Source of the DNA: Terrimonas ginsenosidimutans
GTDB lineage: Bacteria; Bacteroidota; Bacteroidia; Chitinophagales; Chitinophagaceae
Length of the DNA: 64,000 bases
Reading direction: 5' to 3'
NCBI RefSeq assembly: GCF_022012415.1
Contig: NZ_JAKLTR010000007.1
Span: 186,001-250,000 of the forward strand
Position 1 is the first letter of the stretch, and the number at the start of each line of letters is the position of its first letter. A program made the position numbers and the translations under genes. The notes beneath the pieces are model-generated. The model was not told the origin of the DNA. It searched no databases and was given only the letters and a program-made list of their open reading frames with translations. Below, one piece after another: positions 1-64,000 of this stretch.

Positions 1-1
1 G

Positions 2-3000
2 GATGAGGCCAATAAAATGATCGTCCTGAAGAAGAAAAAAAAGGTTCCGGAGATAAAGCCCGTACTTCCGCCCGTCAAGGGAAGGGTGACAGATGAGAAA
101 GGCCGCCCCCTGGCAGGTGCTACCGTACAGGTAAAGGGAACCACCGAAGCGGCGGTGACAGATGGTAATGGCGAATTCGAGTTCAAAGACCTTGCGCTGA
201 AAACAACTTTAACGATCTCCTATGTCGGTTACCTCACGCAGGAAGTGATCACGGGCATGAACGAGCGCATCGTTATTAAACTTGCCGAAAGCCAGGTATC
301 GCTCAACTCGATCGTGGTGGTCGGTTATGGTACACAAAAAAAGGGCGATGTTACCGGTGCGGTAGACCAGGTTGGTAAAGAATATTTTGAAGACAGGCCG
401 ATGCCGAATGTAAGCCGTGGCCTGCAGGGGGTCCTGCCAAATCTTAACATAAAGATCTCTGATGGCAAACCGATCCGCGGAACAAACTACAATATCCGTG
501 GCGGTACATCCATTGGTGCAGGTACGGTTCCCAATGCATTGGTGCTGATCGATGGAGTGCCTGGTGACCCTGACAACCTGAATCCTGATGACATCGAGAA
601 TGTAACGGTCCTGAAAGACGCAGCATCTGCCGCAATCTATGGCGCCCGCGCCGCATTCGGGGTTCTGCTCATCACTACCAAAACGCCTCGTACCGGTCGA
701 ACGCAGATCAACTACAGCGCAAACTTCTCCAACAATCGCCGTACAACAACGCCTGACCTGGTGACCGATGGTTACACCTGGGCCAAATACTACCAGGAAG
801 CAATGCTGGGCTGGGGAGATTATGGAACACCTCCCGTGAACATAGATGGTAAACTGCTGTTCTCCGCTGCTTATCTCGAAGAACTGAAAAAACGTTCCGA
901 AGACCCCTCATTGCCAAACTGGGGTCTCGACCCATCCGGTAACTATGCTTATTATGCAAGTACCGACTGGATGAAAGAACTGTATAAGAACAGTAACAAT
1001 TCAATGGAACATAATCTCAGTGTATCCAGCGCGACCGACAGAATGAAACTATCCCTCTCAGGACGTTTTTACACGCAGGATGGGATCTTCCGCTACAACC
1101 CTGATAAATTCAATCGTTATAATTTCCGTGGTAAAAGTGAAGTAAAGATCAGCGATAAGTTTTCGGTAAATGCCAATATTGAATTCTCCAATGTAGATTA
1201 TAAATATCCGCTTACCTCGCAAGGTGGCGTAAACTCGCTCTGGCGTATTCTCGCTGCATCGGGCTATCCGCTGGCTCCATTGCTGAACCCGGATGGCACA
1301 CTCACGAATGTGGCATCCTTCTCTATCGGGGACCTTTACCAGCAGAAAAGCTTTTCACAGCTAACAGATCTTACCAGCAGGAATATGATCGGCTTCACAG
1401 CGCTGCCGTTCAAGCATGTTTCAGTAAAAGGAAATTTCACTTATATCAATACCAATACTACAGAGCAGCGCCGTTACTTTCCTGTTACTTATAGCCAGAA
1501 ACCAGGTACAACGATCAACAGCGGTTTGAACTACCTGGAAGATTATGATGAAAAAGAAAAGAATTTTATCACCAATCTGTTTGCAGATTACAAGAATCAG
1601 TTCGGCGATCACAAGATTACTGTATTAGCAGGCGGCAACCTCGAGTCATATTCTTACCGGCAGCGCCGCGTTCGCCGGGACGGTCTGATCGTGGAAAATA
1701 TTGTTGACTGGAACCTTGCCACCGGCACAAACTATGTACTTACCGGTGGAGGTAACGAATGGTCGACTGCCGGCCTCTTTTCCCGCATCAACTATAGCTT
1801 CAAGGATAAATACCTGCTGGAAGTGAACGGCCGCTACGATGGCTCATCCCGTTTTCCTGAAAACAGAGCATGGGGCTTCTTTCCCTCTGTAGAAGGCGGC
1901 TGGATCGTGTCGAAAGAGAAGTTTATGAGCAGTACCGAGAACTGGTTAAGCCTTTTTAAGATCCGTGGTTCCTATGGAGCTTTAGGTAATGGGAATATTC
2001 CTCCTTATTCATTTGTTCCCGCGATCGGCGTACTCACTTCCACTGTACTGCAGAATGGTGTGTTCCCCAGTTATATCCAGCGGCCGAATGTAAACCCAAG
2101 GGATATCACCTGGGAACGGGTAAATATGATGAACCTGGGCCTGGATCTTGGCTTTCTTCAACAAAGGCTTACGTTTTCCGCCGACGTGTACGAGCGTAAC
2201 ACGCTTGGCATGATCACTGTTGGAGCACCACTACCTGCCGTATTTGGTGCAGCCACTCCAAATGGGAACAATGCAGATCTGCGAACACGGGGCTTCGAGG
2301 TTTCACTGAACTGGCAGGATCGTATCGGCAACAGTAAAAAGCCGGTCACCTATGGCTTACGCGTAACACTGTCTGACTACAGATCAACCATCACCAAATT
2401 CTATAACCCTAATAAACTACTCACCACTTATTATGAGGGTTATGAATTAGGTCAGATCATCGGCTTCCAGACGCTTGGGTTCTTCACGGATGCAGATGAT
2501 ATCGCGAACAGTCCGAACCAGAAAAACTATTTCCAGGTGTCCAATGGAAATAATATCCTGCCCGGTGATCTGAAGTTTGCAGACCTGAATGGAGACAACT
2601 TTGTCAATATCGGTAAGAACACGCTGGCGGATCCCGGCGATAGAAAGATCATCGGTAACAGTACACCCCGTTATCAATATGGCGTAACAGGAAATATTTC
2701 CTGGAACAATTTTGCTTTCTCATTTTTTGTACAGGGAGTGGGTAAGCGAGACTGGATGCCTTCACCCGAGGCGGCATACTTCTGGGGGCAATACAACCGT
2801 CCTTACAGCGCATTGCCAACATTCAATCTTGATCACTGGACACCTGAAAAGCCCGATCAGGACGCTTACTTCCCAAGATACCGTGGATTTGTAGCGCTAT
2901 CAGGAACGCGGGAACTGGCCCTACCACAAACACGCTACCTGCAGAACGCGGCGTATGTACGGTTGAAGAATATCAGCATTTCATACAGCCTGCCGCAATC

Positions 3001-3208
3001 GGTGATCGAAAAGATCAAAGCAAAATCGATACGTTTCTATGTCACTGGTCAGAACCTGTGGACGTATTCCCCAATGTTCAAGATCACGCGCAACTTTGAT
3101 CCTGAAGTGATAGAGGGTTCGGATCCTGAGATCAATGGAGCAGGAGGTGACGGATTCTCTTACCCGATGCTGAAAACTTTCAGCTTTGGAGTCAACATTG
3201 GTTTTTAA
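2..3208 (+). CDS. SusC/RagA-type TonB-linked outer membrane transporter (5' end outside window)
   Basis: This is the outer-membrane barrel of a SusC/SusD nutrient importer, which takes up glycans or peptides with energy from TonB/ExbBD. The frame is open to the window edge with no stop before the first ATG at 17. The residues around that ATG resemble the end of an STN (secretin/TonB N-terminal) domain, so the real start is probably upstream and ATG 17 is internal. A carboxypeptidase-regulatory-like domain follows (VKGRVTDEKGRPLAGATV), then the family's SIVVVGYGTQKKGDVTGAV segment, a plug domain (about residues 110-220) and a ~840-residue barrel ending in an aromatic residue (SFGVNIGF). SusD starts 17 bases downstream, so the two are surely co-transcribed. 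The substrate cannot be told because no enzyme gene adjoins the pair. Confidence 0.93.
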   Translation, partial: DEANKMIVLKKKKKVPEIKPVLPPVKGRVTDEKGRPLAGATVQVKGTTEAAVTDGNGEFEFKDLALKTTLTISYVGYLTQEVITGMNERIVIKLAESQVSLNSIVVVGYGTQKKGDVTGAVDQVGKEYFEDRPMPNVSRGLQGVLPNLNIKISDGKPIRGTNYNIRGGTSIGAGTVPNALVLIDGVPGDPDNLNPDDIENVTVLKDAASAAIYGARAAFGVLLITTKTPRTGRTQINYSANFSNNRRTTTPDLVTDGYTWAKYYQEAMLGWGDYGTPPVNIDGKLLFSAAYLEELKKRSEDPSLPNWGLDPSGNYAYYASTDWMKELYKNSNNSMEHNLSVSSATDRMKLSLSGRFYTQDGIFRYNPDKFNRYNFRGKSEVKISDKFSVNANIEFSNVDYKYPLTSQGGVNSLWRILAASGYPLAPLLNPDGTLTNVASFSIGDLYQQKSFSQLTDLTSRNMIGFTALPFKHVSVKGNFTYINTNTTEQRRYFPVTYSQKPGTTINSGLNYLEDYDEKEKNFITNLFADYKNQFGDHKITVLAGGNLESYSYRQRRVRRDGLIVENIVDWNLATGTNYVLTGGGNEWSTAGLFSRINYSFKDKYLLEVNGRYDGSSRFPENRAWGFFPSVEGGWIVSKEKFMSSTENWLSLFKIRGSYGALGNGNIPPYSFVPAIGVLTSTVLQNGVFPSYIQRPNVNPRDITWERVNMMNLGLDLGFLQQRLTFSADVYERNTLGMITVGAPLPAVFGAATPNGNNADLRTRGFEVSLNWQDRIGNSKKPVTYGLRVTLSDYRSTITKFYNPNKLLTTYYEGYELGQIIGFQTLGFFTDADDIANSPNQKNYFQVSNGNNILPGDLKFADLNGDNFVNIGKNTLADPGDRKIIGNSTPRYQYGVTGNISWNNFAFSFFVQGVGKRDWMPSPEAAYFWGQYNRPYSALPTFNLDHWTPEKPDQDAYFPRYRGFVALSGTRELALPQTRYLQNAAYVRLKNISISYSLPQSVIEKIKAKSIRFYVTGQNLWTYSPMFKITRNFDPEVIEGSDPEINGAGGDGFSYPMLKTFSFGVNIGF

Positions 3209-3225
3209 TTTATAAAGACAGATTT

Positions 3226-5007
3226 ATGTTCAGCAAAAAAGTATTCACGCTCATTATAGCTGCATCAGCATTCGCTTCGCTTTCATCCTGCAAAAAATAC
3301 CTGGAGAAAGATCCGATCGATAAACTGACACCCGATCAGGCCTTCTCCACAGAAGCAAACCTGAAACTATACATCAATGGTTTTTACCTGATGTTGCCCA
3401 ATGCCAATAATATTTATCAGAGCGAACTGACATCGGACCTGACAGTTCGGAAAGAAGTACCCCCATATCTGCTCACCGGTTTCTCTGCGCAAAGTGCGCT
3501 TGCTTTTCACGCATCGGCTGCGGCATGGAACTGGACGAATCTGCGCAACATCAATTACTTCATCGAGAATAATAAGAATGAATCGATCCCCCTGGCTACA
3601 AGGGATCATTATACAGGCATCGCGCGTTTTTTCCGGGCATATTATTATTTCAATATGATCAAGATCTATGGAGATGTGCCATGGTATGGCAAAACGATGG
3701 ATCCTTCTGATCCTGATCTGTACAAACCGCGTGATCCGAGATCACTGGTCATGGATTCCGTACTGGCTGATCTTGATTTTGCAGTGAAGAACATCTTCGA
3801 TACAAAAGATGCAGGGTGCACGCAGGTCACCAGACCTGTTGCTTATGCATTCAAATCACGTGTATGCCTGTTTGAAGGAAGCTTCCGGAAATATCATGGC
3901 GTTCTTGCGGGTACAGAAACAAAATGGTTCACCGAATCAGCAGCAGCTGCCGACTCGCTGATCAAAAGCGGAAAGTACAGCCTGCAGAAAACCTCCAATA
4001 GTGATCTTGACTACCGGTCGCTGTTCATTAATGAAACGCCGACCGCTTCAGAAACATTATTAGCTGCAGTTTCCAACAATACACTGCGCAAGTGGCATGG
4101 TTCAAATAACTGGTATAACAGTTTGACTGCAGGTGACCGGCTAAGTCTTAATAAGCGTTTTGTAAACACTTACCTGAACCTTGATGGCACGCGTTTCACG
4201 GATGACCCTAATTATGCAACAATTGAATTTCAGAATGAAGTCAGGAACCGCGATAAACGTCTTAAACAAACAATCCGTACACCACAGTACAAACGGTCAG
4301 ATGGTTCGCAGGCCGGTCCTGATTTTATTGTCACCACAACCGGCTACCAGCTCCTGAAATTCTCAACAGACGATAAAGCGCTTGATGCGATCGCACAAAA
4401 TTTCAATTCGATCCCCATTATGCGTTACGCAGAAGTATTGCTCAACTATGCCGAAGCAAAAGCCGAGCTCGGCACATTTACATCGTCCGATTGGACGCTT
4501 ACCATCGCAGCGCTTCGTATACGGGCAGGTATTACGAATACAGACATGCCAACCGTCGCCGATCCCTATCTTATTGCCAACTTCTATCCGAATATCGCTA
4601 GCCCGGTTCTGCTGGAGATCCGCCGGGAGCGCGCGACCGAATTGGTGGGCGAGTTCGGCTACCGCTATGAAGATCTTGTCCGCTGGAAGCTCGGTAGCAA
4701 CATCCCCAAATCTTACGATGGTATATACGTTCCAGCCAAAGGCCAGATCCTGGATCTTTCCGACAATGGTGCACAAGGCGCGGGCGATGTCTGCTTCGTT
4801 GATGTATTGCCTGCAACACGCGTGCCCGGTGTCACTTATGTAGTTCTCACCAACAGTACATTCCGGCTGCAAAACGGGAACGGTGGCAATCTTCAATGGC
4901 TTTCCAATACGGCCAGAACCTGGGACGATAAGCGCTATTTCTATCCGCTTCCCCCCAACGAGATCATTGTTAATCCACAGTTGAAACAAAATGACGGCTG
5001 GCAATAG
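3226..5007 (+). CDS. SusD/RagB-type nutrient-binding lipoprotein
   Basis: This is the surface-exposed binding partner that caps the SusC barrel and hands over substrate. The 593-residue protein has a lipoprotein signal with lipobox SLSSC (Cys22), followed by the classic KYLEKDPIDKLTPDQAF N-terminus of the family. SusD-like helical repeats include FFRAYYYFNMIKIYGDVPW, the C-terminal half carries RYAEVLLNYAEAKAELG, and the end (FYPLPPNEIIVNPQLKQNDGW) is the usual SusD C-terminus. It forms an operon with the upstream SusC gene and is followed by a strong terminator, so this locus holds no associated hydrolase downstream. Length and both termini are normal for the family. Confidence 0.95.
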   Translation: MFSKKVFTLIIAASAFASLSSCKKYLEKDPIDKLTPDQAFSTEANLKLYINGFYLMLPNANNIYQSELTSDLTVRKEVPPYLLTGFSAQSALAFHASAAAWNWTNLRNINYFIENNKNESIPLATRDHYTGIARFFRAYYYFNMIKIYGDVPWYGKTMDPSDPDLYKPRDPRSLVMDSVLADLDFAVKNIFDTKDAGCTQVTRPVAYAFKSRVCLFEGSFRKYHGVLAGTETKWFTESAAAADSLIKSGKYSLQKTSNSDLDYRSLFINETPTASETLLAAVSNNTLRKWHGSNNWYNSLTAGDRLSLNKRFVNTYLNLDGTRFTDDPNYATIEFQNEVRNRDKRLKQTIRTPQYKRSDGSQAGPDFIVTTTGYQLLKFSTDDKALDAIAQNFNSIPIMRYAEVLLNYAEAKAELGTFTSSDWTLTIAALRIRAGITNTDMPTVADPYLIANFYPNIASPVLLEIRRERATELVGEFGYRYEDLVRWKLGSNIPKSYDGIYVPAKGQILDLSDNGAQGAGDVCFVDVLPATRVPGVTYVVLTNSTFRLQNGNGGNLQWLSNTARTWDDKRYFYPLPPNEIIVNPQLKQNDGWQ

Positions 5008-5030
5008 CAACTTAAATATTTCCAAGAGTA

Positions 5031-5066
5031 AAGAGGGTTTCATTCGTGTTACCCTCTTCTTTTTTT
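5031..5066 (+). terminator. Rho-independent terminator after susD
   Basis: An 8-bp perfect stem (AAGAGGGT at 5031-5038 with ACCCTCTT at 5051-5058) has a 12-base loop and is followed directly by CTTTTTTT. It lies 24 bases after the SusD stop and closes the SusC/SusD operon. Confidence 0.88.
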
Positions 5067-5429
5067 CGGCGAAAACAGATACGGAACGGGTGGATCGGAC
5101 AAATTGAGCGGTAGGGGATGGGTTCTGAGGTGAAGTCAAATGTATTCTATAAGCTGGCGATCGGATGAGAGAGTTCACCGGGGTAATGCCATTGGGTGAT
5201 AATATTCATTCATGTTGTTTATAGGTTTAGCAGCCGCGTCTAACTCCCAAATAGCTCCTATCTTTATAACTTCGAAGCTGATGCAAACTATTAATGGCAA
5301 ACAATAAAACTTCGCATGGGAGTATTTGGATGAATGTGGTAACTGGTTTAAAGAAAGAGGTGGGATCGTGTGTTAATCATCAAAGGAATAATGATACGCA
5401 TAGGTCCTTAGTTCAACAAAAATTCGTAT
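5067..5429. other. Gene-free stretch with a short coding relic
   Basis: No complete gene was found. A short stop-bounded frame at 5308-5376 (plus strand) reads NFAWEYLDECGNWFKERG and has coding-like composition but no start. It may be the tail of a lost gene. Nothing else was recognised. Confidence 0.4.
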
Positions 5430-5804
5430 ATGGAATGTAAACGCGCGATAGAGCGTATAAATGCTTTCGTTAAGAATTTTATATTTTTTGAATTTTCCCT
5501 TTACTCTTATTCGAAAGAAAAGCTTGTAATTGTAGGCAGTCAGAATCTGTCCTATTATCATAGTATAGAAATACATTTGGAAAATCCATTTCATATCGAT
5601 AGTAGGGCAGACTGGATTGTTAACGTGGATTCATTAGTGGTCAAAGAGCTTGCAGAACTGGAGTTTTTTGAATACAATCGAAAAAATAAAATTGAAGTTG
5701 GCACTAAAGCTCTAAAATTTATTGATCAGGATGAATGCGTATTTTACTACGCCTTTTCTGAAATTGAAGTCTTTGAGAAGGTTGTTAAATACTATCCTGA
5801 ATAG
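5430..5804 (+). CDS. Hypothetical protein, 124 aa, AT-rich
   Basis: A small soluble protein without signal peptide or membrane segment. Its alternating hydrophobic pattern suggests a beta-rich alpha/beta fold, with acidic and aromatic stretches in the C-terminal half (residues 65-124). I do not recognise a family. Base composition is clearly more AT-rich than the flanking SusD and ABC genes, which together with the coding relic just upstream suggests acquired or decaying DNA. The GTAT-ATG context at 5430 gives no ribosome-site support, as is normal in this phylum. It is kept as a gene because the frame is long for such AT-rich DNA and has a protein-like composition. Confidence 0.5.
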   Translation: MECKRAIERINAFVKNFIFFEFSLYSYSKEKLVIVGSQNLSYYHSIEIHLENPFHIDSRADWIVNVDSLVVKELAELEFFEYNRKNKIEVGTKALKFIDQDECVFYYAFSEIEVFEKVVKYYPE

Positions 5805-5931
5805 TTGAGACAAATTACAGTTACAATACAAATATCCGCGCCTCGCAACTAAGTATCTATATCTCATAGGACGAATACCCCGCTTTTTCTTTTCCCTCAA
5901 ACCCGGCACCCAGGATTTCTCGCAAAATAAG

Positions 5932-5986
5932 TTTGGCCACTTGAAAAGAAACTATATCTTTGAGGTGTACTAGCTGTATAGTACAC
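5932..5986 (+). promoter_or_regulatory. Promoter with perfect inverted-repeat operator
   Basis: A Bacteroidota-type promoter has TTTG at 5932-5935, a 19-base spacer and TATCTTTG at 5955-5962, an exact match to TAnnTTTG. Transcription should begin near 5968. Exactly there lies a perfect inverted repeat, GTGTACTA (5965-5972), 6 bases, TAGTACAC (5979-5986). It ends 12 bases before the ATG of the ABC ATPase. Since the third gene of the operon is a GntR/YtrA-type repressor, this is the obvious candidate for its operator, giving autorepression by blocking the start site. The sequence features are seen; the repressor-operator pairing is inferred. Confidence 0.8.
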
Positions 5987-5998
5987 TAAATCACAGAC

Positions 5999-6832
5999 AT
6001 GGTTAGCATCCAAAACTTATCGTTTTCTTACAGGAAGAAGCCGGTATTCAACGGCCTGAACCTCAGCTTCCAGGCTGGTCACGTATATGGCCTGCTCGGC
6101 AAGAATGGCACCGGTAAATCAAGCCTGCTGCGCAATATCGCCGGACTATTGTTTCCTCAGAAAGGAACTATTTCAGTCAATGGTTTTACCCCGGGTGACA
6201 GGCTTCCCATCTTCCTGCAGGATGTATTTATGGTGCCGGAAGAATTTTACCTGCCTGATATCCCCGTTCCCGACTTTATCAGAAGCTATGTTCCTTTCTA
6301 TCCCCGTTTCAACAGTGATAAATTCAGGGACTATATGGCTGTTTTTGAAATACCGTCGGACAGTACGCTGCAGAACATGAGTTATGGTCAGAAAAAGAAA
6401 GTGCTGATCTCCTTTGCCCTGGCCAGCAATGCCAAATTACTGCTGATGGATGAGCCCACGAATGGCCTGGATATTATGAGTAAAAGCCAGCTAAGAAAAA
6501 TACTGGCGCAGGCGCTGGACGAAGAACGCTGCATCATTATCAGTACTCACCAGGTAAAAGATCTTGAAAACCTGATCGATCGGATCACGGTCATCGATGA
6601 CGGAAAGATCCTCTTTGATCAGAATGTAGAGGATATTTCGAGAAAGCTATCCTTCCGGTTTGCGATTGACGAAGCAGATCTTGCTGACGCGCTTTACAGC
6701 GAATCTTCCCTTGCCGGCAATGTGATCGTAACCCCCAGCCGCGAAGAAGAAGAAACCCGGCTTGACCTGGAGCTTCTTTACAAAGCGATCGTTACAAACA
6801 GTAGCAAAATCACCAAACTGTTCCATCCGTAA
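5999..6832 (+). CDS. ABC transporter ATP-binding protein (YtrB/BcrA-like)
   Basis: The cytoplasmic ATPase of a small exporter or of an antimicrobial-resistance type ABC system. Walker A is GKNGTGKS (residues 34-41). The signature motif is altered to MSYGQ (about 127-131) instead of LSGGQ. Walker B is LLLMDEPTNGLD (about 147-158) and the H-loop is STHQ. The length of 277 residues is usual for this class. It is the first gene of an operon with a membrane protein (9 bases downstream), a GntR repressor and a periplasmic protein. This order resembles ytr-type operons of Firmicutes that respond to cell-wall-active antibiotics, but the substrate here is unknown. Expression is likely controlled by the operator at 5965-5986. 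Confidence 0.9.
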   Translation: MVSIQNLSFSYRKKPVFNGLNLSFQAGHVYGLLGKNGTGKSSLLRNIAGLLFPQKGTISVNGFTPGDRLPIFLQDVFMVPEEFYLPDIPVPDFIRSYVPFYPRFNSDKFRDYMAVFEIPSDSTLQNMSYGQKKKVLISFALASNAKLLLMDEPTNGLDIMSKSQLRKILAQALDEERCIIISTHQVKDLENLIDRITVIDDGKILFDQNVEDISRKLSFRFAIDEADLADALYSESSLAGNVIVTPSREEEETRLDLELLYKAIVTNSSKITKLFHP

Positions 6833-6841
6833 ATCTCTTTT

Positions 6842-7663
6842 ATGAACCAATTCTTTAGTTTCAGAAGATTTTCTTTATTGATCTCAAAACACTGGGCCGA
6901 TAATAAAAAGCGTTATTTATTATCTGTGATCGGTTTTGCCCTGTTGCTGATCGTCTGGTTTATTTTTACCATTCTCGTTGATCCGCATAGCCCGATGCAA
7001 CAGGAAGTGCAGATCCTTACATTCTTTTTTGCGTTATTTGGGACAGGCGCTTTTTATGCCAGCCAGTATTTCAGGGACCTTGGATCAAGGGCCAAGGGAA
7101 TAAATTTTCTCCTGGTGCCCGCCTCCGCAGTTGAAAAGATACTGTGCAGTATTCTCTTCACGATCGTCATTTTTTTCAGTGTCTTTACCGCCGTATTTTA
7201 CCTGGTGGATGTTCTGATGGTGACAATATCCAACCAGTTCCTGACCTCGCACAATCCCATAAGACAGGAAGGTGTCATTAATGTCTTCCGTGCCGCGATC
7301 CTGCCTTTTGATGGAATATCAACGCTCAATGTGCTGCTGATCTTCTTTACCGTACAATCTATCTTTCTTCTTGGCTCTGTCTATTTTGCGAAATATAGTT
7401 TCATCAAAACAGTCATCTGTAGTTTTGTAGTCTTCTTTCTTCTCTTTTGCCTGATCTATGTTTTGTATGAATACGTGATGCCACGCGGGGGCTATGTAAA
7501 TGGATTTACCTCTTACCGCGTCAGCAGATTTAATGCCGGTGAGGATCACCTGGTGCAGATCCCCGGCTGGATAGACGATATGATCTATTTTGTTCTGATG
7601 TATGCCATCACTCCATTCCTGTGGGTTGTGAGCTACTACCGTCTGAAGGAAAAACAAGTATAG
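6842..7663 (+). CDS. ABC transporter membrane subunit (predicted permease)
   Basis: A 273-residue integral membrane protein with about six hydrophobic segments (roughly residues 25-50, 58-80, 100-125, 150-175, 180-205 and 245-265). It has the general layout of an ABC-2 type permease. It starts 9 bases after the ATPase stop and is followed 17 bases later by the GntR regulator, so it is the natural membrane partner of the ATPase. No sequence motif beyond topology identifies it; the assignment rests on context. The C-terminal short basic tail (YYRLKEKQV) is predicted cytoplasmic. Confidence 0.78.
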   Translation: MNQFFSFRRFSLLISKHWADNKKRYLLSVIGFALLLIVWFIFTILVDPHSPMQQEVQILTFFFALFGTGAFYASQYFRDLGSRAKGINFLLVPASAVEKILCSILFTIVIFFSVFTAVFYLVDVLMVTISNQFLTSHNPIRQEGVINVFRAAILPFDGISTLNVLLIFFTVQSIFLLGSVYFAKYSFIKTVICSFVVFFLLFCLIYVLYEYVMPRGGYVNGFTSYRVSRFNAGEDHLVQIPGWIDDMIYFVLMYAITPFLWVVSYYRLKEKQV

Positions 7664-7680
7664 CCTTTAAAAAAATTATC

Positions 7681-8052
7681 ATGCAATTCAGAGAATCAAG
7701 AGCCATATACCTGCAGATAGCGGATTTCATCTGTGAGCATATTCTGCTAAAGAAATGGAAAACAGAAGAACGGATCCCTGCTGTTCGGGAACTGGCCGTA
7801 CAACTGGAAGTTAATCCTAATACCATCATGCGTACTTACGAGTTCCTGCAGGGGCAGAATATCATTTACAACCAGCGGGGGATCGGATACTTTGTGAGCC
7901 CGGATGCAATTAAACAGGCCACGCAATACCGAAAGATGGAATTCATTGAAAAAGAACTTCCTGCTATTTTCCGCAATATCTACCTGCTTGACATGGATAT
8001 TGATGAACTAAAGCCACAGTATGAAAAGTTCAAAAAACAAAATTTCAAATAA
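7681..8052 (+). CDS. GntR-family repressor, YtrA subfamily
   Basis: A short (123-residue) transcription factor with an N-terminal GntR winged helix, residues about 8-75 (IYLQIADFICEHILLKKW, then RIPAVRELAVQLEVNPNT, then MRTYEFLQ). The C-terminal helical extension is only about 45 residues and lacks a ligand domain, which defines the YtrA type. The start at 7681 is chosen because an in-frame ATG at 7621 would overlap the permease gene and add 20 residues outside the family N-terminus. YtrA members usually repress their own ABC operon by binding an inverted repeat at the promoter; a perfect candidate lies at 5965-5986 upstream of this operon. Confidence 0.9.
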   Translation: MQFRESRAIYLQIADFICEHILLKKWKTEERIPAVRELAVQLEVNPNTIMRTYEFLQGQNIIYNQRGIGYFVSPDAIKQATQYRKMEFIEKELPAIFRNIYLLDMDIDELKPQYEKFKKQNFK

Positions 8053-8070
8053 CCTTATACCCGCTTTATT

Positions 8071-8766
8071 ATGAAAAAGAGCAACAAAATATTACTGGGT
8101 GGATTTCTTACGATTCTCCTCCTGATCACCGGGGTCCATATCGCCCTCTACGCAAAATACAAATCTGGCCACTATACCATTTATAAACCTGGCGATACAG
8201 ATCAGCGAACTCCCACACAGTCTTTCCCCAATGTGTCGATCGTGACAATCCGCAATACCGCTGTTGATATTTCATTCGGAGATACGCTGTCGGTAGAAAA
8301 AGGAAAGGAAAAATTCGTCCGGTTTGTTCAGCAAGGCGATAGTCTTGTCATTACTCCCAGGGCGGAAGAGGAACGATTCAGGAACCGTGGGGCGGTAAAA
8401 TTGATCTTACCTTATAATGCTTCCCTGTCTGCCTACAATTCCAATATTTCTTTCGTGAATGGCAGTGAAAGCGCCATGGCAAATCCAACTATCTACCTGT
8501 ATAACTCAGATGCCATCTTTGCTTTTTTCAGCAAGAAGATCCAGTTGGGGCACCTGAAAGTAAATGCCTCCGGTAATTCCAACACTACTTTCCTTGATAA
8601 TGTACAGATCGATAATCTGGAGATCCAATTGAAGAACTCTTCTCTTAAGGATGATGGGAGTGAGATTGGTCAACTGACCATCGCAACAGACTCCACATCG
8701 CAACTGATACTTCAATCCAAACATTTATTAAAAGCAAAAATCTCTCCGATCCCTAACAACCCTTAA
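8071..8766 (+). CDS. Membrane-anchored periplasmic protein, DUF2807-like
   Basis: A 231-residue protein with a single N-terminal membrane anchor (residues 7-28, ILLGGFLTILLLITGVHIAL) and a periplasmic part rich in short beta-strands with N, S and D turns (VKLILPYNASLSAYNSN, LKNSSLKDDGSEIG). This pattern resembles the right-handed beta-helix adhesin/DUF2807 fold that accompanies GntR-ABC operons in Bacteroidota. It is the last gene of the operon, 18 bases after the repressor. Its role is unknown; sensing or shielding at the cell envelope is a guess from context. Confidence 0.65.
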   Translation: MKKSNKILLGGFLTILLLITGVHIALYAKYKSGHYTIYKPGDTDQRTPTQSFPNVSIVTIRNTAVDISFGDTLSVEKGKEKFVRFVQQGDSLVITPRAEEERFRNRGAVKLILPYNASLSAYNSNISFVNGSESAMANPTIYLYNSDAIFAFFSKKIQLGHLKVNASGNSNTTFLDNVQIDNLEIQLKNSSLKDDGSEIGQLTIATDSTSQLILQSKHLLKAKISPIPNNP

Positions 8767-8859
8767 TATTTCCGTCATCGGCTAACCTATGCTGGCTACC
8801 TGTAAAGTGCCAACTGGCAGCGCCATGCCCGGACCTGACTCAAGTAAAATCAAACTACC

Positions 8860-11292
8860 ATGAAATCATTAACCTTATCCTTCTGTTTTATTTTTTCCGT
8901 CATAGGTGCGATGGCTCAAAATACAGGAAAGCTGTCGGGAAATATTTCTAAAGATGGAAAGCCTGCGGAAGGTGCCACCATCAGCCTGCTGCGTGCTAAG
9001 GACTCTGCCGTCGTTAAGCTTTCAACAACAAATAATCAGGGCTCTTATGTTTTTGAGAACATAGCAGGCGGACATTATCTTATTTCCGCTACAGCTGTGG
9101 GGCATTTGAAAGCGTGGTCAGGCAAGATAGAACTCGCACCCAAAGACCCCGTTGTACATGTGCCCTCTCTCACACTGGTCCCGGTTAGTAAGGACCTCGC
9201 CGGTGTAACCGTTTCTTCAAAGCGGCCGCTGGTTGAACAACGGATAGACCGTACCATTGTTAATGTGGAAGCATCCATTACCAACATTGGAACCTCTGCT
9301 TTGGAAGTACTGGAGAAAGCTCCTGGAGTTACCGTTGACCGTGACGGCAATATCAGCCTGAAAGGAAAAGAAGGAGTACTGATCCTGGTGGATGGCCGGC
9401 CAACACAATTAAGCGGGCCAGACCTGGCTAATCTCTTGCGCAACATGAACTCAAGTCAGTTGGATCAGCTCGAGATCATGACCAACCCGCCTGCGAGATA
9501 TGAAGCCGCTGGTACAGCAGGCATTATCAATATTAAAACAAAAAAAGCTATTACCGCTGGCTTCAATGGTTCTGCCAGCGTCGCTTATTCACAAGGAAAG
9601 TATCCAAAAACGAATGAGGGTTTCAATTTCAACTACAGGAACGCAAAATTCAATTTCTTCACCAACCTCAGTCATAATTATCAGAAAAGATTTCAAATAA
9701 TGAATATCGACAGGAATATTCTTGACGATAACAATAATTCCGTTTTGAAGATCTTCAACCAGGTTACAACGAGGAACTCCGCAGGCAATGCCTACAATGC
9801 AAAATTTGGGGTTGATTTCTTTGCGGATAAACGAACAACTTTTGGCGCCGTTGTTAACCTCAATGCGAGACAGATGTCATCCGATAATCCAAATACCACT
9901 CTCATCTCTAATGCTGTAAAACAACTGCAGACCGTAACAGATGCATTTGTCAATACAGAGAGTGCCTGGAAAAGTATCAATGCAAACCTGAACTATCGGA
10001 GAATACTGGACCAAAAGGGAAAGGAGATCACTTCGGATATCGACTTCGTAAAGCATATCACGGACAATGATCTGTTCATGGTGAACTCCTATACTGATGC
10101 CACTGGCAACCCGATCAGTAAAGCGGATACGCTGACAGGATTGTTGCCGCAAGACATAGATGTATATAGCGCTAAAGTGGATTACCTGCATCCTCTCGGC
10201 AAAGACGCAAGATTTGAAGCTGGTATTAAGACCAGCATCGTCAGAACGGATAATAATGCCCGTTATGACAGTGTGCAGTATGGGCAGGTGATCCCCGATC
10301 TGAATCGTAGCAATCACTTCGTGTACCAGGAAAATATCAACGCCGCCTATCTGAACTTAAGCACGCCGCTCTCGAAAAAGATCAGTGCACAGTTTGGCTT
10401 GCGCATGGAAAATACCAATGCTACCGGTCAACAAAAATCAACAGGTGAAAATTTCAGCAGGCATTATACCCAGCTGTTTCCTACTGCGTACTTCCAGTAC
10501 AAGGCAAATGATAAAAACAACTTCGGGGCAAATTTCGGGAGACGGGTGCGCCGGCCAAGTTACCAAAGCCTGAATCCTTTTATCCGTTTTCTTGACAGGT
10601 ACACTTACAGTCAGGGTAACCCCAATCTGAAACCTTCCATCAGTAATAATGTGGAGCTCACACATACCTGGAACAACCAGGTGACGACCACGCTGAACTA
10701 TACCAATGTAAAGGATATTATCCAGGAGGTCATCCAGCAGAAAGGAGAGGAGGCATACAATATGCCGGAGAACGTTTCCTCGCTGAATACATTCGGGCTG
10801 TCGGTGAATGCAAATACGCCCGTTGCCAAATGGTGGACGAGTAACATCAACATTAATGTGAACTATGACAAATACAAAGGTGTGATAAGCAACGACCCGA
10901 TCAGGCTGTCCGCTACCAGTTTTGTAATAAACGGTACACAGCAATTCAAGATCAGCAAAACATTTACCGCGGAATTGAATGGCATGTTCAGGAGCGGGTG
11001 GCTGGAGGGAGTGATACGGGTTAAACCGGTTACGGTCATCGGGGCAGGAGTAAGCCAGCAGGTACTGAAAGGTAAAGGCACTGTCCGCCTGACTGCCCGG
11101 GATATTTTTTACAGTCAAAGGATGAGAGGGAAAAGCCGGTATGCCAATGTAGATGTGAATCTCCGGCAGCGTAGCGAAACGCAAATAGTTACGATCGGCT
11201 TTACATACAATTTCAGCAAAGGGAAAAAGATCGCACCTGTTAAAAGGACGAGTGGCAGCGCAGGGGAAGAACAGAACAGGATAGGGCAGTGA
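8860..11292 (+). CDS. Outer membrane beta-barrel protein (TonB-receptor-like, carboxypeptidase-regulatory N-domain)
   Basis: An 810-residue exported protein. The signal peptide ends near residue 20 (VIGAMAQ). A carboxypeptidase-regulatory-like domain follows (residues about 22-105), then a plug-like domain with the motif VEKAPGVTVDRDGNISLKGKEG-type sequence around residues 150-175, and a ~560-residue barrel whose last strands read QIVTIGFTYNFSKGKK. This architecture is that of the 'outer membrane beta-barrel family protein' group, related to TonB receptors but without a clear TonB box. The gene begins 93 bases after the GntR-ABC operon and precedes a second ABC pair, so the three units may share a role in handling peptides or antimicrobials. 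That grouping is inference. Confidence 0.85.
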   Translation: MKSLTLSFCFIFSVIGAMAQNTGKLSGNISKDGKPAEGATISLLRAKDSAVVKLSTTNNQGSYVFENIAGGHYLISATAVGHLKAWSGKIELAPKDPVVHVPSLTLVPVSKDLAGVTVSSKRPLVEQRIDRTIVNVEASITNIGTSALEVLEKAPGVTVDRDGNISLKGKEGVLILVDGRPTQLSGPDLANLLRNMNSSQLDQLEIMTNPPARYEAAGTAGIINIKTKKAITAGFNGSASVAYSQGKYPKTNEGFNFNYRNAKFNFFTNLSHNYQKRFQIMNIDRNILDDNNNSVLKIFNQVTTRNSAGNAYNAKFGVDFFADKRTTFGAVVNLNARQMSSDNPNTTLISNAVKQLQTVTDAFVNTESAWKSINANLNYRRILDQKGKEITSDIDFVKHITDNDLFMVNSYTDATGNPISKADTLTGLLPQDIDVYSAKVDYLHPLGKDARFEAGIKTSIVRTDNNARYDSVQYGQVIPDLNRSNHFVYQENINAAYLNLSTPLSKKISAQFGLRMENTNATGQQKSTGENFSRHYTQLFPTAYFQYKANDKNNFGANFGRRVRRPSYQSLNPFIRFLDRYTYSQGNPNLKPSISNNVELTHTWNNQVTTTLNYTNVKDIIQEVIQQKGEEAYNMPENVSSLNTFGLSVNANTPVAKWWTSNININVNYDKYKGVISNDPIRLSATSFVINGTQQFKISKTFTAELNGMFRSGWLEGVIRVKPVTVIGAGVSQQVLKGKGTVRLTARDIFYSQRMRGKSRYANVDVNLRQRSETQIVTIGFTYNFSKGKKIAPVKRTSGSAGEEQNRIGQ

Positions 11293-11447
11293 GGTTGGAA
11301 AACCTTGATACCTGATTAGCGTAGTAGTAACGAAGCGGACGCCGCGTTCCATCTACACCAGTAAACTTTTTTGACGCTCCAAACGGCGACAGGCATTGAT
11401 CTGCATGCCTGAGTAGACTTACATTTTATACTATAACAAGCTAAAAA

Positions 11448-12359
11448 ATGAATAATCCAGTTATCAAAACCAATGCGCTGTCTTACTACTATTCCGCCCA
11501 GGAAAAGACCTTGTCAGAGATCAACCTGCAGGTAGAAAGGGGAAGTATCTACGGTTTCCTGGGCCCAAATGGCTCAGGAAAGACGACCACCCTAAGCCTG
11601 ATCCTTGGTTTGCTGGATTCCCCGGATGGCAGCATCGAAATATTCGGGCAGCATCTTCATTCAAACAGGATCGGTGTGCTTAAAAAAATAGGGTCTCTGA
11701 TCGAGTCGCCATCCCTTTACGCTCATTTGACAGCGAAAGAAAATCTGAATGTATACAGGGCTGTGTACGGAGCCTCAAAAGCAAGAGTGGAAGAGGTCCT
11801 GCATATTGTTGGCCTCGGTGACACAGGGAAAAAAACGGTGAAGAAATTTTCCCTGGGTATGAAGCAAAGGTTGTCGATCGCACTGGCGCTTTTACCTGAC
11901 CCGGAACTGCTGATCCTGGACGAACCTTCTAACGGACTTGACCCAGCCGGCATCATTGAACTACGTGAGCTGATCAAAAGACTGAACAGGGAGCACGGCA
12001 TGACGATTGTTATTTCCAGTCACCTTTTAGGTGAAGTAGAAAAAATGGTCTCACACGTCGGGATCATCCTGAAAGGAAAGATGTTATTCCAGGGGACGCT
12101 GTCAGATCTTCAGTCCTTTCAACGAAAGGGGGCGAGACTACTCATAAATACATCCGATAACGAAAAGGCATTTGAACTGCTGCGCGATCATCAACCAGAA
12201 AAAGCAGAAGAGAATGTATCGATCGCTTTCCACGACCTGCAGCAGGTAGCAAATATTACCCGGATACTGACGCAGCACGCACTTGATGTATATCTTGTCT
12301 GTCCTCAGAAAAACGATCTCGAACAATTATTTATTGACCTTACATCTTCCCAGTCATGA
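11448..12359 (+). CDS. ABC exporter ATP-binding protein (BcrA/lantibiotic-immunity-like)
   Basis: A cytoplasmic ATPase of 303 residues. Walker A is GPNGSGKT (about residues 38-45), the signature is FSLGMKQRL (about 134-142), Walker B is LLILDEPSNGLDP (about 153-165) and the switch region reads VISSHLLGEVE. The FSLGMKQRL/SNGLDP combination is typical of drug, bacitracin and lantibiotic self-protection exporters. Its stop overlaps the start of the permease gene (ATGA), so translation is coupled. A short hairpin (AGGCAT/ATGCCT near 11391-11410) precedes the start; no repressor gene is adjacent. Confidence 0.92.
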   Translation: MNNPVIKTNALSYYYSAQEKTLSEINLQVERGSIYGFLGPNGSGKTTTLSLILGLLDSPDGSIEIFGQHLHSNRIGVLKKIGSLIESPSLYAHLTAKENLNVYRAVYGASKARVEEVLHIVGLGDTGKKTVKKFSLGMKQRLSIALALLPDPELLILDEPSNGLDPAGIIELRELIKRLNREHGMTIVISSHLLGEVEKMVSHVGIILKGKMLFQGTLSDLQSFQRKGARLLINTSDNEKAFELLRDHQPEKAEENVSIAFHDLQQVANITRILTQHALDVYLVCPQKNDLEQLFIDLTSSQS

Positions 12360-13126
12360 GCCTGATAATATCTTTTCGTTCAGAAATACTCAAATCAAAA
12401 CGCACGGCAGCCTTTTACTTTACATTAATTGGCGCAGCTGTGATCCCTTTTATTCTATTGATCAATATCATTGCGGATGGCCTGCCCGGGGAAGGAAGGG
12501 CCAGTAAGGATCCGATCAATGCCATGTTCAAGTTATCATCGGATATGACAGGGCTGGCATTGTTTCCCCTGTTTATTGTGCTTATCTGCACGCTTCTTCC
12601 TCAAATAGAATTCAAGAATTCCACCTGGAAGCAAGTGCTCACATCGCCTCAAAAAAAGGAAGATGTCTTTGTAGCCAAGTTTCTGAATATTCATCTCCTG
12701 ATGATCTTGTTCCTGGTCGCCAGTCATCTGTTCATTTGGGTTGTAGTGATTGCCTCACATTTTATCCTTCCCCAGTTCAATATTCTGAATCATTCATTTG
12801 ACGCAAGTAAAGTGCTGCAAGAGAACGTTCATACCTATCTTTCATGCCTGGGTATCTGTGCTGTGCAATTCTGGATCGGGTTAAGATCGCGCAATTTCAT
12901 CGTTCCCATTGCAATCGGCTTAACACTGTGGTTGTTTGGAACCGTGCTGGTGCTTGAATATCATTCATCCGCATCTCCTTATTTTCCCTATTGTTTTCCT
13001 GCCATACGATTTTCTTCGCTGTTCAGTCCCCGGCTCAACCAGGTTGAATGGACCTCATTCGGATATTCGTTCCTGTTCCTTGTCATCGGCTTTATCGATT
13101 TCAGGAGAAGGCGAAAGCTGAAATAG
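12356..13126 (+). CDS. ABC-2 type permease (lantibiotic-immunity/BcrB-like)
   Basis: A 256-residue membrane protein with six predicted helices (about residues 18-40, 60-83, 108-132, 155-172, 178-200 and 230-247). A conserved-looking loop, IEFKNSTWKQVLTSP, follows the second helix; the stretch 'E.rn.TwkqllasP' is characteristic of ABC-2 permeases of the immunity-protein type. The start ATG overlaps the stop of the ATPase gene, which makes this the dedicated membrane half of that exporter. No terminator is evident before the next gene at 13262. Confidence 0.88.
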   Translation: MSLIISFRSEILKSKRTAAFYFTLIGAAVIPFILLINIIADGLPGEGRASKDPINAMFKLSSDMTGLALFPLFIVLICTLLPQIEFKNSTWKQVLTSPQKKEDVFVAKFLNIHLLMILFLVASHLFIWVVVIASHFILPQFNILNHSFDASKVLQENVHTYLSCLGICAVQFWIGLRSRNFIVPIAIGLTLWLFGTVLVLEYHSSASPYFPYCFPAIRFSSLFSPRLNQVEWTSFGYSFLFLVIGFIDFRRRRKLK

Positions 13127-13261
13127 CCGGTAAGCGAAAGCTTCATTTTTACAAAGAAGTACTCCATGTTTCAATAACGGGAATCAGAGAAGATTCAAAG
13201 CAATGTTGTTGCTTCGGATCACTGTGTTCCATCGTTCAGTTTAATTATTTATCCCAAAAAT

Positions 13262-14401
13262 ATGATAAGATCCCTTCGCTCAGATTTTTTCCAGATCAGA
13301 AAGATCTCCTCCCGGTTCGTTCCCATACTGCTGTTATTCACGCCTGCCTGTAATCAACAACCGGAGAAAATCCCATTTGATCGCGAATTGAATACAAAGA
13401 CAGCCACAACTATCAGGGGTAAAGTGAATAACTGGCCTACCGATACCGTCTACTTTGCCACGTTCACCTTCCATTCTCCCTATTCAACCTCCGAAGGTTT
13501 CAAAGTGCTAACGCCGGATAAAACTTTCGACCATGTGTTCGATCAGTCCAATGAGCCATTTATTGTTTTTATAACGCCTGAACGAAAATTTCTCGATCTG
13601 AGACACGATGTGTTATTTGAGAATTTAACTGATAAATATTATAGAGGATATTGCCAGAAATTCTATGATCATCCGATCACAACCTACCTGATAGAGCCGG
13701 GAACGGAAACAGAGGTCAACTTGACAAAGACGAAACGCTACGGTAAGACACTGATTGAATTCTCCAATGCGAATAAATACAACTCTGAATTTTATCAAAC
13801 TACCTTTGATCTGGATAATGCGCTTGATGAAACCCTGGACCCGAGATCTGACGTGAGATTGAAGGATGTAGAAAATATCAATCTCGCCATTGAGAAAATG
13901 AAAAGCAAAGTAGGGGAGTTGTTGACCTTATTAAATAAGGAGCAGCAATATATTAGTCCGTTCCTGTATAATTATACAAAGTCTGAAATTGAATTTGCTG
14001 GCCGGAAGGAATTTCTCAGGTATCTGTTATTGAACAATAAAGAAGAGGTATCAAAAATATTCAGCAATAAAATTCCTGAAGAAATAAGTAATGTTGTTGA
14101 ATTCAATAAAGAAAACCTGGATCATGCCACGATGATCAGCCAGGAGTATAATGAATTCCTTGAGTTATACCTGACTTTTAAGTTCAGCAAGCGGAACAGC
14201 CAACTGATCACTTATAAGGAATTTGACAAGGAAAAGTTTGAGTTTGCTTTGCAGGAGCTTCCGTCCGCATCAAGATATTTTTATTTAGCCAATAATCTTT
14301 TGCATTTGAATAATGGAAAAGAAAAAGAGCTCGCTGACCGGCTCATTGCGCTATATCCCGGAGGGGAGTTGAATGATAAATTACGAGGGAAATATAACTA
14401 A
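13262..14401 (+). CDS. Lipoprotein resembling a TlpA-type disulfide reductase without its thioredoxin domain
   Basis: A 379-residue protein with a long basic n-region and a lipobox LFTPAC (Cys30). An N-terminal beta-domain (TTIRGKVNNWPTDTVYF) is followed by a long helical region and ends DRLIALYPGGELNDKLRGKYN. The layout matches the N-terminal half of Bacteroidota TlpA/AhpC-type thiol-disulfide reductases, which carry a DUF4369-like domain, helices and then a thioredoxin fold starting just after such an 'YPGs...L...KY' segment. Here a stop occurs at that point and no CxxC motif is present or visible downstream. It may be a natural short form or a truncation. An alternative start nearer the hydrophobic core is possible but no better ATG was seen. 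Confidence 0.62.
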   Translation: MIRSLRSDFFQIRKISSRFVPILLLFTPACNQQPEKIPFDRELNTKTATTIRGKVNNWPTDTVYFATFTFHSPYSTSEGFKVLTPDKTFDHVFDQSNEPFIVFITPERKFLDLRHDVLFENLTDKYYRGYCQKFYDHPITTYLIEPGTETEVNLTKTKRYGKTLIEFSNANKYNSEFYQTTFDLDNALDETLDPRSDVRLKDVENINLAIEKMKSKVGELLTLLNKEQQYISPFLYNYTKSEIEFAGRKEFLRYLLLNNKEEVSKIFSNKIPEEISNVVEFNKENLDHATMISQEYNEFLELYLTFKFSKRNSQLITYKEFDKEKFEFALQELPSASRYFYLANNLLHLNNGKEKELADRLIALYPGGELNDKLRGKYN

Positions 14402-14494
14402 CGACCGCGTTACACGAACATCGGTCTCGAAAGGAAGCTTTACGCGACTATGGACCGGCTGTTCTCATCGGTCATTGAATGGCGATTCATAATG

Positions 14495-14556
14495 GGTCTG
14501 CAGGTGTGCTGATGTTTCATAAACGCCCGCCGTTGGAACCTTGCAGACCTGCTTTT
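14495..14556. terminator. Possible bidirectional terminator between convergent genes
   Basis: GGTCTGCA (14495-14502) pairs with TGCAGACC (14542-14549), followed by TGCTTTTTT. The loop of 39 bases is long, so efficiency is doubtful. It lies between the convergent lipoprotein and ATPase genes. The remaining ~200 bases of this gap show nothing else. Confidence 0.4.
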
Positions 14557-14603
14557 TTGATAGAGGTCTTGTCCCTGCATGATTTACCGATCATTTGAAA
14601 AGC

Positions 14604-16637
14604 TCAATGCTCCATCATCTCTTCCAGTATTTCTTCCGGCGTATTTACGCCATTCAGTTCAATGCCTTTTTCCGTTAACTGATGCCTGATCACTTCCTTG
14701 TTAAAGTTCAGATGATCCGCCAGGAAAGAGTGCCGCAGATCGAACAGGGTGAATATATCGTCCCAGGAATAAGCATAGATCTCATAATTGTGTGCGGCTT
14801 TTACGAGGAAGCGGCGGTTTTTTTCTTTCATCGAGTCATACTGTCCCTTCACATATTCATCCACTTTGTTACCGATAATGATGAACTTCCATAGTCGTTT
14901 TTGTGAATTGAATGCATCGTCTGAGCGGATGATCTCCATATAATCCTCTATCTGGCGGATCTGTTCAACCCCGATATCGACCAAGGGACGTTTTAATTCG
15001 ACCATTATATTTTCTTCCATCTGGAGCTCCTGGTCAAACATATCAGGCACCGCACGTTTACGGCAAAGGAACAGGTCGGGTCGCCGGGCGGACATGATCT
15101 TACCATCTTTCCTGCTGCTGCCTTTACCGGGGTTGCCGTTCAGGAAGTCGACATATTTATCATAAAGCTGGTTGAATGCTTCATTGGCGGAAACCAGGTG
15201 ATATTGCTCGCCGAACAGCCAGTAGTTCTCTTCGATCGCTTTTTGCAGATGTCGGATCTCAGAGGTAAATCTTTTCTGATCATATACCAGTGATTTAAGC
15301 AATAGAATGACCCTGTACCGGTCTTCGATCAGAGAAACCATTTTCGTGATATTGGCCATGGTCGTTTTTTGCAGCACCTGGGATAGTTCGTTGCGTTCGG
15401 CAGCGGTCATGGATATGATCCGGCCGATCAGGTCGAGGATCGTTTCCCGTTCGTCTTTTTCCAGTAAGATATTGATGAGCCCAACACTGATCTTCTGTTG
15501 CTCTTTGTTGAGCCCCAGAAATAGTTTCGGCTCAATGCAATAGATCGCTTTTACTACATTGAGCAGGTCTGCCTTGCGTGCCTGATCATACTTGTTTGTT
15601 TTAAATGCAGGGATCACGCCAGACCTTTCATATCCTTCGATCAGCTGGGAAGCAGCTTGTTCGCTAACAAAATTCTTCTGTTTTTCTCTCAGCAGCTTTT
15701 GCAGTCTGGCTGTCAGGCTTTTGAACACAGGAGAGGATCTGGTAGCCGAGCCATCCAGTGTAAGCGATTGTTCTTTATCATTCGGATTGAAGTTGTCAAA
15801 GAATGCAGATTCGACATAGACGCTATGGTTAAATCCGAGTGCATTGTTGTTGAATGATGTCAGCTCTTTGAAAACCTCCGTTTGCCTGCCGTTCAGGAAG
15901 TAGAAGTAAAATTTATCGCCGATCTTTTCCTGCCAGCGGACAAATGTGATGCGGAATGCTGCCAGCTTTTCGTCCTTGTTTACAGCAAACCTGATCGAAT
16001 CGCTTTCGGCGATCAGGGTTTGATAGGAGATAGGTTCTCCATTTATAGAGATCCTGAATTTCTTTTCTTTATTCAATAACAGGAACCACCCGAATTCCTT
16101 CGCGAGGTAGTTGATGAACTCCGGCTTGGAAAACGAGTAGGCTGTTACATCGAACAACTCGTGCAGCCGGACGGTTGTGCCGGTTTCTTTGTTTTTCGAG
16201 ATATGCCTGTTGCCTGTTACATATTTGTTCTTGCTGTTACGGTGGATGTCGATAGTATAATCCAGCAATCTGTCTGATTCAGGATCCCTGAATGTTGTTT
16301 CCCACCTGGCCGAACTGGCAAACGTGGCAAAGGAAAACCGGCCCTTTCCTTTATTACCACGAACAGAAGAGGATGATTTTCTGAATGAGGACTTCTTGAG
16401 CGAATCCATGAAGTTGCCGAAGGTCTGGTTGATCGTATCGAGATCAATTCCCTGTCCATTATCGGCGATGGAGAGGGAAGAGATAAAGTCGAGGCTGTTG
16501 GCGGAAAACTGAATGTCGACATGGGTTGCATTTGCATCAAAGGCATTCCAGATAAATTCTCCCACGGCCGCCATATAGTCTGCAGGAAGACCGGCGGAAT
16601 CGATACCGGTATTGTTGACTGATACGAGTTGTTCCAT
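14604..16637 (-). CDS. GHKL (HSP90/MutL/MORC-like) ATPase fused to a PD-(D/E)XK-like nuclease domain
   Basis: A 677-residue cytoplasmic protein. The N-terminal GHKL ATP-binding fold shows the N-box EFIWNAFDANA (Glu27, Asn31, Asp34), the G1 box DNGQG (Asp59-Gly63) and the G2 loop GNKGKGRFS (94-102). A transducer-like region follows, with YFLNGRQ in the 200s. After a long helical middle, the C-terminal part has RRPDLFL (Asp521), VELKRP (Glu547, Lys549) and EQIRQIEDY (Gln559, Gln562, Tyr566), the spacing and residue set of a PD-(D/E)XK nuclease. ATPases of the prokaryotic MORC/MutL-like group are known to be linked to restriction systems, sometimes with nuclease fusions, so a role in defence or DNA processing is plausible. 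The gene is solitary: no methyltransferase or helicase adjoins it. It has its own promoter with a palindrome. ATPase part sure; nuclease part inferred from motifs. Confidence 0.85.
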   Translation of the reverse strand: MEQLVSVNNTGIDSAGLPADYMAAVGEFIWNAFDANATHVDIQFSANSLDFISSLSIADNGQGIDLDTINQTFGNFMDSLKKSSFRKSSSSVRGNKGKGRFSFATFASSARWETTFRDPESDRLLDYTIDIHRNSKNKYVTGNRHISKNKETGTTVRLHELFDVTAYSFSKPEFINYLAKEFGWFLLLNKEKKFRISINGEPISYQTLIAESDSIRFAVNKDEKLAAFRITFVRWQEKIGDKFYFYFLNGRQTEVFKELTSFNNNALGFNHSVYVESAFFDNFNPNDKEQSLTLDGSATRSSPVFKSLTARLQKLLREKQKNFVSEQAASQLIEGYERSGVIPAFKTNKYDQARKADLLNVVKAIYCIEPKLFLGLNKEQQKISVGLINILLEKDERETILDLIGRIISMTAAERNELSQVLQKTTMANITKMVSLIEDRYRVILLLKSLVYDQKRFTSEIRHLQKAIEENYWLFGEQYHLVSANEAFNQLYDKYVDFLNGNPGKGSSRKDGKIMSARRPDLFLCRKRAVPDMFDQELQMEENIMVELKRPLVDIGVEQIRQIEDYMEIIRSDDAFNSQKRLWKFIIIGNKVDEYVKGQYDSMKEKNRRFLVKAAHNYEIYAYSWDDIFTLFDLRHSFLADHLNFNKEVIRHQLTEKGIELNGVNTPEEILEEMMEH

Positions 16638-16665
16638 ACTTCACTTTCCGTTTTTGATCGGGTAG

Positions 16666-16689
16666 TAAAGATACTAAAATATTTAGTAT
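16666..16689 (-). promoter_or_regulatory. Promoter box and palindromic operator for the GHKL ATPase gene
   Basis: On the minus strand, TATCTTTA (16673 down to 16666) matches the -7 consensus TAnnTTTG in all but the last base and lies 28 bases before the start codon. Partly overlapping it is an inverted repeat, ATACTAAA (16671-16678) and TTTAGTAT (16682-16689), with 3 bases between. A protein bound there would cover the core promoter. No regulator gene is adjacent, so its binding partner is unknown. Confidence 0.6.
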
Positions 16690-17232
16690 TCTAGGGCTCG
16701 AGGAACCTTCCGGTATCTGGAAATAAATAGTTTGAATTTCAATAGATTACATTTGTGTATTGTTCCTGGGCGATGATTTTGGTTCTGAATGCCTGATCAT
16801 TTTCGGGGATGAGGTGTCGCAGGCGTACCGGCTTCTGACCTGTCTGCCTTGGCTTTTTTGTAACGGAAGATCATTGCCAGCCATTAGCCCATGTAGCAGA
16901 TCAGCCTTTTCTTTTTGTTTTTGGGAAACGATCATGATGGCTTCAACTCGACCCGATCAGTTGCTTGCAGACGGCAGTTATTGGTCGTAGAGATCTTTTC
17001 TTATCATTCTCATCGAATGTACCTGTTTAATAAGGAGGAGGAATGACCTGTTAACCACTATGCTATGTTTTTCGTATTTAACCTCGCTAACATACCTGCC
17101 GGGGAAGCTCTGACCGGCGCATGCACCTGTTCAAACACACGCAAATGCTGTATTAATTATAACAGCTGAAGGCGCAGGAACTTTATTTCCTATCTTTAAA
17201 AGTTCGCAACTCTGCATCGAAAAAAGGAATCT
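16690..17232. other. Divergent intergenic region
   Basis: More than 500 bases separate the ATPase gene and the histidine kinase. Short frames exist on both strands (for example 16747-16935 minus, with coding-like MIVSQKQKEKADLL), but none has a recognisable product and they overlap each other. TATCTTTA at 17191-17198 is a plausible -7 box for the kinase gene, 35 bases before its start. Nothing else was recognised. Confidence 0.45.
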
Positions 17233-19719
17233 ATGTTCAAATTAGCTTTGACATGTCTGCTGGTCAGCGTGATGATACAAGTAAATGCACAAACCGGAGC
17301 TTCCTCGCCAAACACTTTACCAACGTATACCTATCACCCTCCGCAGGAGGACAAAGAGTCATGGCAGCGACTGTATCTGTTATTGAGTTCTACTTTTATC
17401 AATGTAGTAAATGAAGGCCAGGTTGATCTCGACAGTGCTTTGTTCAAGGCCAGTCACTCACTCGGTCTGAGCCGGTTTTCTGTACTGTCAGAAGGTTTCG
17501 GGGACCAGGACCTTTTTAAGGAGTCGCAATGGATCGACAGGAAAGACCCGGCAACCGGTGTCCGCCAGCTGTCAGCAGCAAGCGGCCGGAAGCGTCTTCA
17601 GCGGTTGTTACTGCTGGGGTCGTATTACGCATTTCAGCGGAACAGCTATACTTATTTCAGGGACAGCGTCGAATATTATCTTCAGCAGGCTATTGCTGAA
17701 AGCCGGAAACTTAACGAACCTGTGATGGGACGGCACGCCCTTTGCCTGCTGGGAAAAATGTATTTACAGGCCAGTAACTCCCAGGGGGATTCAATATACG
17801 CACGGCTGATCAGGCAGTGCAGGGATGCGGGAGATAAACAAACAGAAGCAAAAGCACTGGCTTACCGCAGCAGGTATACGCGGCCAATGGGTGCGACTTT
17901 TCCCGGTAAGATCAATGACACCCGCGCGGCTGCCGCAATCTATCACAGCCTTGGCAATACGGAAGGGGAGATCAATGCGCTGACAGATGCCGGTTATTTG
18001 TTCACGGCCTCGGGCCAATTGGAGACAGCCCATGAGATACTGGAGCAGGCATATCGTCTCGCGGAGTCCATTCAGTTTCCATATATACACTATAATGCGC
18101 AGGCGCTATCAATGGTCAATACCTTCATGGGCAAATTTGGCGAACCATTGCGATACACACTTGAAATGATCAAAGTGTCAGAGAATTGCCGCGACAGTAT
18201 AGGATGGGGATACTTTCACAGTAACCTGGCTCTCATGCTTTCCTCAGAAGGCCGGGAAGAGGAAAGTTTTGCCGTGATCGAAAAAGCGATCCAGCATTTC
18301 CTGCGACAACGGAATCCAACGGTCTATAACCAGATGATAGCTGTTGTTTATCGTATGTCGCAGAATGGAAAGAGTAAAGAGGCCCTGGAAATGGTAAAGA
18401 ATATTTCAACGCAGGTGACCCCGCAGGAAACACTGGCGGATCAATTTACTTATCATTATGCGTTTGCTTATGGCTATTTGTACAATAACCAACTGAAAAT
18501 GGTTGAATGGCACCTGGCAAAAATGGATTCACTGGAGACCCTTGCTGAAACATTCAGGCCACCTTTCCGGAGAACGGACATTGACGAACTGACTGGCTTT
18601 CTTTTAATGAAAAAAGGAGAGTACCGGAAGGCAAGGAAAATTCTGGACGCTCATCTCCTGGCCCCACGCTCAAGACTACGGCCTCTAACCGCTGATCTGG
18701 ATCTCTACCGCACCCTGATCACTATCGATTCTTTACTTGGGGATGATCGATCGGCCGTAGCACACTACAAAAAATACGTTACACTGCTTGATGCAACTTT
18801 CAAAGTAACAAAGGTCCGGCAGGCAGAGGAGCTACAGGTATTATACCAGATACAGGAAAAGGAAGGTCAGATCTCCCAGTTAACGCAACAGGCTGCACTC
18901 GAAAAGGAAAGATCGAAACGGGACGCTCTTCTGAGAAACCTCACCATTGCCGGTATTATCGCAGTCCTGATCATCGCGGGGCTTTTATACCGCCAAAACA
19001 GGTTGAAGCAGGGAGCCAATAAAGTGATCAGCCTGAAAAATGAACAACTGCAGGACCTTGTTGACGATAAGGAATGGCTGTTGAAAGAGATCCACCACCG
19101 GGTGAAGAACAATCTGCAGATCGTGATCAGCCTGTTGAACTCACAATCAGTATACATCGATAACAGGGATGCAAGGACGGCGATAAATGACAGCCAACGC
19201 CGCATGCAGGCAATGGCATTGATCCATCAGAAATTGTACCTTTCAGATAACATGTCCTGTATTGCCATGCAGGATTACATTAATGAGCTGGTATCTTATG
19301 TGCAGGAAAGTTTTGACACGGAGAAGAGGATCGTTTTTGAACAGGAGATCGAACCACTGGATCTTGATGTGTCACAGGCAATCCCGCTCGGCCTGATCAT
19401 TAACGAATGTATCGTTAATGTAATGAAATATGCTTTTCCGGGAAGCAGGGAAGGAACGGTACGTCTAACATTGCATCAGGATTCAGATGATCGTTTAGTG
19501 CTGCAAATAGTTGATAACGGAGTAGGCTTACCGGCAGGACTTGATATATCCCGGCATAATTCACTGGGTTTTGATCTGATGCGCGGGCTGGCGAAACAGC
19601 TTGGCGGCACTCTGACCTTTAAAAGCGATAACGGATTGCATATAACGGTACGGTTCCGGAAAGCAACGGTCGAGCGTGTGGAGAAATCCACAGTTAACGA
19701 AATAATGGCGATTTCATGA
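17233..19719 (+). CDS. TPR-containing sensor histidine kinase (HisKA_2 type)
   Basis: An exported-N-terminus sensor of 828 residues: signal peptide (ends about residue 20, QVNAQT), a ~530-residue TPR-like helical region in the periplasm, a coiled segment, one membrane helix (about 573-591, IAGIIAVLIIAGLLY), then a cytoplasmic kinase. The phosphoacceptor box is EIHHRVKNNLQIV (His pair about 621-622), characteristic of the HisKA_2/HWE-like class. N-box NECIVNVMKYAFP (about 725) and G-box VDNGVGL (about 760) complete an intact ATPase domain. The stop codon overlaps the start of the next gene, a sigma-54 response regulator, so the two form a coupled two-component system. The signal is unknown. 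Confidence 0.93.
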   Translation: MFKLALTCLLVSVMIQVNAQTGASSPNTLPTYTYHPPQEDKESWQRLYLLLSSTFINVVNEGQVDLDSALFKASHSLGLSRFSVLSEGFGDQDLFKESQWIDRKDPATGVRQLSAASGRKRLQRLLLLGSYYAFQRNSYTYFRDSVEYYLQQAIAESRKLNEPVMGRHALCLLGKMYLQASNSQGDSIYARLIRQCRDAGDKQTEAKALAYRSRYTRPMGATFPGKINDTRAAAAIYHSLGNTEGEINALTDAGYLFTASGQLETAHEILEQAYRLAESIQFPYIHYNAQALSMVNTFMGKFGEPLRYTLEMIKVSENCRDSIGWGYFHSNLALMLSSEGREEESFAVIEKAIQHFLRQRNPTVYNQMIAVVYRMSQNGKSKEALEMVKNISTQVTPQETLADQFTYHYAFAYGYLYNNQLKMVEWHLAKMDSLETLAETFRPPFRRTDIDELTGFLLMKKGEYRKARKILDAHLLAPRSRLRPLTADLDLYRTLITIDSLLGDDRSAVAHYKKYVTLLDATFKVTKVRQAEELQVLYQIQEKEGQISQLTQQAALEKERSKRDALLRNLTIAGIIAVLIIAGLLYRQNRLKQGANKVISLKNEQLQDLVDDKEWLLKEIHHRVKNNLQIVISLLNSQSVYIDNRDARTAINDSQRRMQAMALIHQKLYLSDNMSCIAMQDYINELVSYVQESFDTEKRIVFEQEIEPLDLDVSQAIPLGLIINECIVNVMKYAFPGSREGTVRLTLHQDSDDRLVLQIVDNGVGLPAGLDISRHNSLGFDLMRGLAKQLGGTLTFKSDNGLHITVRFRKATVERVEKSTVNEIMAIS

Positions 19720-21683
19720 GTAAAACCTTATTGATAGTTGAAGACGAATTTATCGTAGCGAATGATCTCCGGTTGATCTTAACGGAGGCTGGCTATAAAG
19801 TAACGGGTATCGCTGCTTCCGCAAACGAATCGGCAGAGTTGATCACCCGGGAAAAACCCGATATGGTGTTGCTCGATATCCGCCTGGAAGGAAATTCTTC
19901 CGGTATTGAAATAGCAAAAGAGCTGCGGGCTGAAAATATCCCCTTCGTTTTTTTATCGGCTAATTCCAGCCAGAGAATCCTGGAAGAAGCTAAGGCAACC
20001 GACCCCTATGGTTTTCTGGTGAAACCATTCCGCAAAAAAGATCTCCTCGTAACATTGGATATTGCGTGGTACCGGCATGAACAAAGCACTGAAGCAAAAC
20101 TGCGACAGGAGGCATTGCTGCAGGATAAGCTTAAAAAAGCCAGCAGTGAAGCAATTACCGTTGACCAAAGGATCTTAAAGATCGTCAGGCAGCTGCAGTC
20201 GTTCATTCCATTTGACCTTTTTATTTCGGCATACAAAGAAACGGTCACAAACAGTTCAATTGACAAGGGATACCTGCGTATAGGGTTTGATGAGTACCAG
20301 TTCATAAGTAAAAAGGAATTGCTTATCATCACGGGTTTGAAAGAGAGTGAGGTTACGGCGGATCCCGAAAATGCTCAGGCCGGTGAGACAGGTATCTCAA
20401 GGGGCAGGACGGAGAAGCAAGAAGTGGTATCGACTTTATCTGGGTTGATGACGCGGGCGTTCGATTTGCAGTCATATCTCTCGCTGTCTGTCAGTCTGAA
20501 TGATGGCCGGTCCGTGCAGTACTTTTTTTACAGCCGGCAGGAAAATATTTATACAGACGATCATATTGCGTTATTAGACCGATTAAATGATTGCCTTACG
20601 GAGGTTGGGGAAACACTGTATTCAGACGCGGCGACTTCATCGCTGGCTCTTCCAGATATTTTCGGGCAGTCGCTCCATCAGGAGATGAATGATGTACGAT
20701 TTAAAAGTATTATTGGCAGCCATCACTTATTGTTGTCAGCCCTTGATCTTACCGCGCAGGTAGCGCCGTACAATACGTCGGTCTTGATATTCGGAGAAAG
20801 CGGAACAGGCAAAGAGAAAGTGGCCCAGCTGATCCATACCCTTTCAGGAAGGGAAAAAGAACCTTTTGTAAAAGTGAATTGTGGCGCCATTCCGCCTACG
20901 CTGATCGAGTCTGAATTGTTTGGACATCAGAAGGGCGCGTTTACAGGCGCCAGTGAAAAAAGGAAAGGGAAATTCGAGCAGGCGCAGGGCGGAACCATTT
21001 TCCTGGATGAGATCGGTGAATTGCCACTGGGCATGCAGGTGAAACTGCTGCGTGTTTTACAGGAAAAGGAGATAGAATATGTAGGTGGTTCATCTCCGAT
21101 CAAAGTTAATGTACGCGTTGTGGCAGCGACCAACAAGAACCTGGAACAGGAAGTAGCACAGGGAAGGTTCAGGCTCGACCTTTATTATCGATTGAATGCT
21201 TTTCCTATCACGCTTCCTCCTTTGCGTGAAAGAAAAAGTGATATATATGCGCTAGCATTATATTTTGCCGACAAATTTTGCAAGGAATTCAATAAGCCCT
21301 TCCATGGTATTTCGCAGTCAATGGCCGATGAACTCGCAGCATATGACTGGCCCGGTAATATCCGCGAGCTGGGAAATATTCTGGAGCAGTCCGTGATCCT
21401 GAATGACGGAAAATCAAAGCTCGAACTAAAAAGAGTGTTAGCGAGGGTGGAGGAAAAAGAGATGGGCAACGGGCTGACGAACTCGTTTGAAGATATCAAA
21501 CAGATCCAGCGGGAAACCGAAAGATCTTACATGATCTCCGTTCTGAAAAAAGTTAAAGGACGGATCCGTGGAGCCAAAGGGGCGGCGGAATTATTAAATA
21601 TCAAACCAACAACGCTTGAAGCCAAGATAGCAAAGCTGAATATCACCAAGGATGATATTTCAGACGATCAGCATACTTATTAA
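19716..21683 (+). CDS. Sigma-54-dependent response regulator (REC-GAF-like-AAA+-Fis)
   Basis: A 655-residue NtrC-class activator. The receiver domain has acidic residues Glu9/Asp10, phosphoacceptor Asp54 (LLDIRLEG) and Lys in LVKPF (about 107). A middle region (about 140-320) looks GAF-like. The AAA+ domain has Walker A GESGTGKE (about 360) and the sigma-54 contact loop GAFTGA (about 407), so it should act on RpoN. A Fis-type helix-turn-helix lies at the end (GAAELLNIKPTTLEAKIAKL). It is translationally coupled to the upstream kinase. Possible targets were not found: a -24/-12 element was not evident upstream of neighbouring genes. A hairpin overlaps its stop codon. Confidence 0.95.
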   Translation: MSKTLLIVEDEFIVANDLRLILTEAGYKVTGIAASANESAELITREKPDMVLLDIRLEGNSSGIEIAKELRAENIPFVFLSANSSQRILEEAKATDPYGFLVKPFRKKDLLVTLDIAWYRHEQSTEAKLRQEALLQDKLKKASSEAITVDQRILKIVRQLQSFIPFDLFISAYKETVTNSSIDKGYLRIGFDEYQFISKKELLIITGLKESEVTADPENAQAGETGISRGRTEKQEVVSTLSGLMTRAFDLQSYLSLSVSLNDGRSVQYFFYSRQENIYTDDHIALLDRLNDCLTEVGETLYSDAATSSLALPDIFGQSLHQEMNDVRFKSIIGSHHLLLSALDLTAQVAPYNTSVLIFGESGTGKEKVAQLIHTLSGREKEPFVKVNCGAIPPTLIESELFGHQKGAFTGASEKRKGKFEQAQGGTIFLDEIGELPLGMQVKLLRVLQEKEIEYVGGSSPIKVNVRVVAATNKNLEQEVAQGRFRLDLYYRLNAFPITLPPLRERKSDIYALALYFADKFCKEFNKPFHGISQSMADELAAYDWPGNIRELGNILEQSVILNDGKSKLELKRVLARVEEKEMGNGLTNSFEDIKQIQRETERSYMISVLKKVKGRIRGAKGAAELLNIKPTTLEAKIAKLNITKDDISDDQHTY

Positions 21684-21700
21684 AGCATGCTGATCGTCTG
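21661..21700 (+). terminator. Strong hairpin across the stop codon of the response regulator
   Basis: CAGACGATCAGCAT (21661-21674) pairs perfectly with ATGCTGATCGTCTG (21687-21700), a 14-bp stem whose left arm lies inside the coding sequence and whose 12-base loop contains the stop codon TAA. There is no T-run after it, so it is either a terminator helped by another factor or an mRNA-stabilising structure. Confidence 0.55.
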
Positions 21701-22067
21701 GCATTCGTGGCGATGTCAGAGACACCGGTTTTGTTTTGTGATCATTGAACATGCTCCACATTCCGGACAATGGCCTTCAGTTCCGGGTACTACCACCTCG
21801 TCAAAATAGCGCAAATACTATCTCCAAAATTTTTGGATTTTTTTAATAGCAACTCCCAATAAAATGGAGTTGTTATTTCATTTTTACATTTCCACGATCT
21901 GCACACACTTTATTAAGGCACTGACTAAGAACGGATTGGAATAGTCAATCTGTATGATCTGTTTTTATTCGTGAAGTGGCACATTAATAGACTAACTGGA
22001 TGCAAACAAGTGATCTGCTATAACAGACGATCTGTATGGCAACAATCACAAACCTCAAGCTTAACTA
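21701..22067. other. Intergenic region with a second terminator
   Basis: No gene was found. A second hairpin, AATAGCAACTCC (21845-21856) with GGAGTTGTTATT (21866-21877), one G-T pair, is followed by TCATTTTT and looks like a proper Rho-independent terminator for the kinase/regulator operon. The last 150 bases before the hydrolase gene hold its promoter, which I could not place. Confidence 0.6.
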
Positions 22068-22910
22068 ATGCTTATGCATCCAAACGACAGCCAGTTTACT
22101 GCTGATTTTAAAACAAATGATGGACAGACTATTTTTTACCGTGTATGGAAGACGAATAATAATCCAAAGGGAATTGTGCTGCTTGTTCATGGCCTCAATT
22201 CACATAGCCAGTATTTTCAAAAGCTGGCTCTCCGGTTAACCGAAAATGATTTTGATGTATATGCACTGGATCTAAGGGGGCGGGGCCACTCCGACGGTGA
22301 ACGTTATTATATCAACGACTATCGCGATATTATTGCTGATATTAATGAATTGCTCAGGATCGCAACCGCCCAGCCTCCCTTACCCATTTTTTTATTCGGG
22401 CATAGTGCCGGGAGTGTCTTCGCTTCAGTATATGCAATTCTTTACCAGGATAAGTTACAAGGATTGATCTCAGAGAGCATTGCCTTTCAGTTGCCAGCTC
22501 CCGGTTTTGCCCTGAATGTTATAAAGCTGCTGGCCCATTTAATTCCGCATGCAAGGCTGATCCAATTGAAGAATGGAGACTTCTCCCGTGATATGGCTGT
22601 TGTGGATGCCATGACAAATGATCCTTTACTGGTCAATGAGAAGCAACCTGCTAAAACGATGCAGCAACTGTTGCTGGCATCAGCATTATTGAAGAAAGAG
22701 ATCAACCGGATCACACTTCCTCTATTGCTTCTTCATGGAACGGCAGACAGGGCTACAAAACCTTCCGGAAGCAAGTACATCATGCAACACGTTTCTTCCA
22801 TTGACCGGGAGCTGAAGTTGTATGAAGGTCACTACCATGATCTATTGAACGACCTGGATAATGAAGTCGTTTTAAATGATATAATCAGCTGGCTAACTCA
22901 AAGACTTTAA
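22068..22910 (+). CDS. Alpha/beta hydrolase, monoacylglycerol-lipase-like
   Basis: A 280-residue cytoplasmic serine hydrolase of the 'serine aminopeptidase S33/monoglyceride lipase' type. The oxyanion motif is LLVHGLNSHSQYF, followed by DLRGRGHSDGERYYI, which is typical of monoacylglycerol lipases. The nucleophile elbow is GHSAGS (Ser113), and the late acid and base are in LHGTADRATKP (Asp) and YEGHYHDLLND (His). It begins a run of hydrolase genes and stands 4 bases before the AraC regulator, so the two are probably co-transcribed. The substrate is probably an ester or monoglyceride but cannot be told. Confidence 0.88.
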   Translation: MLMHPNDSQFTADFKTNDGQTIFYRVWKTNNNPKGIVLLVHGLNSHSQYFQKLALRLTENDFDVYALDLRGRGHSDGERYYINDYRDIIADINELLRIATAQPPLPIFLFGHSAGSVFASVYAILYQDKLQGLISESIAFQLPAPGFALNVIKLLAHLIPHARLIQLKNGDFSRDMAVVDAMTNDPLLVNEKQPAKTMQQLLLASALLKKEINRITLPLLLLHGTADRATKPSGSKYIMQHVSSIDRELKLYEGHYHDLLNDLDNEVVLNDIISWLTQRL

Positions 22911-22914
22911 TGCA

Positions 22915-23802
22915 ATGAAGAAAATCTTTACAACCGATGTTCCTCCGGCTTTTAAGATGCCCGGTCAGTATGCTTATTTCAGCATACAGCCCCTTTCAAA
23001 CCTTACAGATCTGCAAGACGCACCTGTAGGAGAGGAGATGTTTGAGATCTGCCTGGTCTCGCGCGGTAAAGCGACACTTACTTTGCCGGAAAGCAGGCCG
23101 CTCCTTACTGCTAATAGTTTCTACTGCACATCCCGGAACAGGCATAACCGGGTTGAAGCAGGCAAAGACACCGAAGGTTTCCTGATACGCTTCAACCAGG
23201 CGCTTATTCTCAGCGGCGACAGGGAGTTTGCCGGTTTATATTTTCCGGTATTCCAGGTAATGTCTTTGCGCAAAGAAGTGATCAGGTTGGAAGATACAGC
23301 GATGTACGAGAGTATGAAATTGTGCGAGATGATGCGGGTGGAGTTCGAGACCCAAACCAATTTCAAGCTGCAGATCCTGAGTGGATTTATGAACGTCTTA
23401 CTGTTCAATCTGATGAGAAAGATCAACCGGCTGCGTGACGATCCCGATGATGGAAGAAGGTTTTTACTGATCCAGCGATTCAATGTTCTGCTGGAAAAGA
23501 ATTTCAGAACCAATAAAAAAGTATCCGACTATGCAGCCCTTCTTTCCATTACTCCCAGCTACCTGAACCTTGCAATCAAAAAAGCAACAGGAAATTCTGC
23601 CAGTTCCCATATCCGGAGACGGGTCATCATGGAGGCCATCAGGAAAGTCAATCTCACGGGTGCCAGTCTTAAAGAAGTGGCCTGCGATCTTGGCTTCAGC
23701 GACTATGCTCATTTCAGCAAGTTCTTTAAAAAAGGGAGCGGTAAGAATTTTTCGGAAGTGAAGAAGTATGAGTTGACTAGTCTGGAAGTTTATCCGGGAT
23801 AG
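22915..23802 (+). CDS. AraC-family transcriptional regulator
   Basis: A 295-residue regulator. The N-terminal ~170 residues form a cupin-like sensing domain (EEMFEICLVSRGKATLTL). The C-terminal double helix-turn-helix runs from about 195 to 290 (KVSDYAALLSITPSYLNLAI, then SLKEVACDLGFSDYAHFSKF and FFKKGSGKNFSEVKKYE). It lies directly after one alpha/beta hydrolase gene and 41 bases before a second, and probably controls this hydrolase cluster. The effector is unknown. Confidence 0.92.
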   Translation: MKKIFTTDVPPAFKMPGQYAYFSIQPLSNLTDLQDAPVGEEMFEICLVSRGKATLTLPESRPLLTANSFYCTSRNRHNRVEAGKDTEGFLIRFNQALILSGDREFAGLYFPVFQVMSLRKEVIRLEDTAMYESMKLCEMMRVEFETQTNFKLQILSGFMNVLLFNLMRKINRLRDDPDDGRRFLLIQRFNVLLEKNFRTNKKVSDYAALLSITPSYLNLAIKKATGNSASSHIRRRVIMEAIRKVNLTGASLKEVACDLGFSDYAHFSKFFKKGSGKNFSEVKKYELTSLEVYPG

Positions 23803-23843
23803 GAGAGATCTCAAAAAAGTTTATCGACAAAGAAAAATAAAAG

Positions 23844-24722
23844 ATGAAAAATAGAATATTCTACCGAACGGTAGCCATCAACGGTCTCGATATTTTTTAC
23901 CGTGAAGCGGGTAGAAAAGATCAGCCCACCTTACTTCTATTGCATGGATTCCCGTCTTCCTCACATATGTTCAGGGATCTGATCAGAGAACTGTCGGATT
24001 CCTTTCATCTCGTAGCGCCTGACTATCCCGGATTTGGACAAAGCAGTGCGCCGGATGTAAAGGAGTTCAATTACACATTTGAAAACCTTTCGATAATCAT
24101 CGAGCGGTTTATCGATGAGCTTCAACTGAACAACATCATACTTTATATGCAGGATTACGGCGGGCCTGTAGGAATGCGAATTGCCGTTCGCCGGCCGGGA
24201 CTTTTCCGCGCACTGGTCATTCAAAATGCAAATGCCTATGCAGAAGGCTTGGGGTCACTATTGCAACCCCTGACGCAGTATGCACAACAGCCGGATGGGG
24301 AAAATGAAAAAGCAGTTCGATTTTTCTTAAGCCTGGACGCTACCAAATGGCAATACCTGCACGGTGCGGGTGATCCGGCTACAGTCAATCCCGATAGCTA
24401 TATCACGGATCAGTATTATCTCGACAGGCCGGGAAACGATACAATCCAATTGGCCCTCTTCCGGGATTACCAGCATAATTATCCGAAATACTCTGAATGG
24501 CAACAATACTTCAGAACCTCATTGCCTGATACACTCGTGCTCTGGGGAAAGAATGATGCGATGTTCATCGCTGCAGGGGCAGAGGCGTACAGAAAAGACC
24601 TTCCTGGTGCAGAAATAGTGCAGATCGATGGAGGACATTGCCTGCTCGAGGAGCATCACCAGTATGTGGCAGAATTGATACATCGTTTTATTTATGACCG
24701 CAAAACAAGCAACGCATTGTGA
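23844..24722 (+). CDS. Alpha/beta hydrolase with Asp nucleophile (haloalkane dehalogenase/epoxide hydrolase-like)
   Basis: A 292-residue hydrolase. The oxyanion region is LLLHGFPSSSHMF. The nucleophile elbow reads MQDYGGPVG, placing Asp104 where lipases have Ser; Asp is the nucleophile of haloalkane dehalogenases and epoxide hydrolases. The late acid is in LWGKNDAMF and the His in GGHCLLEE. It is a paralogue of the gene at 25616: both have SSHMFR and Asp at exactly residue 104. The actual reaction (C-halogen, epoxide or other ester chemistry) cannot be decided from sequence. The start at 23844 gives a normal N-terminus. Confidence 0.85.
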   Translation: MKNRIFYRTVAINGLDIFYREAGRKDQPTLLLLHGFPSSSHMFRDLIRELSDSFHLVAPDYPGFGQSSAPDVKEFNYTFENLSIIIERFIDELQLNNIILYMQDYGGPVGMRIAVRRPGLFRALVIQNANAYAEGLGSLLQPLTQYAQQPDGENEKAVRFFLSLDATKWQYLHGAGDPATVNPDSYITDQYYLDRPGNDTIQLALFRDYQHNYPKYSEWQQYFRTSLPDTLVLWGKNDAMFIAAGAEAYRKDLPGAEIVQIDGGHCLLEEHHQYVAELIHRFIYDRKTSNAL

Positions 24723-24765
24723 GCGGCATGATCAATAACCATTCATCAAACCAAAAAAACGCAAA

Positions 24766-25572
24766 ATGAAAAAGCTGAGATCAAACTACCTGGGCAGTGT
24801 CGCCCTGATTTTTTCTTTACTATCTGGTCTTTACCTGGCAGATATAAGTAAACCGTCAACATCACAGGAACCGGCAGGCAAGCCGACTATTGTATTAGTG
24901 CACGGCGCATTTGCGGACGGCTCATCATGGAACAAAGTGATACCGATCCTGCAAAAGAAGGGTTATCAAACCATCAGTGTGCAGAATCCGCTTACCTCTT
25001 TAAGCGATGATGTGGCTTTTACAGAAAGAGCCCTTGCCGAAATACAGGGAGATGTTATCCTCGTCGGGCATTCATGGGGTGGCGTTGTCATTACGGAAGC
25101 AGGGAATGCGGAAAAAGTGAAAGCTCTTGTGTATGTAGCGGCCTATGCACCTGATGCGGGACAAAGCATCGAAAGCCTCAGCAAAGATGCGCATGAGGTG
25201 AGGAAGGTGCCCGGTGTTCCAGGATTAAGTGATCCGGTGGTGACCGATGGTTATATCCGTTTGAAAGAAGAAGCAGTGGTCAAATATTTTGCGCAGGACC
25301 TGCCCCAGCAGGAAGCGAAGAATATTGCAGCAGTGCAGGGTCGTTTTCATGTAAGCACACTTGGCGCTAAGATCACCAATCCTGCATGGAAGAACAAACC
25401 GTCTTATTACATCGTATCAGACAACGATCAGATCATTTCACCGCAACTCGAGAAGGAAATGGCTAAAAATATCGGCGCTATCACTACGCATCTTCCGGCG
25501 AGTCATGTCTCCATGTTATCAAAACCTGAAGAAGTAGCCAAAGTTATTTTAAAAGCTGCGGGCGAAAAATAA
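24766..25572 (+). CDS. Exported alpha/beta hydrolase (EstC-like)
   Basis: A 268-residue hydrolase with an N-terminal membrane or signal segment (residues 8-25, YLGSVALIFSLLSGLYLA). The core begins IVLVHGAFADGSSWNKVIP, typical of the EstC/'pyrethroid hydrolase'-like group. The nucleophile elbow is VGHSWGG (Ser103), the acid is in IVSDNDQIISP and the His in ASHVSMLSKPEEV. It sits between the two Asp-nucleophile hydrolases, 43 bases from each, so the three are probably one operon. Unlike its neighbours it should act outside the cytoplasm. Confidence 0.87.
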   Translation: MKKLRSNYLGSVALIFSLLSGLYLADISKPSTSQEPAGKPTIVLVHGAFADGSSWNKVIPILQKKGYQTISVQNPLTSLSDDVAFTERALAEIQGDVILVGHSWGGVVITEAGNAEKVKALVYVAAYAPDAGQSIESLSKDAHEVRKVPGVPGLSDPVVTDGYIRLKEEAVVKYFAQDLPQQEAKNIAAVQGRFHVSTLGAKITNPAWKNKPSYYIVSDNDQIISPQLEKEMAKNIGAITTHLPASHVSMLSKPEEVAKVILKAAGEK

Positions 25573-25615
25573 ATCAATCAACCAATTATATTTTCTAACA
25601 ATTAAATTTAAAAAG

Positions 25616-26527
25616 ATGACAAACAAAACACAGTACAGATTTTTGACTGTAAATGGAGTGGAGATTTTTTTCAGGGAAGCTGGTCCGGCTGACGCACCTA
25701 CACTCGTATTGCTCCACGGATATCCTACTTCCTCACATATGTTCCGCAACCTGATCAATGATCTGTCAGACAGGTATCACTTGATCGCGCCAGACTATCC
25801 GGGTTATGGCCGCAGTGAACAGCCGCCCATCGCAGCGTTTGAATACTCATTTAAAAATTTTGCCTCCATTGTAGAAGGCTTGCTCGGTCAACTGGGAATT
25901 GAAAAGTACAGTCTTTACCTGATGGACTACGGCGCACCAGTCGGCTGGACGCTCGCGTCAAAATATCCGGAAAAAATTGAGACACTGATCGTGCAAAACG
26001 GATGTTGCTATGAAGAAGGACTGGAAACTTTCTGGGATCCGATCAAAGCATTGTGGAAAGACAGAAATGACCAGGACGCCATTGAGAAATGCAGGACTTT
26101 TCATAGTCCCGAAGGACTGAAATGGCAATACACGCATCATGTACCTGACGTGGATGCGATCTCGCCTGACAACTGGGAGATCGATCTGCGCCACCTGCTT
26201 CGTCCTGAAAATGACGATATACAGATCGCTATGTTCTATGATTACCAGAATAACGTAAAGCAGTATCCGAACTGGCAGGCATATCTGCGGAAATATGATC
26301 CGGAAATGCTGATCGTATATGGTAAAGATGATTATATTTTCCCTGGAGTGGGAGCAGAGGCCTACAAAAAGGATGTCAGGAATCTCGAATTCCATTTATA
26401 TCCAACAGGTCACTTTGCCCTGGAAAGTTTCGGCGGAGAGATCGCTTCAACGATCAGGGATTTCCTTGACAGGAAGGTTGCACGTACAGCAGCCACCAAA
26501 CTTCAGACAGAACAAACTGCCGGGTAA
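25616..26527 (+). CDS. Alpha/beta hydrolase with Asp nucleophile, paralogue of the gene at 23844
   Basis: A 303-residue hydrolase with LLHGYPTSSHMFR, the nucleophile elbow MDYGAPVG (Asp104), an acid in VYGKDDYIFPGVGAEAYKKD and the His in PTGHFALES. Sequence similarity with the gene two positions upstream runs over the whole length, which points to a duplication with divergence, later separated by the EstC-like gene or duplicated around it. The gene ends 8 bases before the left terminal repeat of a MITE-like element, which may have inserted at the end of the operon. Confidence 0.86.
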   Translation: MTNKTQYRFLTVNGVEIFFREAGPADAPTLVLLHGYPTSSHMFRNLINDLSDRYHLIAPDYPGYGRSEQPPIAAFEYSFKNFASIVEGLLGQLGIEKYSLYLMDYGAPVGWTLASKYPEKIETLIVQNGCCYEEGLETFWDPIKALWKDRNDQDAIEKCRTFHSPEGLKWQYTHHVPDVDAISPDNWEIDLRHLLRPENDDIQIAMFYDYQNNVKQYPNWQAYLRKYDPEMLIVYGKDDYIFPGVGAEAYKKDVRNLEFHLYPTGHFALESFGGEIASTIRDFLDRKVARTAATKLQTEQTAG

Positions 26528-26534
26528 GAAACCA

Positions 26535-26833
26535 ATGTCGTTTAGTTTAATGATTTTCCCGAAAGATAATTCGATGACCGATGGCCGATGACCGATGACC
26601 GATGGCCGAGTGCCGATGACCGATGACCGAGTGCCGATGACCGATGACCGATGGCCGATGGCCGATGACCGATGGCCGAAAAATACATATACCTACTAGT
26701 GTCAATACCCTATACCAATTAGCAGCAATAGCTTCCATGCGAATGCGGCACTCGGCCATCGGCCATCGGTCATCGGCCATCGAGTCATCGAGTCATCGAG
26801 CCAGTGTGGGAAGATCTCTTAGCTAAACGACAT
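26535..26833. mobile_element. MITE-like element with terminal inverted repeats and GATGACC/GATGGCC tandem stems
   Basis: An 11-bp perfect terminal inverted repeat, ATGTCGTTTAG (26535-26545) and CTAAACGACAT (26823-26833), encloses ~300 bases with no gene. Inside, a left array of 7-base units CCGATGA/CCGATGG mixed with CCGAGTG (26572-26679) faces an inverted array, CGGCCAT/CGGTCAT/CGAGTCAT (26746-26800), with an AT-rich 66-base loop. Folded, it makes a long imperfect hairpin. No transposase is present, so it would be non-autonomous. Target-site duplication was not evident. Confidence 0.62.
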
Positions 26834-26904
26834 CCGCTAAGAAACAGGTCTTGACAGTAACAGGCCCCTCATTCAATTTTTTTTTAAAAACAGTAGAAAG
26901 ATAT

Positions 26905-27141
26905 ATGGATAAGAAAGATCCCAACATTGATCCCGTACAGCATTCGGATGATGGTGAAAAGCAGAACGCAGGTTTGCCGGAACAGGTTGAACCGATTCCC
27001 AATTTTCCGGACGAATGCGGAGATAGTTTGTGGGGGCCTGTGCTGGCACAGGAGGAAGCCAATCTGTTGCACCTGAAGAAGGCCGATGATGGAAAGAACG
27101 CGAATAATAAAGACACCGCAGCCAACTCATCCGCCAACTGA
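26905..27141 (+). CDS. Small hypothetical acidic protein, 78 aa
   Basis: A short hydrophilic protein rich in Asp, Asn, Glu and Ala, with a central segment FPDECGDSLWGPVLAQEEAN and probably disordered ends. No signal or membrane segment is seen. The ATG at 26905 is preferred to the one at 26851 because the extra N-terminus comes from a poly-T stretch. It begins 72 bases after the MITE-like element and ends 16 bases before the PNPOx-fold gene, with which it is likely co-transcribed. No family is recognised. Confidence 0.5.
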   Translation: MDKKDPNIDPVQHSDDGEKQNAGLPEQVEPIPNFPDECGDSLWGPVLAQEEANLLHLKKADDGKNANNKDTAANSSAN

Positions 27142-27157
27142 AAACCAGTATCCGATT

Positions 27158-27772
27158 ATGGAAAAGAAATATGCAGAGATCGCTTTTACTGATGAGGTAA
27201 GGAAAATGCAGGAAAAAGCTGGCAGCCGCAGTAGCTATGCAAGAATGGAGAAGAAGTCTTATACCGATGGCCTGACAGAAAGTGAAGCCTCGTTCATTGC
27301 TACACAGGATAGCTTTTATATGGCAACGGTCGGACAAAACGGATATCCTTATATCCAGCACCGCGGCGGTCCGAAAGGATTTGTGAAGGTACTGGATAGC
27401 AAACGTATCGGTTTCATCGATTTCTATGGCAATAAGCAATTCATATCAACCGGTAATCTTACAAGGGATCATAAGGCTGCGATGATCATGGTGGACTATC
27501 CTTCCAGAACGCGGCTGAAACTGTATGTACGGGGAGAGGTCGTGGAGCTTGAGGGTAATACAGAACTGTATGACCAATTGACACCTGGTGATTATAGTTT
27601 CCGGGCTGCGGGTATGATCATTTTTCACATCGATGCGTATGACTGGAATTGCCCGCAGCATATCACGCGCCGGTATACACTGGAGCAGCTTGAAGAGTTT
27701 TTTATTGCACAACAGGCACGTATCAATGAGCTGGAGAAGCAGATAGAACAGCTAAAGACAGAAGGGCGTTAG
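27158..27772 (+). CDS. Pyridoxamine-5'-phosphate-oxidase-fold (flavin-binding split barrel) protein
   Basis: A 204-residue protein with the split-barrel core: SFIATQDSFYMATVGQNGYP, then QHRGGPKGFVKVLD, RIGFIDFYGNKQFISTGNL and AMIMVDYPSRTRLKLYVRGEV. It probably binds FMN or F420/heme-type cofactors and acts as an oxidoreductase or detoxifying enzyme; the family is broad. The C-terminus (about 175-204) is a short coiled coil, INELEKQIEQL. The start at 27158 is chosen over the in-frame ATG at 27086 because the latter lies inside the preceding small gene. An isochorismatase-like gene follows, a pairing often seen in Bacteroidota detoxification clusters. Confidence 0.88.
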   Translation: MEKKYAEIAFTDEVRKMQEKAGSRSSYARMEKKSYTDGLTESEASFIATQDSFYMATVGQNGYPYIQHRGGPKGFVKVLDSKRIGFIDFYGNKQFISTGNLTRDHKAAMIMVDYPSRTRLKLYVRGEVVELEGNTELYDQLTPGDYSFRAAGMIIFHIDAYDWNCPQHITRRYTLEQLEEFFIAQQARINELEKQIEQLKTEGR

Positions 27773-27843
27773 CAGGTGAAATTAATGGAGAGACTTAACA
27801 ACATTACGGATCAACCAAAACAAATCAAAACCAAACAGAAATT

Positions 27844-28539
27844 ATGAAAAGAACAATCAATGCAATAGCAGTATTTTTTTTGACAACAGTTTTTGCTGTC
27901 CAGGCGTATGCGCAAAAGCCATCTCCCGAGTTGCTGAACCCATTAAACCATGCCCTCGTGCTGGTGGACCATCAAAGCCAAATGGGTTTTGCCACTAAGA
28001 ATATTGAAATGGAGGTTTTGCGAAACAATGCGGGCATTCTCGCCGGAGCTTCCAAGATATTCAACATTCCGACGGTTGTTACTACTGTTGCCGCCAAAAC
28101 ATTCAGCGGTCCCGTATTCCCGGAGATCACTGAATTCTATGCGGCGAATCTCAGTATCGACAGAACGACCATGAATTGCTGGGAAGATCTGAATGCGCAA
28201 AAAGCCATCGTTGCAAAAAATAAGAAGAAGCTTGTGTTTGCGGGACTATGGACCAGCGTATGTATTGTTGGCCCTGCTCTTTCCGCAAAAGCAGAAGGGT
28301 TCGACGTATATGTGATCACTGATGCCAGCGGTGATGTAAGCAGGGAGGCGCATGAAATGGCTGTTAACAGGATGATACAGGCAGGGGTGAAGCCAATGAC
28401 AGCCATGCAGTATATTCTCGAGCTGCAACGCGATTGGGCCAGAAGCGAAACGTACAAAGGAGTGACCGATCTGATCAAAAGATTTGGTGGCTCATACGGA
28501 GTCGGGATCCAGTATGCACAGGACATGTTAAAACACTAG
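27844..28539 (+). CDS. Exported isochorismatase-family hydrolase
   Basis: A 231-residue protein with a signal peptide (cleavage about residue 24, VQAYAQ) and the cysteine-hydrolase fold: ALVLVDHQSQMGF with the catalytic Asp, and GLWTSVCIVGPAL with the nucleophilic Cys. Later parts (DASGDVSREAHEMAVNRM and GVKPMTAMQYILELQRDW) match the YcaC-like branch. YcaC-type members are usually cytoplasmic, so the export signal is noteworthy. It is the last gene of the hydrolase cluster. The substrate is unknown; these enzymes cleave amides or vinyl ethers. Confidence 0.88.
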   Translation: MKRTINAIAVFFLTTVFAVQAYAQKPSPELLNPLNHALVLVDHQSQMGFATKNIEMEVLRNNAGILAGASKIFNIPTVVTTVAAKTFSGPVFPEITEFYAANLSIDRTTMNCWEDLNAQKAIVAKNKKKLVFAGLWTSVCIVGPALSAKAEGFDVYVITDASGDVSREAHEMAVNRMIQAGVKPMTAMQYILELQRDWARSETYKGVTDLIKRFGGSYGVGIQYAQDMLKH

Positions 28540-28709
28540 ACAGCATCAGCCGATGGCGATGGGTGGTCAATGATAACCGGATACATCGATCCACTGTCAG
28601 GAGTCCTGTATGGCCTGCAGCGATGCTTTGCACTCTACTCAGTGATCTACCCAGGCCATCGGGCTGTTTCAGATGATCGTCAACAAAATGATATCTATTA
28701 AAACTGGTT

Positions 28710-29150
28710 ATGAAAACACTTTGGATCTTTCTTGCCTTTATTTCGGGTATGCTTTTGCCGATACAGGCGGGAGTAAACATCCGGTTGGGAAAATCGATTG
28801 ACAGCCCCCTGTATGCATCCATGCTTTCTTTTTTTGTGGGCGCTGTTTCCCTGTTGCTTTATGTACTCATTACAAAACAGGAAGTCACCTGGGTCGGAAT
28901 AAAAACGGCCCCCGGCTATGCATGGCTGGGCGGCGCGCTGGGCGCTTTCTTTGTAACAATTACCATGCTGGCATTCCCGCGGATTGGGCCTGCGCTCACA
29001 TTCGGACTGGTAGTGGCAGGGCAAATGGTGATTGCCGTGATATTTGATCATTTCAAGATCCTGGTTGCAGAGCAGCACAGTATCAATATCTGGAGAATGG
29101 CAGGTATGTTTCTTATCATTATTGGTGTAATTATTATTCAGAAATTCTAG
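28710..29150 (+). CDS. DMT-superfamily membrane protein, DUF606/YdcZ-like
   Basis: A 146-residue protein with five hydrophobic helices. The sequence begins LWIFLAFISGMLLPIQAGVN and contains LGKSIDSPLYASMLSFFVG, AWLGGALGAFFVTITMLAFPR and GPALTFGLVVAGQM, all characteristic of DUF606 small transporters, which often work as paired or dimeric units. Only one copy is present here. Substrate unknown. The 170-base gap before it holds no recognised element; the M28 peptidase follows. Confidence 0.87.
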   Translation: MKTLWIFLAFISGMLLPIQAGVNIRLGKSIDSPLYASMLSFFVGAVSLLLYVLITKQEVTWVGIKTAPGYAWLGGALGAFFVTITMLAFPRIGPALTFGLVVAGQMVIAVIFDHFKILVAEQHSINIWRMAGMFLIIIGVIIIQKF

Positions 29151-29294
29151 TTATTAAATGATTTCTGAAAATATGTGCTGTGTTCCCGGCATTGGAATAT
29201 TACGGCGGGAGGGCAATGCTTCAGCGGACAGCGTGGGCACTCCGGACAGGCCACCTGATCCCGCCTGTCAACATGGGATTTCAACCTCTATCCC

Positions 29295-29302
29295 TATCTT
29301 TA
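29295..29302 (+). promoter_or_regulatory. Promoter -7 box next to the peptidase start codon
   Basis: TATCTTTA matches TAnnTTTG except for the last base and lies only 8 bases before the ATG at 29311. If used, the transcript would have almost no 5' leader. A convincing -33 element was not found. Confidence 0.4.
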
Positions 29303-29310
29303 GGGGGCTT

Positions 29311-30819
29311 ATGACAAAAACAAACAACATCCTGCTGACATGCCTGATGATGGCATGCCTTAATCAGTATTGCTTCAGTCAACTTCAACCGCCGCCCGGA
29401 TCCCTGGCAGAGATCAAAGAGACCGATCTGAAAAAAGATCTGTACGCGTTAGCCTCCGACCATTTTCGGGGAAGAGAGTTTGGTACAGAAGATGAACTGA
29501 AAGCAGCGGTGTGGCTGGCGGAACAGGCAAGGATGGCCGGCATTCAACCTGCTGGAGATGACGGAACGTTCTTTCAGTTTTTCAATCTTCAGCGCCATCG
29601 TGTTTCTCCATTGAGTACGGTGGAGATAAACAATAAGCCCCTTGCTCTCTGGTCTGATGTTTTGGTAGGAGCAGCTGCACAGGCTTCCGTAAATGCTGAG
29701 GTGGTAATACTTGATAAAGCCAATACTGCCGATATAGAAAAAGCGGACCTGGAAGGAAAAGTTGTTGCGTTCATACCTGGCTATGACAGCATCAACCTTA
29801 ACGTAAGTTTTCCGGAAAGGCGTTTTGTGACCGGTCTTGCGCTACGAAAATATCTCCCTTTACTCACAAAGAAGAAAGCTGCCGGTGTGATCTTTATTGT
29901 GGCAGATGATTTTACCGAAAGAGCCTGGACAGAACATGTTCATGTTACCATGAAGCGTGGGCGCTACCAGTTATATGACAAACAGCTTTCCCTGCCCGGC
30001 CGTGCTGAAATGCCGGTATTCTGGGTGCGTAAGAAGGACATACCTTCGGCTGGAGCAGGTACTTCTTTGAGGATCAGGGCAAATATTTTCACGGAATCAT
30101 TCCTGTATCCATCCGTGAATGTGATTGGAAAGATCGAAGGGACGGATCCTGCGCTGAAGAAAGAATACGTGATCATCTCCGGCCATACAGATCATATGGG
30201 TGTACGTGAAACGCAACAAGGGGATTCTATTTACAATGGTGCTGATGATAATGCATCTGCCTGTGCGGCCGTTCTTGGTGTTGCAAGGGCATTCCGGAAA
30301 CAACCTGCCAAACGTTCACAACTGTTCATTTTTTTTGGCGCCGAGGAACCATATCTGTTCGGCTCAGCACATTACAGCCATTATCCAACTGTTCCTTTAA
30401 AGGATATCGTGGCTGTATTGAATGCCGATATGATCGGCAGAAACTCTCCGGATAGCGTGGCTATTCTGGGGACAAATGGAAAACAGGAAGTGTCCAAGCT
30501 GCTGACGAAACTCGCCATGGAAGCGAATACGGAAGGCCCGAAATTCCTGATCGATACTGCCTGGGATAATCCGTCACATCCGGAAGGATTTTTTTACCGG
30601 AGTGATCATGCCTCAATGGTAAGAGTGGGCGTGCCTTCCATTTTCTTCACATCTGTACTTCATCCTACTTATCACACACCTAAAGATGAGGCACAATTTA
30701 TTGATTATAAAAAACTGAAGAGGATAACGGAATTGATGTATCGCGTTGCATGGAAGGTGTCGAACCTGGCGGAGAGACCGGTGATGAACCCGGAATTCAG
30801 GTATCGAAGCGGGAGGTAG
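29311..30819 (+). CDS. Exported M28-family zinc metallopeptidase
   Basis: A 502-residue peptidase. The start at 29311 is preferred to 29158 because it begins a proper signal peptide (MTKTNNILLTCLMMACLNQYC). A protease-associated (PA) insert probably occupies about 140-270. The catalytic M28 domain shows metal ligands and catalytic acids in SGHTDHMG, NGADDNASACAA, FFGAEEPYLFG, LNADMIGR and the late His in HPTYHTPKDE. This indicates an aminopeptidase-type two-zinc enzyme of the periplasm or outside. It may share a transcript with the preceding DUF606 gene, but a promoter box just before its start suggests independent expression. Confidence 0.92.
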   Translation: MTKTNNILLTCLMMACLNQYCFSQLQPPPGSLAEIKETDLKKDLYALASDHFRGREFGTEDELKAAVWLAEQARMAGIQPAGDDGTFFQFFNLQRHRVSPLSTVEINNKPLALWSDVLVGAAAQASVNAEVVILDKANTADIEKADLEGKVVAFIPGYDSINLNVSFPERRFVTGLALRKYLPLLTKKKAAGVIFIVADDFTERAWTEHVHVTMKRGRYQLYDKQLSLPGRAEMPVFWVRKKDIPSAGAGTSLRIRANIFTESFLYPSVNVIGKIEGTDPALKKEYVIISGHTDHMGVRETQQGDSIYNGADDNASACAAVLGVARAFRKQPAKRSQLFIFFGAEEPYLFGSAHYSHYPTVPLKDIVAVLNADMIGRNSPDSVAILGTNGKQEVSKLLTKLAMEANTEGPKFLIDTAWDNPSHPEGFFYRSDHASMVRVGVPSIFFTSVLHPTYHTPKDEAQFIDYKKLKRITELMYRVAWKVSNLAERPVMNPEFRYRSGR

Positions 30820-30943
30820 GGTGTTGAAGTATTATCCGTGTCCGATCAGTGCAGGATCCGCCAACAGGGCCATTCGTTTTTATAGTCATATAAACAATGA
30901 ATAGCCGGATGCTCCCGCAGTTTCATAAACTCTTTAATTTATT

Positions 30944-31363
30944 CTATAGCGAAAGCATCCCGCTTGCTTTTTTTATTATTGAATGATCAAATCCGGCACG
31001 GCGGAAATATTCAAAATCATTCTTCAAACTTTTGCTTAACTCGCTCCTGGTACTGTTGTGTCCGGAGTTTAAATATTGTTGATACAGCTCAATTGCTTTG
31101 GTAAGATCACCTTTGAAGAGATACGAATGAGCAAGGTCTCTCAGCAGCAACGAATCTGAAGGTTCGCTGGACAAACCGTTTGATAAAAAGCCGATCGCTT
31201 GATCATAATTTTTAGTCTCCAGCAAATGACGACCGAAAAGACCTGATTGCCCGGGTCTCGGCTTCAGTGTATCTAAACTGGTTATCCTTTGTCCAGTGGC
31301 ACGCAACCGGCCATTGATCGTATTCGAAAAACCAGTTACTGTCCCGGCATTATTGAATAGAGA
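30944..31363 (-). pseudogene. C-terminal remnant of a TPR-containing protein
   Basis: An open frame begins directly after an in-frame stop (31364-31366) without an ATG; a TTG at 31304-31306 is the only plausible start. It reads AGTVTGFSNTINGRL, then LKPRPGQSGLFGRHLLETK and a TPR pair (YDQAIGFLSNGLSSEP, then YLFKGDLTKAIELYQQYL), ending normally. The sequence starts in mid-domain, so the 5' part is missing and is replaced by the lipoprotein gene whose stop lies 15 bases away. It marks the left edge of the islet. It could alternatively be the tail of the same gene whose head survives at 35136-35558, since AGTVTGF faintly resembles the HxG region of serine hydrolases. Confidence 0.62.
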
Positions 31364-31378
31364 TTAGACTTGTAATAC

Positions 31379-32173
31379 TTAGTTGGAAAGGGATAACCTT
31401 TTTTGCCAACTCTGCATGACTGTTACCAAGGCCTTGTCTAATTGCTTAGCCTGATAATCCAATGTTGTCACATACACTGATTGGCCGTTCGGGGTTGGCA
31501 TTTGCATTTTATAGACGAACGCATTTTGCTGATAGTGGGACAGTACATAGCTTAACTGAATCGGGAAATGCTTAACAGTCGGGTCCATTTGAAATCTGAG
31601 CCGACGTGCAAACTCATAGTCGTCACCTCTGTCAAGAGCCATCGGAATTGTGGCCACTCTGATTGTTTTGCCTTGCTCAATGGTGTCGCGATAGTTGAGT
31701 TCACCCAACTGTAAGCCATTTGCTGGGTCGTGTGCTGGGACTTTGGAAAAAGTACCCGTGGAATCCATATGGTTTTTATTTCCCAATGCTTTTGCATCCG
31801 CTGTCAGGCTATCAAACACCATGTACTGCCTTTGCCTCAAATTGTAAAATGTATACCTGGTGCCTCCATTACCAGTATAAACGCCTTGATGAAAATTCTT
31901 GACGATATCTACATCAACTAACAAGCTATCATAGATATACATCGTTCGTTCGGTATTCAGCATGTCGCCAGCTTCCTTTTTCACAGGATGAGTCGGTTCG
32001 CCAGATGAATCTACGTTTTCATACATTCGAAAACTCACCTTGATGGTTCCCTGAAAACGCGATACTGAAGAAGAATCCTCTTTTGCGCCGTTGCTTTTTG
32101 TATGCGAACAATTTACAAAGGAGGCGAAAAAGAAAAGACAACTAAATAAACAACGTGGCATATTTCTATACAT
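31379..32173 (-). CDS. Hypothetical lipoprotein, 264 aa
   Basis: A lipoprotein signal with lipobox SFVNC (Cys22) is followed by a Ser-rich linker and a ~220-residue beta-rich domain (FQGTIKVSFRMYENVDSSG, then MYIYDSLLVDVDIV, ending YVTTLDYQAKQLD). The pattern (a small molecule-like 'YIYDSLLVDV', 'YTFYNLRQRQYMVFDSL') resembles the DUF4412/GLPGLI type of Bacteroidota envelope proteins, but I am not sure of the family. It is the third frame of a minus-strand group and lies 21 bases after the preceding one. It adjoins the broken TPR gene, so it is the leftmost gene of the islet. Confidence 0.68.
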   Translation of the reverse strand: MYRNMPRCLFSCLFFFASFVNCSHTKSNGAKEDSSSVSRFQGTIKVSFRMYENVDSSGEPTHPVKKEAGDMLNTERTMYIYDSLLVDVDIVKNFHQGVYTGNGGTRYTFYNLRQRQYMVFDSLTADAKALGNKNHMDSTGTFSKVPAHDPANGLQLGELNYRDTIEQGKTIRVATIPMALDRGDDYEFARRLRFQMDPTVKHFPIQLSYVLSHYQQNAFVYKMQMPTPNGQSVYVTTLDYQAKQLDKALVTVMQSWQKRLSLSN

Positions 32174-32194
32174 AGATAAGCAAAAATAGGACGA

Positions 32195-32857
32195 TTAATG
32201 AACATTATAGGTAGCACTTTGGGTGTAGGTTCCAATTGGCACCAAAAAGTTTTTCAATGTACCTGACACCGTTATGGTGGCTGATTTATACGTATCGGCA
32301 ATGGTGGACGAATTGGAACTTTCTGTCCAGCTTAACCAAACGATAGGAACAGAATGCACACCTCTAACGACTCTGCTGAAAGTGGTTTGCCCCACAATCC
32401 CTGATGAGATATGATCTGTTCTGTACACTATGGCGGTAGTGCCATTATTGTGGCCAACAATATCATCGGTTGAATTTACCATCCACATTCCGTGTGTATT
32501 CTGAACAATACACCATGTTTCCCGAATTTTTCTCTCCGTAGTGGAGCTATAACTTACCGATCCAGTCGTCGAATATGTCTCGGTTTCGGTGGCATCGGCA
32601 ATTATTTCTTCGTCAGTCTGTTCTGGCCAACCATTATTGCTAGTGCCTCCATCGCCGTGCGGATCACATTCGTTATAGCAATCTGAGTATAGGAAAGTCT
32701 CGCTATAGATTTCGCCGGTATTAACATTGTAGTCAATCCAATACCAATCGATGCATATGTAGGACGTTCCATCTCCTGTACTACAAATCGCGGGAACATC
32801 ATTTACGACTTGGTCCGCTGGACAGATCTTGGGCTTCCTGCAGGCCATTTTCCACAC
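32195..32857 (-). CDS. Hypothetical Cys-rich protein, probably the 3' part of a frameshifted lipoprotein gene
   Basis: A 220-residue frame that begins with GTG inside the upstream lipoprotein gene, overlapping it by 59 bases in another frame. An in-frame stop (TAA) lies just before that GTG. It has no signal peptide, yet it looks extracellular: cysteines cluster at the start (KPKICPADQ, AICSTGDG, YICIDWYWID, YSDCYNECD), then comes a Ser/Thr-rich beta region. The simplest reading is that it and the frame at 32799-33335 were one ~370-residue lipoprotein now split by one surplus base between about 32800 and 32866. Real overlapping genes are the alternative. Confidence 0.5.
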   Translation of the reverse strand: MWKMACRKPKICPADQVVNDVPAICSTGDGTSYICIDWYWIDYNVNTGEIYSETFLYSDCYNECDPHGDGGTSNNGWPEQTDEEIIADATETETYSTTGSVSYSSTTERKIRETWCIVQNTHGMWMVNSTDDIVGHNNGTTAIVYRTDHISSGIVGQTTFSRVVRGVHSVPIVWLSWTESSNSSTIADTYKSATITVSGTLKNFLVPIGTYTQSATYNVH

Positions 32858-33335
32858 TATCGGTTAACGCTGCATCCTGGCGGTGTATCAATTGAGGAGG
32901 TTTGGTACGAAATACGATCTTAGATGCGATGCTCACCTGGCTGGACAAAGTGGACGGCTTTACATAAACAACCTCGTTATGTTTGAAGGATAAGCCATGT
33001 AAATCAATCGAACCAATGGGTTCTTTCGAAGCTATAAACCCTTCCTTCGTTTTCTGTCCGTTGCCATTGGTCTCATAGAGATAATACCGGAAGACGTTTC
33101 GGCTAATATTGTCACGCATGCCTACAGCAACCCTCGTCGTTTTTTTGTTAGCTGATTCCTGTTTTAAAACATCTGAAGAATTGAGGGCACCGATAAAAAG
33201 ATAGCTTTTTTCTAGGGCAGGTAAAGAGATGTTTTCTTCAGCTTGTGGTTCGTCTAAAGCATTATTTTTCGCGCAGCCGAACAACACAGCCATTAATGCA
33301 GAGGCAATAACTAATCTTCTGAAAGATTGTTTCAT
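32799..33335 (-). CDS. Hypothetical lipoprotein, 178 aa, probably the 5' part of a frameshifted gene
   Basis: The N-terminus has a lipoprotein signal with lipobox VLFGC (Cys21). A domain of about 110 residues follows (SYLFIGALNSSDVL, RVAVGMRDNISRNVFRYYLY, EVVYVKPSTLSSQVSIASK), ending after a low-complexity tail. The last ~20 residues overlap the next frame. This two-part structure suggests a single ancestral gene with a +1 shift. No known family is recognised. It is the promoter-proximal frame of the minus-strand group, transcribed away from the PUR-fusion gene. Confidence 0.55.
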   Translation of the reverse strand: MKQSFRRLVIASALMAVLFGCAKNNALDEPQAEENISLPALEKSYLFIGALNSSDVLKQESANKKTTRVAVGMRDNISRNVFRYYLYETNGNGQKTKEGFIASKEPIGSIDLHGLSFKHNEVVYVKPSTLSSQVSIASKIVFRTKPPQLIHRQDAALTDSVENGLQEAQDLSSGPSRK

Positions 33336-33843
33336 GTATAGTGGTTTTTGGTTAACGGGAGGAATGGCAATCTATTTGCTAAGTGACCTTAGCAATGGAG
33401 ATCGAGCAAGTAATCGATAGTTCAGAACGGAAAGAAAATACAGAGGATTTTGCGTGGATGACCAACACTTCATATTGTCGCCCGCCCTAAGATGCGAAAT
33501 GGATTGAAAATCAACAAAAATAAAGCACCTATTTTTGAAGGGTATTTTCACCCTTCTTGCTATAAAGGATAAAGTAACTTTTAGATTGTAAGATCCGTAT
33601 GATGATCCATTATAGATTGAAACGGAAAATGGGAAAGATATAGCGTAGGAAAGCCGGTAGCCGTATCAGGTATTTATTTCATTGCAGACACTTTAAGTCA
33701 GCAAGAACAGAAAGTCTTCAATGCCTGGGAACAAAATCTAGAAAACTAGCAATTGATGCCAACCTTCTTGGGTAATGTATCTTCCGAAAAGTGTATTTTA
33801 GTGAAACCATCTTCACCACCAAACCTTTTAACATGGGAAATTC
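33336..33843. other. Intergenic region between divergent islet genes, AT-rich with coding relics
   Basis: No clear gene. An inverted repeat GAAGGGT-ATTTTC-ACCCTTC lies near 33537-33556 and could be a regulatory site or terminator. A stop-ended open stretch before 33750 reads ADTLSQQEQKVFNAWEQNL, and the frame from 33753 reads SSEKCILVKPSSPPNLLTWE. Both look like coding debris out of frame with the next gene, so a decayed gene may lie here. Confidence 0.4.
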
Positions 33844-34107
33844 ATGGATTATTCTCCTCTCAACCATCGCGGTACCTTACTAGGATATATTGTTCATCAT
33901 TTACTCAACGCTCCGAAATGGAAGATTTTAAAGCTGACACTTGCAACTATAGATGGGTATTGGGTAAGCAGAAATGAGGCATTCAAAAAAATCCGGAAAA
34001 GTAAGTTTGAACTATCTCAGTTTGTGGCGAACGAGCTAAACGTAGACGATTTAACTGACCAGAACAACCAGCTTTTTGTGTTCATCAACGGCCTACCGAA
34101 TACTTAA
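33844..34107 (+). CDS. Small hypothetical protein, 87 aa
   Basis: An AT-rich reading frame with amphipathic, basic segments (LLGYIVHHLLNAPKWKILKL, EAFKKIRKSKFELSQFVANE) and a possible helix-turn-helix look in the middle, but no family is recognised. It is preferred over the overlapping frame 33753-33977 because of its regular hydrophobic pattern. It ends 90 bases before the PUR-fusion gene in the same direction and may be its partner. No signal or membrane segment. Confidence 0.42.
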   Translation: MDYSPLNHRGTLLGYIVHHLLNAPKWKILKLTLATIDGYWVSRNEAFKKIRKSKFELSQFVANELNVDDLTDQNNQLFVFINGLPNT

Positions 34108-34197
34108 TTTGAATATCGATATATAGTAATTCATACTTTTAATTAGTATCTTTTAAGTTCAAGATTCTCACCGCGTCAAATCTTCAATTTAACCGTT

Positions 34198-35082
34198 ATG
34201 GCACATGATAAGGAAAGCTTCGGGGCAAACTCTATTTATTCCAAGCATATTCGTGCGGGCAAAAGACGTTCGTACTTCTTTGATGTTAAGGCGACACGCA
34301 GTAATGACTACTACCTTACTATCACGGAAAGTCGAAAGCGATTCAACGATGATGGGTATGATAGACATAAGATTTTTGTATACAAAGAAGACTTTAATAA
34401 GTTTCTAAAGTCTTTAGAGGATACCATTAATTATGTAAAGACTGAATTAATGCCCGATTTTGACTTTGATTCATTTTCCCACGATTATACCGATGATGAT
34501 TCAGAGCCAATGGTCGGTGTTATACGTTTGAGCTTTATTCCTGAATCGGACATTGAAATCTATATTCCGCAAAAAGAGGTATCGGTGTTAGACGGCGAGC
34601 GGATAACAAACGCATGTGGAGATTTTATGGAGGCGCTCGGCTTTGAGGTAAAAACGGAGGACGAGCCAATATATAGGTCTTTTTGGAAAAAGATATTATT
34701 TGTGTTTAAAAAGGAAGTGTCGCCGGAAGAATTTGAGAAGCTTTTCAGAAAGGGCAAAAGCGCACTTGAGTTAAAACATGTGGATTTACCAAGCGCAGAG
34801 CAGACAGAAAAGCTTGCTACCGCAGCTCAGAAGATTGTCGACTCACTTGATAGCTTTGAGGAAGGAGTAGTGCGGCTGGGGACATTGATTGTTTTAAAGA
34901 AGAACGTAAATGGCAAGTCGAAGATCGTAATTCAACAGATTAATCATGATATGGCGAAAATTCTCGATGATAAACCTCAATTAATGAAAAGTCTTCAAAC
35001 TCTGTATGAATTGCTCACCGGGGACGTGATTGGTGAAAAGGAGGCCGATAATACGACATCTTCGACCGCCGTAATAGAATAG
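34198..35082 (+). CDS. PUR/DUF3276 nucleic-acid-binding domain fused to an unknown C-terminal module
   Basis: A 294-residue cytoplasmic protein. Residues about 13-90 are a clear DUF3276 domain (IYSKHIRAGKRRSYFFDVKA, TITESRKRFNDDGY, HKIFVYKEDFNKF), the bacterial relative of Pur-alpha that binds single-stranded DNA and RNA. Stand-alone DUF3276 proteins are about 110-130 residues. Here an acidic linker (DYTDDDSEP) leads to about 190 extra residues: a beta-alpha region (GVIRLSFIPESDIEIYIP, FMEALGFEVKTEDEP), an aromatic-basic segment (RSFWKKILFVFKK) and a helical end (PSAEQTEKLATAAQKI, RLGTLIVLKK). That C-terminal layout recalls modules found in bacterial conflict and signalling proteins, but I cannot name it. 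The gene is AT-rich and lies in the islet bounded by two broken genes. Confidence 0.75.
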   Translation: MAHDKESFGANSIYSKHIRAGKRRSYFFDVKATRSNDYYLTITESRKRFNDDGYDRHKIFVYKEDFNKFLKSLEDTINYVKTELMPDFDFDSFSHDYTDDDSEPMVGVIRLSFIPESDIEIYIPQKEVSVLDGERITNACGDFMEALGFEVKTEDEPIYRSFWKKILFVFKKEVSPEEFEKLFRKGKSALELKHVDLPSAEQTEKLATAAQKIVDSLDSFEEGVVRLGTLIVLKKNVNGKSKIVIQQINHDMAKILDDKPQLMKSLQTLYELLTGDVIGEKEADNTTSSTAVIE

Positions 35083-35135
35083 ATTTCAAAGGGTACGGGA
35101 AAAAAGATCGTTTTGGTTAGTGAAAGAGGGGAGAT

Positions 35136-35558
35136 TCAAAGACGGTGGCAAGCTTTTTTCTCCCAGTTGACCAGGTACTGGTTGATGTCCTGGTATAGAT
35201 CGATCTTTCCCCGCTGCGCCAATTGTAATATGCCAACGGCGTTCAACGACTTACTGATCGATCCGGGTTCAAAAAGGGTATTGGTAGTTACTTTCAGGTT
35301 TTCTTTTTTGTCGGCATAACCATACCCTTTGGCCCACACGATCTGGTAATTGTCTATCACAGCGACGCTTACTCCCGCCACATTGTAATGCTTCATCCTT
35401 TCGGCAAGGGTATACGGTTTACCGTCGATGACCATTTCTCCCGAAAGATTGGCTTCCACCCGTGCGATCTGTTCGTTTACGGCTTTGGAATATTGCGGCT
35501 GGGCGGCGACTGTTGCAAGCCAATGGCAGAAAAGGGCCGCTAAAATGATTTTTTTCAT
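35136..35558 (-). pseudogene. N-terminal remnant of an exported serine hydrolase (class C beta-lactamase/PBP-like)
   Basis: The surviving 140 residues have a signal peptide (MKKIILAALFCHWLATVAAQ; start 35558 rather than 35567), the family's beginning (VAGVSVAVIDNYQIVWAKGY) and the catalytic SxxK motif (GSISKSLNAVGIL). After INQYLVNWE, at about 35160, the expected sequence breaks off into KKACHRL and a stop. The YxN and HxG motifs and about 250 or more residues are missing. Truncated products could not be active. It is divergent from the winged-helix regulator at 35681, across the phased TGTAAA repeats, so it was probably that regulator's neighbour and target before the islet replaced its 3' part. 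Confidence 0.82.
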
Positions 35559-35603
35559 ACAGGACAAACCTATCCGTTTTGCGGTCCGTTGAGCCGGAAA
35601 GAG

Positions 35604-35675
35604 TGTAAATAGGTTGTAAAACAGTGTAAATGCTGTGTAAAATCAGTTTACATTAGTGTTTCAGGTTTAGCTTTG
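35604..35675 (+). promoter_or_regulatory. Four helically phased TGTAAA repeats plus promoter box
   Basis: TGTAAA starts at 35604, 35615, 35625 and 35636, spacings of 11, 10 and 11 bases, one helical turn each, all on the same face. An inverted copy TTTACA lies at 35647-35652. TAGCTTTG at 35668-35675 is a perfect TAnnTTTG -7 box, 5 bases before the ATG of the winged-helix regulator, so that mRNA may be nearly leaderless. The site lies between divergent genes and is a likely operator for the adjacent OmpR-type winged-helix protein. Confidence 0.7.
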
Positions 35676-35680
35676 CCATT

Positions 35681-36577
35681 ATGAAGCAATATTCCTTATT
35701 CGCTGCCCTTTCAGTATCCATGATAGTATTTGTCATGGCCTTTGTAAAAAAGGAAAATGAGCATCCGGACAAGCACCTGGAGGTTGTGCTTCGTACTATC
35801 GGGCACGAGGTTCTGCTTCATTCCAAAGATTCCACGTCCAGGGTATTGCCTGTTAAGACCGTCAATGAAAATACCTTCCGGATCTCCTTTGAGCATAGTT
35901 TTGGATTTACCCCTGATACTTTAATGAAGGTGGTGCATCAGCAACTGGCAAAAACGGACAGGCTGGATAATTATACGGTGAGTGTAAATGAGTGCGATCA
36001 AAACCAGACCGTTTTTTCCTATGAAGTAAACACGGCGAGCGGCGATCTGAGACCCTGCCGGGGACGCAAACTGAAAACGGGCTGCTATGTGATTGACATT
36101 TCATTCCCCGCAAAAAGATCATTTAACTACGCCTGGCTTCTGCTTGCATTGATCCCGGTAGCTTTTGCAGCGCTTTATTTTGCCCGCAGAGGGAGCCGTC
36201 TTTCAGCAGCCCGGGAACTTATAGAGAAAAAGGACGACGCATCCCAGCCAGGCAACATAGAGCCCGATCCGGTCGACGCTGATCATCAAAAGATCGGAAA
36301 TTTCTTATTCTTCGAATCAAAGGGGATGCTTAGCCTTAGCGGCGAAACCATTGAGCTTTCCATTAAAGAAGCGAAAGCACTAAGTATACTTGCATTGAAC
36401 CGGAACCAGGTAGTTGGAAGGGACCTGCTGATGAAAGAGATCTGGGAGGACGACGGTATTTTTGTGGTCACGCGCAATGTAGACGTTTTAATATCCAAAC
36501 TCCGGAAGAGATTAAGCGCTGACCCGTCTGTTAAGATTGTAAATGTACATGGTAAAGGATACAGAATGATTGCGTGA
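35681..36577 (+). CDS. Membrane-bound winged-helix (OmpR-type DNA-binding) regulator
   Basis: A 298-residue one-component regulator. An N-terminal hydrophobic segment (residues 5-23), a periplasmic sensory region of about 120 residues and a second membrane helix (about 150-170, YAWLLLALIPVAFAALYF) precede a cytoplasmic OmpR/PhoB-like winged helix (about 200-298; LSIKEAKALSILALNRNQVV, LLMKEIWEDDGIFVVTRNVD, SKLRKRLSADPSVKI). This ToxR-like layout, signal sensed outside and DNA bound from the membrane, is common in Bacteroidota next to serine hydrolases or peptidases. Four phased direct repeats in its promoter region suit an OmpR-type wing that binds tandem sites. No receiver domain is present. 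Confidence 0.88.
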   Translation: MKQYSLFAALSVSMIVFVMAFVKKENEHPDKHLEVVLRTIGHEVLLHSKDSTSRVLPVKTVNENTFRISFEHSFGFTPDTLMKVVHQQLAKTDRLDNYTVSVNECDQNQTVFSYEVNTASGDLRPCRGRKLKTGCYVIDISFPAKRSFNYAWLLLALIPVAFAALYFARRGSRLSAARELIEKKDDASQPGNIEPDPVDADHQKIGNFLFFESKGMLSLSGETIELSIKEAKALSILALNRNQVVGRDLLMKEIWEDDGIFVVTRNVDVLISKLRKRLSADPSVKIVNVHGKGYRMIA

Positions 36578-36860
36578 GCTGTGTGGCGATCAACTTATAA
36601 AAGTATTAAAGCTCTTAGAATCTGAATTTCAAATAAAGCTGACCTGTTAAATAAGATCAGGGATTTTACCACATTCACCTCCAAAGGAGATAAGAATTTC
36701 TTTCATTTTTCGATGAACGCCGTTAAGAGCTTTGGCGCATACGCCTGCTTTATTCCGGTTATTCAAGCTGTCGGTTTCTTGTCTCATTGAAAGAGCGCGC
36801 CGTTAAAATGCACAAACACCGGAAGAAAGCCCGATTTTTACAGCAATACTTGTTACTCAA

Positions 36861-38081
36861 ATGTTGTTCAGTTTTAACGAAAAGAGCGTCATCCTGCTTA
36901 TGTTCTTTGTACATGCATTGGTGTTTGCCTGCTTATTGTTGGTCAAGGGCATCCGCTATTCCAGTGCTTCCGACCGATGGCTAAGCTTCTTCATGTTCCT
37001 GTGTGCGCTTTACATTGCTCCGTTCATGCTTGGATATGCCGGATGGTATTCGCAGGAAAATTACAGGCATCTGCTGTTTTATATGCCCTTTCAGCAGCTG
37101 TTCCTGATTCCGCCCGTCCTCTTTTTTTATATGCGGAGTTTGCTGGATAAGTCTTTCACCATCAAAAAACGGCACCTTCTTCATTTCCTCCCTGCTGTTT
37201 TATATGATTTATACTCGTTGCTGATTTTTATATGCGATGAACTGGTGATTGGTCATTCTTATTTTTATGAGGATGGAAGGGACAAGGATTTTGCAGCCTG
37301 GTATCAGGTCGCGGGTTTCGCGTCTATGTTTGTCTACTTATTCGCCAGCTTTGTGATTTACAGAAGATACAGGCATTATGTATTTGCTTCGCTGAGTTTT
37401 GCGGAGGCAGTTGCGTATAAATGGGCAGAACGGTTCATTGCCGCATTACTGGTGCTGTTGAGTCTGCGGCTTGCATTCTTTATCATTAATCCGGAATGGG
37501 GCGAGTTTGGCCGGAAATTCTGGTACTATGTCTGTTTCTCTGTCTCGTTTTATTATATATCCATTCATGGTCTTGTAAATTCTGTGAGGCAGGGGGTGCC
37601 CTTGCATATTTTTTCAAGGGCAAGCGGTTCCATGTTGCAGGGGGTGTTGCCGGGGATCAAGACAGAACCGGAAGTGAACAATTCCGATACTGCCGCAGTG
37701 ATCCCTGACAAAGTATTGGATATCGATCCGGAAGAACTGGCCTTATGGAAGGAGCGGATCAACCGGGTAATGAATGAGGCAAAGCTGTTTGAAAACCCAG
37801 TGCTGACGATCGCCGATCTTGCTGAAAAACTAGCCATACACCCGAAAAAAGCCTCGCAATGGGTCAACCTGGGCTTTGGAATGAACTATAATGACTTCGT
37901 AAATTCCTACCGCGTCAGATCGGTTTTGGAAAAAATGGAAAGGGGAGAAGCCGACCTCCAGACGATCATCGGGCTGGCCTTTGATGCAGGATTCAATTCC
38001 AAATCCACCTTCAACCGCGTTTTTAAAAAGAGCACCGGCCTGACTCCGCGCGAATACATGGCCAAACTTCAACAAAAATAG
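36861..38081 (+). CDS. AraC-family regulator with an N-terminal membrane domain
   Basis: A 406-residue protein. The first ~240 residues contain about seven membrane helices (for example VILLMFFVHALVFACLLL, WLSFFMFLCALYIAPFML, FASMFVYLFASFVIYRRY). The C-terminal AraC domain (about 310-405) reads LTIADLAEKLAIHPKKASQW, TIIGLAFDAGFNSKSTFNRV and FKKSTGLTPREYMAKL. It probably senses a membrane or extracellular signal. It lies 66 bases before an exported serine hydrolase gene in the same direction. The ATG at 36861 gives an N-terminus right before the first helix. The 283 bases before it hold no gene. Confidence 0.9.
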   Translation: MLFSFNEKSVILLMFFVHALVFACLLLVKGIRYSSASDRWLSFFMFLCALYIAPFMLGYAGWYSQENYRHLLFYMPFQQLFLIPPVLFFYMRSLLDKSFTIKKRHLLHFLPAVLYDLYSLLIFICDELVIGHSYFYEDGRDKDFAAWYQVAGFASMFVYLFASFVIYRRYRHYVFASLSFAEAVAYKWAERFIAALLVLLSLRLAFFIINPEWGEFGRKFWYYVCFSVSFYYISIHGLVNSVRQGVPLHIFSRASGSMLQGVLPGIKTEPEVNNSDTAAVIPDKVLDIDPEELALWKERINRVMNEAKLFENPVLTIADLAEKLAIHPKKASQWVNLGFGMNYNDFVNSYRVRSVLEKMERGEADLQTIIGLAFDAGFNSKSTFNRVFKKSTGLTPREYMAKLQQK

Positions 38082-38147
38082 GTGCCAGATCCGGATGTGA
38101 GACTGTTCACTGTTTCAATCCCGCGATTTTAGCAAAAAATCTTCAGC

Positions 38148-39815
38148 ATGAAACTTTGTTACAGGCCAGCGTTTATCTTCTTCTGTGTTTTGTATTCGAT
38201 CCTCTCCCAATCCGCTAGAGCGCAGTCAATACTTTCTTTATCCCTCCTAAAACAATTGGATAGCGTAGCACTACAGGATGTGCCTCCCAATGCACCGGGA
38301 ATCGCCACTGCCATCATCCTTGATGGCGAAGTGGTGTATAAAAAATACGGAGGCTTTGCCAGTTTTACCGATAGCAGCCTGATCGGCCCGGGTTCCAGGT
38401 TCAATATTGCATCGAACGGAAAACAATTTACCGCTCTTGCCGTATTGTTGCTGGAATCGCAGAAAAAGATGAATCTCAGGGATGATATCAGAAAATTCCT
38501 GCCGGGCTTTCTGTCTTCTGTAAAGTCGAAAATAACTGTTGCAGACCTGCTCAATCATACCAGCGGCATCCGCGATGTATACGATCTCTGGTCATTGCAA
38601 GGCGTAACCTGGTGGAAGCAATCTTTCCGGAATACAGATGCACTTGATCTGCTGATGCGGCAGCAGGATCTGAACTTTAAACCCGGCTCGAAATATCTCT
38701 ACAGTAACAGCAATTATATCCTGCTGGCCATGATCGTCGAAAAAGCATCAGGCCGGTCATTCGTTGAGTTTACGGATCAGCTGTTCCGTGACCTGCATAT
38801 GCCAAACACTTCTTTTGAAAATGATCACCGCTATATCCGCGGACCTGTGGCACGGGCCTATTTCAATTTCAACGAATGGACTACCTATGATTGGAAATGG
38901 GATGTGTGCGGTGATGGCAACCTGTTCTCTACGCTGGAAGACCAGCTACAGTGGGAAAAACTGCTGCAGGGGAAGGGGACTTCTTCAATCAGCAAGCGCA
39001 TTCTGATAAAAAGCCAGCAAAGTATCCGGGGTAGCCAGTGGACAAATTATGGTTTTGGTCTTGAAGCGGGAAAATATAAAGGCTTGTCTTACCTGTTTCA
39101 TGAAGGTGCTACGGGCGCGTGGAAGGCGACGGTCCTGCGTTTTCCTTCTGCAAAACTATCAATGATCACCATGACGAATACCGGAAAGTCCATCCCTTCT
39201 ATGCAAACCCGTCAGATGGCAGACCTCATGCTCGGCCTGAACAATAAGCCGGGCGCATTTGCGGTACGACCCGTGCAGGCCGGGCCCTACGTTGCGGAAG
39301 AAGAGATCACAGGTGTTTATCTTACTCCTGAAAACTTTTCCTTCCTGCTGGAAAAGCAAAATGGAAAATTATTCCTGAAACGGATCGGACGAAATGATAT
39401 TGAGCTGGAACGCGAGCAGGATAATATCTTTCATCAGCGCAAAGACACAGCCTTTAAGCAGGAGTTTACAAGAAGCGATGATGGAGAATTGCAGCTCACG
39501 GCCTATTACACAACGCACGCGCCTTACACTTTGCGAAAGGTCACTGCGAACTGGAGCGGGTTTGATCCTGCGTGTTTGAATGGCGAATATCTGAATGATG
39601 AGACAGATACAAAGATGAGTATAGGCTATACAGCAGATAAAAATTATTCTGTTAAGATCGGCCGTGCTGATAGCACTACAGGGTTGCTGATCACACCCGT
39701 CATGATGCTGGTGAATAATTATGTGATCAGGTTTAACTGCAAGAATGGTATTTCTTCATCTGTCAGCCTTGATGGTGACAGGATAAAGAATGTGGTCTTT
39801 ACCAAAGTGAAATAG
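38148..39815 (+). CDS. Exported serine hydrolase (class C beta-lactamase/PBP4-like family)
   Basis: A 555-residue protein with a signal peptide (ends about residue 26, SQSARAQS). The beta-lactamase-like domain has the catalytic tetrad motif SNGK (Ser89, Lys92), the YSN motif in KYLYSNSNYIL (about 185) and a degenerate third motif in HEGATGAWKATV. A C-terminal beta-barrel/lipocalin-like region (about 385-555; GVYLTPENFSFLLEKQNG, NGEYLNDETDTKM) is typical of D-aminopeptidase or peptidase-like members. It is probably a peptidase or esterase rather than an antibiotic-degrading enzyme. It is intact, unlike the remnant at 35136, and probably controlled by the AraC regulator just upstream. Confidence 0.88.
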   Translation: MKLCYRPAFIFFCVLYSILSQSARAQSILSLSLLKQLDSVALQDVPPNAPGIATAIILDGEVVYKKYGGFASFTDSSLIGPGSRFNIASNGKQFTALAVLLLESQKKMNLRDDIRKFLPGFLSSVKSKITVADLLNHTSGIRDVYDLWSLQGVTWWKQSFRNTDALDLLMRQQDLNFKPGSKYLYSNSNYILLAMIVEKASGRSFVEFTDQLFRDLHMPNTSFENDHRYIRGPVARAYFNFNEWTTYDWKWDVCGDGNLFSTLEDQLQWEKLLQGKGTSSISKRILIKSQQSIRGSQWTNYGFGLEAGKYKGLSYLFHEGATGAWKATVLRFPSAKLSMITMTNTGKSIPSMQTRQMADLMLGLNNKPGAFAVRPVQAGPYVAEEEITGVYLTPENFSFLLEKQNGKLFLKRIGRNDIELEREQDNIFHQRKDTAFKQEFTRSDDGELQLTAYYTTHAPYTLRKVTANWSGFDPACLNGEYLNDETDTKMSIGYTADKNYSVKIGRADSTTGLLITPVMMLVNNYVIRFNCKNGISSSVSLDGDRIKNVVFTKVK

Positions 39816-40227
39816 ACCGGGATGGGGTTTAAACTGGTGTCAATAGCTGTCATTGCCTGTGGTTTATCATTGCCCATCATCGGGCACCACGACAGGCTTG
39901 CGAGGATCGTACCCGATCTCCATGTTATGCAATTTGTTTTCAACTGAGGCAATACATGTCTATTGTCCATCACACTACATTTTCCTGTCCAAATGCCAGG
40001 TTGTGGATTTCGAAACCTTAGCCGCTTGGCGACATGAAAGCCCCACAGCGATAAAACTCGCAGGCGGATTGCTTCCCTGAAGCCAATTTTTACCCCGCCA
40101 TTAAAAGGTCCTGGCAATATAATCTTCTGATATAAATTATTAGTTTGAAATTTCCTAGTTTTAAAGACCAGATCAGGCGAGTCGTTTTCGACGAAAACTC
40201 CGACCTAAATCATAAATAAATCAAAGC
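39816..40227. other. Intergenic region before zwf with a coding relic on the minus strand
   Basis: No complete gene. A stop-bounded minus-strand stretch, 39867-39959, reads VENKLHNMEIGYDPRKPVVV and ends normally; it looks like the last 30 codons of a lost gene. Longer frames over the same bases look non-coding. The promoter of zwf must lie in the last 100 bases but was not placed. Confidence 0.4.
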
Positions 40228-41763
40228 ATGGCGCAGAAAAAAAACGAACTTCCGGTTGCAGTAACAATATTTGGAGCAAAGGGAGACCTTACCAGGCGGA
40301 AACTTATCCCGGCCCTTTATAATTTGTATATCGAAAATCACCTGCCACCTTTGTTTTCCATCTTCTGCATAGATTTTTTGGAAACAGAAAGTGCCGCGTT
40401 CAAAACAGATCTCCTGGAGGGCATCAATGAATTCAGCCGTAGCGGGCAGGCAGACCCTGTTAAATGGAAGGCCTTCTCTTCAAAGATCATTTACATGAAG
40501 GGAGATTTCCAGGAAACGACCACATTTCAGAACCTGAAAGAGAAGCTGGTCGACTTTGACAAGCAGAACAGCCAGCGAAGTATCCGGATCTTCTATCTCG
40601 CAACGGCCCCCCGGTTTATCGAGGTGATCGCAGACGGATTGTACCAGTATACCGCTTGTAATAAGGATAAGCAGGACCGGATCGTAATAGAAAAACCTTT
40701 TGGGACCGACCTTGATTCGGCAAAAAAACTCAATCTTTTCTTGCTGAAGAGATTTACTGAAAAACAACTTTACCGGATAGATCATTACCTGGGGAAGGAG
40801 ACGGTGCAAAACATTCTGGCGTTTCGTTTCGCGAATAACGTGTTTGAGCCTCTTTGGAATAATAAGTATATCGATCATGTTCAGATCAGCCTGGCGGAGC
40901 AGGTGGGAGTAGGCAAGCGGGGAGGCTATTATGACAGCAGCGGAGCACTCAGGGATATGATACAAAATCACTTGCTTCAATTATTATGCATTGTTGCAAT
41001 GGATTGCCCCGGGGCTTACAAAGCGGAGTTGATACGGGATGCCAAGACCAAAGTGCTGAAATATATCAGACCTTTCACCAGTAGAGATGTGTTCAAAAAT
41101 GTGATCCGTGCCCAGTATACCGAAGGCACCGTCAATAATCAACCTGTTCCCGGCTATCGTAAAGAAGCACAGGTACTGCCGGATTCATCCACTGAAACTT
41201 TTGTGACAGCAAAACTGTTTATCGACAATAAACGCTGGCGCGGAGTTCCGTTCTTTATTGCAACAGGAAAAGCTTTGCCCCGGCAGGTATCGGTCATTGT
41301 GATACAGTTCAAGAATTCACCCAATAAAATATTCAAGGACGATACGGTGCCAAACCGGTTAGTGATCAGCATACAGCCGGAACTTGAGATAAGCCTTCTG
41401 TTTGAAAATAAGGTACCCGGTCTGGAAATGAAATTGCAGCCGGTTGATATGGATTTCATGTACAAAGACGCCTATACAGGATCTCTTCCCGAGGCATATG
41501 AGGCGCTACTGCTGGACGTCCTCGAAGGCGACCCGACTTTATTTATGAGAGCCGACCAGGTAGAAGCCGCCTGGAAAGTGGTGATGCCCATCCTTGATGC
41601 GTGGAAGAAGAACCCATCGAAGAAGTTGCTGTTTTACCCGGCAGGCACCTGGGGACCCGAGGCTGCGTTAAAATTGATCCGGCCTCATGCAAAAAAATGG
41701 TTCCAGTTGCCGAGGATTGAAAGGCTGGTCAGGATGGAAAGTGCTGCCGTTCAAGAAAAGTAA
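40228..41763 (+). CDS. zwf: Glucose-6-phosphate 1-dehydrogenase
   Basis: The enzyme oxidises glucose 6-phosphate to 6-phosphogluconolactone with NADP or NAD, the first step of the oxidative pentose phosphate route, in the cytoplasm. At 511 residues it has the full length. The dinucleotide loop is IFGAKGDLTRRKL (about 12-24), the phosphate-binding EKPFGTDLDSAK lies near 155 and the active-site signature RIDHYLGKE at about 183-191 is complete. The C-terminal part contains the usual DAYEALLLDVLEGDPTLFMR. In many Bacteroidota zwf lies with gnd and pgl; here it is alone, flanked by decayed genes, so it could be a second isoenzyme or have been relocated. Confidence 0.96.
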   Translation: MAQKKNELPVAVTIFGAKGDLTRRKLIPALYNLYIENHLPPLFSIFCIDFLETESAAFKTDLLEGINEFSRSGQADPVKWKAFSSKIIYMKGDFQETTTFQNLKEKLVDFDKQNSQRSIRIFYLATAPRFIEVIADGLYQYTACNKDKQDRIVIEKPFGTDLDSAKKLNLFLLKRFTEKQLYRIDHYLGKETVQNILAFRFANNVFEPLWNNKYIDHVQISLAEQVGVGKRGGYYDSSGALRDMIQNHLLQLLCIVAMDCPGAYKAELIRDAKTKVLKYIRPFTSRDVFKNVIRAQYTEGTVNNQPVPGYRKEAQVLPDSSTETFVTAKLFIDNKRWRGVPFFIATGKALPRQVSVIVIQFKNSPNKIFKDDTVPNRLVISIQPELEISLLFENKVPGLEMKLQPVDMDFMYKDAYTGSLPEAYEALLLDVLEGDPTLFMRADQVEAAWKVVMPILDAWKKNPSKKLLFYPAGTWGPEAALKLIRPHAKKWFQLPRIERLVRMESAAVQEK

Positions 41764-41835
41764 CGGGTGGGTCTGAGACGGAATGAGCCGTGCAGAAAAA
41801 CGAAGATGGAATAACAACTTGGTAAGCAGCTTGGA

Positions 41836-42270
41836 TTAAAGGATCGCGTCACTCAAAATCGGAAAGAGCCTGGTCGAACGTATAATAAGCACCAGTGAAG
41901 ATTCGTTGGCCGGCCTCAGTTCATTGTTGATGCTCGCCTGGATCTGGACCTGCGTTCTGACGACATTCCATATTCTTACTTGATCAATTGACCCTGTATA
42001 AAACTGTGTATTGTATTGAAGCGATCCGATTGTGATCCTCGGCGGGGCAGATCTGACGGCGGTGGAGGCTGTAGCAAAAGTTCCCTGGTCGGTCCCGTTG
42101 ATATACATTCAGACTTCGCCGGTTGACTGCTTCCATGAAACAGCAACATGGACCCAGTTTCGTGTATTCACATCTGCAGTGGAGATAGCCGTCCGGTCGC
42201 TTACTGTACCGATAGAACAGCGAATGACATTAGATGATCACAAAGAATCGGGCTACCATAAATTGTGCTG
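41836..42270 (-). pseudogene. Decayed LamG/concanavalin-A-like lectin domain gene
   Basis: On the minus strand two pieces of one LamG fold follow each other in the same frame with a TGA between them. Upstream: NTRNWVHVAVSWKQSTGEV; after the stop (about 42109): MYINGTDQGTF, ITIGSLQYNTQFYTGSIDQV and RIWNVVRTQVQIQ. This is the canonical 'W.hva.t.d..tg...lYvNG' to 'G.iDevriw' order. The reading frame ends in unrelated sequence (LFPILSDAIL) and has no start or signal, so both ends are lost. Such domains normally sit in large secreted proteins. Confidence 0.7.
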
Positions 42271-42333
42271 AATTGCTGTATGAAAAGCCTGGCTTGCCGC
42301 TATTTCTTTAAAACAGCCTAAAGCGTCAGTTTT

Positions 42334-43077
42334 TTACAACCACCCATATTGCTCTATCAGCTTATCTTTTTGCAAACGGGAAACGGGCAGCACATCGCCG
42401 GTGGTCATTGTCAGCAGGCTTTCATTCCGGTTAAAATGTTTTACTTCATTGAGGTTGATGATATACTGGCGATGGATACGAAGGAACTGCTGTTGCTCCA
42501 GCACGAACTGGATATCTTTCAACGTTTTTGAGATCAGGATCCTCCGTTTATCCGCCAGTACCAGGTCAGCATAATTACTTTTGGCTTCAACGAATACAAT
42601 GTCTTTGAGATCGATAAACGTCACACCGGTCTGACTGGGTATGGCGATCTTGGTAATATTGCCTTTTTTGAACTGTTGCTGCAGCACCTGTAGCTGATCT
42701 GCCTGGATATGGTGATGCTTTTCCACTTTGGCCACCACTTCCCTTAGCTCTTCGATGCTGACAGGCTTTACCAGATAATCCAGCGCATTGAATCTGAAAG
42801 CCTTTATGGCGAAATCATTGTAGGCGGTTACAAAGACTACCGCGAATTCAACAGGCATTAATTTCTCCAGCAGGTCGAACCCGTTTATGACGGGCATCTC
42901 AATATCCAGGAAAAGCAGGTCGGGTTGAAGCGATGGGATCTCCTGCAATGCTTTCTGAGGGCTGGTGAAGGCACCGACGATGTTCAGTTGCGGAAAGTGC
43001 TGTTCAATATTCAACCGCGTCAACCGCACACTGTCCGGCTCGTCGTCGAGAATGATCGTTCTGATAGTGTTGTTCAT
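42334..43077 (-). CDS. LytTR-family response regulator
   Basis: A 247-residue response regulator. The receiver domain has acidic residues Asp11/Asp12 and phosphoacceptor Asp58 (LLFLDIEMPVING), with Lys in LVKPVS (about 107). The C-terminal LytTR DNA-binding domain (about 150-247) includes DIVFVEAKSNYADLVL, LRIHRQYIINLNEVKHFNRN and LPVSRLQKDKL. It is preceded by the histidine kinase gene on the same strand with only 3 bases between, so they are a cognate pair. Targets are unknown. Confidence 0.95.
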   Translation of the reverse strand: MNNTIRTIILDDEPDSVRLTRLNIEQHFPQLNIVGAFTSPQKALQEIPSLQPDLLFLDIEMPVINGFDLLEKLMPVEFAVVFVTAYNDFAIKAFRFNALDYLVKPVSIEELREVVAKVEKHHHIQADQLQVLQQQFKKGNITKIAIPSQTGVTFIDLKDIVFVEAKSNYADLVLADKRRILISKTLKDIQFVLEQQQFLRIHRQYIINLNEVKHFNRNESLLTMTTGDVLPVSRLQKDKLIEQYGWL

Positions 43078-43080
43078 AGC

Positions 43081-45000
43081 TTATTCAATGGGAATATCAA
43101 TGATTACTTCGGTTCCTGCGGCATTGCCCTTGTCGTCCTGCAGATCATTTATGATGACCGACATATTGGTGTTGTGCATCTGGTTGATCAGTTCAATGCG
43201 TTCATGGGTAATGCTCATGCCGAAAGATCTGTGCGCTGTTGCCGAGCTGCTTTTCAGTTCAGCCGCTCTTGCCCTGCCCACACCGTTATCCGTTACCGTT
43301 ATCTTCAAATTATTCTCCTCGCACCGGAAACTCACCAGGAGTATGCCTCCATCTTCTTTTGGCATCAATCCATGCCATATCGCATTTTCCACATAAGGCT
43401 GGATCAGCATGGGCGGGATTTCAATATAATCCATATCCATGTTATCTGCCAGGTCTATTTTGTAATGCAGTTTTTCCTTGAAACGCATGGCTTCCATCTC
43501 GATGTACAGTCGTAAGGTTTCCACTTCCTGCTGCAGGGTAATACGATCGCTTTTGGAATTCTCGAGCACCAGCCGCATCAACCGGGAGAACTTACCCAGG
43601 TAGCTGGTTGCAGCTTCCTGGTTATTTTCTACGGCATAAAGCTTAATGGAATTAAGACAGTTGAAAATAAAATGCGGATTCATCTGCGACCGGAGTGAGT
43701 GCAGTGCCGCATCGCTGACCTTGCGTTCAAATTCTGATTCCCGCTGCTTTTGTTCAGCGCGTTCTTTTTCCAGTTGAAGTACAAGTTTCACCTGTTTGTT
43801 GCGGTTACGGTAATAGAGAAAGCCACCCAGGCCGAGTAACAGAACCAATGCGCCGCCACTGTACAACCATTGCTGGCGGAGCTGCAATTTGTTCAGCGTA
43901 TTGCTCTGGCTTAATAATTCATTTTGAAAATGCAGCGAGTCTTCCTTTTTGTCAAAATTGTACTGCATCTCGTTCTGGATAAGTTCCCGTTCCTTTTCAT
44001 CATTTAAGAGGCTATCATTCAGTACAGAGTATTTTTTGAGATAGGCGAAAGCGCTGTCGTAACGCCCGGTGGCAGCATAAATTTCAGAGATGACCGTGAT
44101 CGCATCCGCTTCCATTGCCAGGAACCCGCCCTCTTCGGCAATCTGCTTAGCCATAAAGGCATTCTGCAAGGCAAGGGGATATTTTTTCTGTGCGAGATAG
44201 ACGGAACCGAGTCGCCTGTAATTGGCTGTTTTTCCATCTTCACTGCCCAGTTCATTGAATACGGCAAGCGCCTTCTGTACATAATACACGGCTGAATCGT
44301 ATTTCTGCCCGGTAAACCCGATAGCCCTGAGTTTCTCTTCGGAGAACTCGATATAGGCGTCACCAAGGCCGCTGTAGATACGGGCTTCCAGTTGTTTGTT
44401 TGCCGGCATATACTGCTGGAATAATGCGAGGACTTCATTGAAATGCCGGATCGCGGGACCAACGCTGTCCATTCGCTTATAAACAAGCGCCTTGTTCAGG
44501 ATAGAACTGGGAAGGTATTGTTTATCACCCTGGGCTTTAAAGATGACAATCGCCTTGTCTAAATAAAGCAGGGCATCTTTATAGTGTTCGTTGTGGGGAA
44601 GGTAGGCTGCGCCGATCGTGTTATACACGCGGGCCAGGTCAACGGGCCTGTTCTGGGCTTCATACATTTTTGCGGCTTTCTGGAGATACTCCAGGGTTTT
44701 TGATACCTGGTCGGACCGGAGATAATCCACGCCCATTACGTAATAAGCTCTCGCGAGGCCCGGATCGTCTTTGATCTTTGTCGCTAGCGCGATAGCCTTT
44801 TCTGCATAGAGCAACCCTTTCGCCGGATCCACGTACTGCTGGAAAAAAGCGATATCATTCAGTAGTTTCACGCGGATAGTATCTTCTTTCAAATACTGTC
44901 CTTCTGCTTTTATAAGGGAATCCAATTCTGGCTCCTGTGCCTGCGTGACGTTCAAGCTTAAACAAAAAAGTAAAAAGGCGGCCGTATACCTTAGGATCAT
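43081..45000 (-). CDS. TPR sensor histidine kinase, LytS/YehU-type (His_kinase)
   Basis: A 639-residue membrane kinase. The start at 45000 is chosen because it gives a clean signal peptide (MILRYTAAFLLFCLSLNVTQ), whereas 45042 adds 14 non-signal residues. A periplasmic TPR region (about 45-370; for example YVMGVDYLRSDQVSKTLEYL) is followed by a coiled coil and one helix (WLYSGGALVLLLGLGGFLYY). The His_kinase box is LRSQMNPHFIFNCLNSIK, then an ATPase domain with TVTDNGVGRA. It pairs with the LytTR regulator immediately downstream. This arrangement is very common in Bacteroidota and the ligand is unknown. Confidence 0.94.
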   Translation of the reverse strand: MILRYTAAFLLFCLSLNVTQAQEPELDSLIKAEGQYLKEDTIRVKLLNDIAFFQQYVDPAKGLLYAEKAIALATKIKDDPGLARAYYVMGVDYLRSDQVSKTLEYLQKAAKMYEAQNRPVDLARVYNTIGAAYLPHNEHYKDALLYLDKAIVIFKAQGDKQYLPSSILNKALVYKRMDSVGPAIRHFNEVLALFQQYMPANKQLEARIYSGLGDAYIEFSEEKLRAIGFTGQKYDSAVYYVQKALAVFNELGSEDGKTANYRRLGSVYLAQKKYPLALQNAFMAKQIAEEGGFLAMEADAITVISEIYAATGRYDSAFAYLKKYSVLNDSLLNDEKERELIQNEMQYNFDKKEDSLHFQNELLSQSNTLNKLQLRQQWLYSGGALVLLLGLGGFLYYRNRNKQVKLVLQLEKERAEQKQRESEFERKVSDAALHSLRSQMNPHFIFNCLNSIKLYAVENNQEAATSYLGKFSRLMRLVLENSKSDRITLQQEVETLRLYIEMEAMRFKEKLHYKIDLADNMDMDYIEIPPMLIQPYVENAIWHGLMPKEDGGILLVSFRCEENNLKITVTDNGVGRARAAELKSSSATAHRSFGMSITHERIELINQMHNTNMSVIINDLQDDKGNAAGTEVIIDIPIE

Positions 45001-45064
45001 AAATTCATTATTATCAATACAAATACATATCGTTTCGTTCAATTCGGACTTTTAACCCTGTCTG

Positions 45065-45288
45065 GCGTAGGTTCCCGCTGATTACGCAGATTCAATTATT
45101 CTTTCTCAAGAAAATATCTTTGATGTTCGATCATGTAGCTATTGGGTGTCACAGATTTCGCAGATAATATTCCGCTATCAGCCTCTGATCTGCGTTATCT
45201 GCGCTCCCAACCTGATAGATACTCCGAGGCAATATCTTGTTTCCGTTATTTCAAGCGTAAAATCTGCGTTATCTGCGGGAACCTACGC
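45065..45288. repeat. Inverted-repeat element with CTGCG(TT)ATCTGCG motifs
   Basis: Two 28-base arms, 45065-45092 and 45261-45288, are inverted copies with 26 of 28 positions matching (core GCGGGAACCTACGC). Between them are two further copies of the inner motif, one as CAGATTTCGCAGATAA and one as GATCTGCGTTATCTGCG. The ~224-base unit has no gene and could fold into a branched hairpin. It lies between divergently transcribed genes (kinase and T9SS protein). It resembles a non-autonomous palindromic element. Confidence 0.65.
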
Positions 45289-45442
45289 AAGTACAGGTCA
45301 AGACCTTTCTCACTTCATGACATCAATACAAATCTATTTCAAAACACCCTCCAAACCTGTCTAACCTTGCGGGATGTTCATTTTATAGGATGAACAGGTC
45401 CTGATTTTGTGTGAGCGATCCTTTACATGACACTTCCGTTTT

Positions 45443-45507
45443 CTTTACACAACCAAACCTTCACTCAGCCCCGCTGAGGTGTCGCCCACTCAGTCACCGG
45501 CCAGATC
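45443..45507 (+). repeat. Intergenic repeat copy 1 (ACACAAC...CACTCAGCCC...CCCACTCAGTCA)
   Basis: About 60 bases that recur with roughly 75% identity at 61733-61798. Shared blocks are TTACACAAC, CTCAGCCC and CCCACTCA. The copy lies about 55-120 bases before the start of the T9SS protein gene and in the same orientation relative to the downstream gene as the second copy. It is non-coding. Confidence 0.6.
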
Positions 45508-45561
45508 AGTTCGCCCTCCACTACCTTGTTTACCATCTCTAAATTATCACAACTTTCTGTC

Positions 45562-48500
45562 ATGAAAAGAATTCTACTTCTTACCGTGCTGATTACCTGG
45601 TTCATCAGTGCCGACGCCCAGTGGAGCAATACCACCAACCAGTTCTATGACTCGCTGGATATGCCTGTGGTGCAAATGGCGAATGATCAAAAAAATCCGT
45701 TGGTACTCAAAAGCGAACCGGATGGCGGTTATGTGGTGATATGGGAAGATAACCGAGCCGGAAATACCGATATCTATGCCCAGAAATATGATAAGAATGG
45801 CCATCGGCTCTGGGCGGAAAACGGCGTACCCGTCGCCACCGGAACTGATGGTCAGGTGTATTCCTACATTGCGAATGCCCAGACCAGTGTTTACAATTAT
45901 CGCAATGTAGGCCATGCGGCAACGGATGCTGCGGGAGGCTTTTACATTGCATTCACTACCTCAAATCATAATGATGTGTACGTGCAGCACATCAAAAACG
46001 ACGGTACCCGGGCGTTTGCTGCCGAGGGGTATCCTGTCGCCGTTCATACAGCAACCACCGACCCTTACTATGCACAGCCACAGCTTATTGCCGATGGCAG
46101 AGGAGGTTTCTTTATAGGATATTATGTAAGAGACCCGGCCAATCATGTGTATGTGTACTGCTACAAAGACGAAGGGGGAACCCTTAAAAGGTATGGCGGC
46201 GGGATTATGAACCAATATGCCACCCAGGAGATCAGCGATGCATCATGCGGAAAGCGTTATACGATCAATTATACCAATGCCGGCACAGCCAAATCCTTTA
46301 TTATTTTCCCCGACCTGCAAGACGGTTGTGGCGTTATCATGGCCCAATCGATCGGTTCAGAAAAAGTTTTTCCCGCTTATAACAGGCTCGCCCGGGTGAA
46401 ATCAAATTCTCACGTAACAAAAGATATATGGGGGGAATCACCCAGCGCGATCATTTATCCTGACGGCAGCAACGGTGACGTAACTCCGGAAAGACATGAA
46501 TATTTTTATAGACAAGATTCCGTGGTGAGACTTTATTCTTTCAGTCAACACCACTCGAACGTAAGTTGCAATATCATTCTCAATTACCCGGTTCCACCCG
46601 GGCAGGAACCAGACATACGCCTGGTAGAATACACCAATTTTTACGTGGGAAGTGTGGGCTATGCTGCGCTGAAAGCGCCTATTTATGATATAGACCGAGT
46701 ATTGGCCACTGTGCTGCCTACTGACGGAAATATCAATGCGATGCTGGTAACCTGGAATGAACGCAATTATGTCAATAATAAAATTACCGACTTTGTGACA
46801 AAGGGATATTCGTTAGCGTTAGAGAAATACGACAGTTTACCCTATCAGTTGACAACAGACACGCTTTATCCTAATTTAGTCTATAATCCTCGTCCGCCCG
46901 ACGGATTAAACAAACTCAACCAGGGATCAGGAGAATTAGACACCCTGATCGCTGTGCCTGGTTCCAACTATTTTTATGATTTTACTTTTACCGGTTCGGG
47001 TAACAGGGCTTTCCTGGCTACTGCGCCGTTGCCTGTTCTGGGACATAATACTCAGAGTAATGATTCTATTTTCTACCAGGAAATAAAATTGAGCCGGATG
47101 ACGGCCGATTCCTTTGCTGTAAAAATCAATACCGATCAACCTAATGGCCTACTGATCGGTACTGGTCAATCTACCAGCAACAGCGTTTATATACCCACCC
47201 CCGGTATTGCCGGTGATGGCGCAGGCAATGCTGTTTTTTATTATGGCAAATCTCAACGAGCTATACAGGCAAGTCCTATCGGCGATCGCGGAAAGTTGTG
47301 GTGGGGGGCTACAGGTACTCCGCTGAACACGGGAAGGTGGGACCGTAGTTGGACCGACCCATCAGCACCTTATATCTATATGGATAAAGACGGGACGGGT
47401 GTGGCTGTTTGGTTTGACTCCAGGAAAACCGATGCTGGCTATACTGGCTACAATGTCTATATGCGGCATTTAGACAGCCTGCTGAATCCGGCTTATCAAC
47501 CGCCGGCACAAATCCTGCGGCCCATCAGGCAGGGCGTATCTGCAAGTACTATTGCCGATCCGCAGCTCATGGCAGGTTCCAGCCAGGCATGGACTGGTTT
47601 CCGGGGGATTTCATACGACGGATTCTATTACACGCCTCTTGTTTCCATTAAAGATGACTATCCTTTAGGGACGGTCAGCACAAGTGCGTATGATCATGTT
47701 GGCGCAATACGGATAAACACGGCAGGCAGGCCTTACCTTAACCGCAATTATACCATTAACGTAACCAATCATCCGGCAAACGCTTCCATTCGTGTGCGAC
47801 TGATCTTCACCAAAGAACAGTTCGATGCACTGAAAGCGCAGGATGCGTCTATACAGGACCCGGGAGATCTGATGGTGATCAAGCAACCATCCACGGGTGT
47901 TGTACCTGCTTCATATACGATTTCCTCCGGTGATCAAAACATACAGCCCAGCGGATGGGGAACCTTTGAAACCACCGTTGATAATGCGACCGTGATCACG
48001 GGTTACTATCTTGAAGTGGTGATCAGTGATTTCAGTAATTTCTTTATCACGAGATCCAACATAGTACTCCCGGTCACCTTGCAATCATTTACGGTGAAAG
48101 CGGTCAGCGGCACTTCGCTGTTGCAATGGGTCACCGCATCGGAATTGAATAATGATCATTTTGATATCGAGCGGTCTGCTGACGGAAGAAACTTTACCAC
48201 GATCGGTCGCGTACAGGGTAACGGAACTACCAGCATTCGCCAGGATTACCGGTTTACGGATGCGGCGCCGCTTACGGGACAGAACTATTACCGGTTGGCG
48301 CAGGTGGATCTCGATGGCCATGCGACCTATTCGCAAACACGGTTGCTGTCATTTAATGCGCAGGCCCGTGTGATGCAGTTATCTCCCAATCCTGCAAGAT
48401 CCACGCTGCATATCTTGTTGCCGCAAGCGGCTTCAGGGCAGGATGCTGTTGAATTGTACAATCTTTCCGGAAGGAAGGTATTGGTACAGTCCGTATCGGC

Positions 48501-48597
48501 AGGAACGGTGCAGTTGGATGCGGATATCAGTATGCTGGCACCGGGGATGTATATTGTGAAGTTTGGGGATCAGCGTATGAAGGTGATGAAGCAGTAG
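45562..48597 (+). CDS. Large secreted protein with type IX secretion (T9SS) C-terminal sorting domain
   Basis: A 1011-residue exported protein. The start at 45562 opens a signal peptide (MKRILLLTVLITWFISADAQ). The N-terminal part has beta-propeller-like repeats (VIWEDNRAGNTDIYAQKYDK, then RLWAENGVPVATG) of the kind seen in secreted Bacteroidota proteins. A segment near 835-925 (VTLQSFTVKAVSG, LQWVTASELNNDHFDIERSA, YYRLAQVDLDG) is the usual spacer before the sorting domain. The end (VMQLSPNPARSTLHI, VELYNLSGRKVL, LAPGMYIVKFGDQRMKVMK) is a T9SS type A sorting signal, so the protein crosses the outer membrane through the T9SS and is displayed or released. Function unknown. Confidence 0.9.
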   Translation: MKRILLLTVLITWFISADAQWSNTTNQFYDSLDMPVVQMANDQKNPLVLKSEPDGGYVVIWEDNRAGNTDIYAQKYDKNGHRLWAENGVPVATGTDGQVYSYIANAQTSVYNYRNVGHAATDAAGGFYIAFTTSNHNDVYVQHIKNDGTRAFAAEGYPVAVHTATTDPYYAQPQLIADGRGGFFIGYYVRDPANHVYVYCYKDEGGTLKRYGGGIMNQYATQEISDASCGKRYTINYTNAGTAKSFIIFPDLQDGCGVIMAQSIGSEKVFPAYNRLARVKSNSHVTKDIWGESPSAIIYPDGSNGDVTPERHEYFYRQDSVVRLYSFSQHHSNVSCNIILNYPVPPGQEPDIRLVEYTNFYVGSVGYAALKAPIYDIDRVLATVLPTDGNINAMLVTWNERNYVNNKITDFVTKGYSLALEKYDSLPYQLTTDTLYPNLVYNPRPPDGLNKLNQGSGELDTLIAVPGSNYFYDFTFTGSGNRAFLATAPLPVLGHNTQSNDSIFYQEIKLSRMTADSFAVKINTDQPNGLLIGTGQSTSNSVYIPTPGIAGDGAGNAVFYYGKSQRAIQASPIGDRGKLWWGATGTPLNTGRWDRSWTDPSAPYIYMDKDGTGVAVWFDSRKTDAGYTGYNVYMRHLDSLLNPAYQPPAQILRPIRQGVSASTIADPQLMAGSSQAWTGFRGISYDGFYYTPLVSIKDDYPLGTVSTSAYDHVGAIRINTAGRPYLNRNYTINVTNHPANASIRVRLIFTKEQFDALKAQDASIQDPGDLMVIKQPSTGVVPASYTISSGDQNIQPSGWGTFETTVDNATVITGYYLEVVISDFSNFFITRSNIVLPVTLQSFTVKAVSGTSLLQWVTASELNNDHFDIERSADGRNFTTIGRVQGNGTTSIRQDYRFTDAAPLTGQNYYRLAQVDLDGHATYSQTRLLSFNAQARVMQLSPNPARSTLHILLPQAASGQDAVELYNLSGRKVLVQSVSAGTVQLDADISMLAPGMYIVKFGDQRMKVMKQ

Positions 48598-48633
48598 GAG
48601 AGATAGGGTGGAACTACATACATTATTTAAGAC

Positions 48634-48666
48634 GGCGTCTTCCGAAGGGAAGGCGCCTTTTGTTTT
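48634..48666 (+). terminator. Rho-independent terminator after the T9SS gene
   Basis: GGCGTCTTCC (48634-48643), loop GAAG, GGAAGGCGCC (48648-48657) form a 10-bp stem with one G-T pair and are followed by TTTTGTTTT. Confidence 0.88.
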
Positions 48667-48686
48667 GGAAGCTTCGGAGGGAGGCC

Positions 48687-49683
48687 GTTGCCATATGCTG
48701 AATTATTCATGGTGCATGCGTTTTTTATGGCCTGCAATGTGGGAGATTGCGCATAGCCCACGATTTCAATCGTGGGGGAGGGAATGTTCGATCGTGTTTT
48801 ATAGTTCAGATGCGTTCCGCTATTGTCCGCCCACGATTGAAATCGTGGGCTGGGGTTTGGACGGCACCCCCTGTCATATGCTGAATTCATGGAACATGCG
48901 TTTTTATGACCTGCAATGTGGGAGGTTGCGCAATAGCCCACGATTTCAATCTTGGGGGAGGGAATGTTCGATCGTGTTTTATAGTTCAGATGCGTTCCGC
49001 TATTGTCCGCCCACGATTGAAATCGTGGGCTCGGGTTTGGACGGCAGCCCCTGTCATATGCTGAATTCATGGAGCATGCGTTTTATCGCCTGCAATGTGG
49101 AAGGTTGCGCAATAGCCCACGATTTCAATCGTGGGGGAGGGAATGTTCGATCGTGTTTTATAGTTCAGATGCGTTCCGCTATTGTCCGCCCACGATTGAA
49201 ATCGTGGGCTGGGGTTTGGACGCAGCCCCTGCCATAGGCTGAATTTATAGAGCATGCGTTTTTATCGCCTGCAATGTGGAAGGTTGCGCAATAGCCCACG
49301 ATTTCAATCGTGGGGGAGGGAATGTTCGATCGTGTTTTTATAGTGCAGATGCATTCCGCGATTGTCCGCCCACGATTGAAATCGTGGGCTCGGGTTTGGA
49401 CGGCAGCCCCTGTCATATGCTGAATTCATGGAGCATGCGTTTTATCGCCTGCAATGTGGAAGGTTGCGCAATAGCCTACGATTTCAATCGTGGGGGAGGG
49501 AATGTTCGATCCCGTTTTTATAGTTCAGATGTATTCCGCGATTGTCCGCCCACGATTGAAATCGTGGGCTGGGGTTTGGACGCAGCCCCTGCCATAGGCT
49601 GAATTTATAGAGCATGCGTTTTTATCGCCTGCAATGTGGAAGGCTGCGCAATAGCCCACGATTTCAATCGTGGGGGAGGGAAG
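48687..49683. repeat. Tandem array of ~180-bp units with paired inverted hairpins (REPIN-like)
   Basis: Five and a half copies of a 179-180-base unit. Each unit has hairpin A, CCCACGATTTCAATCGTGGG, at 48757, 48937, 49116, 49295, 49475 and 49655, and 53 bases later hairpin B, CCCACGATTGAAATCGTGGG, at 48830, 49010, 49189, 49369 and 49549. B is the exact reverse complement of A, so A and B can also pair with each other. Copies at 48937 and 49475 carry one arm mutation each. Units differ by scattered substitutions and one-base indels. Reading frames across the array are by-products of the repeat. No transposase is near. Confidence 0.9.
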
Positions 49684-49712
49684 TTTCTAAATATAACGCA
49701 GCATCTCTTCCT

Positions 49713-50771
49713 CTATGCAAAAATGATAGTAAAGATGTACATCATTAAATTCACCAGCAGCACCATTGCATACAAGCCGTTCGTTCGTCCTTTGTTCAAG
49801 GAAAGCATTACAGTAAAAACAGAAAGTCCGAGCAAGATCATCGATTTCTGGTCCAGGCCAAGAACAAGCGGCAGATCCAGTACTGTACAAATGATGGCTA
49901 CGGTAGGAATGCTAAGTCCGATACTGGCGAGCGCCGAACCCAAAGCGAGGTTAATGCTGGTCTGGTACTGATTACGCTTGGCAGCCCGGATAGCGGCTAT
50001 GCCTTCGGGTAATAAGATCACCGCCGCAATGGCTACACCCACCAGGGATGTCGGCAAACCGGCCCCGACCACTCCGTTTTCGATCACCGGTGAAAGGCTT
50101 TTAGCCAATAAGATCACCACCCCTAAACAAACAACCAATAACACCAGGCTGATTACAGCGTCTGTTCGTGTAACAGCTTTTTCTTCTCCGGTGGTTTCCG
50201 CCAGGAAATAGCTGCGATGACGTACCGTTTGGGTAAATAAAAAAGAGGCATATATCACTACACAACTACAGGCGACTGCAATCAGCTGTGGACCACTATA
50301 AGTAGGCCCCGAGATACTTGTAGTAAAGTTTGGTAAGATCAACGAAAGCACCAGGATGGATACAAGGCTGACCAAAGCGATCGTAACACTTTTTGCTTCA
50401 AAAGACTGTTCTCTGAACTTCAGCGCACCCAGCAGCATGCTAATGCCGAGAATGCCGTTCAAAATAAGCATGACAGCGGCAAAAAGCGTATCCCGGGCAT
50501 ACGTTTCGGCGCCGGGACCACCTGTTAACATAAGCGAAACAATGATAGAAGCTTCTAACACGGTTACGGCTACTGCCAGGATAATAGTGCCGTACGGCTC
50601 GCCTACCTTGTGTGCCACCACTTCAGCATGATGGACCGCAGATAACACGCCGATCATTAAAGCAATGATGGCCAGCAAATTTATTACTGTACCGCTGCCG
50701 ATTGGCGCGAACAGGTAAAAGATCCATGCAGTAACCGGTGCGATATAAGCCCACTGAAATAATTTCTTCAT
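49713..50771 (-). CDS. chaA: Calcium/cation:proton antiporter, ChaA/CAX-type
   Basis: A 352-residue inner-membrane antiporter with about ten helices, expelling Ca2+ (or Na+/K+) in exchange for H+. The two CAX repeats are visible: the first has GEPYGTIILAVAVTVLEASI, with the acidic residue of the first alpha motif, and the second has LPEGIAAIRAAKRNQYQTSI followed by LALGSALASIGLSIPTVA. The start at 50771 is preferred to 50837, because the first 22 residues of the longer version are basic and not part of the family, while MKKLFQWAYIAPVTAWIFY begins the first helix. It stands alone; the 3' end lies 30 bases from the tandem repeat array, which may serve as its terminator region. Confidence 0.88.
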   Translation of the reverse strand: MKKLFQWAYIAPVTAWIFYLFAPIGSGTVINLLAIIALMIGVLSAVHHAEVVAHKVGEPYGTIILAVAVTVLEASIIVSLMLTGGPGAETYARDTLFAAVMLILNGILGISMLLGALKFREQSFEAKSVTIALVSLVSILVLSLILPNFTTSISGPTYSGPQLIAVACSCVVIYASFLFTQTVRHRSYFLAETTGEEKAVTRTDAVISLVLLVVCLGVVILLAKSLSPVIENGVVGAGLPTSLVGVAIAAVILLPEGIAAIRAAKRNQYQTSINLALGSALASIGLSIPTVAIICTVLDLPLVLGLDQKSMILLGLSVFTVMLSLNKGRTNGLYAMVLLVNLMMYIFTIIFA

Positions 50772-50931
50772 AAAGAAATCTTTGAAAACTGAAGCCCGAG
50801 AAGGTGATCTGATATGGCGTAAAAATGTATTAATCAATCTTTAAAGCCATCAAATTTACAAATAAGTAGTTATATCGGTGGGGATGAATTCAGAAAAAAG
50901 GGGAAGTATGGGAGGTGAAGATCAACCATGC

Positions 50932-51183
50932 CTAGATCATTTGCCGCATTCCAACGAAACCATGATTTCGATTTTTTGAGATAGTGCAACGGTAGCCGTT
51001 TCTGTTAAGAGAGACCCTGCTCACACCTATATTGAACCTAACAACAGTCAAGGGTTGTGCGTAGCCGGAAACATACGCACAACTCTTGACTTTAATTAGG
51101 TTCATTGCGTGTAGGGAAGAAGGTACATTTTTTTTACAAGAGAAGAACATCAGGAACAAAACATATGCGTGAGCATATTTCAT
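50932..51183 (-). CDS. Possible small lipoprotein, 83 aa, perhaps frameshifted
   Basis: The N-terminus looks like a lipoprotein signal (YVLFLMFFSC, Cys16), followed by KKNVPSSLHAMNLIKVKSCA and a short basic end. It starts 11 bases after the stop of the gene at 51195-51722 on the same strand, so they may be an operon. In the last ~30 codons an alternative frame reads GSLLTETATVALSQKIEIMV, which looks more protein-like than the current one, so a single-base frameshift may have damaged the 3' end. No family is recognised; it may not be a gene. Confidence 0.4.
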   Translation of the reverse strand: MKYAHAYVLFLMFFSCKKNVPSSLHAMNLIKVKSCAYVSGYAQPLTVVRFNIGVSRVSLNRNGYRCTISKNRNHGFVGMRQMI

Positions 51184-51194
51184 CGTTTACTCAC

Positions 51195-51722
51195 TCAGCA
51201 ACCATCTTTCGGAGGGATACGTTTATAAATCATTTTACCATCCCGTTCAACATATTCGCCCGATACTATTGGATATGCATACTTAGGTGCGTGCGATACA
51301 CCACGGCTTCTCAGAATGATTTTGTCATTAACTTTCAAGCTCTGCAACTGCTCCAATTGAGACTTCTCCACGTCAAATTTTACAATATAATCGACACCAT
51401 CAATCCTGGCCATCACACCGAAACCCAATCGTGATCCCGGAGGAAGAGAAAGAGAAGTTATGACCGCCTCCATATCGGTATTGCTCTTTATTTTAGCAGC
51501 ACCGGCGAGCACTTTTTTACCTTCGGGAGATTCTGTCCATTTTGTGTACTTTATACCCTCCGGTGTAGCCTCCCAATTGCTCAATGCGGTTTTCTTTTCT
51601 TCAGCAGGGAGTGGCTTTGGGGTTGATTCTTGAGAAGGTTCATTTTTGATTTCGCGATTGGCGAATACCAGTCCGCTTACCACGACCAGCGGTAAGATCA
51701 GCGCATAAATAACTTTTTTCAT
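51195..51722 (-). CDS. Hypothetical exported protein, 175 aa
   Basis: The start at 51722 is preferred (MKKVIYALILPLVVVSGLVF is a signal or anchor segment); 51746 would add 8 residues. After a Pro/Glu/Lys-rich linker a small domain follows: NWEATPEGIKYTKWTESPEG, SLPPGSRLGFGVMARIDG, YIVKFDVEKSQLEQLQSLKV and IILRSRGVSHAPKYAYPIVSG. The last part has the look of a small beta-barrel. I do not recognise the family. TGTAAA repeats lie 136-172 bases upstream. Confidence 0.68.
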   Translation of the reverse strand: MKKVIYALILPLVVVSGLVFANREIKNEPSQESTPKPLPAEEKKTALSNWEATPEGIKYTKWTESPEGKKVLAGAAKIKSNTDMEAVITSLSLPPGSRLGFGVMARIDGVDYIVKFDVEKSQLEQLQSLKVNDKIILRSRGVSHAPKYAYPIVSGEYVERDGKMIYKRIPPKDGC

Positions 51723-51746
51723 ATTTTTTGGAGGTTTAGTTGACAT

Positions 51747-52177
51747 ACATTTATCTCCTGATAGACCAGATCCTTTAAGCCATTTTTTAGTTTTCAGATC
51801 TGGTAAAATTTGATAGAGCGAATCTACTTTTCTCCTTTCAGCTTGAAGGGGCTGTATGGTAAATTAAAGTGTAAACTTTGTAAATTATTGTAAAGAGCTC
51901 TCAGGGTCAGGATGGCCTGAAGTTAAATCCTGCTTTTTCCGCAGGCAGCCTTGTAGAACTCCGACCTTATCAAGGTTTTCCCGGATATAGATAAGGTAAA
52001 GAATTTCCATAGAAAAAATCTCTGCTGAATAATAGTTTTCTCTTAGCAGTTCCGAATATTTGAACGATATTGCCCAAATCGCAGCGAAAGTTTATCAGCT
52101 CTGATGGAGACATTGCAGTAATCGGCTCTGCGTTAGCGGTATTAATCATGTTCAAATAGCCAGGAGCCACCACCTCT
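51747..52177. other. Divergent intergenic region with phased TGTAAA-like repeats
   Basis: GGTAAA (51858) and TGTAAA at 51870, 51879 and 51889 are spaced 12, 9 and 10 bases apart, again close to one helical turn. They resemble the four TGTAAA repeats at 35604-35641. No gene was found in this 430-base gap between the exported protein and the PAS kinase; a minus-strand frame from 52206 to 51970 looks non-coding. Confidence 0.45.
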
Positions 52178-54028
52178 ATGAAGTCATTTAAGTTACTGCT
52201 GATCACAGCAGATCACCTGCCATATACAGCTGGGATCCGGGAATCTATTTCCCAAATAGCGCCTGATTGTTCAATCATGGCATTCGGGCAGTTTGCAGGA
52301 CTGGGGGAAACTGTTATGCGCCAGGGAATTGGTGCGGTAATTTACCCATTTGATCTTGAAAAGCAATTGAAAGACGCGTTGCAAAAAGCAAGGGTGGAGC
52401 AGCCTGAGCTATTGCTTATCACGGTGATCAACCCTTCCACTGACCCTGCATTACTGAATGATACGTTCAGCGACAGTTTTGTCTTTGCAGACCAGACCGA
52501 CCGGCTTGGTTTTGCACTGACCTCCGCCTCCGTAAACCGCCGGGCAGGCACGCTTGCCTCGGGTCTGGAGGCGAGATTACAGGAGGCTGAACAGATCGTC
52601 CATAATATTTTTCATCAGCATCCGCTGCCAAAATGGATCTACGATTTTAACACGCTGAGGTTTCTGGAAGTGAACGAGGCGGCTGTTGCCCATTATGGCT
52701 ATAGCCGCAAAGAGTTCCTGGAAATGACGATCACAGAGATCCGGCCAGAAGAGGACGTGGCCCAACTCGCGGCTGACCTTCTCCGTGTTAAAACTGAGCC
52801 AGATGTCCGTAAAGGACAATTTCGTCACCGGAAAAAGAACGGTGAGATCATTTTTGTTGAAACAACCGCCTATTTCGCCCCGGGGCAGGGTAAAGATGCA
52901 AGGATGGTGGTCGTACGGGATGTCTCAGATGCGGTCCGCATTGCGAAGGAAAAAGAATTTGCGAGCAAGAATCTGGCTGCGCTTATCAATAATACAGATG
53001 ACCTGATCTGGAGCGTCGACGCTGAACTTAAACTGATCTCCTGTAATACGGCGTTTGAACGCTTCTTTAATAAACTCAATGGACATAGCCCTGTAAATGG
53101 GGAAGATGTGCTTACGCCTTCACTCGGTGAAAGCATAGCAAAGGTGTTCCGGTCGAATTACAACCGTGCATTGTCCGGCGAATCATTTTCTGTAGTAACC
53201 CGTTTAGGCAAGCCCGTGGCCCGCTGGGCGGAAATGTCATTTTATCCTATTTATAGTGAAGATCGGATCATTGGAACCGCTTGTTTCAGCCGCGATATTT
53301 CCAGCCAAAGGAAAGCCGAACAGAGTCTGCGCCGGCTGGAAAGAAATTTGAACTACGAAAAAGTGCAGGCTCAGAAAAAGGTAACGCTCGCTATACTCGA
53401 AGGGCAGGAGCGGGAACGGAATCATATCGGGCGTGAGCTGCATGACAATATCAATCAGATCCTTGCCAGTGCGAAGCTGCGGCTTAGTACGATCGGGAAA
53501 AGCGAACAATCAGTTGCGGAACAGTTAAAAGATCCGATGGAACTGATCGACTCAGCGGTCCGTGAGATCAGGGCACTTACCCGCGGATATGTAGCCCCGC
53601 TTAAAAGTTATTCGTTAAAAGAGATGATCCAGTACCTGCTTGACACGGTACACGCAACAACCTCCATAAAAGCATCGTTTGAATACAGCCTTAAAACGGA
53701 GAATTTTAACAATGACCTCAAATTAAACCTTTACCGGATCGTGCAGGAGCAGTTGAACAATATCCTGAAATACGCAGAAGCAAAAACAATAAAGATCCAC
53801 ATTGGTAAGTATTATAAATTCATCAGCATAGTAATATCAGATGACGGAAAAGGCTTTGATCCGTCTGCGAAACGTGCAGGCATCGGGTTTTCAAATATGA
53901 CGAACCGCGTAGAGTTGTTCAATGGCGAACTCAGCATTGAAAGCCACCCGGGTCATGGCTGCAAAATGCATATCGTAATACCAGCAACGGCGGAAAATTC
54001 GCCGGAAGTGGAAACGGTGACCAGTTAG
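52178..54028 (+). CDS. PAS-domain sensor histidine kinase (HisKA_3/NarX-like) with a degenerate receiver
   Basis: A 616-residue cytoplasmic kinase without membrane segments. Residues about 1-125 have the strand-helix order of a receiver domain (KLLLITADHL, then IGAVIYPFDL, ELLLITVI, DSFVFADQTD) but no Asp at the phosphorylation position. Two PAS domains follow (about 140-255, for example IYDFNTLRFLEVNEAAVAHY, and about 270-385). The HisKA_3 box ERNHIGRELHDNINQIL has phosphoacceptor His422, and the ATPase has VISDDGKGFDP. Such kinases normally phosphorylate NarL/LuxR-type regulators, but none is adjacent. The start is the first ATG before the receiver-like strand. Confidence 0.9.
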   Translation: MKSFKLLLITADHLPYTAGIRESISQIAPDCSIMAFGQFAGLGETVMRQGIGAVIYPFDLEKQLKDALQKARVEQPELLLITVINPSTDPALLNDTFSDSFVFADQTDRLGFALTSASVNRRAGTLASGLEARLQEAEQIVHNIFHQHPLPKWIYDFNTLRFLEVNEAAVAHYGYSRKEFLEMTITEIRPEEDVAQLAADLLRVKTEPDVRKGQFRHRKKNGEIIFVETTAYFAPGQGKDARMVVVRDVSDAVRIAKEKEFASKNLAALINNTDDLIWSVDAELKLISCNTAFERFFNKLNGHSPVNGEDVLTPSLGESIAKVFRSNYNRALSGESFSVVTRLGKPVARWAEMSFYPIYSEDRIIGTACFSRDISSQRKAEQSLRRLERNLNYEKVQAQKKVTLAILEGQERERNHIGRELHDNINQILASAKLRLSTIGKSEQSVAEQLKDPMELIDSAVREIRALTRGYVAPLKSYSLKEMIQYLLDTVHATTSIKASFEYSLKTENFNNDLKLNLYRIVQEQLNNILKYAEAKTIKIHIGKYYKFISIVISDDGKGFDPSAKRAGIGFSNMTNRVELFNGELSIESHPGHGCKMHIVIPATAENSPEVETVTS

Positions 54029-54514
54029 CAGGAAATTGAGTTTTTCACGACCGGGAATTTATATTTTTCAAGCCATTTTTATTTCTCGGGTTGAGATATT
54101 TTTCTTTAGCTGAATGAACGCGGCAACTTTCAGGCGTTGCTCGGATATCTTCGGCCCAACACGGCTATCGCAACGGTCGGCCGCCAGCAAAAATCAGGGC
54201 TGCAGTTGGTTTATATAAGCCACCAATGCCCGGCAAACGCACTACTTCCCCAAACAATAATCGCGTGCATAGCTTTACAGGACTCTCCTCGAACCACCCG
54301 GCCGTCACTGCAATTATTTCAGACAGTGATAGTCGTTGCAGGGTTACAAACGACATTTTATTCCCGGCACTATGCTATCGACAGCGGAGCAACAGTAAAT
54401 GATCATATACCTCTGAACCAATAAACCCTTCCCTTTCAACTACAACATTTCGACTTTTGGCTACATCCATCTTCTGATGACTGTTGAACTTCGTGTCAAC
54501 AAAATATCAGAAAA
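54029..54514. other. Intergenic region, no gene seen
   Basis: Frames on both strands (54137-54424 plus, 54165-54356 minus) lack coding character. No hairpin terminator, operator or repeat was recognised. The promoter of the TonB receptor must lie in the last part. Confidence 0.4.
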
Positions 54515-56917
54515 ATGGCATTAAAAAGCAGTACGAATAGTCTTCTCCTCACGCTCTCCTTTTGCATGATCAGTATGCTGTCCATTGCGCAGACAACTGG
54601 TAGTTTCAAAGGAAAAATCATCACACAATCTACCAAGCAACCCATCATGGGCGTTAGTATTCACATAGATAATACACAGCTTGGGACTACTACAGATACT
54701 ACAGGTGTATTTACTGTTAACGGTTTACCTATTGGTACGTATGCTGTAACTATTTCGTCTGTTGGGTTTCAAACAAAAAATATCAGCGAAGTAGTTATAA
54801 CACCGGGCAAGACCTACTATTCGGAAATAGAGCTGTTGGAGTCGGCTTCCAGCCTGAATGAAGTGGTGGTAAGATCATTTAAAGGAGAGAATAATCCGCT
54901 GACACCTGTTTCCACATACGCTTATTCCAGGGAAGAAATTTTCAGGAACCCGGGAGCGCAGGGCGATATTATGAGGGCTTTGTCCAGCCTGCCGGGTGTG
55001 GTAAGCAGTGGGGCTCAGTTTTCAGCCATTGCAGCAAGGGGACAGGGAACACAGGATAATGTATATATGGTGGATGATATCCCAATGTTCAATCTATCAC
55101 ACATGGAAGCGGAAGGCTTTAACTCGGGATTCAACGATCCTAACGGAGGACGTTTTAGCATTTTTGCACCACGGATCATCGACAATGTACAATTCCAGAA
55201 CGGAGGATTTGATGCGGTTTACGGAAGAAAATCATCTTCCTATCTTGGGCTTGGCATCAAAGAAGGAAACAAAGAAACATGGTCGCTTGTAGGTCAGTTC
55301 GACTTGCTGGGAGGTACTTTAATAGCCGATGGGCCCGTCTCCAGAAAAACCAGTCTGTTCGCATCGGCAAGGTATCAGAACTTTGGGTTGTTGCAAAGGG
55401 TTCTGAATATGGAAAACCCGATAAACGTTGGCTTTGGCGACTATCTTATTAAAACCACCACACAGCTCAATGCAAAAAATAAGCTCTCGTTTATAGCTAT
55501 GTATAACCCTGAAACCCCCAGCAGGGGTATTGATGATGTTGGATCGGGGTATAACATAAATGAAGATAACAGCCTGGGTACAATACTTTTTGATCACAAA
55601 AGTACCAAAACGCTGGTAGGGCTGAATTTGCGGACTTTGCTTGATGCCAAAAGTTATATCAGGAATGTACTCTACTTCCGCTCATCCACAGTGGATAATG
55701 CCTTCGGAGATTTTATCCCATCATTAGATGCTGAAGGTGTAATACTCGATCCTAAATCTGGCAGATTTGAAGATGATCTGCGCCGCATAAAAAACAATCA
55801 ACAGGAGGTCGGCTATCGTTCCATCTATACCAAACGGTTTAACAAACTGACTTTTACCGGTGGTATAGATGCAGCCATGTTGAATTTAGATTATGAAAGA
55901 TCGCTTAAACGCACCGATACCGTTTACACATTCCGCAGTCACGACGAAAGGCCTGGCCCAGCGCAGTATTATCAAATTTTAGACCCGGCTCTTTATAATT
56001 CAAGGTTTGATAACAATGCATTTAATGGATCTGGTTATGTGGCTGTTTCTTGGAAAGTGTCAAATGCATTTACCCTTAACCCAAGCGTCCGCTACGATTA
56101 CACAGGCTTTACTGAACAGCATACTGTGTCACCACGATTGAGCGGTAGTCTTTTGTTAAGCGATAAACAAAGTATCAATTTCTCTTCGGGTATTTATTAC
56201 CAGGATGCTGCATATTCTGATGTGGCGGGGCAAAGTGCGGGCAATAAACTGAAAAACGAACGCACATTTCAAAATATACTGGGCTATAAATATCAATTCT
56301 CAAATGATCTGAAATTGGTGATAGAAGGTTGGCATAAGCAATTTGATGATCTGATTGTGCAGCCCAACCGCGTTCAAAGTTACCTGAACAACAACGGCAC
56401 AGGGTACGCCTATGGTGGAGACGTAAGTCTTACCAAAAGGCTTTCTCAAAAATGGTATGGAGCGATCAGCTATTCGTACATGGAAAGCAAACGTGACGAT
56501 AATAATGGCCTCGGTGAATACGACTACACTTTTAACATTCCGCACAATTTTTCCTTGTTGGGCAGTTATAAACCCAATAGCAAGTGGATTTTTTCCGGAA
56601 AATTCAGATACAGTACGGGCCGGCCTATCGATGAATACATTGTTCATTCAGATGTGTTGACCAACCCGGACATGCTTCGGTATTCACAGGAGATAACTGC
56701 TATCAATGGCCGAAGGCTTCCGGATTATATCAGCCTTGATATCCGTATAGATTACACCATACCGATGAGGAAAGGCCTGTTCTCTGCATTTATAGACCTG
56801 GCTAACATTAACAATCAATTCAACATAAATGCTGAGATCTTTCTGCCGCAGACCGGCAGAGTGTTCAACAGTGGCCTGGGTGTGTTCCCGACGTTTGGTG
56901 TAAGAGTTGAAATGTAG
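54515..56917 (+). CDS. TonB-dependent outer membrane receptor with carboxypeptidase-regulatory N-domain
   Basis: An 800-residue receptor. Signal peptide up to about residue 25 (MISMLSIAQT), carboxypeptidase-regulatory-like domain about 30-115 (GSFKGKIITQSTKQPIMGVS), then a plug domain (REEIFRNPGAQGDIMRALSS, LPGVVSSGAQFSAIAARGQG, NVYMVDDIPMFNL) and a long barrel ending GVFPTFGVRVEM. There is no SusD-like gene next to it, so it is not a SusC type; iron-siderophore, vitamin or peptide import is possible. The aldo/keto reductase follows 82 bases downstream. Confidence 0.92.
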   Translation: MALKSSTNSLLLTLSFCMISMLSIAQTTGSFKGKIITQSTKQPIMGVSIHIDNTQLGTTTDTTGVFTVNGLPIGTYAVTISSVGFQTKNISEVVITPGKTYYSEIELLESASSLNEVVVRSFKGENNPLTPVSTYAYSREEIFRNPGAQGDIMRALSSLPGVVSSGAQFSAIAARGQGTQDNVYMVDDIPMFNLSHMEAEGFNSGFNDPNGGRFSIFAPRIIDNVQFQNGGFDAVYGRKSSSYLGLGIKEGNKETWSLVGQFDLLGGTLIADGPVSRKTSLFASARYQNFGLLQRVLNMENPINVGFGDYLIKTTTQLNAKNKLSFIAMYNPETPSRGIDDVGSGYNINEDNSLGTILFDHKSTKTLVGLNLRTLLDAKSYIRNVLYFRSSTVDNAFGDFIPSLDAEGVILDPKSGRFEDDLRRIKNNQQEVGYRSIYTKRFNKLTFTGGIDAAMLNLDYERSLKRTDTVYTFRSHDERPGPAQYYQILDPALYNSRFDNNAFNGSGYVAVSWKVSNAFTLNPSVRYDYTGFTEQHTVSPRLSGSLLLSDKQSINFSSGIYYQDAAYSDVAGQSAGNKLKNERTFQNILGYKYQFSNDLKLVIEGWHKQFDDLIVQPNRVQSYLNNNGTGYAYGGDVSLTKRLSQKWYGAISYSYMESKRDDNNGLGEYDYTFNIPHNFSLLGSYKPNSKWIFSGKFRYSTGRPIDEYIVHSDVLTNPDMLRYSQEITAINGRRLPDYISLDIRIDYTIPMRKGLFSAFIDLANINNQFNINAEIFLPQTGRVFNSGLGVFPTFGVRVEM

Positions 56918-56999
56918 GCTACTTACAAAAATGATGCATGTCAGAGTGAGGCAGCAGGAGATACTATCAGAATAAAAACTAAAAAATAAATTCTACAAT

Positions 57000-58010
57000 A
57001 TGAATAGCATCAGACAAGTAAATCTGGGAACGCAAGGACTTGCAGTACCGGCAATCGGACTTGGATGTATGGGGATGACAGAATTGGCAGGGCTCAAAAC
57101 CTATGGGCCCGCCAATGATGCTGAGTCTATTGCCACCATTCATCGTTCGCTGGAACTCGGCGGAAATTTCCTGGACACCGCCGAACTATATGGTCCTTTA
57201 CTGAACGAACAGCTGATTGCCAAAGCTATTAGCGGCAACAGGCACAAATACATTATCGCTACGAAAACCGGAGTAGAGATTGATCACAACGGAAAGTATA
57301 CAGGAAAGGCAAACGGCACCAAAAGCTATGTAAAGAAAGCCGCGGAGCGTTCGTTAAAAAATCTTGGTACCGACTACATCGATCTGTATTATCTGCATCG
57401 TCTGGATCCTGAAACGCCTGTAGAAGAAACGGTAGAAGCGCTGGGCGGGTTAGTAAAGGAAGGCAAGGTAAAATATATCGGGCTTTCCGAAGTCGGCTCG
57501 CAAACTATCAGGAATGCCCATGCAGTTCACCCTATTACGGCTGTGCAATCAGAATACTCGTTGTTCGAAAGACAGATTGAAGAGCTGGGAATTATAGACA
57601 CCTTAAAAGATCTGGGGATCGGTCTTGTGGCATACTCGCCGATAGGCAGAGGTTTCTTAAGTGGTGAATTAAAAAGTCCGGATGATATTGCGGCCACTGA
57701 TCTCCGGAAATATTTGCCCAAATTCCAGGGGGATCAGTTTTACAAAAACCTGGAACTGGTAAATGAAATCAAGAAAGTTGCTCTCGAAAAGAATGTTACG
57801 TCAGCACAGCTCGCGCTTGCATGGATCATGGCTAAAGGCCATGTGCCTATCCCGGGAACAAAACGGGTGAAGTATGTGGAAGAAAATATAGCCGCTGTCA
57901 ACATTTCGCTTACGGATGAAGAGCTGAACCGCCTGGAAACGATTATTCCATTGGGCACAGATACTGGTGCAAAGTATAGCGAAGAGGGAATGAAAAGCAT
58001 TAATCGATAA
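57000..58010 (+). CDS. Aldo/keto reductase
   Basis: A 336-residue cytoplasmic TIM-barrel oxidoreductase that reduces aldehydes or ketones with NADPH. Features: [13 protein letters not shown] near the start, the catalytic Asp and Tyr in [10 protein letters not shown], Lys in [12 protein letters not shown], His in [19 protein letters not shown] and the cofactor loop [18 protein letters not shown]. The GCMGM start marks the YakC/AKR13-like group. It is followed by a small membrane protein gene and an AraC regulator in the same direction, a common layout in which the regulator controls the reductase in response to aldehydes. Confidence 0.94.
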
Positions 58011-58078
58011 GTAAAGCGCCTGGGATTCCATACGTCTGAAAATTCAACATTGTAATTCTTCAAGTAAAAAATATATAA

Positions 58079-58309
58079 ATGAAAACTACTAATAACCATC
58101 TGCATTTGCACAGGAAGGAAGAAAAAGATAAGCTGTCAGGATTCTGGTTCATGGCTTCTAATGCCATTCCGCTTATTGGATTCTTTCTCTATTTTAAACA
58201 TAGAAATGAATATCCCAATAAGGCAAAAAGAGCTTTAACGAGTGCCCTGATCGGTATCCCCTTTGCCATAGCAGCTGGCTATATCATGAATAATTATATT
58301 CTTAAGTGA
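58079..58309 (+). CDS. Small membrane protein, 76 aa
   Basis: A His-rich N-terminus (NNHLHLHRKEEKDKLSG) precedes two predicted helices (FWFMASNAIPLIGFFLYF, then LTSALIGIPFAIAAGYIMN). The loop between (KHRNEYPNKAKRA) is basic and probably cytoplasmic. Unknown function. It lies between the aldo/keto reductase and the AraC regulator genes, about 66 bases from each, and is probably co-transcribed with them. Confidence 0.72.
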   Translation: MKTTNNHLHLHRKEEKDKLSGFWFMASNAIPLIGFFLYFKHRNEYPNKAKRALTSALIGIPFAIAAGYIMNNYILK

Positions 58310-58374
58310 ATAGCTGAAGCCGGAGAAGTGAAGAGGATCAGACGACACATCAAATCAAGGATAAACGCTCTATT

Positions 58375-59358
58375 ATGAAATACGCAAATAACCCGTCGGA
58401 TCATCATAACCCTGTGATCGGGCGGGGATGTCAATCGCAAGCAGCTAAGGACATTACTGTTGAGGATTTTCTTCCACCATCCATTCTGCAGGACGGACAA
58501 TTTGGAATATTTACGGATCTGTTCCATTATACAACCATAGTGGATAATGGTTTTCCGGTGTATTGCATCGGTGTGTCATCTTCTGTGGCCGAAATTTCTT
58601 TTGGCCCGGGTGAAGTTTACGAAGTGAACGCTGTGAGTGCTATAATTATTCGCCCGGGTGATGCGATCCCTTCAGTGGAAAGATCAGGGCATCTGCCCGG
58701 TGTATTTGTGTTTTTTACCAATACGTTTTTGCATGCCCTTGGGGAGGACAACCTTTCAGTTCCGGATTCATTTTTATTAGGAACAGCAGGGCCCGTTATT
58801 CCGCTTAAAGACAATGAAGCGGTCAGCATAAGGATATTATTCGAGCGGATATTTCAATTGATCACCAATCTGTCGACGTTCCCCAGGGAGCGGATCGCAA
58901 GGCATCTGGTCATTTGCTTGCTGCTCGAAACTCACAGCATCCTGTCAGGATATCAACGAACTGGTCAGCTGCCCGACAAATCCCAACACTTACTGTATCA
59001 TCGGTTTAAACAGCTTGTAGTAATGCATGCAAAATATGAACGGAGTATTCTCTTTTACGCGTGCAGGCTAAGGGTGTCGCAGAACTATCTATACAAGATC
59101 ATAAAGCAGGTTTCCGCTATTTCACCGAAGGTGATTGTCAATGAGCAGATCATAGTAGAAGCAAAAAAGTTGTTGAAGCAATCATGCCTGTCAGTTAGTG
59201 AAATAGCCGATTCGCTGAACTTTCCTGATCTGTTCGTTTTTAGTAAATTTTTTAAAAAGCAAACCGGCATGTCTCCATCTGTCTTCCGTAAGAAATATGT
59301 TCTGATGGGCTTGCCGCTTGCCCTCACGGGGGATAGTGGTAATGCAGAAATGCTTTAG
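58375..59358 (+). CDS. AraC-family transcriptional regulator
   Basis: A 327-residue regulator. The N-terminal ~190 residues form a cupin-like domain (FGPGEVYEVNAVSAIIIRPG, GVFVFFTNTFLHALG). The C-terminal AraC domain (about 220-315) has RSILFYACRLRVSQNYLYKI, LSVSEIADSLNFPDLFVFSK and FFKKQTGMSPSVFRKKY. It follows the aldo/keto reductase and small membrane protein genes and is likely their regulator. The effector is unknown. Confidence 0.92.
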   Translation: MKYANNPSDHHNPVIGRGCQSQAAKDITVEDFLPPSILQDGQFGIFTDLFHYTTIVDNGFPVYCIGVSSSVAEISFGPGEVYEVNAVSAIIIRPGDAIPSVERSGHLPGVFVFFTNTFLHALGEDNLSVPDSFLLGTAGPVIPLKDNEAVSIRILFERIFQLITNLSTFPRERIARHLVICLLLETHSILSGYQRTGQLPDKSQHLLYHRFKQLVVMHAKYERSILFYACRLRVSQNYLYKIIKQVSAISPKVIVNEQIIVEAKKLLKQSCLSVSEIADSLNFPDLFVFSKFFKKQTGMSPSVFRKKYVLMGLPLALTGDSGNAEML

Positions 59359-59498
59359 GAAGGTTAAGGAATTATCCACGGAAGCGTAAGGAAATTCGTA
59401 TTCATTTTAAAACGGGAACGGTCGCCACGAGAGGACCTTGAGTTGTACAGACAGTGCATCATGCGTCTACTGATTACCGTATTCATCAATCTTGCATC

Positions 59499-59984
59499 AT
59501 GAGACTAACAGGGCTTATATATTACATTCTGCGGAAAATACATTCCCCGTTATTTCATTTAAAACGGATCGGCATCTCCTGTGTCGTCATTTTTCATTTA
59601 GCAGGGTGTATGCAGCCAGAGCGGGCGATATGGAGGCAAAACGCGGGTGGGGTATCAGAGCCGGTCGAGTTCTCTTTTAGTGGAGTAAGACCGATCGACA
59701 AAGCGCTGCATGGGCAGGTTGTCCGGATTCATGGCCGGCTTATGTACAACTTCGATGAGTCTGCAATTTATCCCATCTTCGAAGAGAGTGATGTGAAACC
59801 ATTGTGGATGTCTCTTGATAAAATGGATTCAAACCTTCACTTTTTCTTAATGACCCATGATCAATCGGCTGTTTCTGTTACGGGTAAACTCGATACGCTG
59901 ACCGGGACATTCGATCAGTATAATTATGAGTTTTCGATCAGGGATATCAACGTCATAGAAGTTGTACGGTCCATCGTCAAATAA
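59499..59984 (+). CDS. Hypothetical lipoprotein, 161 aa
   Basis: The start at 59499 is preferred to 59454 because it begins just before a basic and then hydrophobic signal with lipobox LAGC (Cys37). The n-region is unusually long. The mature part is about 125 residues with a small beta-barrel character: VRIHGRLMYNFDESAIYPIF, PLWMSLDKMDSNL, SVTGKLDTLTGTFDQYNYEF and IRDINVIEVV. The alternation of strands around VTGKLDT suggests an OB-like fold. Family not recognised. A good terminator follows at 60066. Confidence 0.68.
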   Translation: MRLTGLIYYILRKIHSPLFHLKRIGISCVVIFHLAGCMQPERAIWRQNAGGVSEPVEFSFSGVRPIDKALHGQVVRIHGRLMYNFDESAIYPIFEESDVKPLWMSLDKMDSNLHFFLMTHDQSAVSVTGKLDTLTGTFDQYNYEFSIRDINVIEVVRSIVK

Positions 59985-60065
59985 TGTTTCGCAATACAAT
60001 TCATACAATAGTTTCGGATCAGTAGCCAGGTAAAGTTTTCGATTGTGGGTGGTTTTTTTATGCTC

Positions 60066-60095
60066 AAGCCCTTCCTGTTCAGGGAGGGCTTTTAT
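60066..60095 (+). terminator. Rho-independent terminator
   Basis: AAGCCCTTCCTG (60066-60077) pairs with CAGGGAGGGCTT (60080-60091), one T-G pair, followed by TTTA. It lies 82 bases after the lipoprotein stop. Confidence 0.72.
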
Positions 60096-60892
60096 GATCA
60101 ATCTAACTGCAGGTGCTTTGTCCGCCGGTCTCAACCGAGAGGGCAGGAGAGCCAGCTCACCGTTGCAGGGATAAGAAGATACTTGAATCATAGAGAATGA
60201 GAACGGGCTTTGCAGAAACCGAACCAAGAGGGATCCTTTGGAACTATAATGCTAAACGGGTGAACAATGGTGTGCCGGGGATCAGGGTAATTGTGGTAGC
60301 ACCCGACATCCCAGGCAATGAAAGAGTGCTGGAAATCACAGTGTGATCAACAGCATGTTCTGGGCTCAGCCAGGAATTTATCTGAATTGCAATATATTTT
60401 TATTGTTTATCAATAATTTTATTACATTTATAACAGGATTTGACCTGTGAAAGATCAGACGTTGTCAATAGCCTAATCAACCCAATCATTTTGGGCAGAT
60501 GGTCAGGCATTTACCCTGATGGCGGCTGTAGTCTGTGTTATTGCCACTAATTAAAAGAGGGAGTTGAAATCCAAAACGAAAACAGTTCAACGGTTTGGCT
60601 GTGCCAGTCATTGGGAACCTGGATGTGATGATGTAAACTAAATGCCCCTGTAAGAGCTTTCTGAAAGAATGGATTTGACATTATTTAATCTCTTCTATCT
60701 TAAAGAAAGGGAAGGCAAGGGCGATCCGCTTTAGCACTCCAGATGCAATTTGCAAAACCTTAGACTGCGCCAGGGAGATATGCTGGAATACTTAGGTGAC
60801 GACAAAAGATTTCCGAACCGCTTACAAGAGGTCATTGCAAATGACTTTGCTATAATAATACCTAACTAATTTTTGACCAGAATATCAAACAG
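60096..60892. other. Long gene-poor gap with coding relics
   Basis: No complete gene in nearly 800 bases. Near 60240-60350 a stretch reads like the end of a protein (GIRVIVVAPDIPG-type sequence after small shifts). At 60737-60870 a stop-bounded plus-strand frame reads LRLRQGDMLEYLGDDKRFPN and then LQEVIANDFAI, with a possible ATG at about 60779, and looks like the end of a lost gene. The region probably holds two decayed genes. Confidence 0.4.
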
Positions 60893-61531
60893 ATGGTGAA
60901 GAAGCATTCGGTTCTGATATGTATCATTACTTCAGTGATACTAGTGGTAATAGCAGCTTTGGCCTATCCAGGCGGCTCATTGCTGGACAAAAATTCTATA
61001 GGGTTTAACTGGTCGAAAAATTTCCTAAGCAATTTGTTCGCAACAAAGGCGATAAATGGTTCGGAGAACCCCGGTTGGATATGGGCAGTTATCGGAATGG
61101 CATTCCACTCGGTTGCTTATGGGATTTTTTTTATCAATATGTCAAAAAAGGTCGCTTCAGGACTACTGGCTGATATTTTTAAACTTATCGGCGCTGCCAG
61201 TATGATATTTATTTTCCTGATCGCAACACCCCTGCATGACCTCGGAACAATATCGATCATTTTGACATTGACAGGTTTATTTATTATTACGGTATTGGTC
61301 CTGAGGTCAAAACTTCACTTACTTAAATTCTGCTGTATTATTTGCTTATTGACTTACTACTGTTTCTTTTCCGTTTTTGGGTTAGGTTATATGGGTTTGT
61401 CAGTCATAATGCAGAAAGTGTATATTATATGCTCGATGCTATTGGTTTTAGGCCTGGAGTACTTTACCAAATATGAGGACTTCATACACATTAAAGCGGG
61501 AGGACAAAAAATAGAAGCAGCGAACCGCTGA
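60893..61531 (+). CDS. Hypothetical membrane protein, DUF998-like
   Basis: A 212-residue integral membrane protein with about six helices: LICIITSVILVVIAALAYP at the start, WIWAVIGMAFHSVAYGIFF, a third around FKLIGAASMIFIFLIATPLH, then IILTLTGLFIITVLVL, CIICLLTYYCFFSVF and VYIICSMLLVLGLEYF. The segment FNWSKNFLSNLFATK between helices 1 and 2, with Trp and Asn, resembles the DUF998 family. Function unknown. It is a lone gene with no close neighbours; the upstream gap contains gene relics. Confidence 0.78.
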   Translation: MVKKHSVLICIITSVILVVIAALAYPGGSLLDKNSIGFNWSKNFLSNLFATKAINGSENPGWIWAVIGMAFHSVAYGIFFINMSKKVASGLLADIFKLIGAASMIFIFLIATPLHDLGTISIILTLTGLFIITVLVLRSKLHLLKFCCIICLLTYYCFFSVFGLGYMGLSVIMQKVYIICSMLLVLGLEYFTKYEDFIHIKAGGQKIEAANR

Positions 61532-61732
61532 CACCAGGTTTGGCGGAGCAATCGATAGACAGCATATCCCACCTATACATATGGCGGACATAATTATCTC
61601 CCGGCAGTAGTTCTTAAGTTCGGCTGTCGGTTTATAATTCAGCTGCGGTTCCAAATCCGGCATTGTTTGCGTTGCAATGATCGCTTATCTCGTTCATTGT
61701 GTTGGAAGCGCGGCTCCTCCGCAGCTGATTTC

Positions 61733-61798
61733 CCTTACACAACAGACCCGTCGCTCAGCCCGGTTATCTGGTCACCCACTCAATCAGGGCAAATTCCC
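61733..61798 (+). repeat. Intergenic repeat copy 2 (TTACACAAC...CTCAGCCC...CCCACTCA)
   Basis: Matches copy 1 at 45443-45507 at roughly three of four positions with no large gap. It lies about 55-120 bases before the start of the lipoprotein gene at 61852, the same position and orientation as copy 1 before the T9SS gene. Confidence 0.6.
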
Positions 61799-61851
61799 AT
61801 GCCCCGGCCATTTAACTTGATCTGCCGTTAATGGCTTAAAAAATTTAATGC

Positions 61852-62721
61852 ATGAAACACACTCACCTGCTGCTGTCTGCCACATTATTCGCCCTTATCT
61901 TCTCTTCGGGCTGTAGCAAAAACAAGAATAACAATGGGCCAGGTACGCCGGGTACTGCGAAATATCCCGCAACCATAACCAAGACTGATGCATCCGGCCG
62001 GATAGCCACCACGTATGAGTACAACGACAAAAAACAACTCATCAGCCATAGGAGGGAAGACGGGGTGAGGCGGGATTTCGGCACAGCCATCATCGTGGAG
62101 ACGGTTCCTACGTTAACGTTTACGGCGACCAATACCTGGGTTTTTGAAAATATGACTACTCAAAACGTCTACGACGGCGGTTCGGTCAGTAAGATGATGT
62201 GGGAATCAAAATACGTATTCACAAATGGCAGTTCACGAACGGATAAACGCGGGATCCCTCTTTTCACAAGTACAGCGGATGGCCGGATGGAAAGCTCTCA
62301 GACCATGTTGTATGTCCCTGATCCTGCTACGACCCTTTATTACACCTATGATGATAAGAAGAATCTCAAGCAGATAGAATTTTTTCAATCCACTGACCCC
62401 TCGCGGCCATTCAACCGGTTAAAAGTGACGGGCGTAGACGATAAACCATCTGCCTTCAGTGCCGTGCGCGGTTATCAATGGTTATCTTACCCTCAGGCAT
62501 ATGCAGTGGATTATTCATTTGCATTCTGCGTTAACAACCCTACGCAGATCGTGATTGAATCCTACGATCGGGCCAGCAATTCCTACAAGGTGGCTGAGCA
62601 GAATGATTTTACATATGCCTATGATGCCGAGGGGTATCCCACCACGATTAATATCAGCGTTACTTATTACGGAACTACAACGACAAGAAGCAGCGCGTCG
62701 TATGCGATTGTATACAAGTAA
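61852..62721 (+). CDS. Hypothetical lipoprotein with YD-repeat-like segments
   Basis: A 289-residue lipoprotein with lipobox FSSGC (Cys21) and a low-complexity linker (KNKNNNGPGTPGT). The rest is beta-rich with segments similar to short YD/RHS-like repeats of Bacteroidota surface proteins: DASGRIATTYEYNDKKQLIS, YYTYDDKKNLKQIEF and FTYAYDAEGYPTTINIS. These 'Y.YD..gnl..i' units usually form a beta-sheet of a cell-surface or periplasmic protein. The function is not known. A clean terminator follows at 62763. Confidence 0.8.
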   Translation: MKHTHLLLSATLFALIFSSGCSKNKNNNGPGTPGTAKYPATITKTDASGRIATTYEYNDKKQLISHRREDGVRRDFGTAIIVETVPTLTFTATNTWVFENMTTQNVYDGGSVSKMMWESKYVFTNGSSRTDKRGIPLFTSTADGRMESSQTMLYVPDPATTLYYTYDDKKNLKQIEFFQSTDPSRPFNRLKVTGVDDKPSAFSAVRGYQWLSYPQAYAVDYSFAFCVNNPTQIVIESYDRASNSYKVAEQNDFTYAYDAEGYPTTINISVTYYGTTTTRSSASYAIVYK

Positions 62722-62762
62722 TCCGGAACGAAAACGCAAAGTAGCCGATGTTCGAGGGGAAG

Positions 62763-62798
62763 ATCCACTCATGGTTTATTTCATGAGTGGATTTGTTA
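62763..62798. terminator. Terminator between convergent genes
   Basis: ATCCACTCATG (62763-62773), 8-base loop, CATGAGTGGAT (62782-62792) form an 11-bp perfect stem followed by TTGTTA. It serves the lipoprotein gene and, being symmetrical, possibly also the convergent oxidoreductase gene. Confidence 0.7.
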
Positions 62799-62880
62799 TG
62801 TCTTTCAACTACTGCTTTTAACCGATAGCCAGGATACTTTTGCACAAATGATAAAGGAGAAATAGGGAAGCTTTACCTGT

Positions 62881-63885
62881 TTATCTGATCTCTGACATCA
62901 CTTCAGCAAACAGCCGGATAGATTTTACACGGTCTCCGATATCGTACGCGGTTGAGGCCACAATAAGCTCGTTCACTCCTGTTTCGTTTATAAAAGCCTG
63001 CACTTTGGGTTTCACGCTCTCTTTGCTTCCAACAAACGAATATTTAAGCATCTGGTGAACCGAAGGGTGATTGAGTATCTCTTTTAACTCGTCGGTCATT
63101 TCGGTCGGTGGTTGCAAGGCCTGGGGCTTACCGGTTAAAACGCCGACAAACATCCTGATCAATGTGGTGAATAATCTTTCCGCTTCTTCATCAGTGTCAG
63201 CTATACAAATATTTATCCCTGCCATTGTATACGGCTGATCTGAAAATTCGGATGGCTGAAACTCCTTATTGTAAATAGCTAATGCTTCCAGTAAATGCGA
63301 AGATGCAAAGTGACTGGCAAACGCATAAGGCAATCCTTTTTGAGCCGCCAAATGAGCACTATCCGTGCTGGAACCCAGTATATAGATCGGAACTTCTGTA
63401 CCTTCTGCGATAGCCGCTCTTACTTTTGCGTTTTTATTGGAGGCGGAAAAGTAGTTTTGAATTTTCTCCACTTCCCTGGGGAAAGCATGTGCAGCGCGCA
63501 TAAAGTCCGGACTGATGGCCTCGGCTGTTTCCCGGTCGGTGCCTGGAGCGCGGCCCAGACCAAGATCAATGCGGCCAGGGTATAGGTGAGCCAGCGTGCC
63601 AAATTGTTCCGCAATTACTAAAGGCGAATGATTAGGAAGCATTACACCTCCGGAACCTACTCTTAAAGTATGCGTATTTTCCGCTACGTAGCCGATAAGC
63701 AATGAAGGTGCATTACTACCTATATATGGAGAATTGTGATGTTCCGCAAACCAATACCGTTTGTAACCATGTGCCTCTGCTTCCCTGGCTAAAGCAAGTG
63801 AATTATTCAGGGTTTGTTTAATTGTATTGCCTTGCGAAACGATTGCAAGCTCTAATATTGAATACGCGATATTTTCTTTTTCCAT
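62881..63885 (-). CDS. LLM-class flavin-dependent oxidoreductase (luciferase-like, MsnO8-type)
   Basis: A 334-residue bacterial-luciferase-like monooxygenase that uses FMNH2 or F420. The start at 63885 is preferred to 63915 because the family begins close to YSILELAIVSQGNT. Motifs: AEAHGYKRYWFAEHHNSPYI, APSLLIGYVAENT, LRVGSGGVMLPNHSPLVIAE, FGTLAHLYPGRIDLGLGRAP, ILGSSTDSAHLAAQKGLPYA and the C-terminal VSTAYD-like ASTAYDIGDRVKSI. This identifies the 'MsnO8/group 1' subfamily. It is a single gene near the right edge; the remaining ~100 bases to the window end hold only its promoter region. Confidence 0.93.
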   Translation of the reverse strand: MEKENIAYSILELAIVSQGNTIKQTLNNSLALAREAEAHGYKRYWFAEHHNSPYIGSNAPSLLIGYVAENTHTLRVGSGGVMLPNHSPLVIAEQFGTLAHLYPGRIDLGLGRAPGTDRETAEAISPDFMRAAHAFPREVEKIQNYFSASNKNAKVRAAIAEGTEVPIYILGSSTDSAHLAAQKGLPYAFASHFASSHLLEALAIYNKEFQPSEFSDQPYTMAGINICIADTDEEAERLFTTLIRMFVGVLTGKPQALQPPTEMTDELKEILNHPSVHQMLKYSFVGSKESVKPKVQAFINETGVNELIVASTAYDIGDRVKSIRLFAEVMSEIR

Positions 63886-64000
63886 GTCAACTGGGCTGTT
63901 GTAATTAAAATCCAAACTGCCGTTTGGCTTCGCCGGTTAGTTAACAGAAAAAAACGCAATAAGTTTATTAAAGGGCAATAAAATATTGAAATGACATAGC

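Follow-up and report, generated by a model that had tools for sequence, protein, structure and literature searches.

Proteins in which a GHKL ATPase is joined to a C-terminal nuclease domain are already present in the literature. The paraMORC3 proteins, as described by Iyer, Abhiman and Aravind in 2008 (PMC2292703), consist of GHKL, S5 and a C-terminal RE-fold domain with E-D-ExK. That account presents them as prevalent in proteobacteria and Bacteroidetes and as laterally mobile, with some members standing alone, and speculates that the stand-alone members may have functions outside restriction-modification (R-M). The nuclease domain is likened there to RecB-family nucleases, not to Shedu, and the passages on paraMORC3 propose no control by DNA damage. 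A validated anti-phage protein was reported in 2025: VcSduA, from the Vibrio cholerae WASA lineage and classed as Shedu type I-D, is described as protecting against Drexlerviridae and vibriophage X29 at all multiplicities tested, and the substitutions E27A and K557A are each reported to abolish protection in E. coli (PMC12137116). Canonical Shedu SduA, represented here by proteins found with the Pfam model PF14082, is encoded by ORFs of 225-587 aa, the longest of which is a GHKL-containing protein (L097) that bridges the two groups.

The window analysed here, the whole stretch of 64,000 nucleotides of Terrimonas ginsenosidimutans DNA, encodes a protein of this described kind (GHKL-Shedu / paraMORC3 / Shedu I-D), which we call P0001. 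The preliminary description of the locus was right on the domains of P0001 and probably right on its role in defence, but it was wrong in considering the system undescribed: the architecture is that of paraMORC3, and as an anti-phage system it is represented, in the published description, by VcSduA. P0001 and VcSduA are alike in being single-gene products with an N-terminal GHKL ATPase containing Glu27, a middle clamp-like region and a C-terminal PD-(D/E)XK Shedu domain, whose catalytic lysine is K557 in VcSduA and K549 in P0001; this is a likeness of architecture as described. What is new is the SOS control that we predict for the P0001 gene. Whereas that gene has a LexA-type box, the main text of the VcSduA paper (PMC12137116) mentions neither LexA, SOS, DNA damage nor mitomycin. 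We found no link between LexA and Shedu in the open-licence literature, and an earlier report elsewhere is possible.

The open reading frame given in the preliminary description was confirmed: it encodes 677 aa from an ATG start, has no internal stop and lies on the minus strand, which had not been stated. P0001 has one match only in its own 7.14 Mb genome. The coordinates of its predicted domains and residues, and of the palindrome before the gene, are collected in the table. Pfam HATPase_c_3 matches residues 23-133 (E 9.8e-15), and the Pfam scan returned nothing above cut-off for the C-terminal half. We call the second alpha/beta region a probable S5 domain by analogy with the paraMORC3 layout as given by Iyer et al. 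(PMC2292703). Two other identities considered for the protein had no full-length support: BbrUII/HgiDII, whose NCBIfam model matches residues 20-206 at E 1.8e-14 but with 53 bits against a cut-off of 550, and MutL, whose models match within residues 22-165 only and far below their cut-offs.

Features of the P0001 locus, in window coordinates
Feature	Coordinates	Strand	Basis
GHKL-Shedu gene (P0001), 677 aa	14604..16637	-	ORF list, full-length homologues
GHKL ATPase core, residues 23-133 (E27, N31, DNGQG 59-63, GNKGKG 94-99)	16239..16571	-	Pfam HATPase_c_3, conservation
Second alpha/beta region, about residues 209-300, probable S5/transducer domain	15738..16013	-	Predicted strands and helix, Foldseek
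All-helical linker, residues 303-452	15282..15731	-	Predicted helices
Shedu-type PD-(D/E)XK nuclease domain, about residues 455-643	14709..15275	-	hhalign to SduA_C proteins
Glu460	15258..15260	-	72/72
Asp521	15075..15077	-	72/72
Glu547-Leu548-Lys549 (ExK)	14991..14999	-	E and K 72/72
Gln562	14952..14954	-	72/72
Perfect palindrome ATACTAA-N5-TTAGTAT, predicted LexA (SOS) operator	16671..16689	.	Published box; three closest homologues

In an AlphaFold2 model of P0001 (pLDDT 80, pTM 0.57), D521 is followed by a strand, the strand after that has E547-K549 at its end, and Q562 belongs to the succeeding helix; this modelled order fits the PD-(D/E)XK fold. The C-terminal 236 residues modelled without an alignment gave a pLDDT of 36. 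When the full model was searched with Foldseek, Hsp90 and TRAP1 were among the PDB matches listed, over 386-447 columns, and among those listed the ATPase and middle part appeared Hsp90-like. The nuclease domain was not ranked among the matches listed. The viral matches listed that were named and had low E-values were mainly topoisomerases, RIIA and Hsp90-like proteins.

We examined conservation in 72 aligned proteins, P0001 included, leaving out of the alignments seven sequences that were short, cut off or interrupted (L008, L012, L057, L068-L070 and L072); a second alignment, A2, held 34 chosen sequences. The GHKL boxes proposed in the preliminary description are complete: N31, D59, G61, G94, G97 and G99 are present in all 72 proteins, and E27 in 71, the remaining one having a gap. 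In the C-terminal domain, E460, W473, D521, E547, K549, P551, Q562 and Y566 are each invariant (72/72), E460 being an addition to the residues named in the preliminary description, and position 548 is Leu in 48 proteins and Ile in 24. Loss of the Asp, Glu and Lys among homologues had been named as grounds for abandoning a nuclease, and these residues are constant throughout. The proposed QxxQ helix fared differently: Q562 stood, but Q559 is Gln in only five of the 72 proteins, and the conserved helix pattern is Q562-x3-Y566. Judged by these residues, P0001 has a predicted N-terminal ATPase with the conserved motifs of GHKL-Shedu and paraMORC3 proteins, and its residues together with the modelled order of strands and helices point to a C-terminal RE-fold domain with E-D-ExK.

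To place the nuclease domain, we compared a profile of residues 440-660 with 22 proteins found with PF14082. This comparison, of a kind that the preliminary description had proposed for residues 480-677, gave a match to SduA_C (hhalign, 96.5%, E 7e-10, 158 columns), in which a W-x-F-G stretch, the Asp, ExK-x-P and the Gln-Tyr helix are in register. Of the control families, HsdR_N_2 (20 proteins) reached 69.6% over 37 columns and Mrr (17 proteins) 15.4%, while the ATPase and linker regions scored 0.1-0.2% against all three families; residues 300-450 had no match to the Shedu, HsdR_N_2 or Mrr profiles. One of the 22 proteins, L097, has both HATPase_c_3 (E 1.7e-28) and SduA_C (32.5 bits, cut-off 27) and matches P0001 by BLASTP over residues 24-600 (E 5e-12), and it therefore links the two domains of P0001 to Shedu SduA_C. 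Without L097 the same comparison still gave 92.4% and E 5e-7. No direct match to PF14082 was obtained in the 17 family members scanned, 13 of which had weak HSDR_N_2 matches, and a PF14082 search of P0001's own genome gave none at E<=1; the assignment accordingly rests on the profile comparison and on L097. Against solved structures the nuclease-domain profile retrieved no Shedu chain, its only match being a TatB chain (E 0.55), and the matches to the full-protein profile were all GHKL proteins except for a single Rop chain (E 0.54). On the profile evidence we assign the nuclease domain of P0001 to the Shedu SduA_C (DUF4263) family. Canonical SduA and P0001 are homologous in their nuclease domains by profile, but no SduA protein other than L097 has a significant BLASTP match to P0001, and none of the 22 SduA_C genes has the Bacteroidetes LexA box within 200 nt, unlike the P0001 gene.

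We hold with moderate confidence that P0001 is a mobile, single-gene, ATP-gated GHKL-Shedu anti-phage nuclease, whose gene in this host is probably repressed by LexA and induced by damage. The fusion of a GHKL ATPase with a restriction-fold nuclease and its action as a single-gene defence, both put forward from the outset, are supported by the conservation, by the profile comparison and by the validated VcSduA of like architecture. We infer the ATP gate, the trigger, the binding of LexA and the inducibility of the gene as follows. The GHKL and S5 module would dimerise and clamp upon ATP binding at foreign or broken DNA, and clamping would let the C-terminal PD-(D/E)XK domains (E460, D521, E547, K549, Q562) cut that DNA, so that phage would be restricted directly by nuclease cleavage. 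The Bacteroidetes LexA probably represses the gene, both in its own bacterium and in close relatives, by way of CTAA-N5-TTAG, and high-level production would come only after RecA-triggered cleavage of LexA, once DNA is broken by an attacking phage or by damage of another kind.

The prediction of SOS control begins with the palindrome, which on the gene's strand reads ATACTAAA-TAT-TTTAGTAT and lies 33 nt before the ATG; the distance from the ATG to its core CTAA-N5-TTAG (16674-16686) is 36 nt. It contains exactly the published Bacteroidetes LexA box, a motif that Chitinophagaceae are described as using among other families and that a Pontibacter repressor of this type is reported to bind in vitro (PMC8565304). 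Members of the Bacteroidetes LexA regulon named in that paper include genes for repair, polymerases, topoisomerases and repressors, with no defence gene among these, and its main text does not mention endonuclease or phage defence. The window site alone is not significant, because two exact 8-base cores are found in the window where 1.4 are expected. No other site in the same genome matches without a mismatch; with up to two mismatches the 19-mer has 8 sites there, as against 9 for a control pattern, and is thus not enriched.

Since the palindrome was first noticed in the window, the three closest homologues found served as the test. The exact core lies upstream of each of their starts, by 12 nt in L009 (60% identity), 67 nt in G429 (63%) and 37 nt in G400 (53%, a truncated copy). 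Shuffling of each gene's own 100 nt upstream put the chance of a core at 0.2-0.5% for each of the four genes, whose upstream regions are otherwise unalignable (pairwise scores within the range of 100 shuffles). The core precedes all four genes vs one of 133 other ORFs of eight loci (Fisher p 3.6e-7, with a background of the window, L009 and L116-L121 only), and this one ORF shares the site of L009. In a wider background six of 197 have the core: the P0001 gene and its homologues account for four, one shares the L009 site and one is in a box-selected locus. The predicted box is therefore conserved in the three closest homologues found; the next homologue, G230 (48%), does not have the Bacteroidetes box. 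A simple Bacteroidetes promoter pattern occurred in chance numbers only. The genome of P0001 also encodes a candidate LexA-like repressor, the single HTH-S24-type gene at E<=1e-20 (G000:C34:90732-91478), which we identify by its likeness (71% identity) to the HTH-S24 protein of a relative; the box upstream of this gene is imperfect (TTAA-N5-TTAG).

We also asked where the palindrome occurs in other genomes. With at most one mismatch it is present in 98 of 295 relatives. In the window's family there are 115 palindrome sites vs 77 control sites across 176 genomes, whereas across 119 genomes from the order's remaining families the palindrome is rarer than the control (25 vs 70); the excess is modest in the window's family, and there is none outside it. 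Examined individually, 30 of the relatives' sites included five at HTH genes (L182, L185, L186, L191, L192; the three scanned all have an S24 peptidase), five at ImuA-like genes (L187, L200, L202, L204, L208; all match NCBIfam ImuA below cut-off, and in L200 and L202 the longest reading frame extends slightly over the site), five at 2'-5' RNA ligase-like genes (L188, L189, L205, L206, L209, with PF13563 matched by the three scanned) and, in L184, one at a gene for a Y-family polymerase. The remaining 14 are within genes, or near unassigned genes or none.

Boxes at other homologues were sought in 250 nt at each of 80 starts, one of which is the head of an operon while the other 79 belong to homologues, near-duplicates included. 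The Bacteroidetes core is found at four and the enterobacterial CTGT-N8-ACAG at three, leaving 73 with neither exact box; the 76 starts lacking the Bacteroidetes box include G230 and the other-clade members from phylum genomes, L003-L007. The enterobacterial boxes belong to viral-contig homologues of two lineages, one with L046 and L073 and the other with L053, each of the three having two boxes in tandem, and among the other ORFs of viral-contig loci an exact CTGT-N8-ACAG is found within 120 nt in two of 463. GAAC-N4-GTTC, GTTC-N7-GTTC and TTAC-N5-GTAA were found at none of the 80 starts. The other Bacteroidetes LexA box, GGA-N5-TCC, occurs at two, 228 and 149 nt away, which we took as chance. 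LexA control, if real, would be a property of some branches of the family, apparently through two LexA specificities.

This uneven distribution bears on a second explanation, namely that P0001 is a constitutive GHKL-Shedu restriction nuclease and that the palindrome serves a different regulator, such as an R-M controller, as its operator or is functionless. Most starts indeed have no LexA box. Of two further one-mismatch sites in P0001's own genome, the one whose gene was identified precedes a gene pair of a C5 methyltransferase and a BsuBI/PstI-type restriction enzyme, and in the same-genus genome a site precedes an Eco57I-like methyltransferase; because these sites stand before R-M genes, the box could mark R-M control. 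The relatives' sites at HTH (S24), ImuA-like and Y-family polymerase genes, which are typical SOS genes, speak against an R-M controller, however, and the palindrome has the sequence of the published LexA box. A further point against this explanation is that in two other lineages of the family a LexA box of another type precedes the gene. We consider this explanation rather unlikely.

The gene is sporadic in its distribution. Homologues are present in eight of 395 genomes of the phylum (own included) and in four of 59 relatives (own included), and the gene is absent from the sole same-genus genome sampled (G395). We found further homologues on a Chitinophagales MAG contig (L009), in 42 plasmid records (26 covering at least 80% of the query), in two Pasteurella phages, on 60 viral contigs and, via a Salmonella homologue, in 11 of 5426 E. 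coli genomes. P0001 is 19-28% identical to most of the family. A tree of 57 of the 72 proteins, made after removal of near-duplicates, has two deep clades with a fully supported branch between them. The divergent, deep clade to which P0001 belongs has three Bacteroidota members, the other two being L002 and L009, as well as 19 proteins from viral contigs and one from a Deinococcus plasmid.

The neighbours of P0001 are genes for an outer-membrane protein, an ABC transporter, an unassigned protein, a histidine kinase and a sigma-54 regulator. No defence gene was found among the nine window neighbours scanned, and for these nine the reported absence of a methyltransferase or helicase holds as well. 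Only short or imperfect repeats surround the locus, the window has no tRNA gene, and an empty insertion site could not be defined: G395 and one other relative share only the downstream kinase-regulator pair beside the site. The survey of homologue locations that the preliminary description had suggested placed two relatives in a defence or mobile setting. G230 follows AbiEi-AbiEii with a 4-nt overlap, near a TraG-like gene, and G429 has an integrase gene and an AbiEii gene nearby, together with a large gene that matches SMC/AAA weakly; L009 has metabolic neighbours. Among 14 annotated loci, a DNA methyltransferase or R-M gene is within about 8 kb in four (L010, L014, L019, L129), and three are on a phage or an apparent P4-type satellite (L016, L017, L126), but 11 of the 14 come from the plasmid collection, so that mobility is partly a sampling effect. 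Like AbiE, Drt2 and type ISP R-M are found among the neighbours of homologues. The report of Rousset (2022) on P4 hotspots does not mention GHKL, gyrase, MORC, Shedu, HSP90 or HATPase.

These observations weigh on the possibility that P0001 is an enzyme of DNA repair or DNA quality, MutL-like or a damage-induced nuclease, and not a phage-defence protein. Its GHKL core is MutL-like, an SOS-like box could mean repair, and the speculation on stand-alone paraMORC3 quoted above (PMC2292703) points the same way. Against repair stand the patchy distribution and the same-genus genome without the gene, the presence of homologues on phages, on plasmids and on an apparent satellite, neighbours such as Drt2, type ISP R-M and AbiE, and the like architecture of VcSduA, which is described as anti-phage; we find the repair explanation improbable.

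That P0001 is the restriction subunit of a BbrUII/HgiDII-kind R-M system with its cognate methyltransferase elsewhere is extremely improbable: some homologues are near methyltransferases, and to the NCBIfam match can be added one to PADLOC REase_II (E 8.4e-7), but both matches cover the ATPase part only (residues 20-206 and 7-133), which P0001 has in common with the BbrUII/HgiDII enzymes, the former falls far short of its cut-off in bits, and none of the nine neighbours scanned is a methyltransferase.

P0001 is a divergent-clade member of a family of defence proteins in which VcSduA has been validated, and for our preferred reading, an anti-phage nuclease under LexA, its LexA-type operator would give a testable answer to how a cell quiets a potentially self-damaging nuclease and when it arms it. 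If this is true, the Bacteroidetes SOS response, described mainly for DNA repair (PMC8565304), would also switch on an anti-phage nuclease and R-M genes. The broader proposal, that GHKL-Shedu nucleases have been placed under SOS more than once, via two box types, that the defence would be armed exactly upon DNA breaks or prophage induction, and that the Bacteroidetes regulon would include mobile defence genes (the P0001 gene and R-M genes) besides those for repair, we regard as evenly balanced between holding and failing.

As to the source of the viral contigs, short portions of the DNA on either side of L053 and L046 have matches in records of phages from several genera, among them Proteus, Providencia, Salmonella and Vibrio, and the viral-contig lineages with E. 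coli-type boxes are probably of gammaproteobacterial origin.

A protein encoded in another genome (G070) links Shedu with the paraMORC3-type proteins, the kind to which the window's GHKL-Shedu gene, P0001, belongs: in its 587 residues both the GHKL ATPase domain (HATPase_c_3) and the Shedu nuclease domain (SduA_C) exceed the Pfam cut-offs. Homologues of P0001 also occur beside other defence genes and in mobile elements. In genome G230, the AbiEii gene and the 48% homologue share a 4-nt overlap, because of which the AbiEi-AbiEii pair and the homologue probably form a single operon. Homologues were present in 11 of 5426 E. coli genomes; in the one whose genomic context was examined (NZ_CP080070.1), the gene is flanked by a polarity-suppression gene and an integrase adjoining ssrA, and the surrounding element looks like a P4-type satellite. 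In Pasteurella phages Pmp3 and Pmp14 (L016, L017), the homologues lie inside the tail-gene region, with hypothetical and anti-repressor genes around them.

Features discussed, with locus coordinates
Feature	Position	Genome or accession	Detail
GHKL + Shedu protein	L097:123-1886	G070	587 aa; HATPase_c_3 + SduA_C
P0001 homologue (48%) and AbiEi-AbiEii pair	L117:8953-12662	G230	
E. coli homologue	L126:9001-10986	NZ_CP080070.1	
Shortened P0001 homologue	L118:9266-10501	G400	411 aa
C5 methyltransferase gene and adjoining BsuBI/PstI-type restriction gene	L179:5371-7372	own genome, G000:C1	
Predicted LexA-type site	L179, 5' of gene 6389-7372	own genome, G000:C1	
CTAA-N5-TTAG-type palindrome	L178, G395:C17:45207-45228	same-genus genome	

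The G400 copy reaches its stop without a nuclease and retains the LexA-type box; neither tblastn of the locus nor inspection of 300 residues per frame 3' of the copy found a nuclease remnant.

Such palindromes also precede other genes. In the own genome, ATTCTAAATTCTTTAGTAT (CTAA-N5-TTAG) lies 33 nt 5' of the C5 methyltransferase reading frame, and in the same-genus genome an N6/Eco57I-like methyltransferase gene stands immediately 3' of its palindrome; in Bacteroidetes, the SOS regulon may thus include restriction-modification genes more widely. Genes of the 2'-5' RNA ligase superfamily likewise recur after LexA-type palindromes, at L175 (own genome), L189, L206 and L209, and all four, when scanned, matched PF13563.
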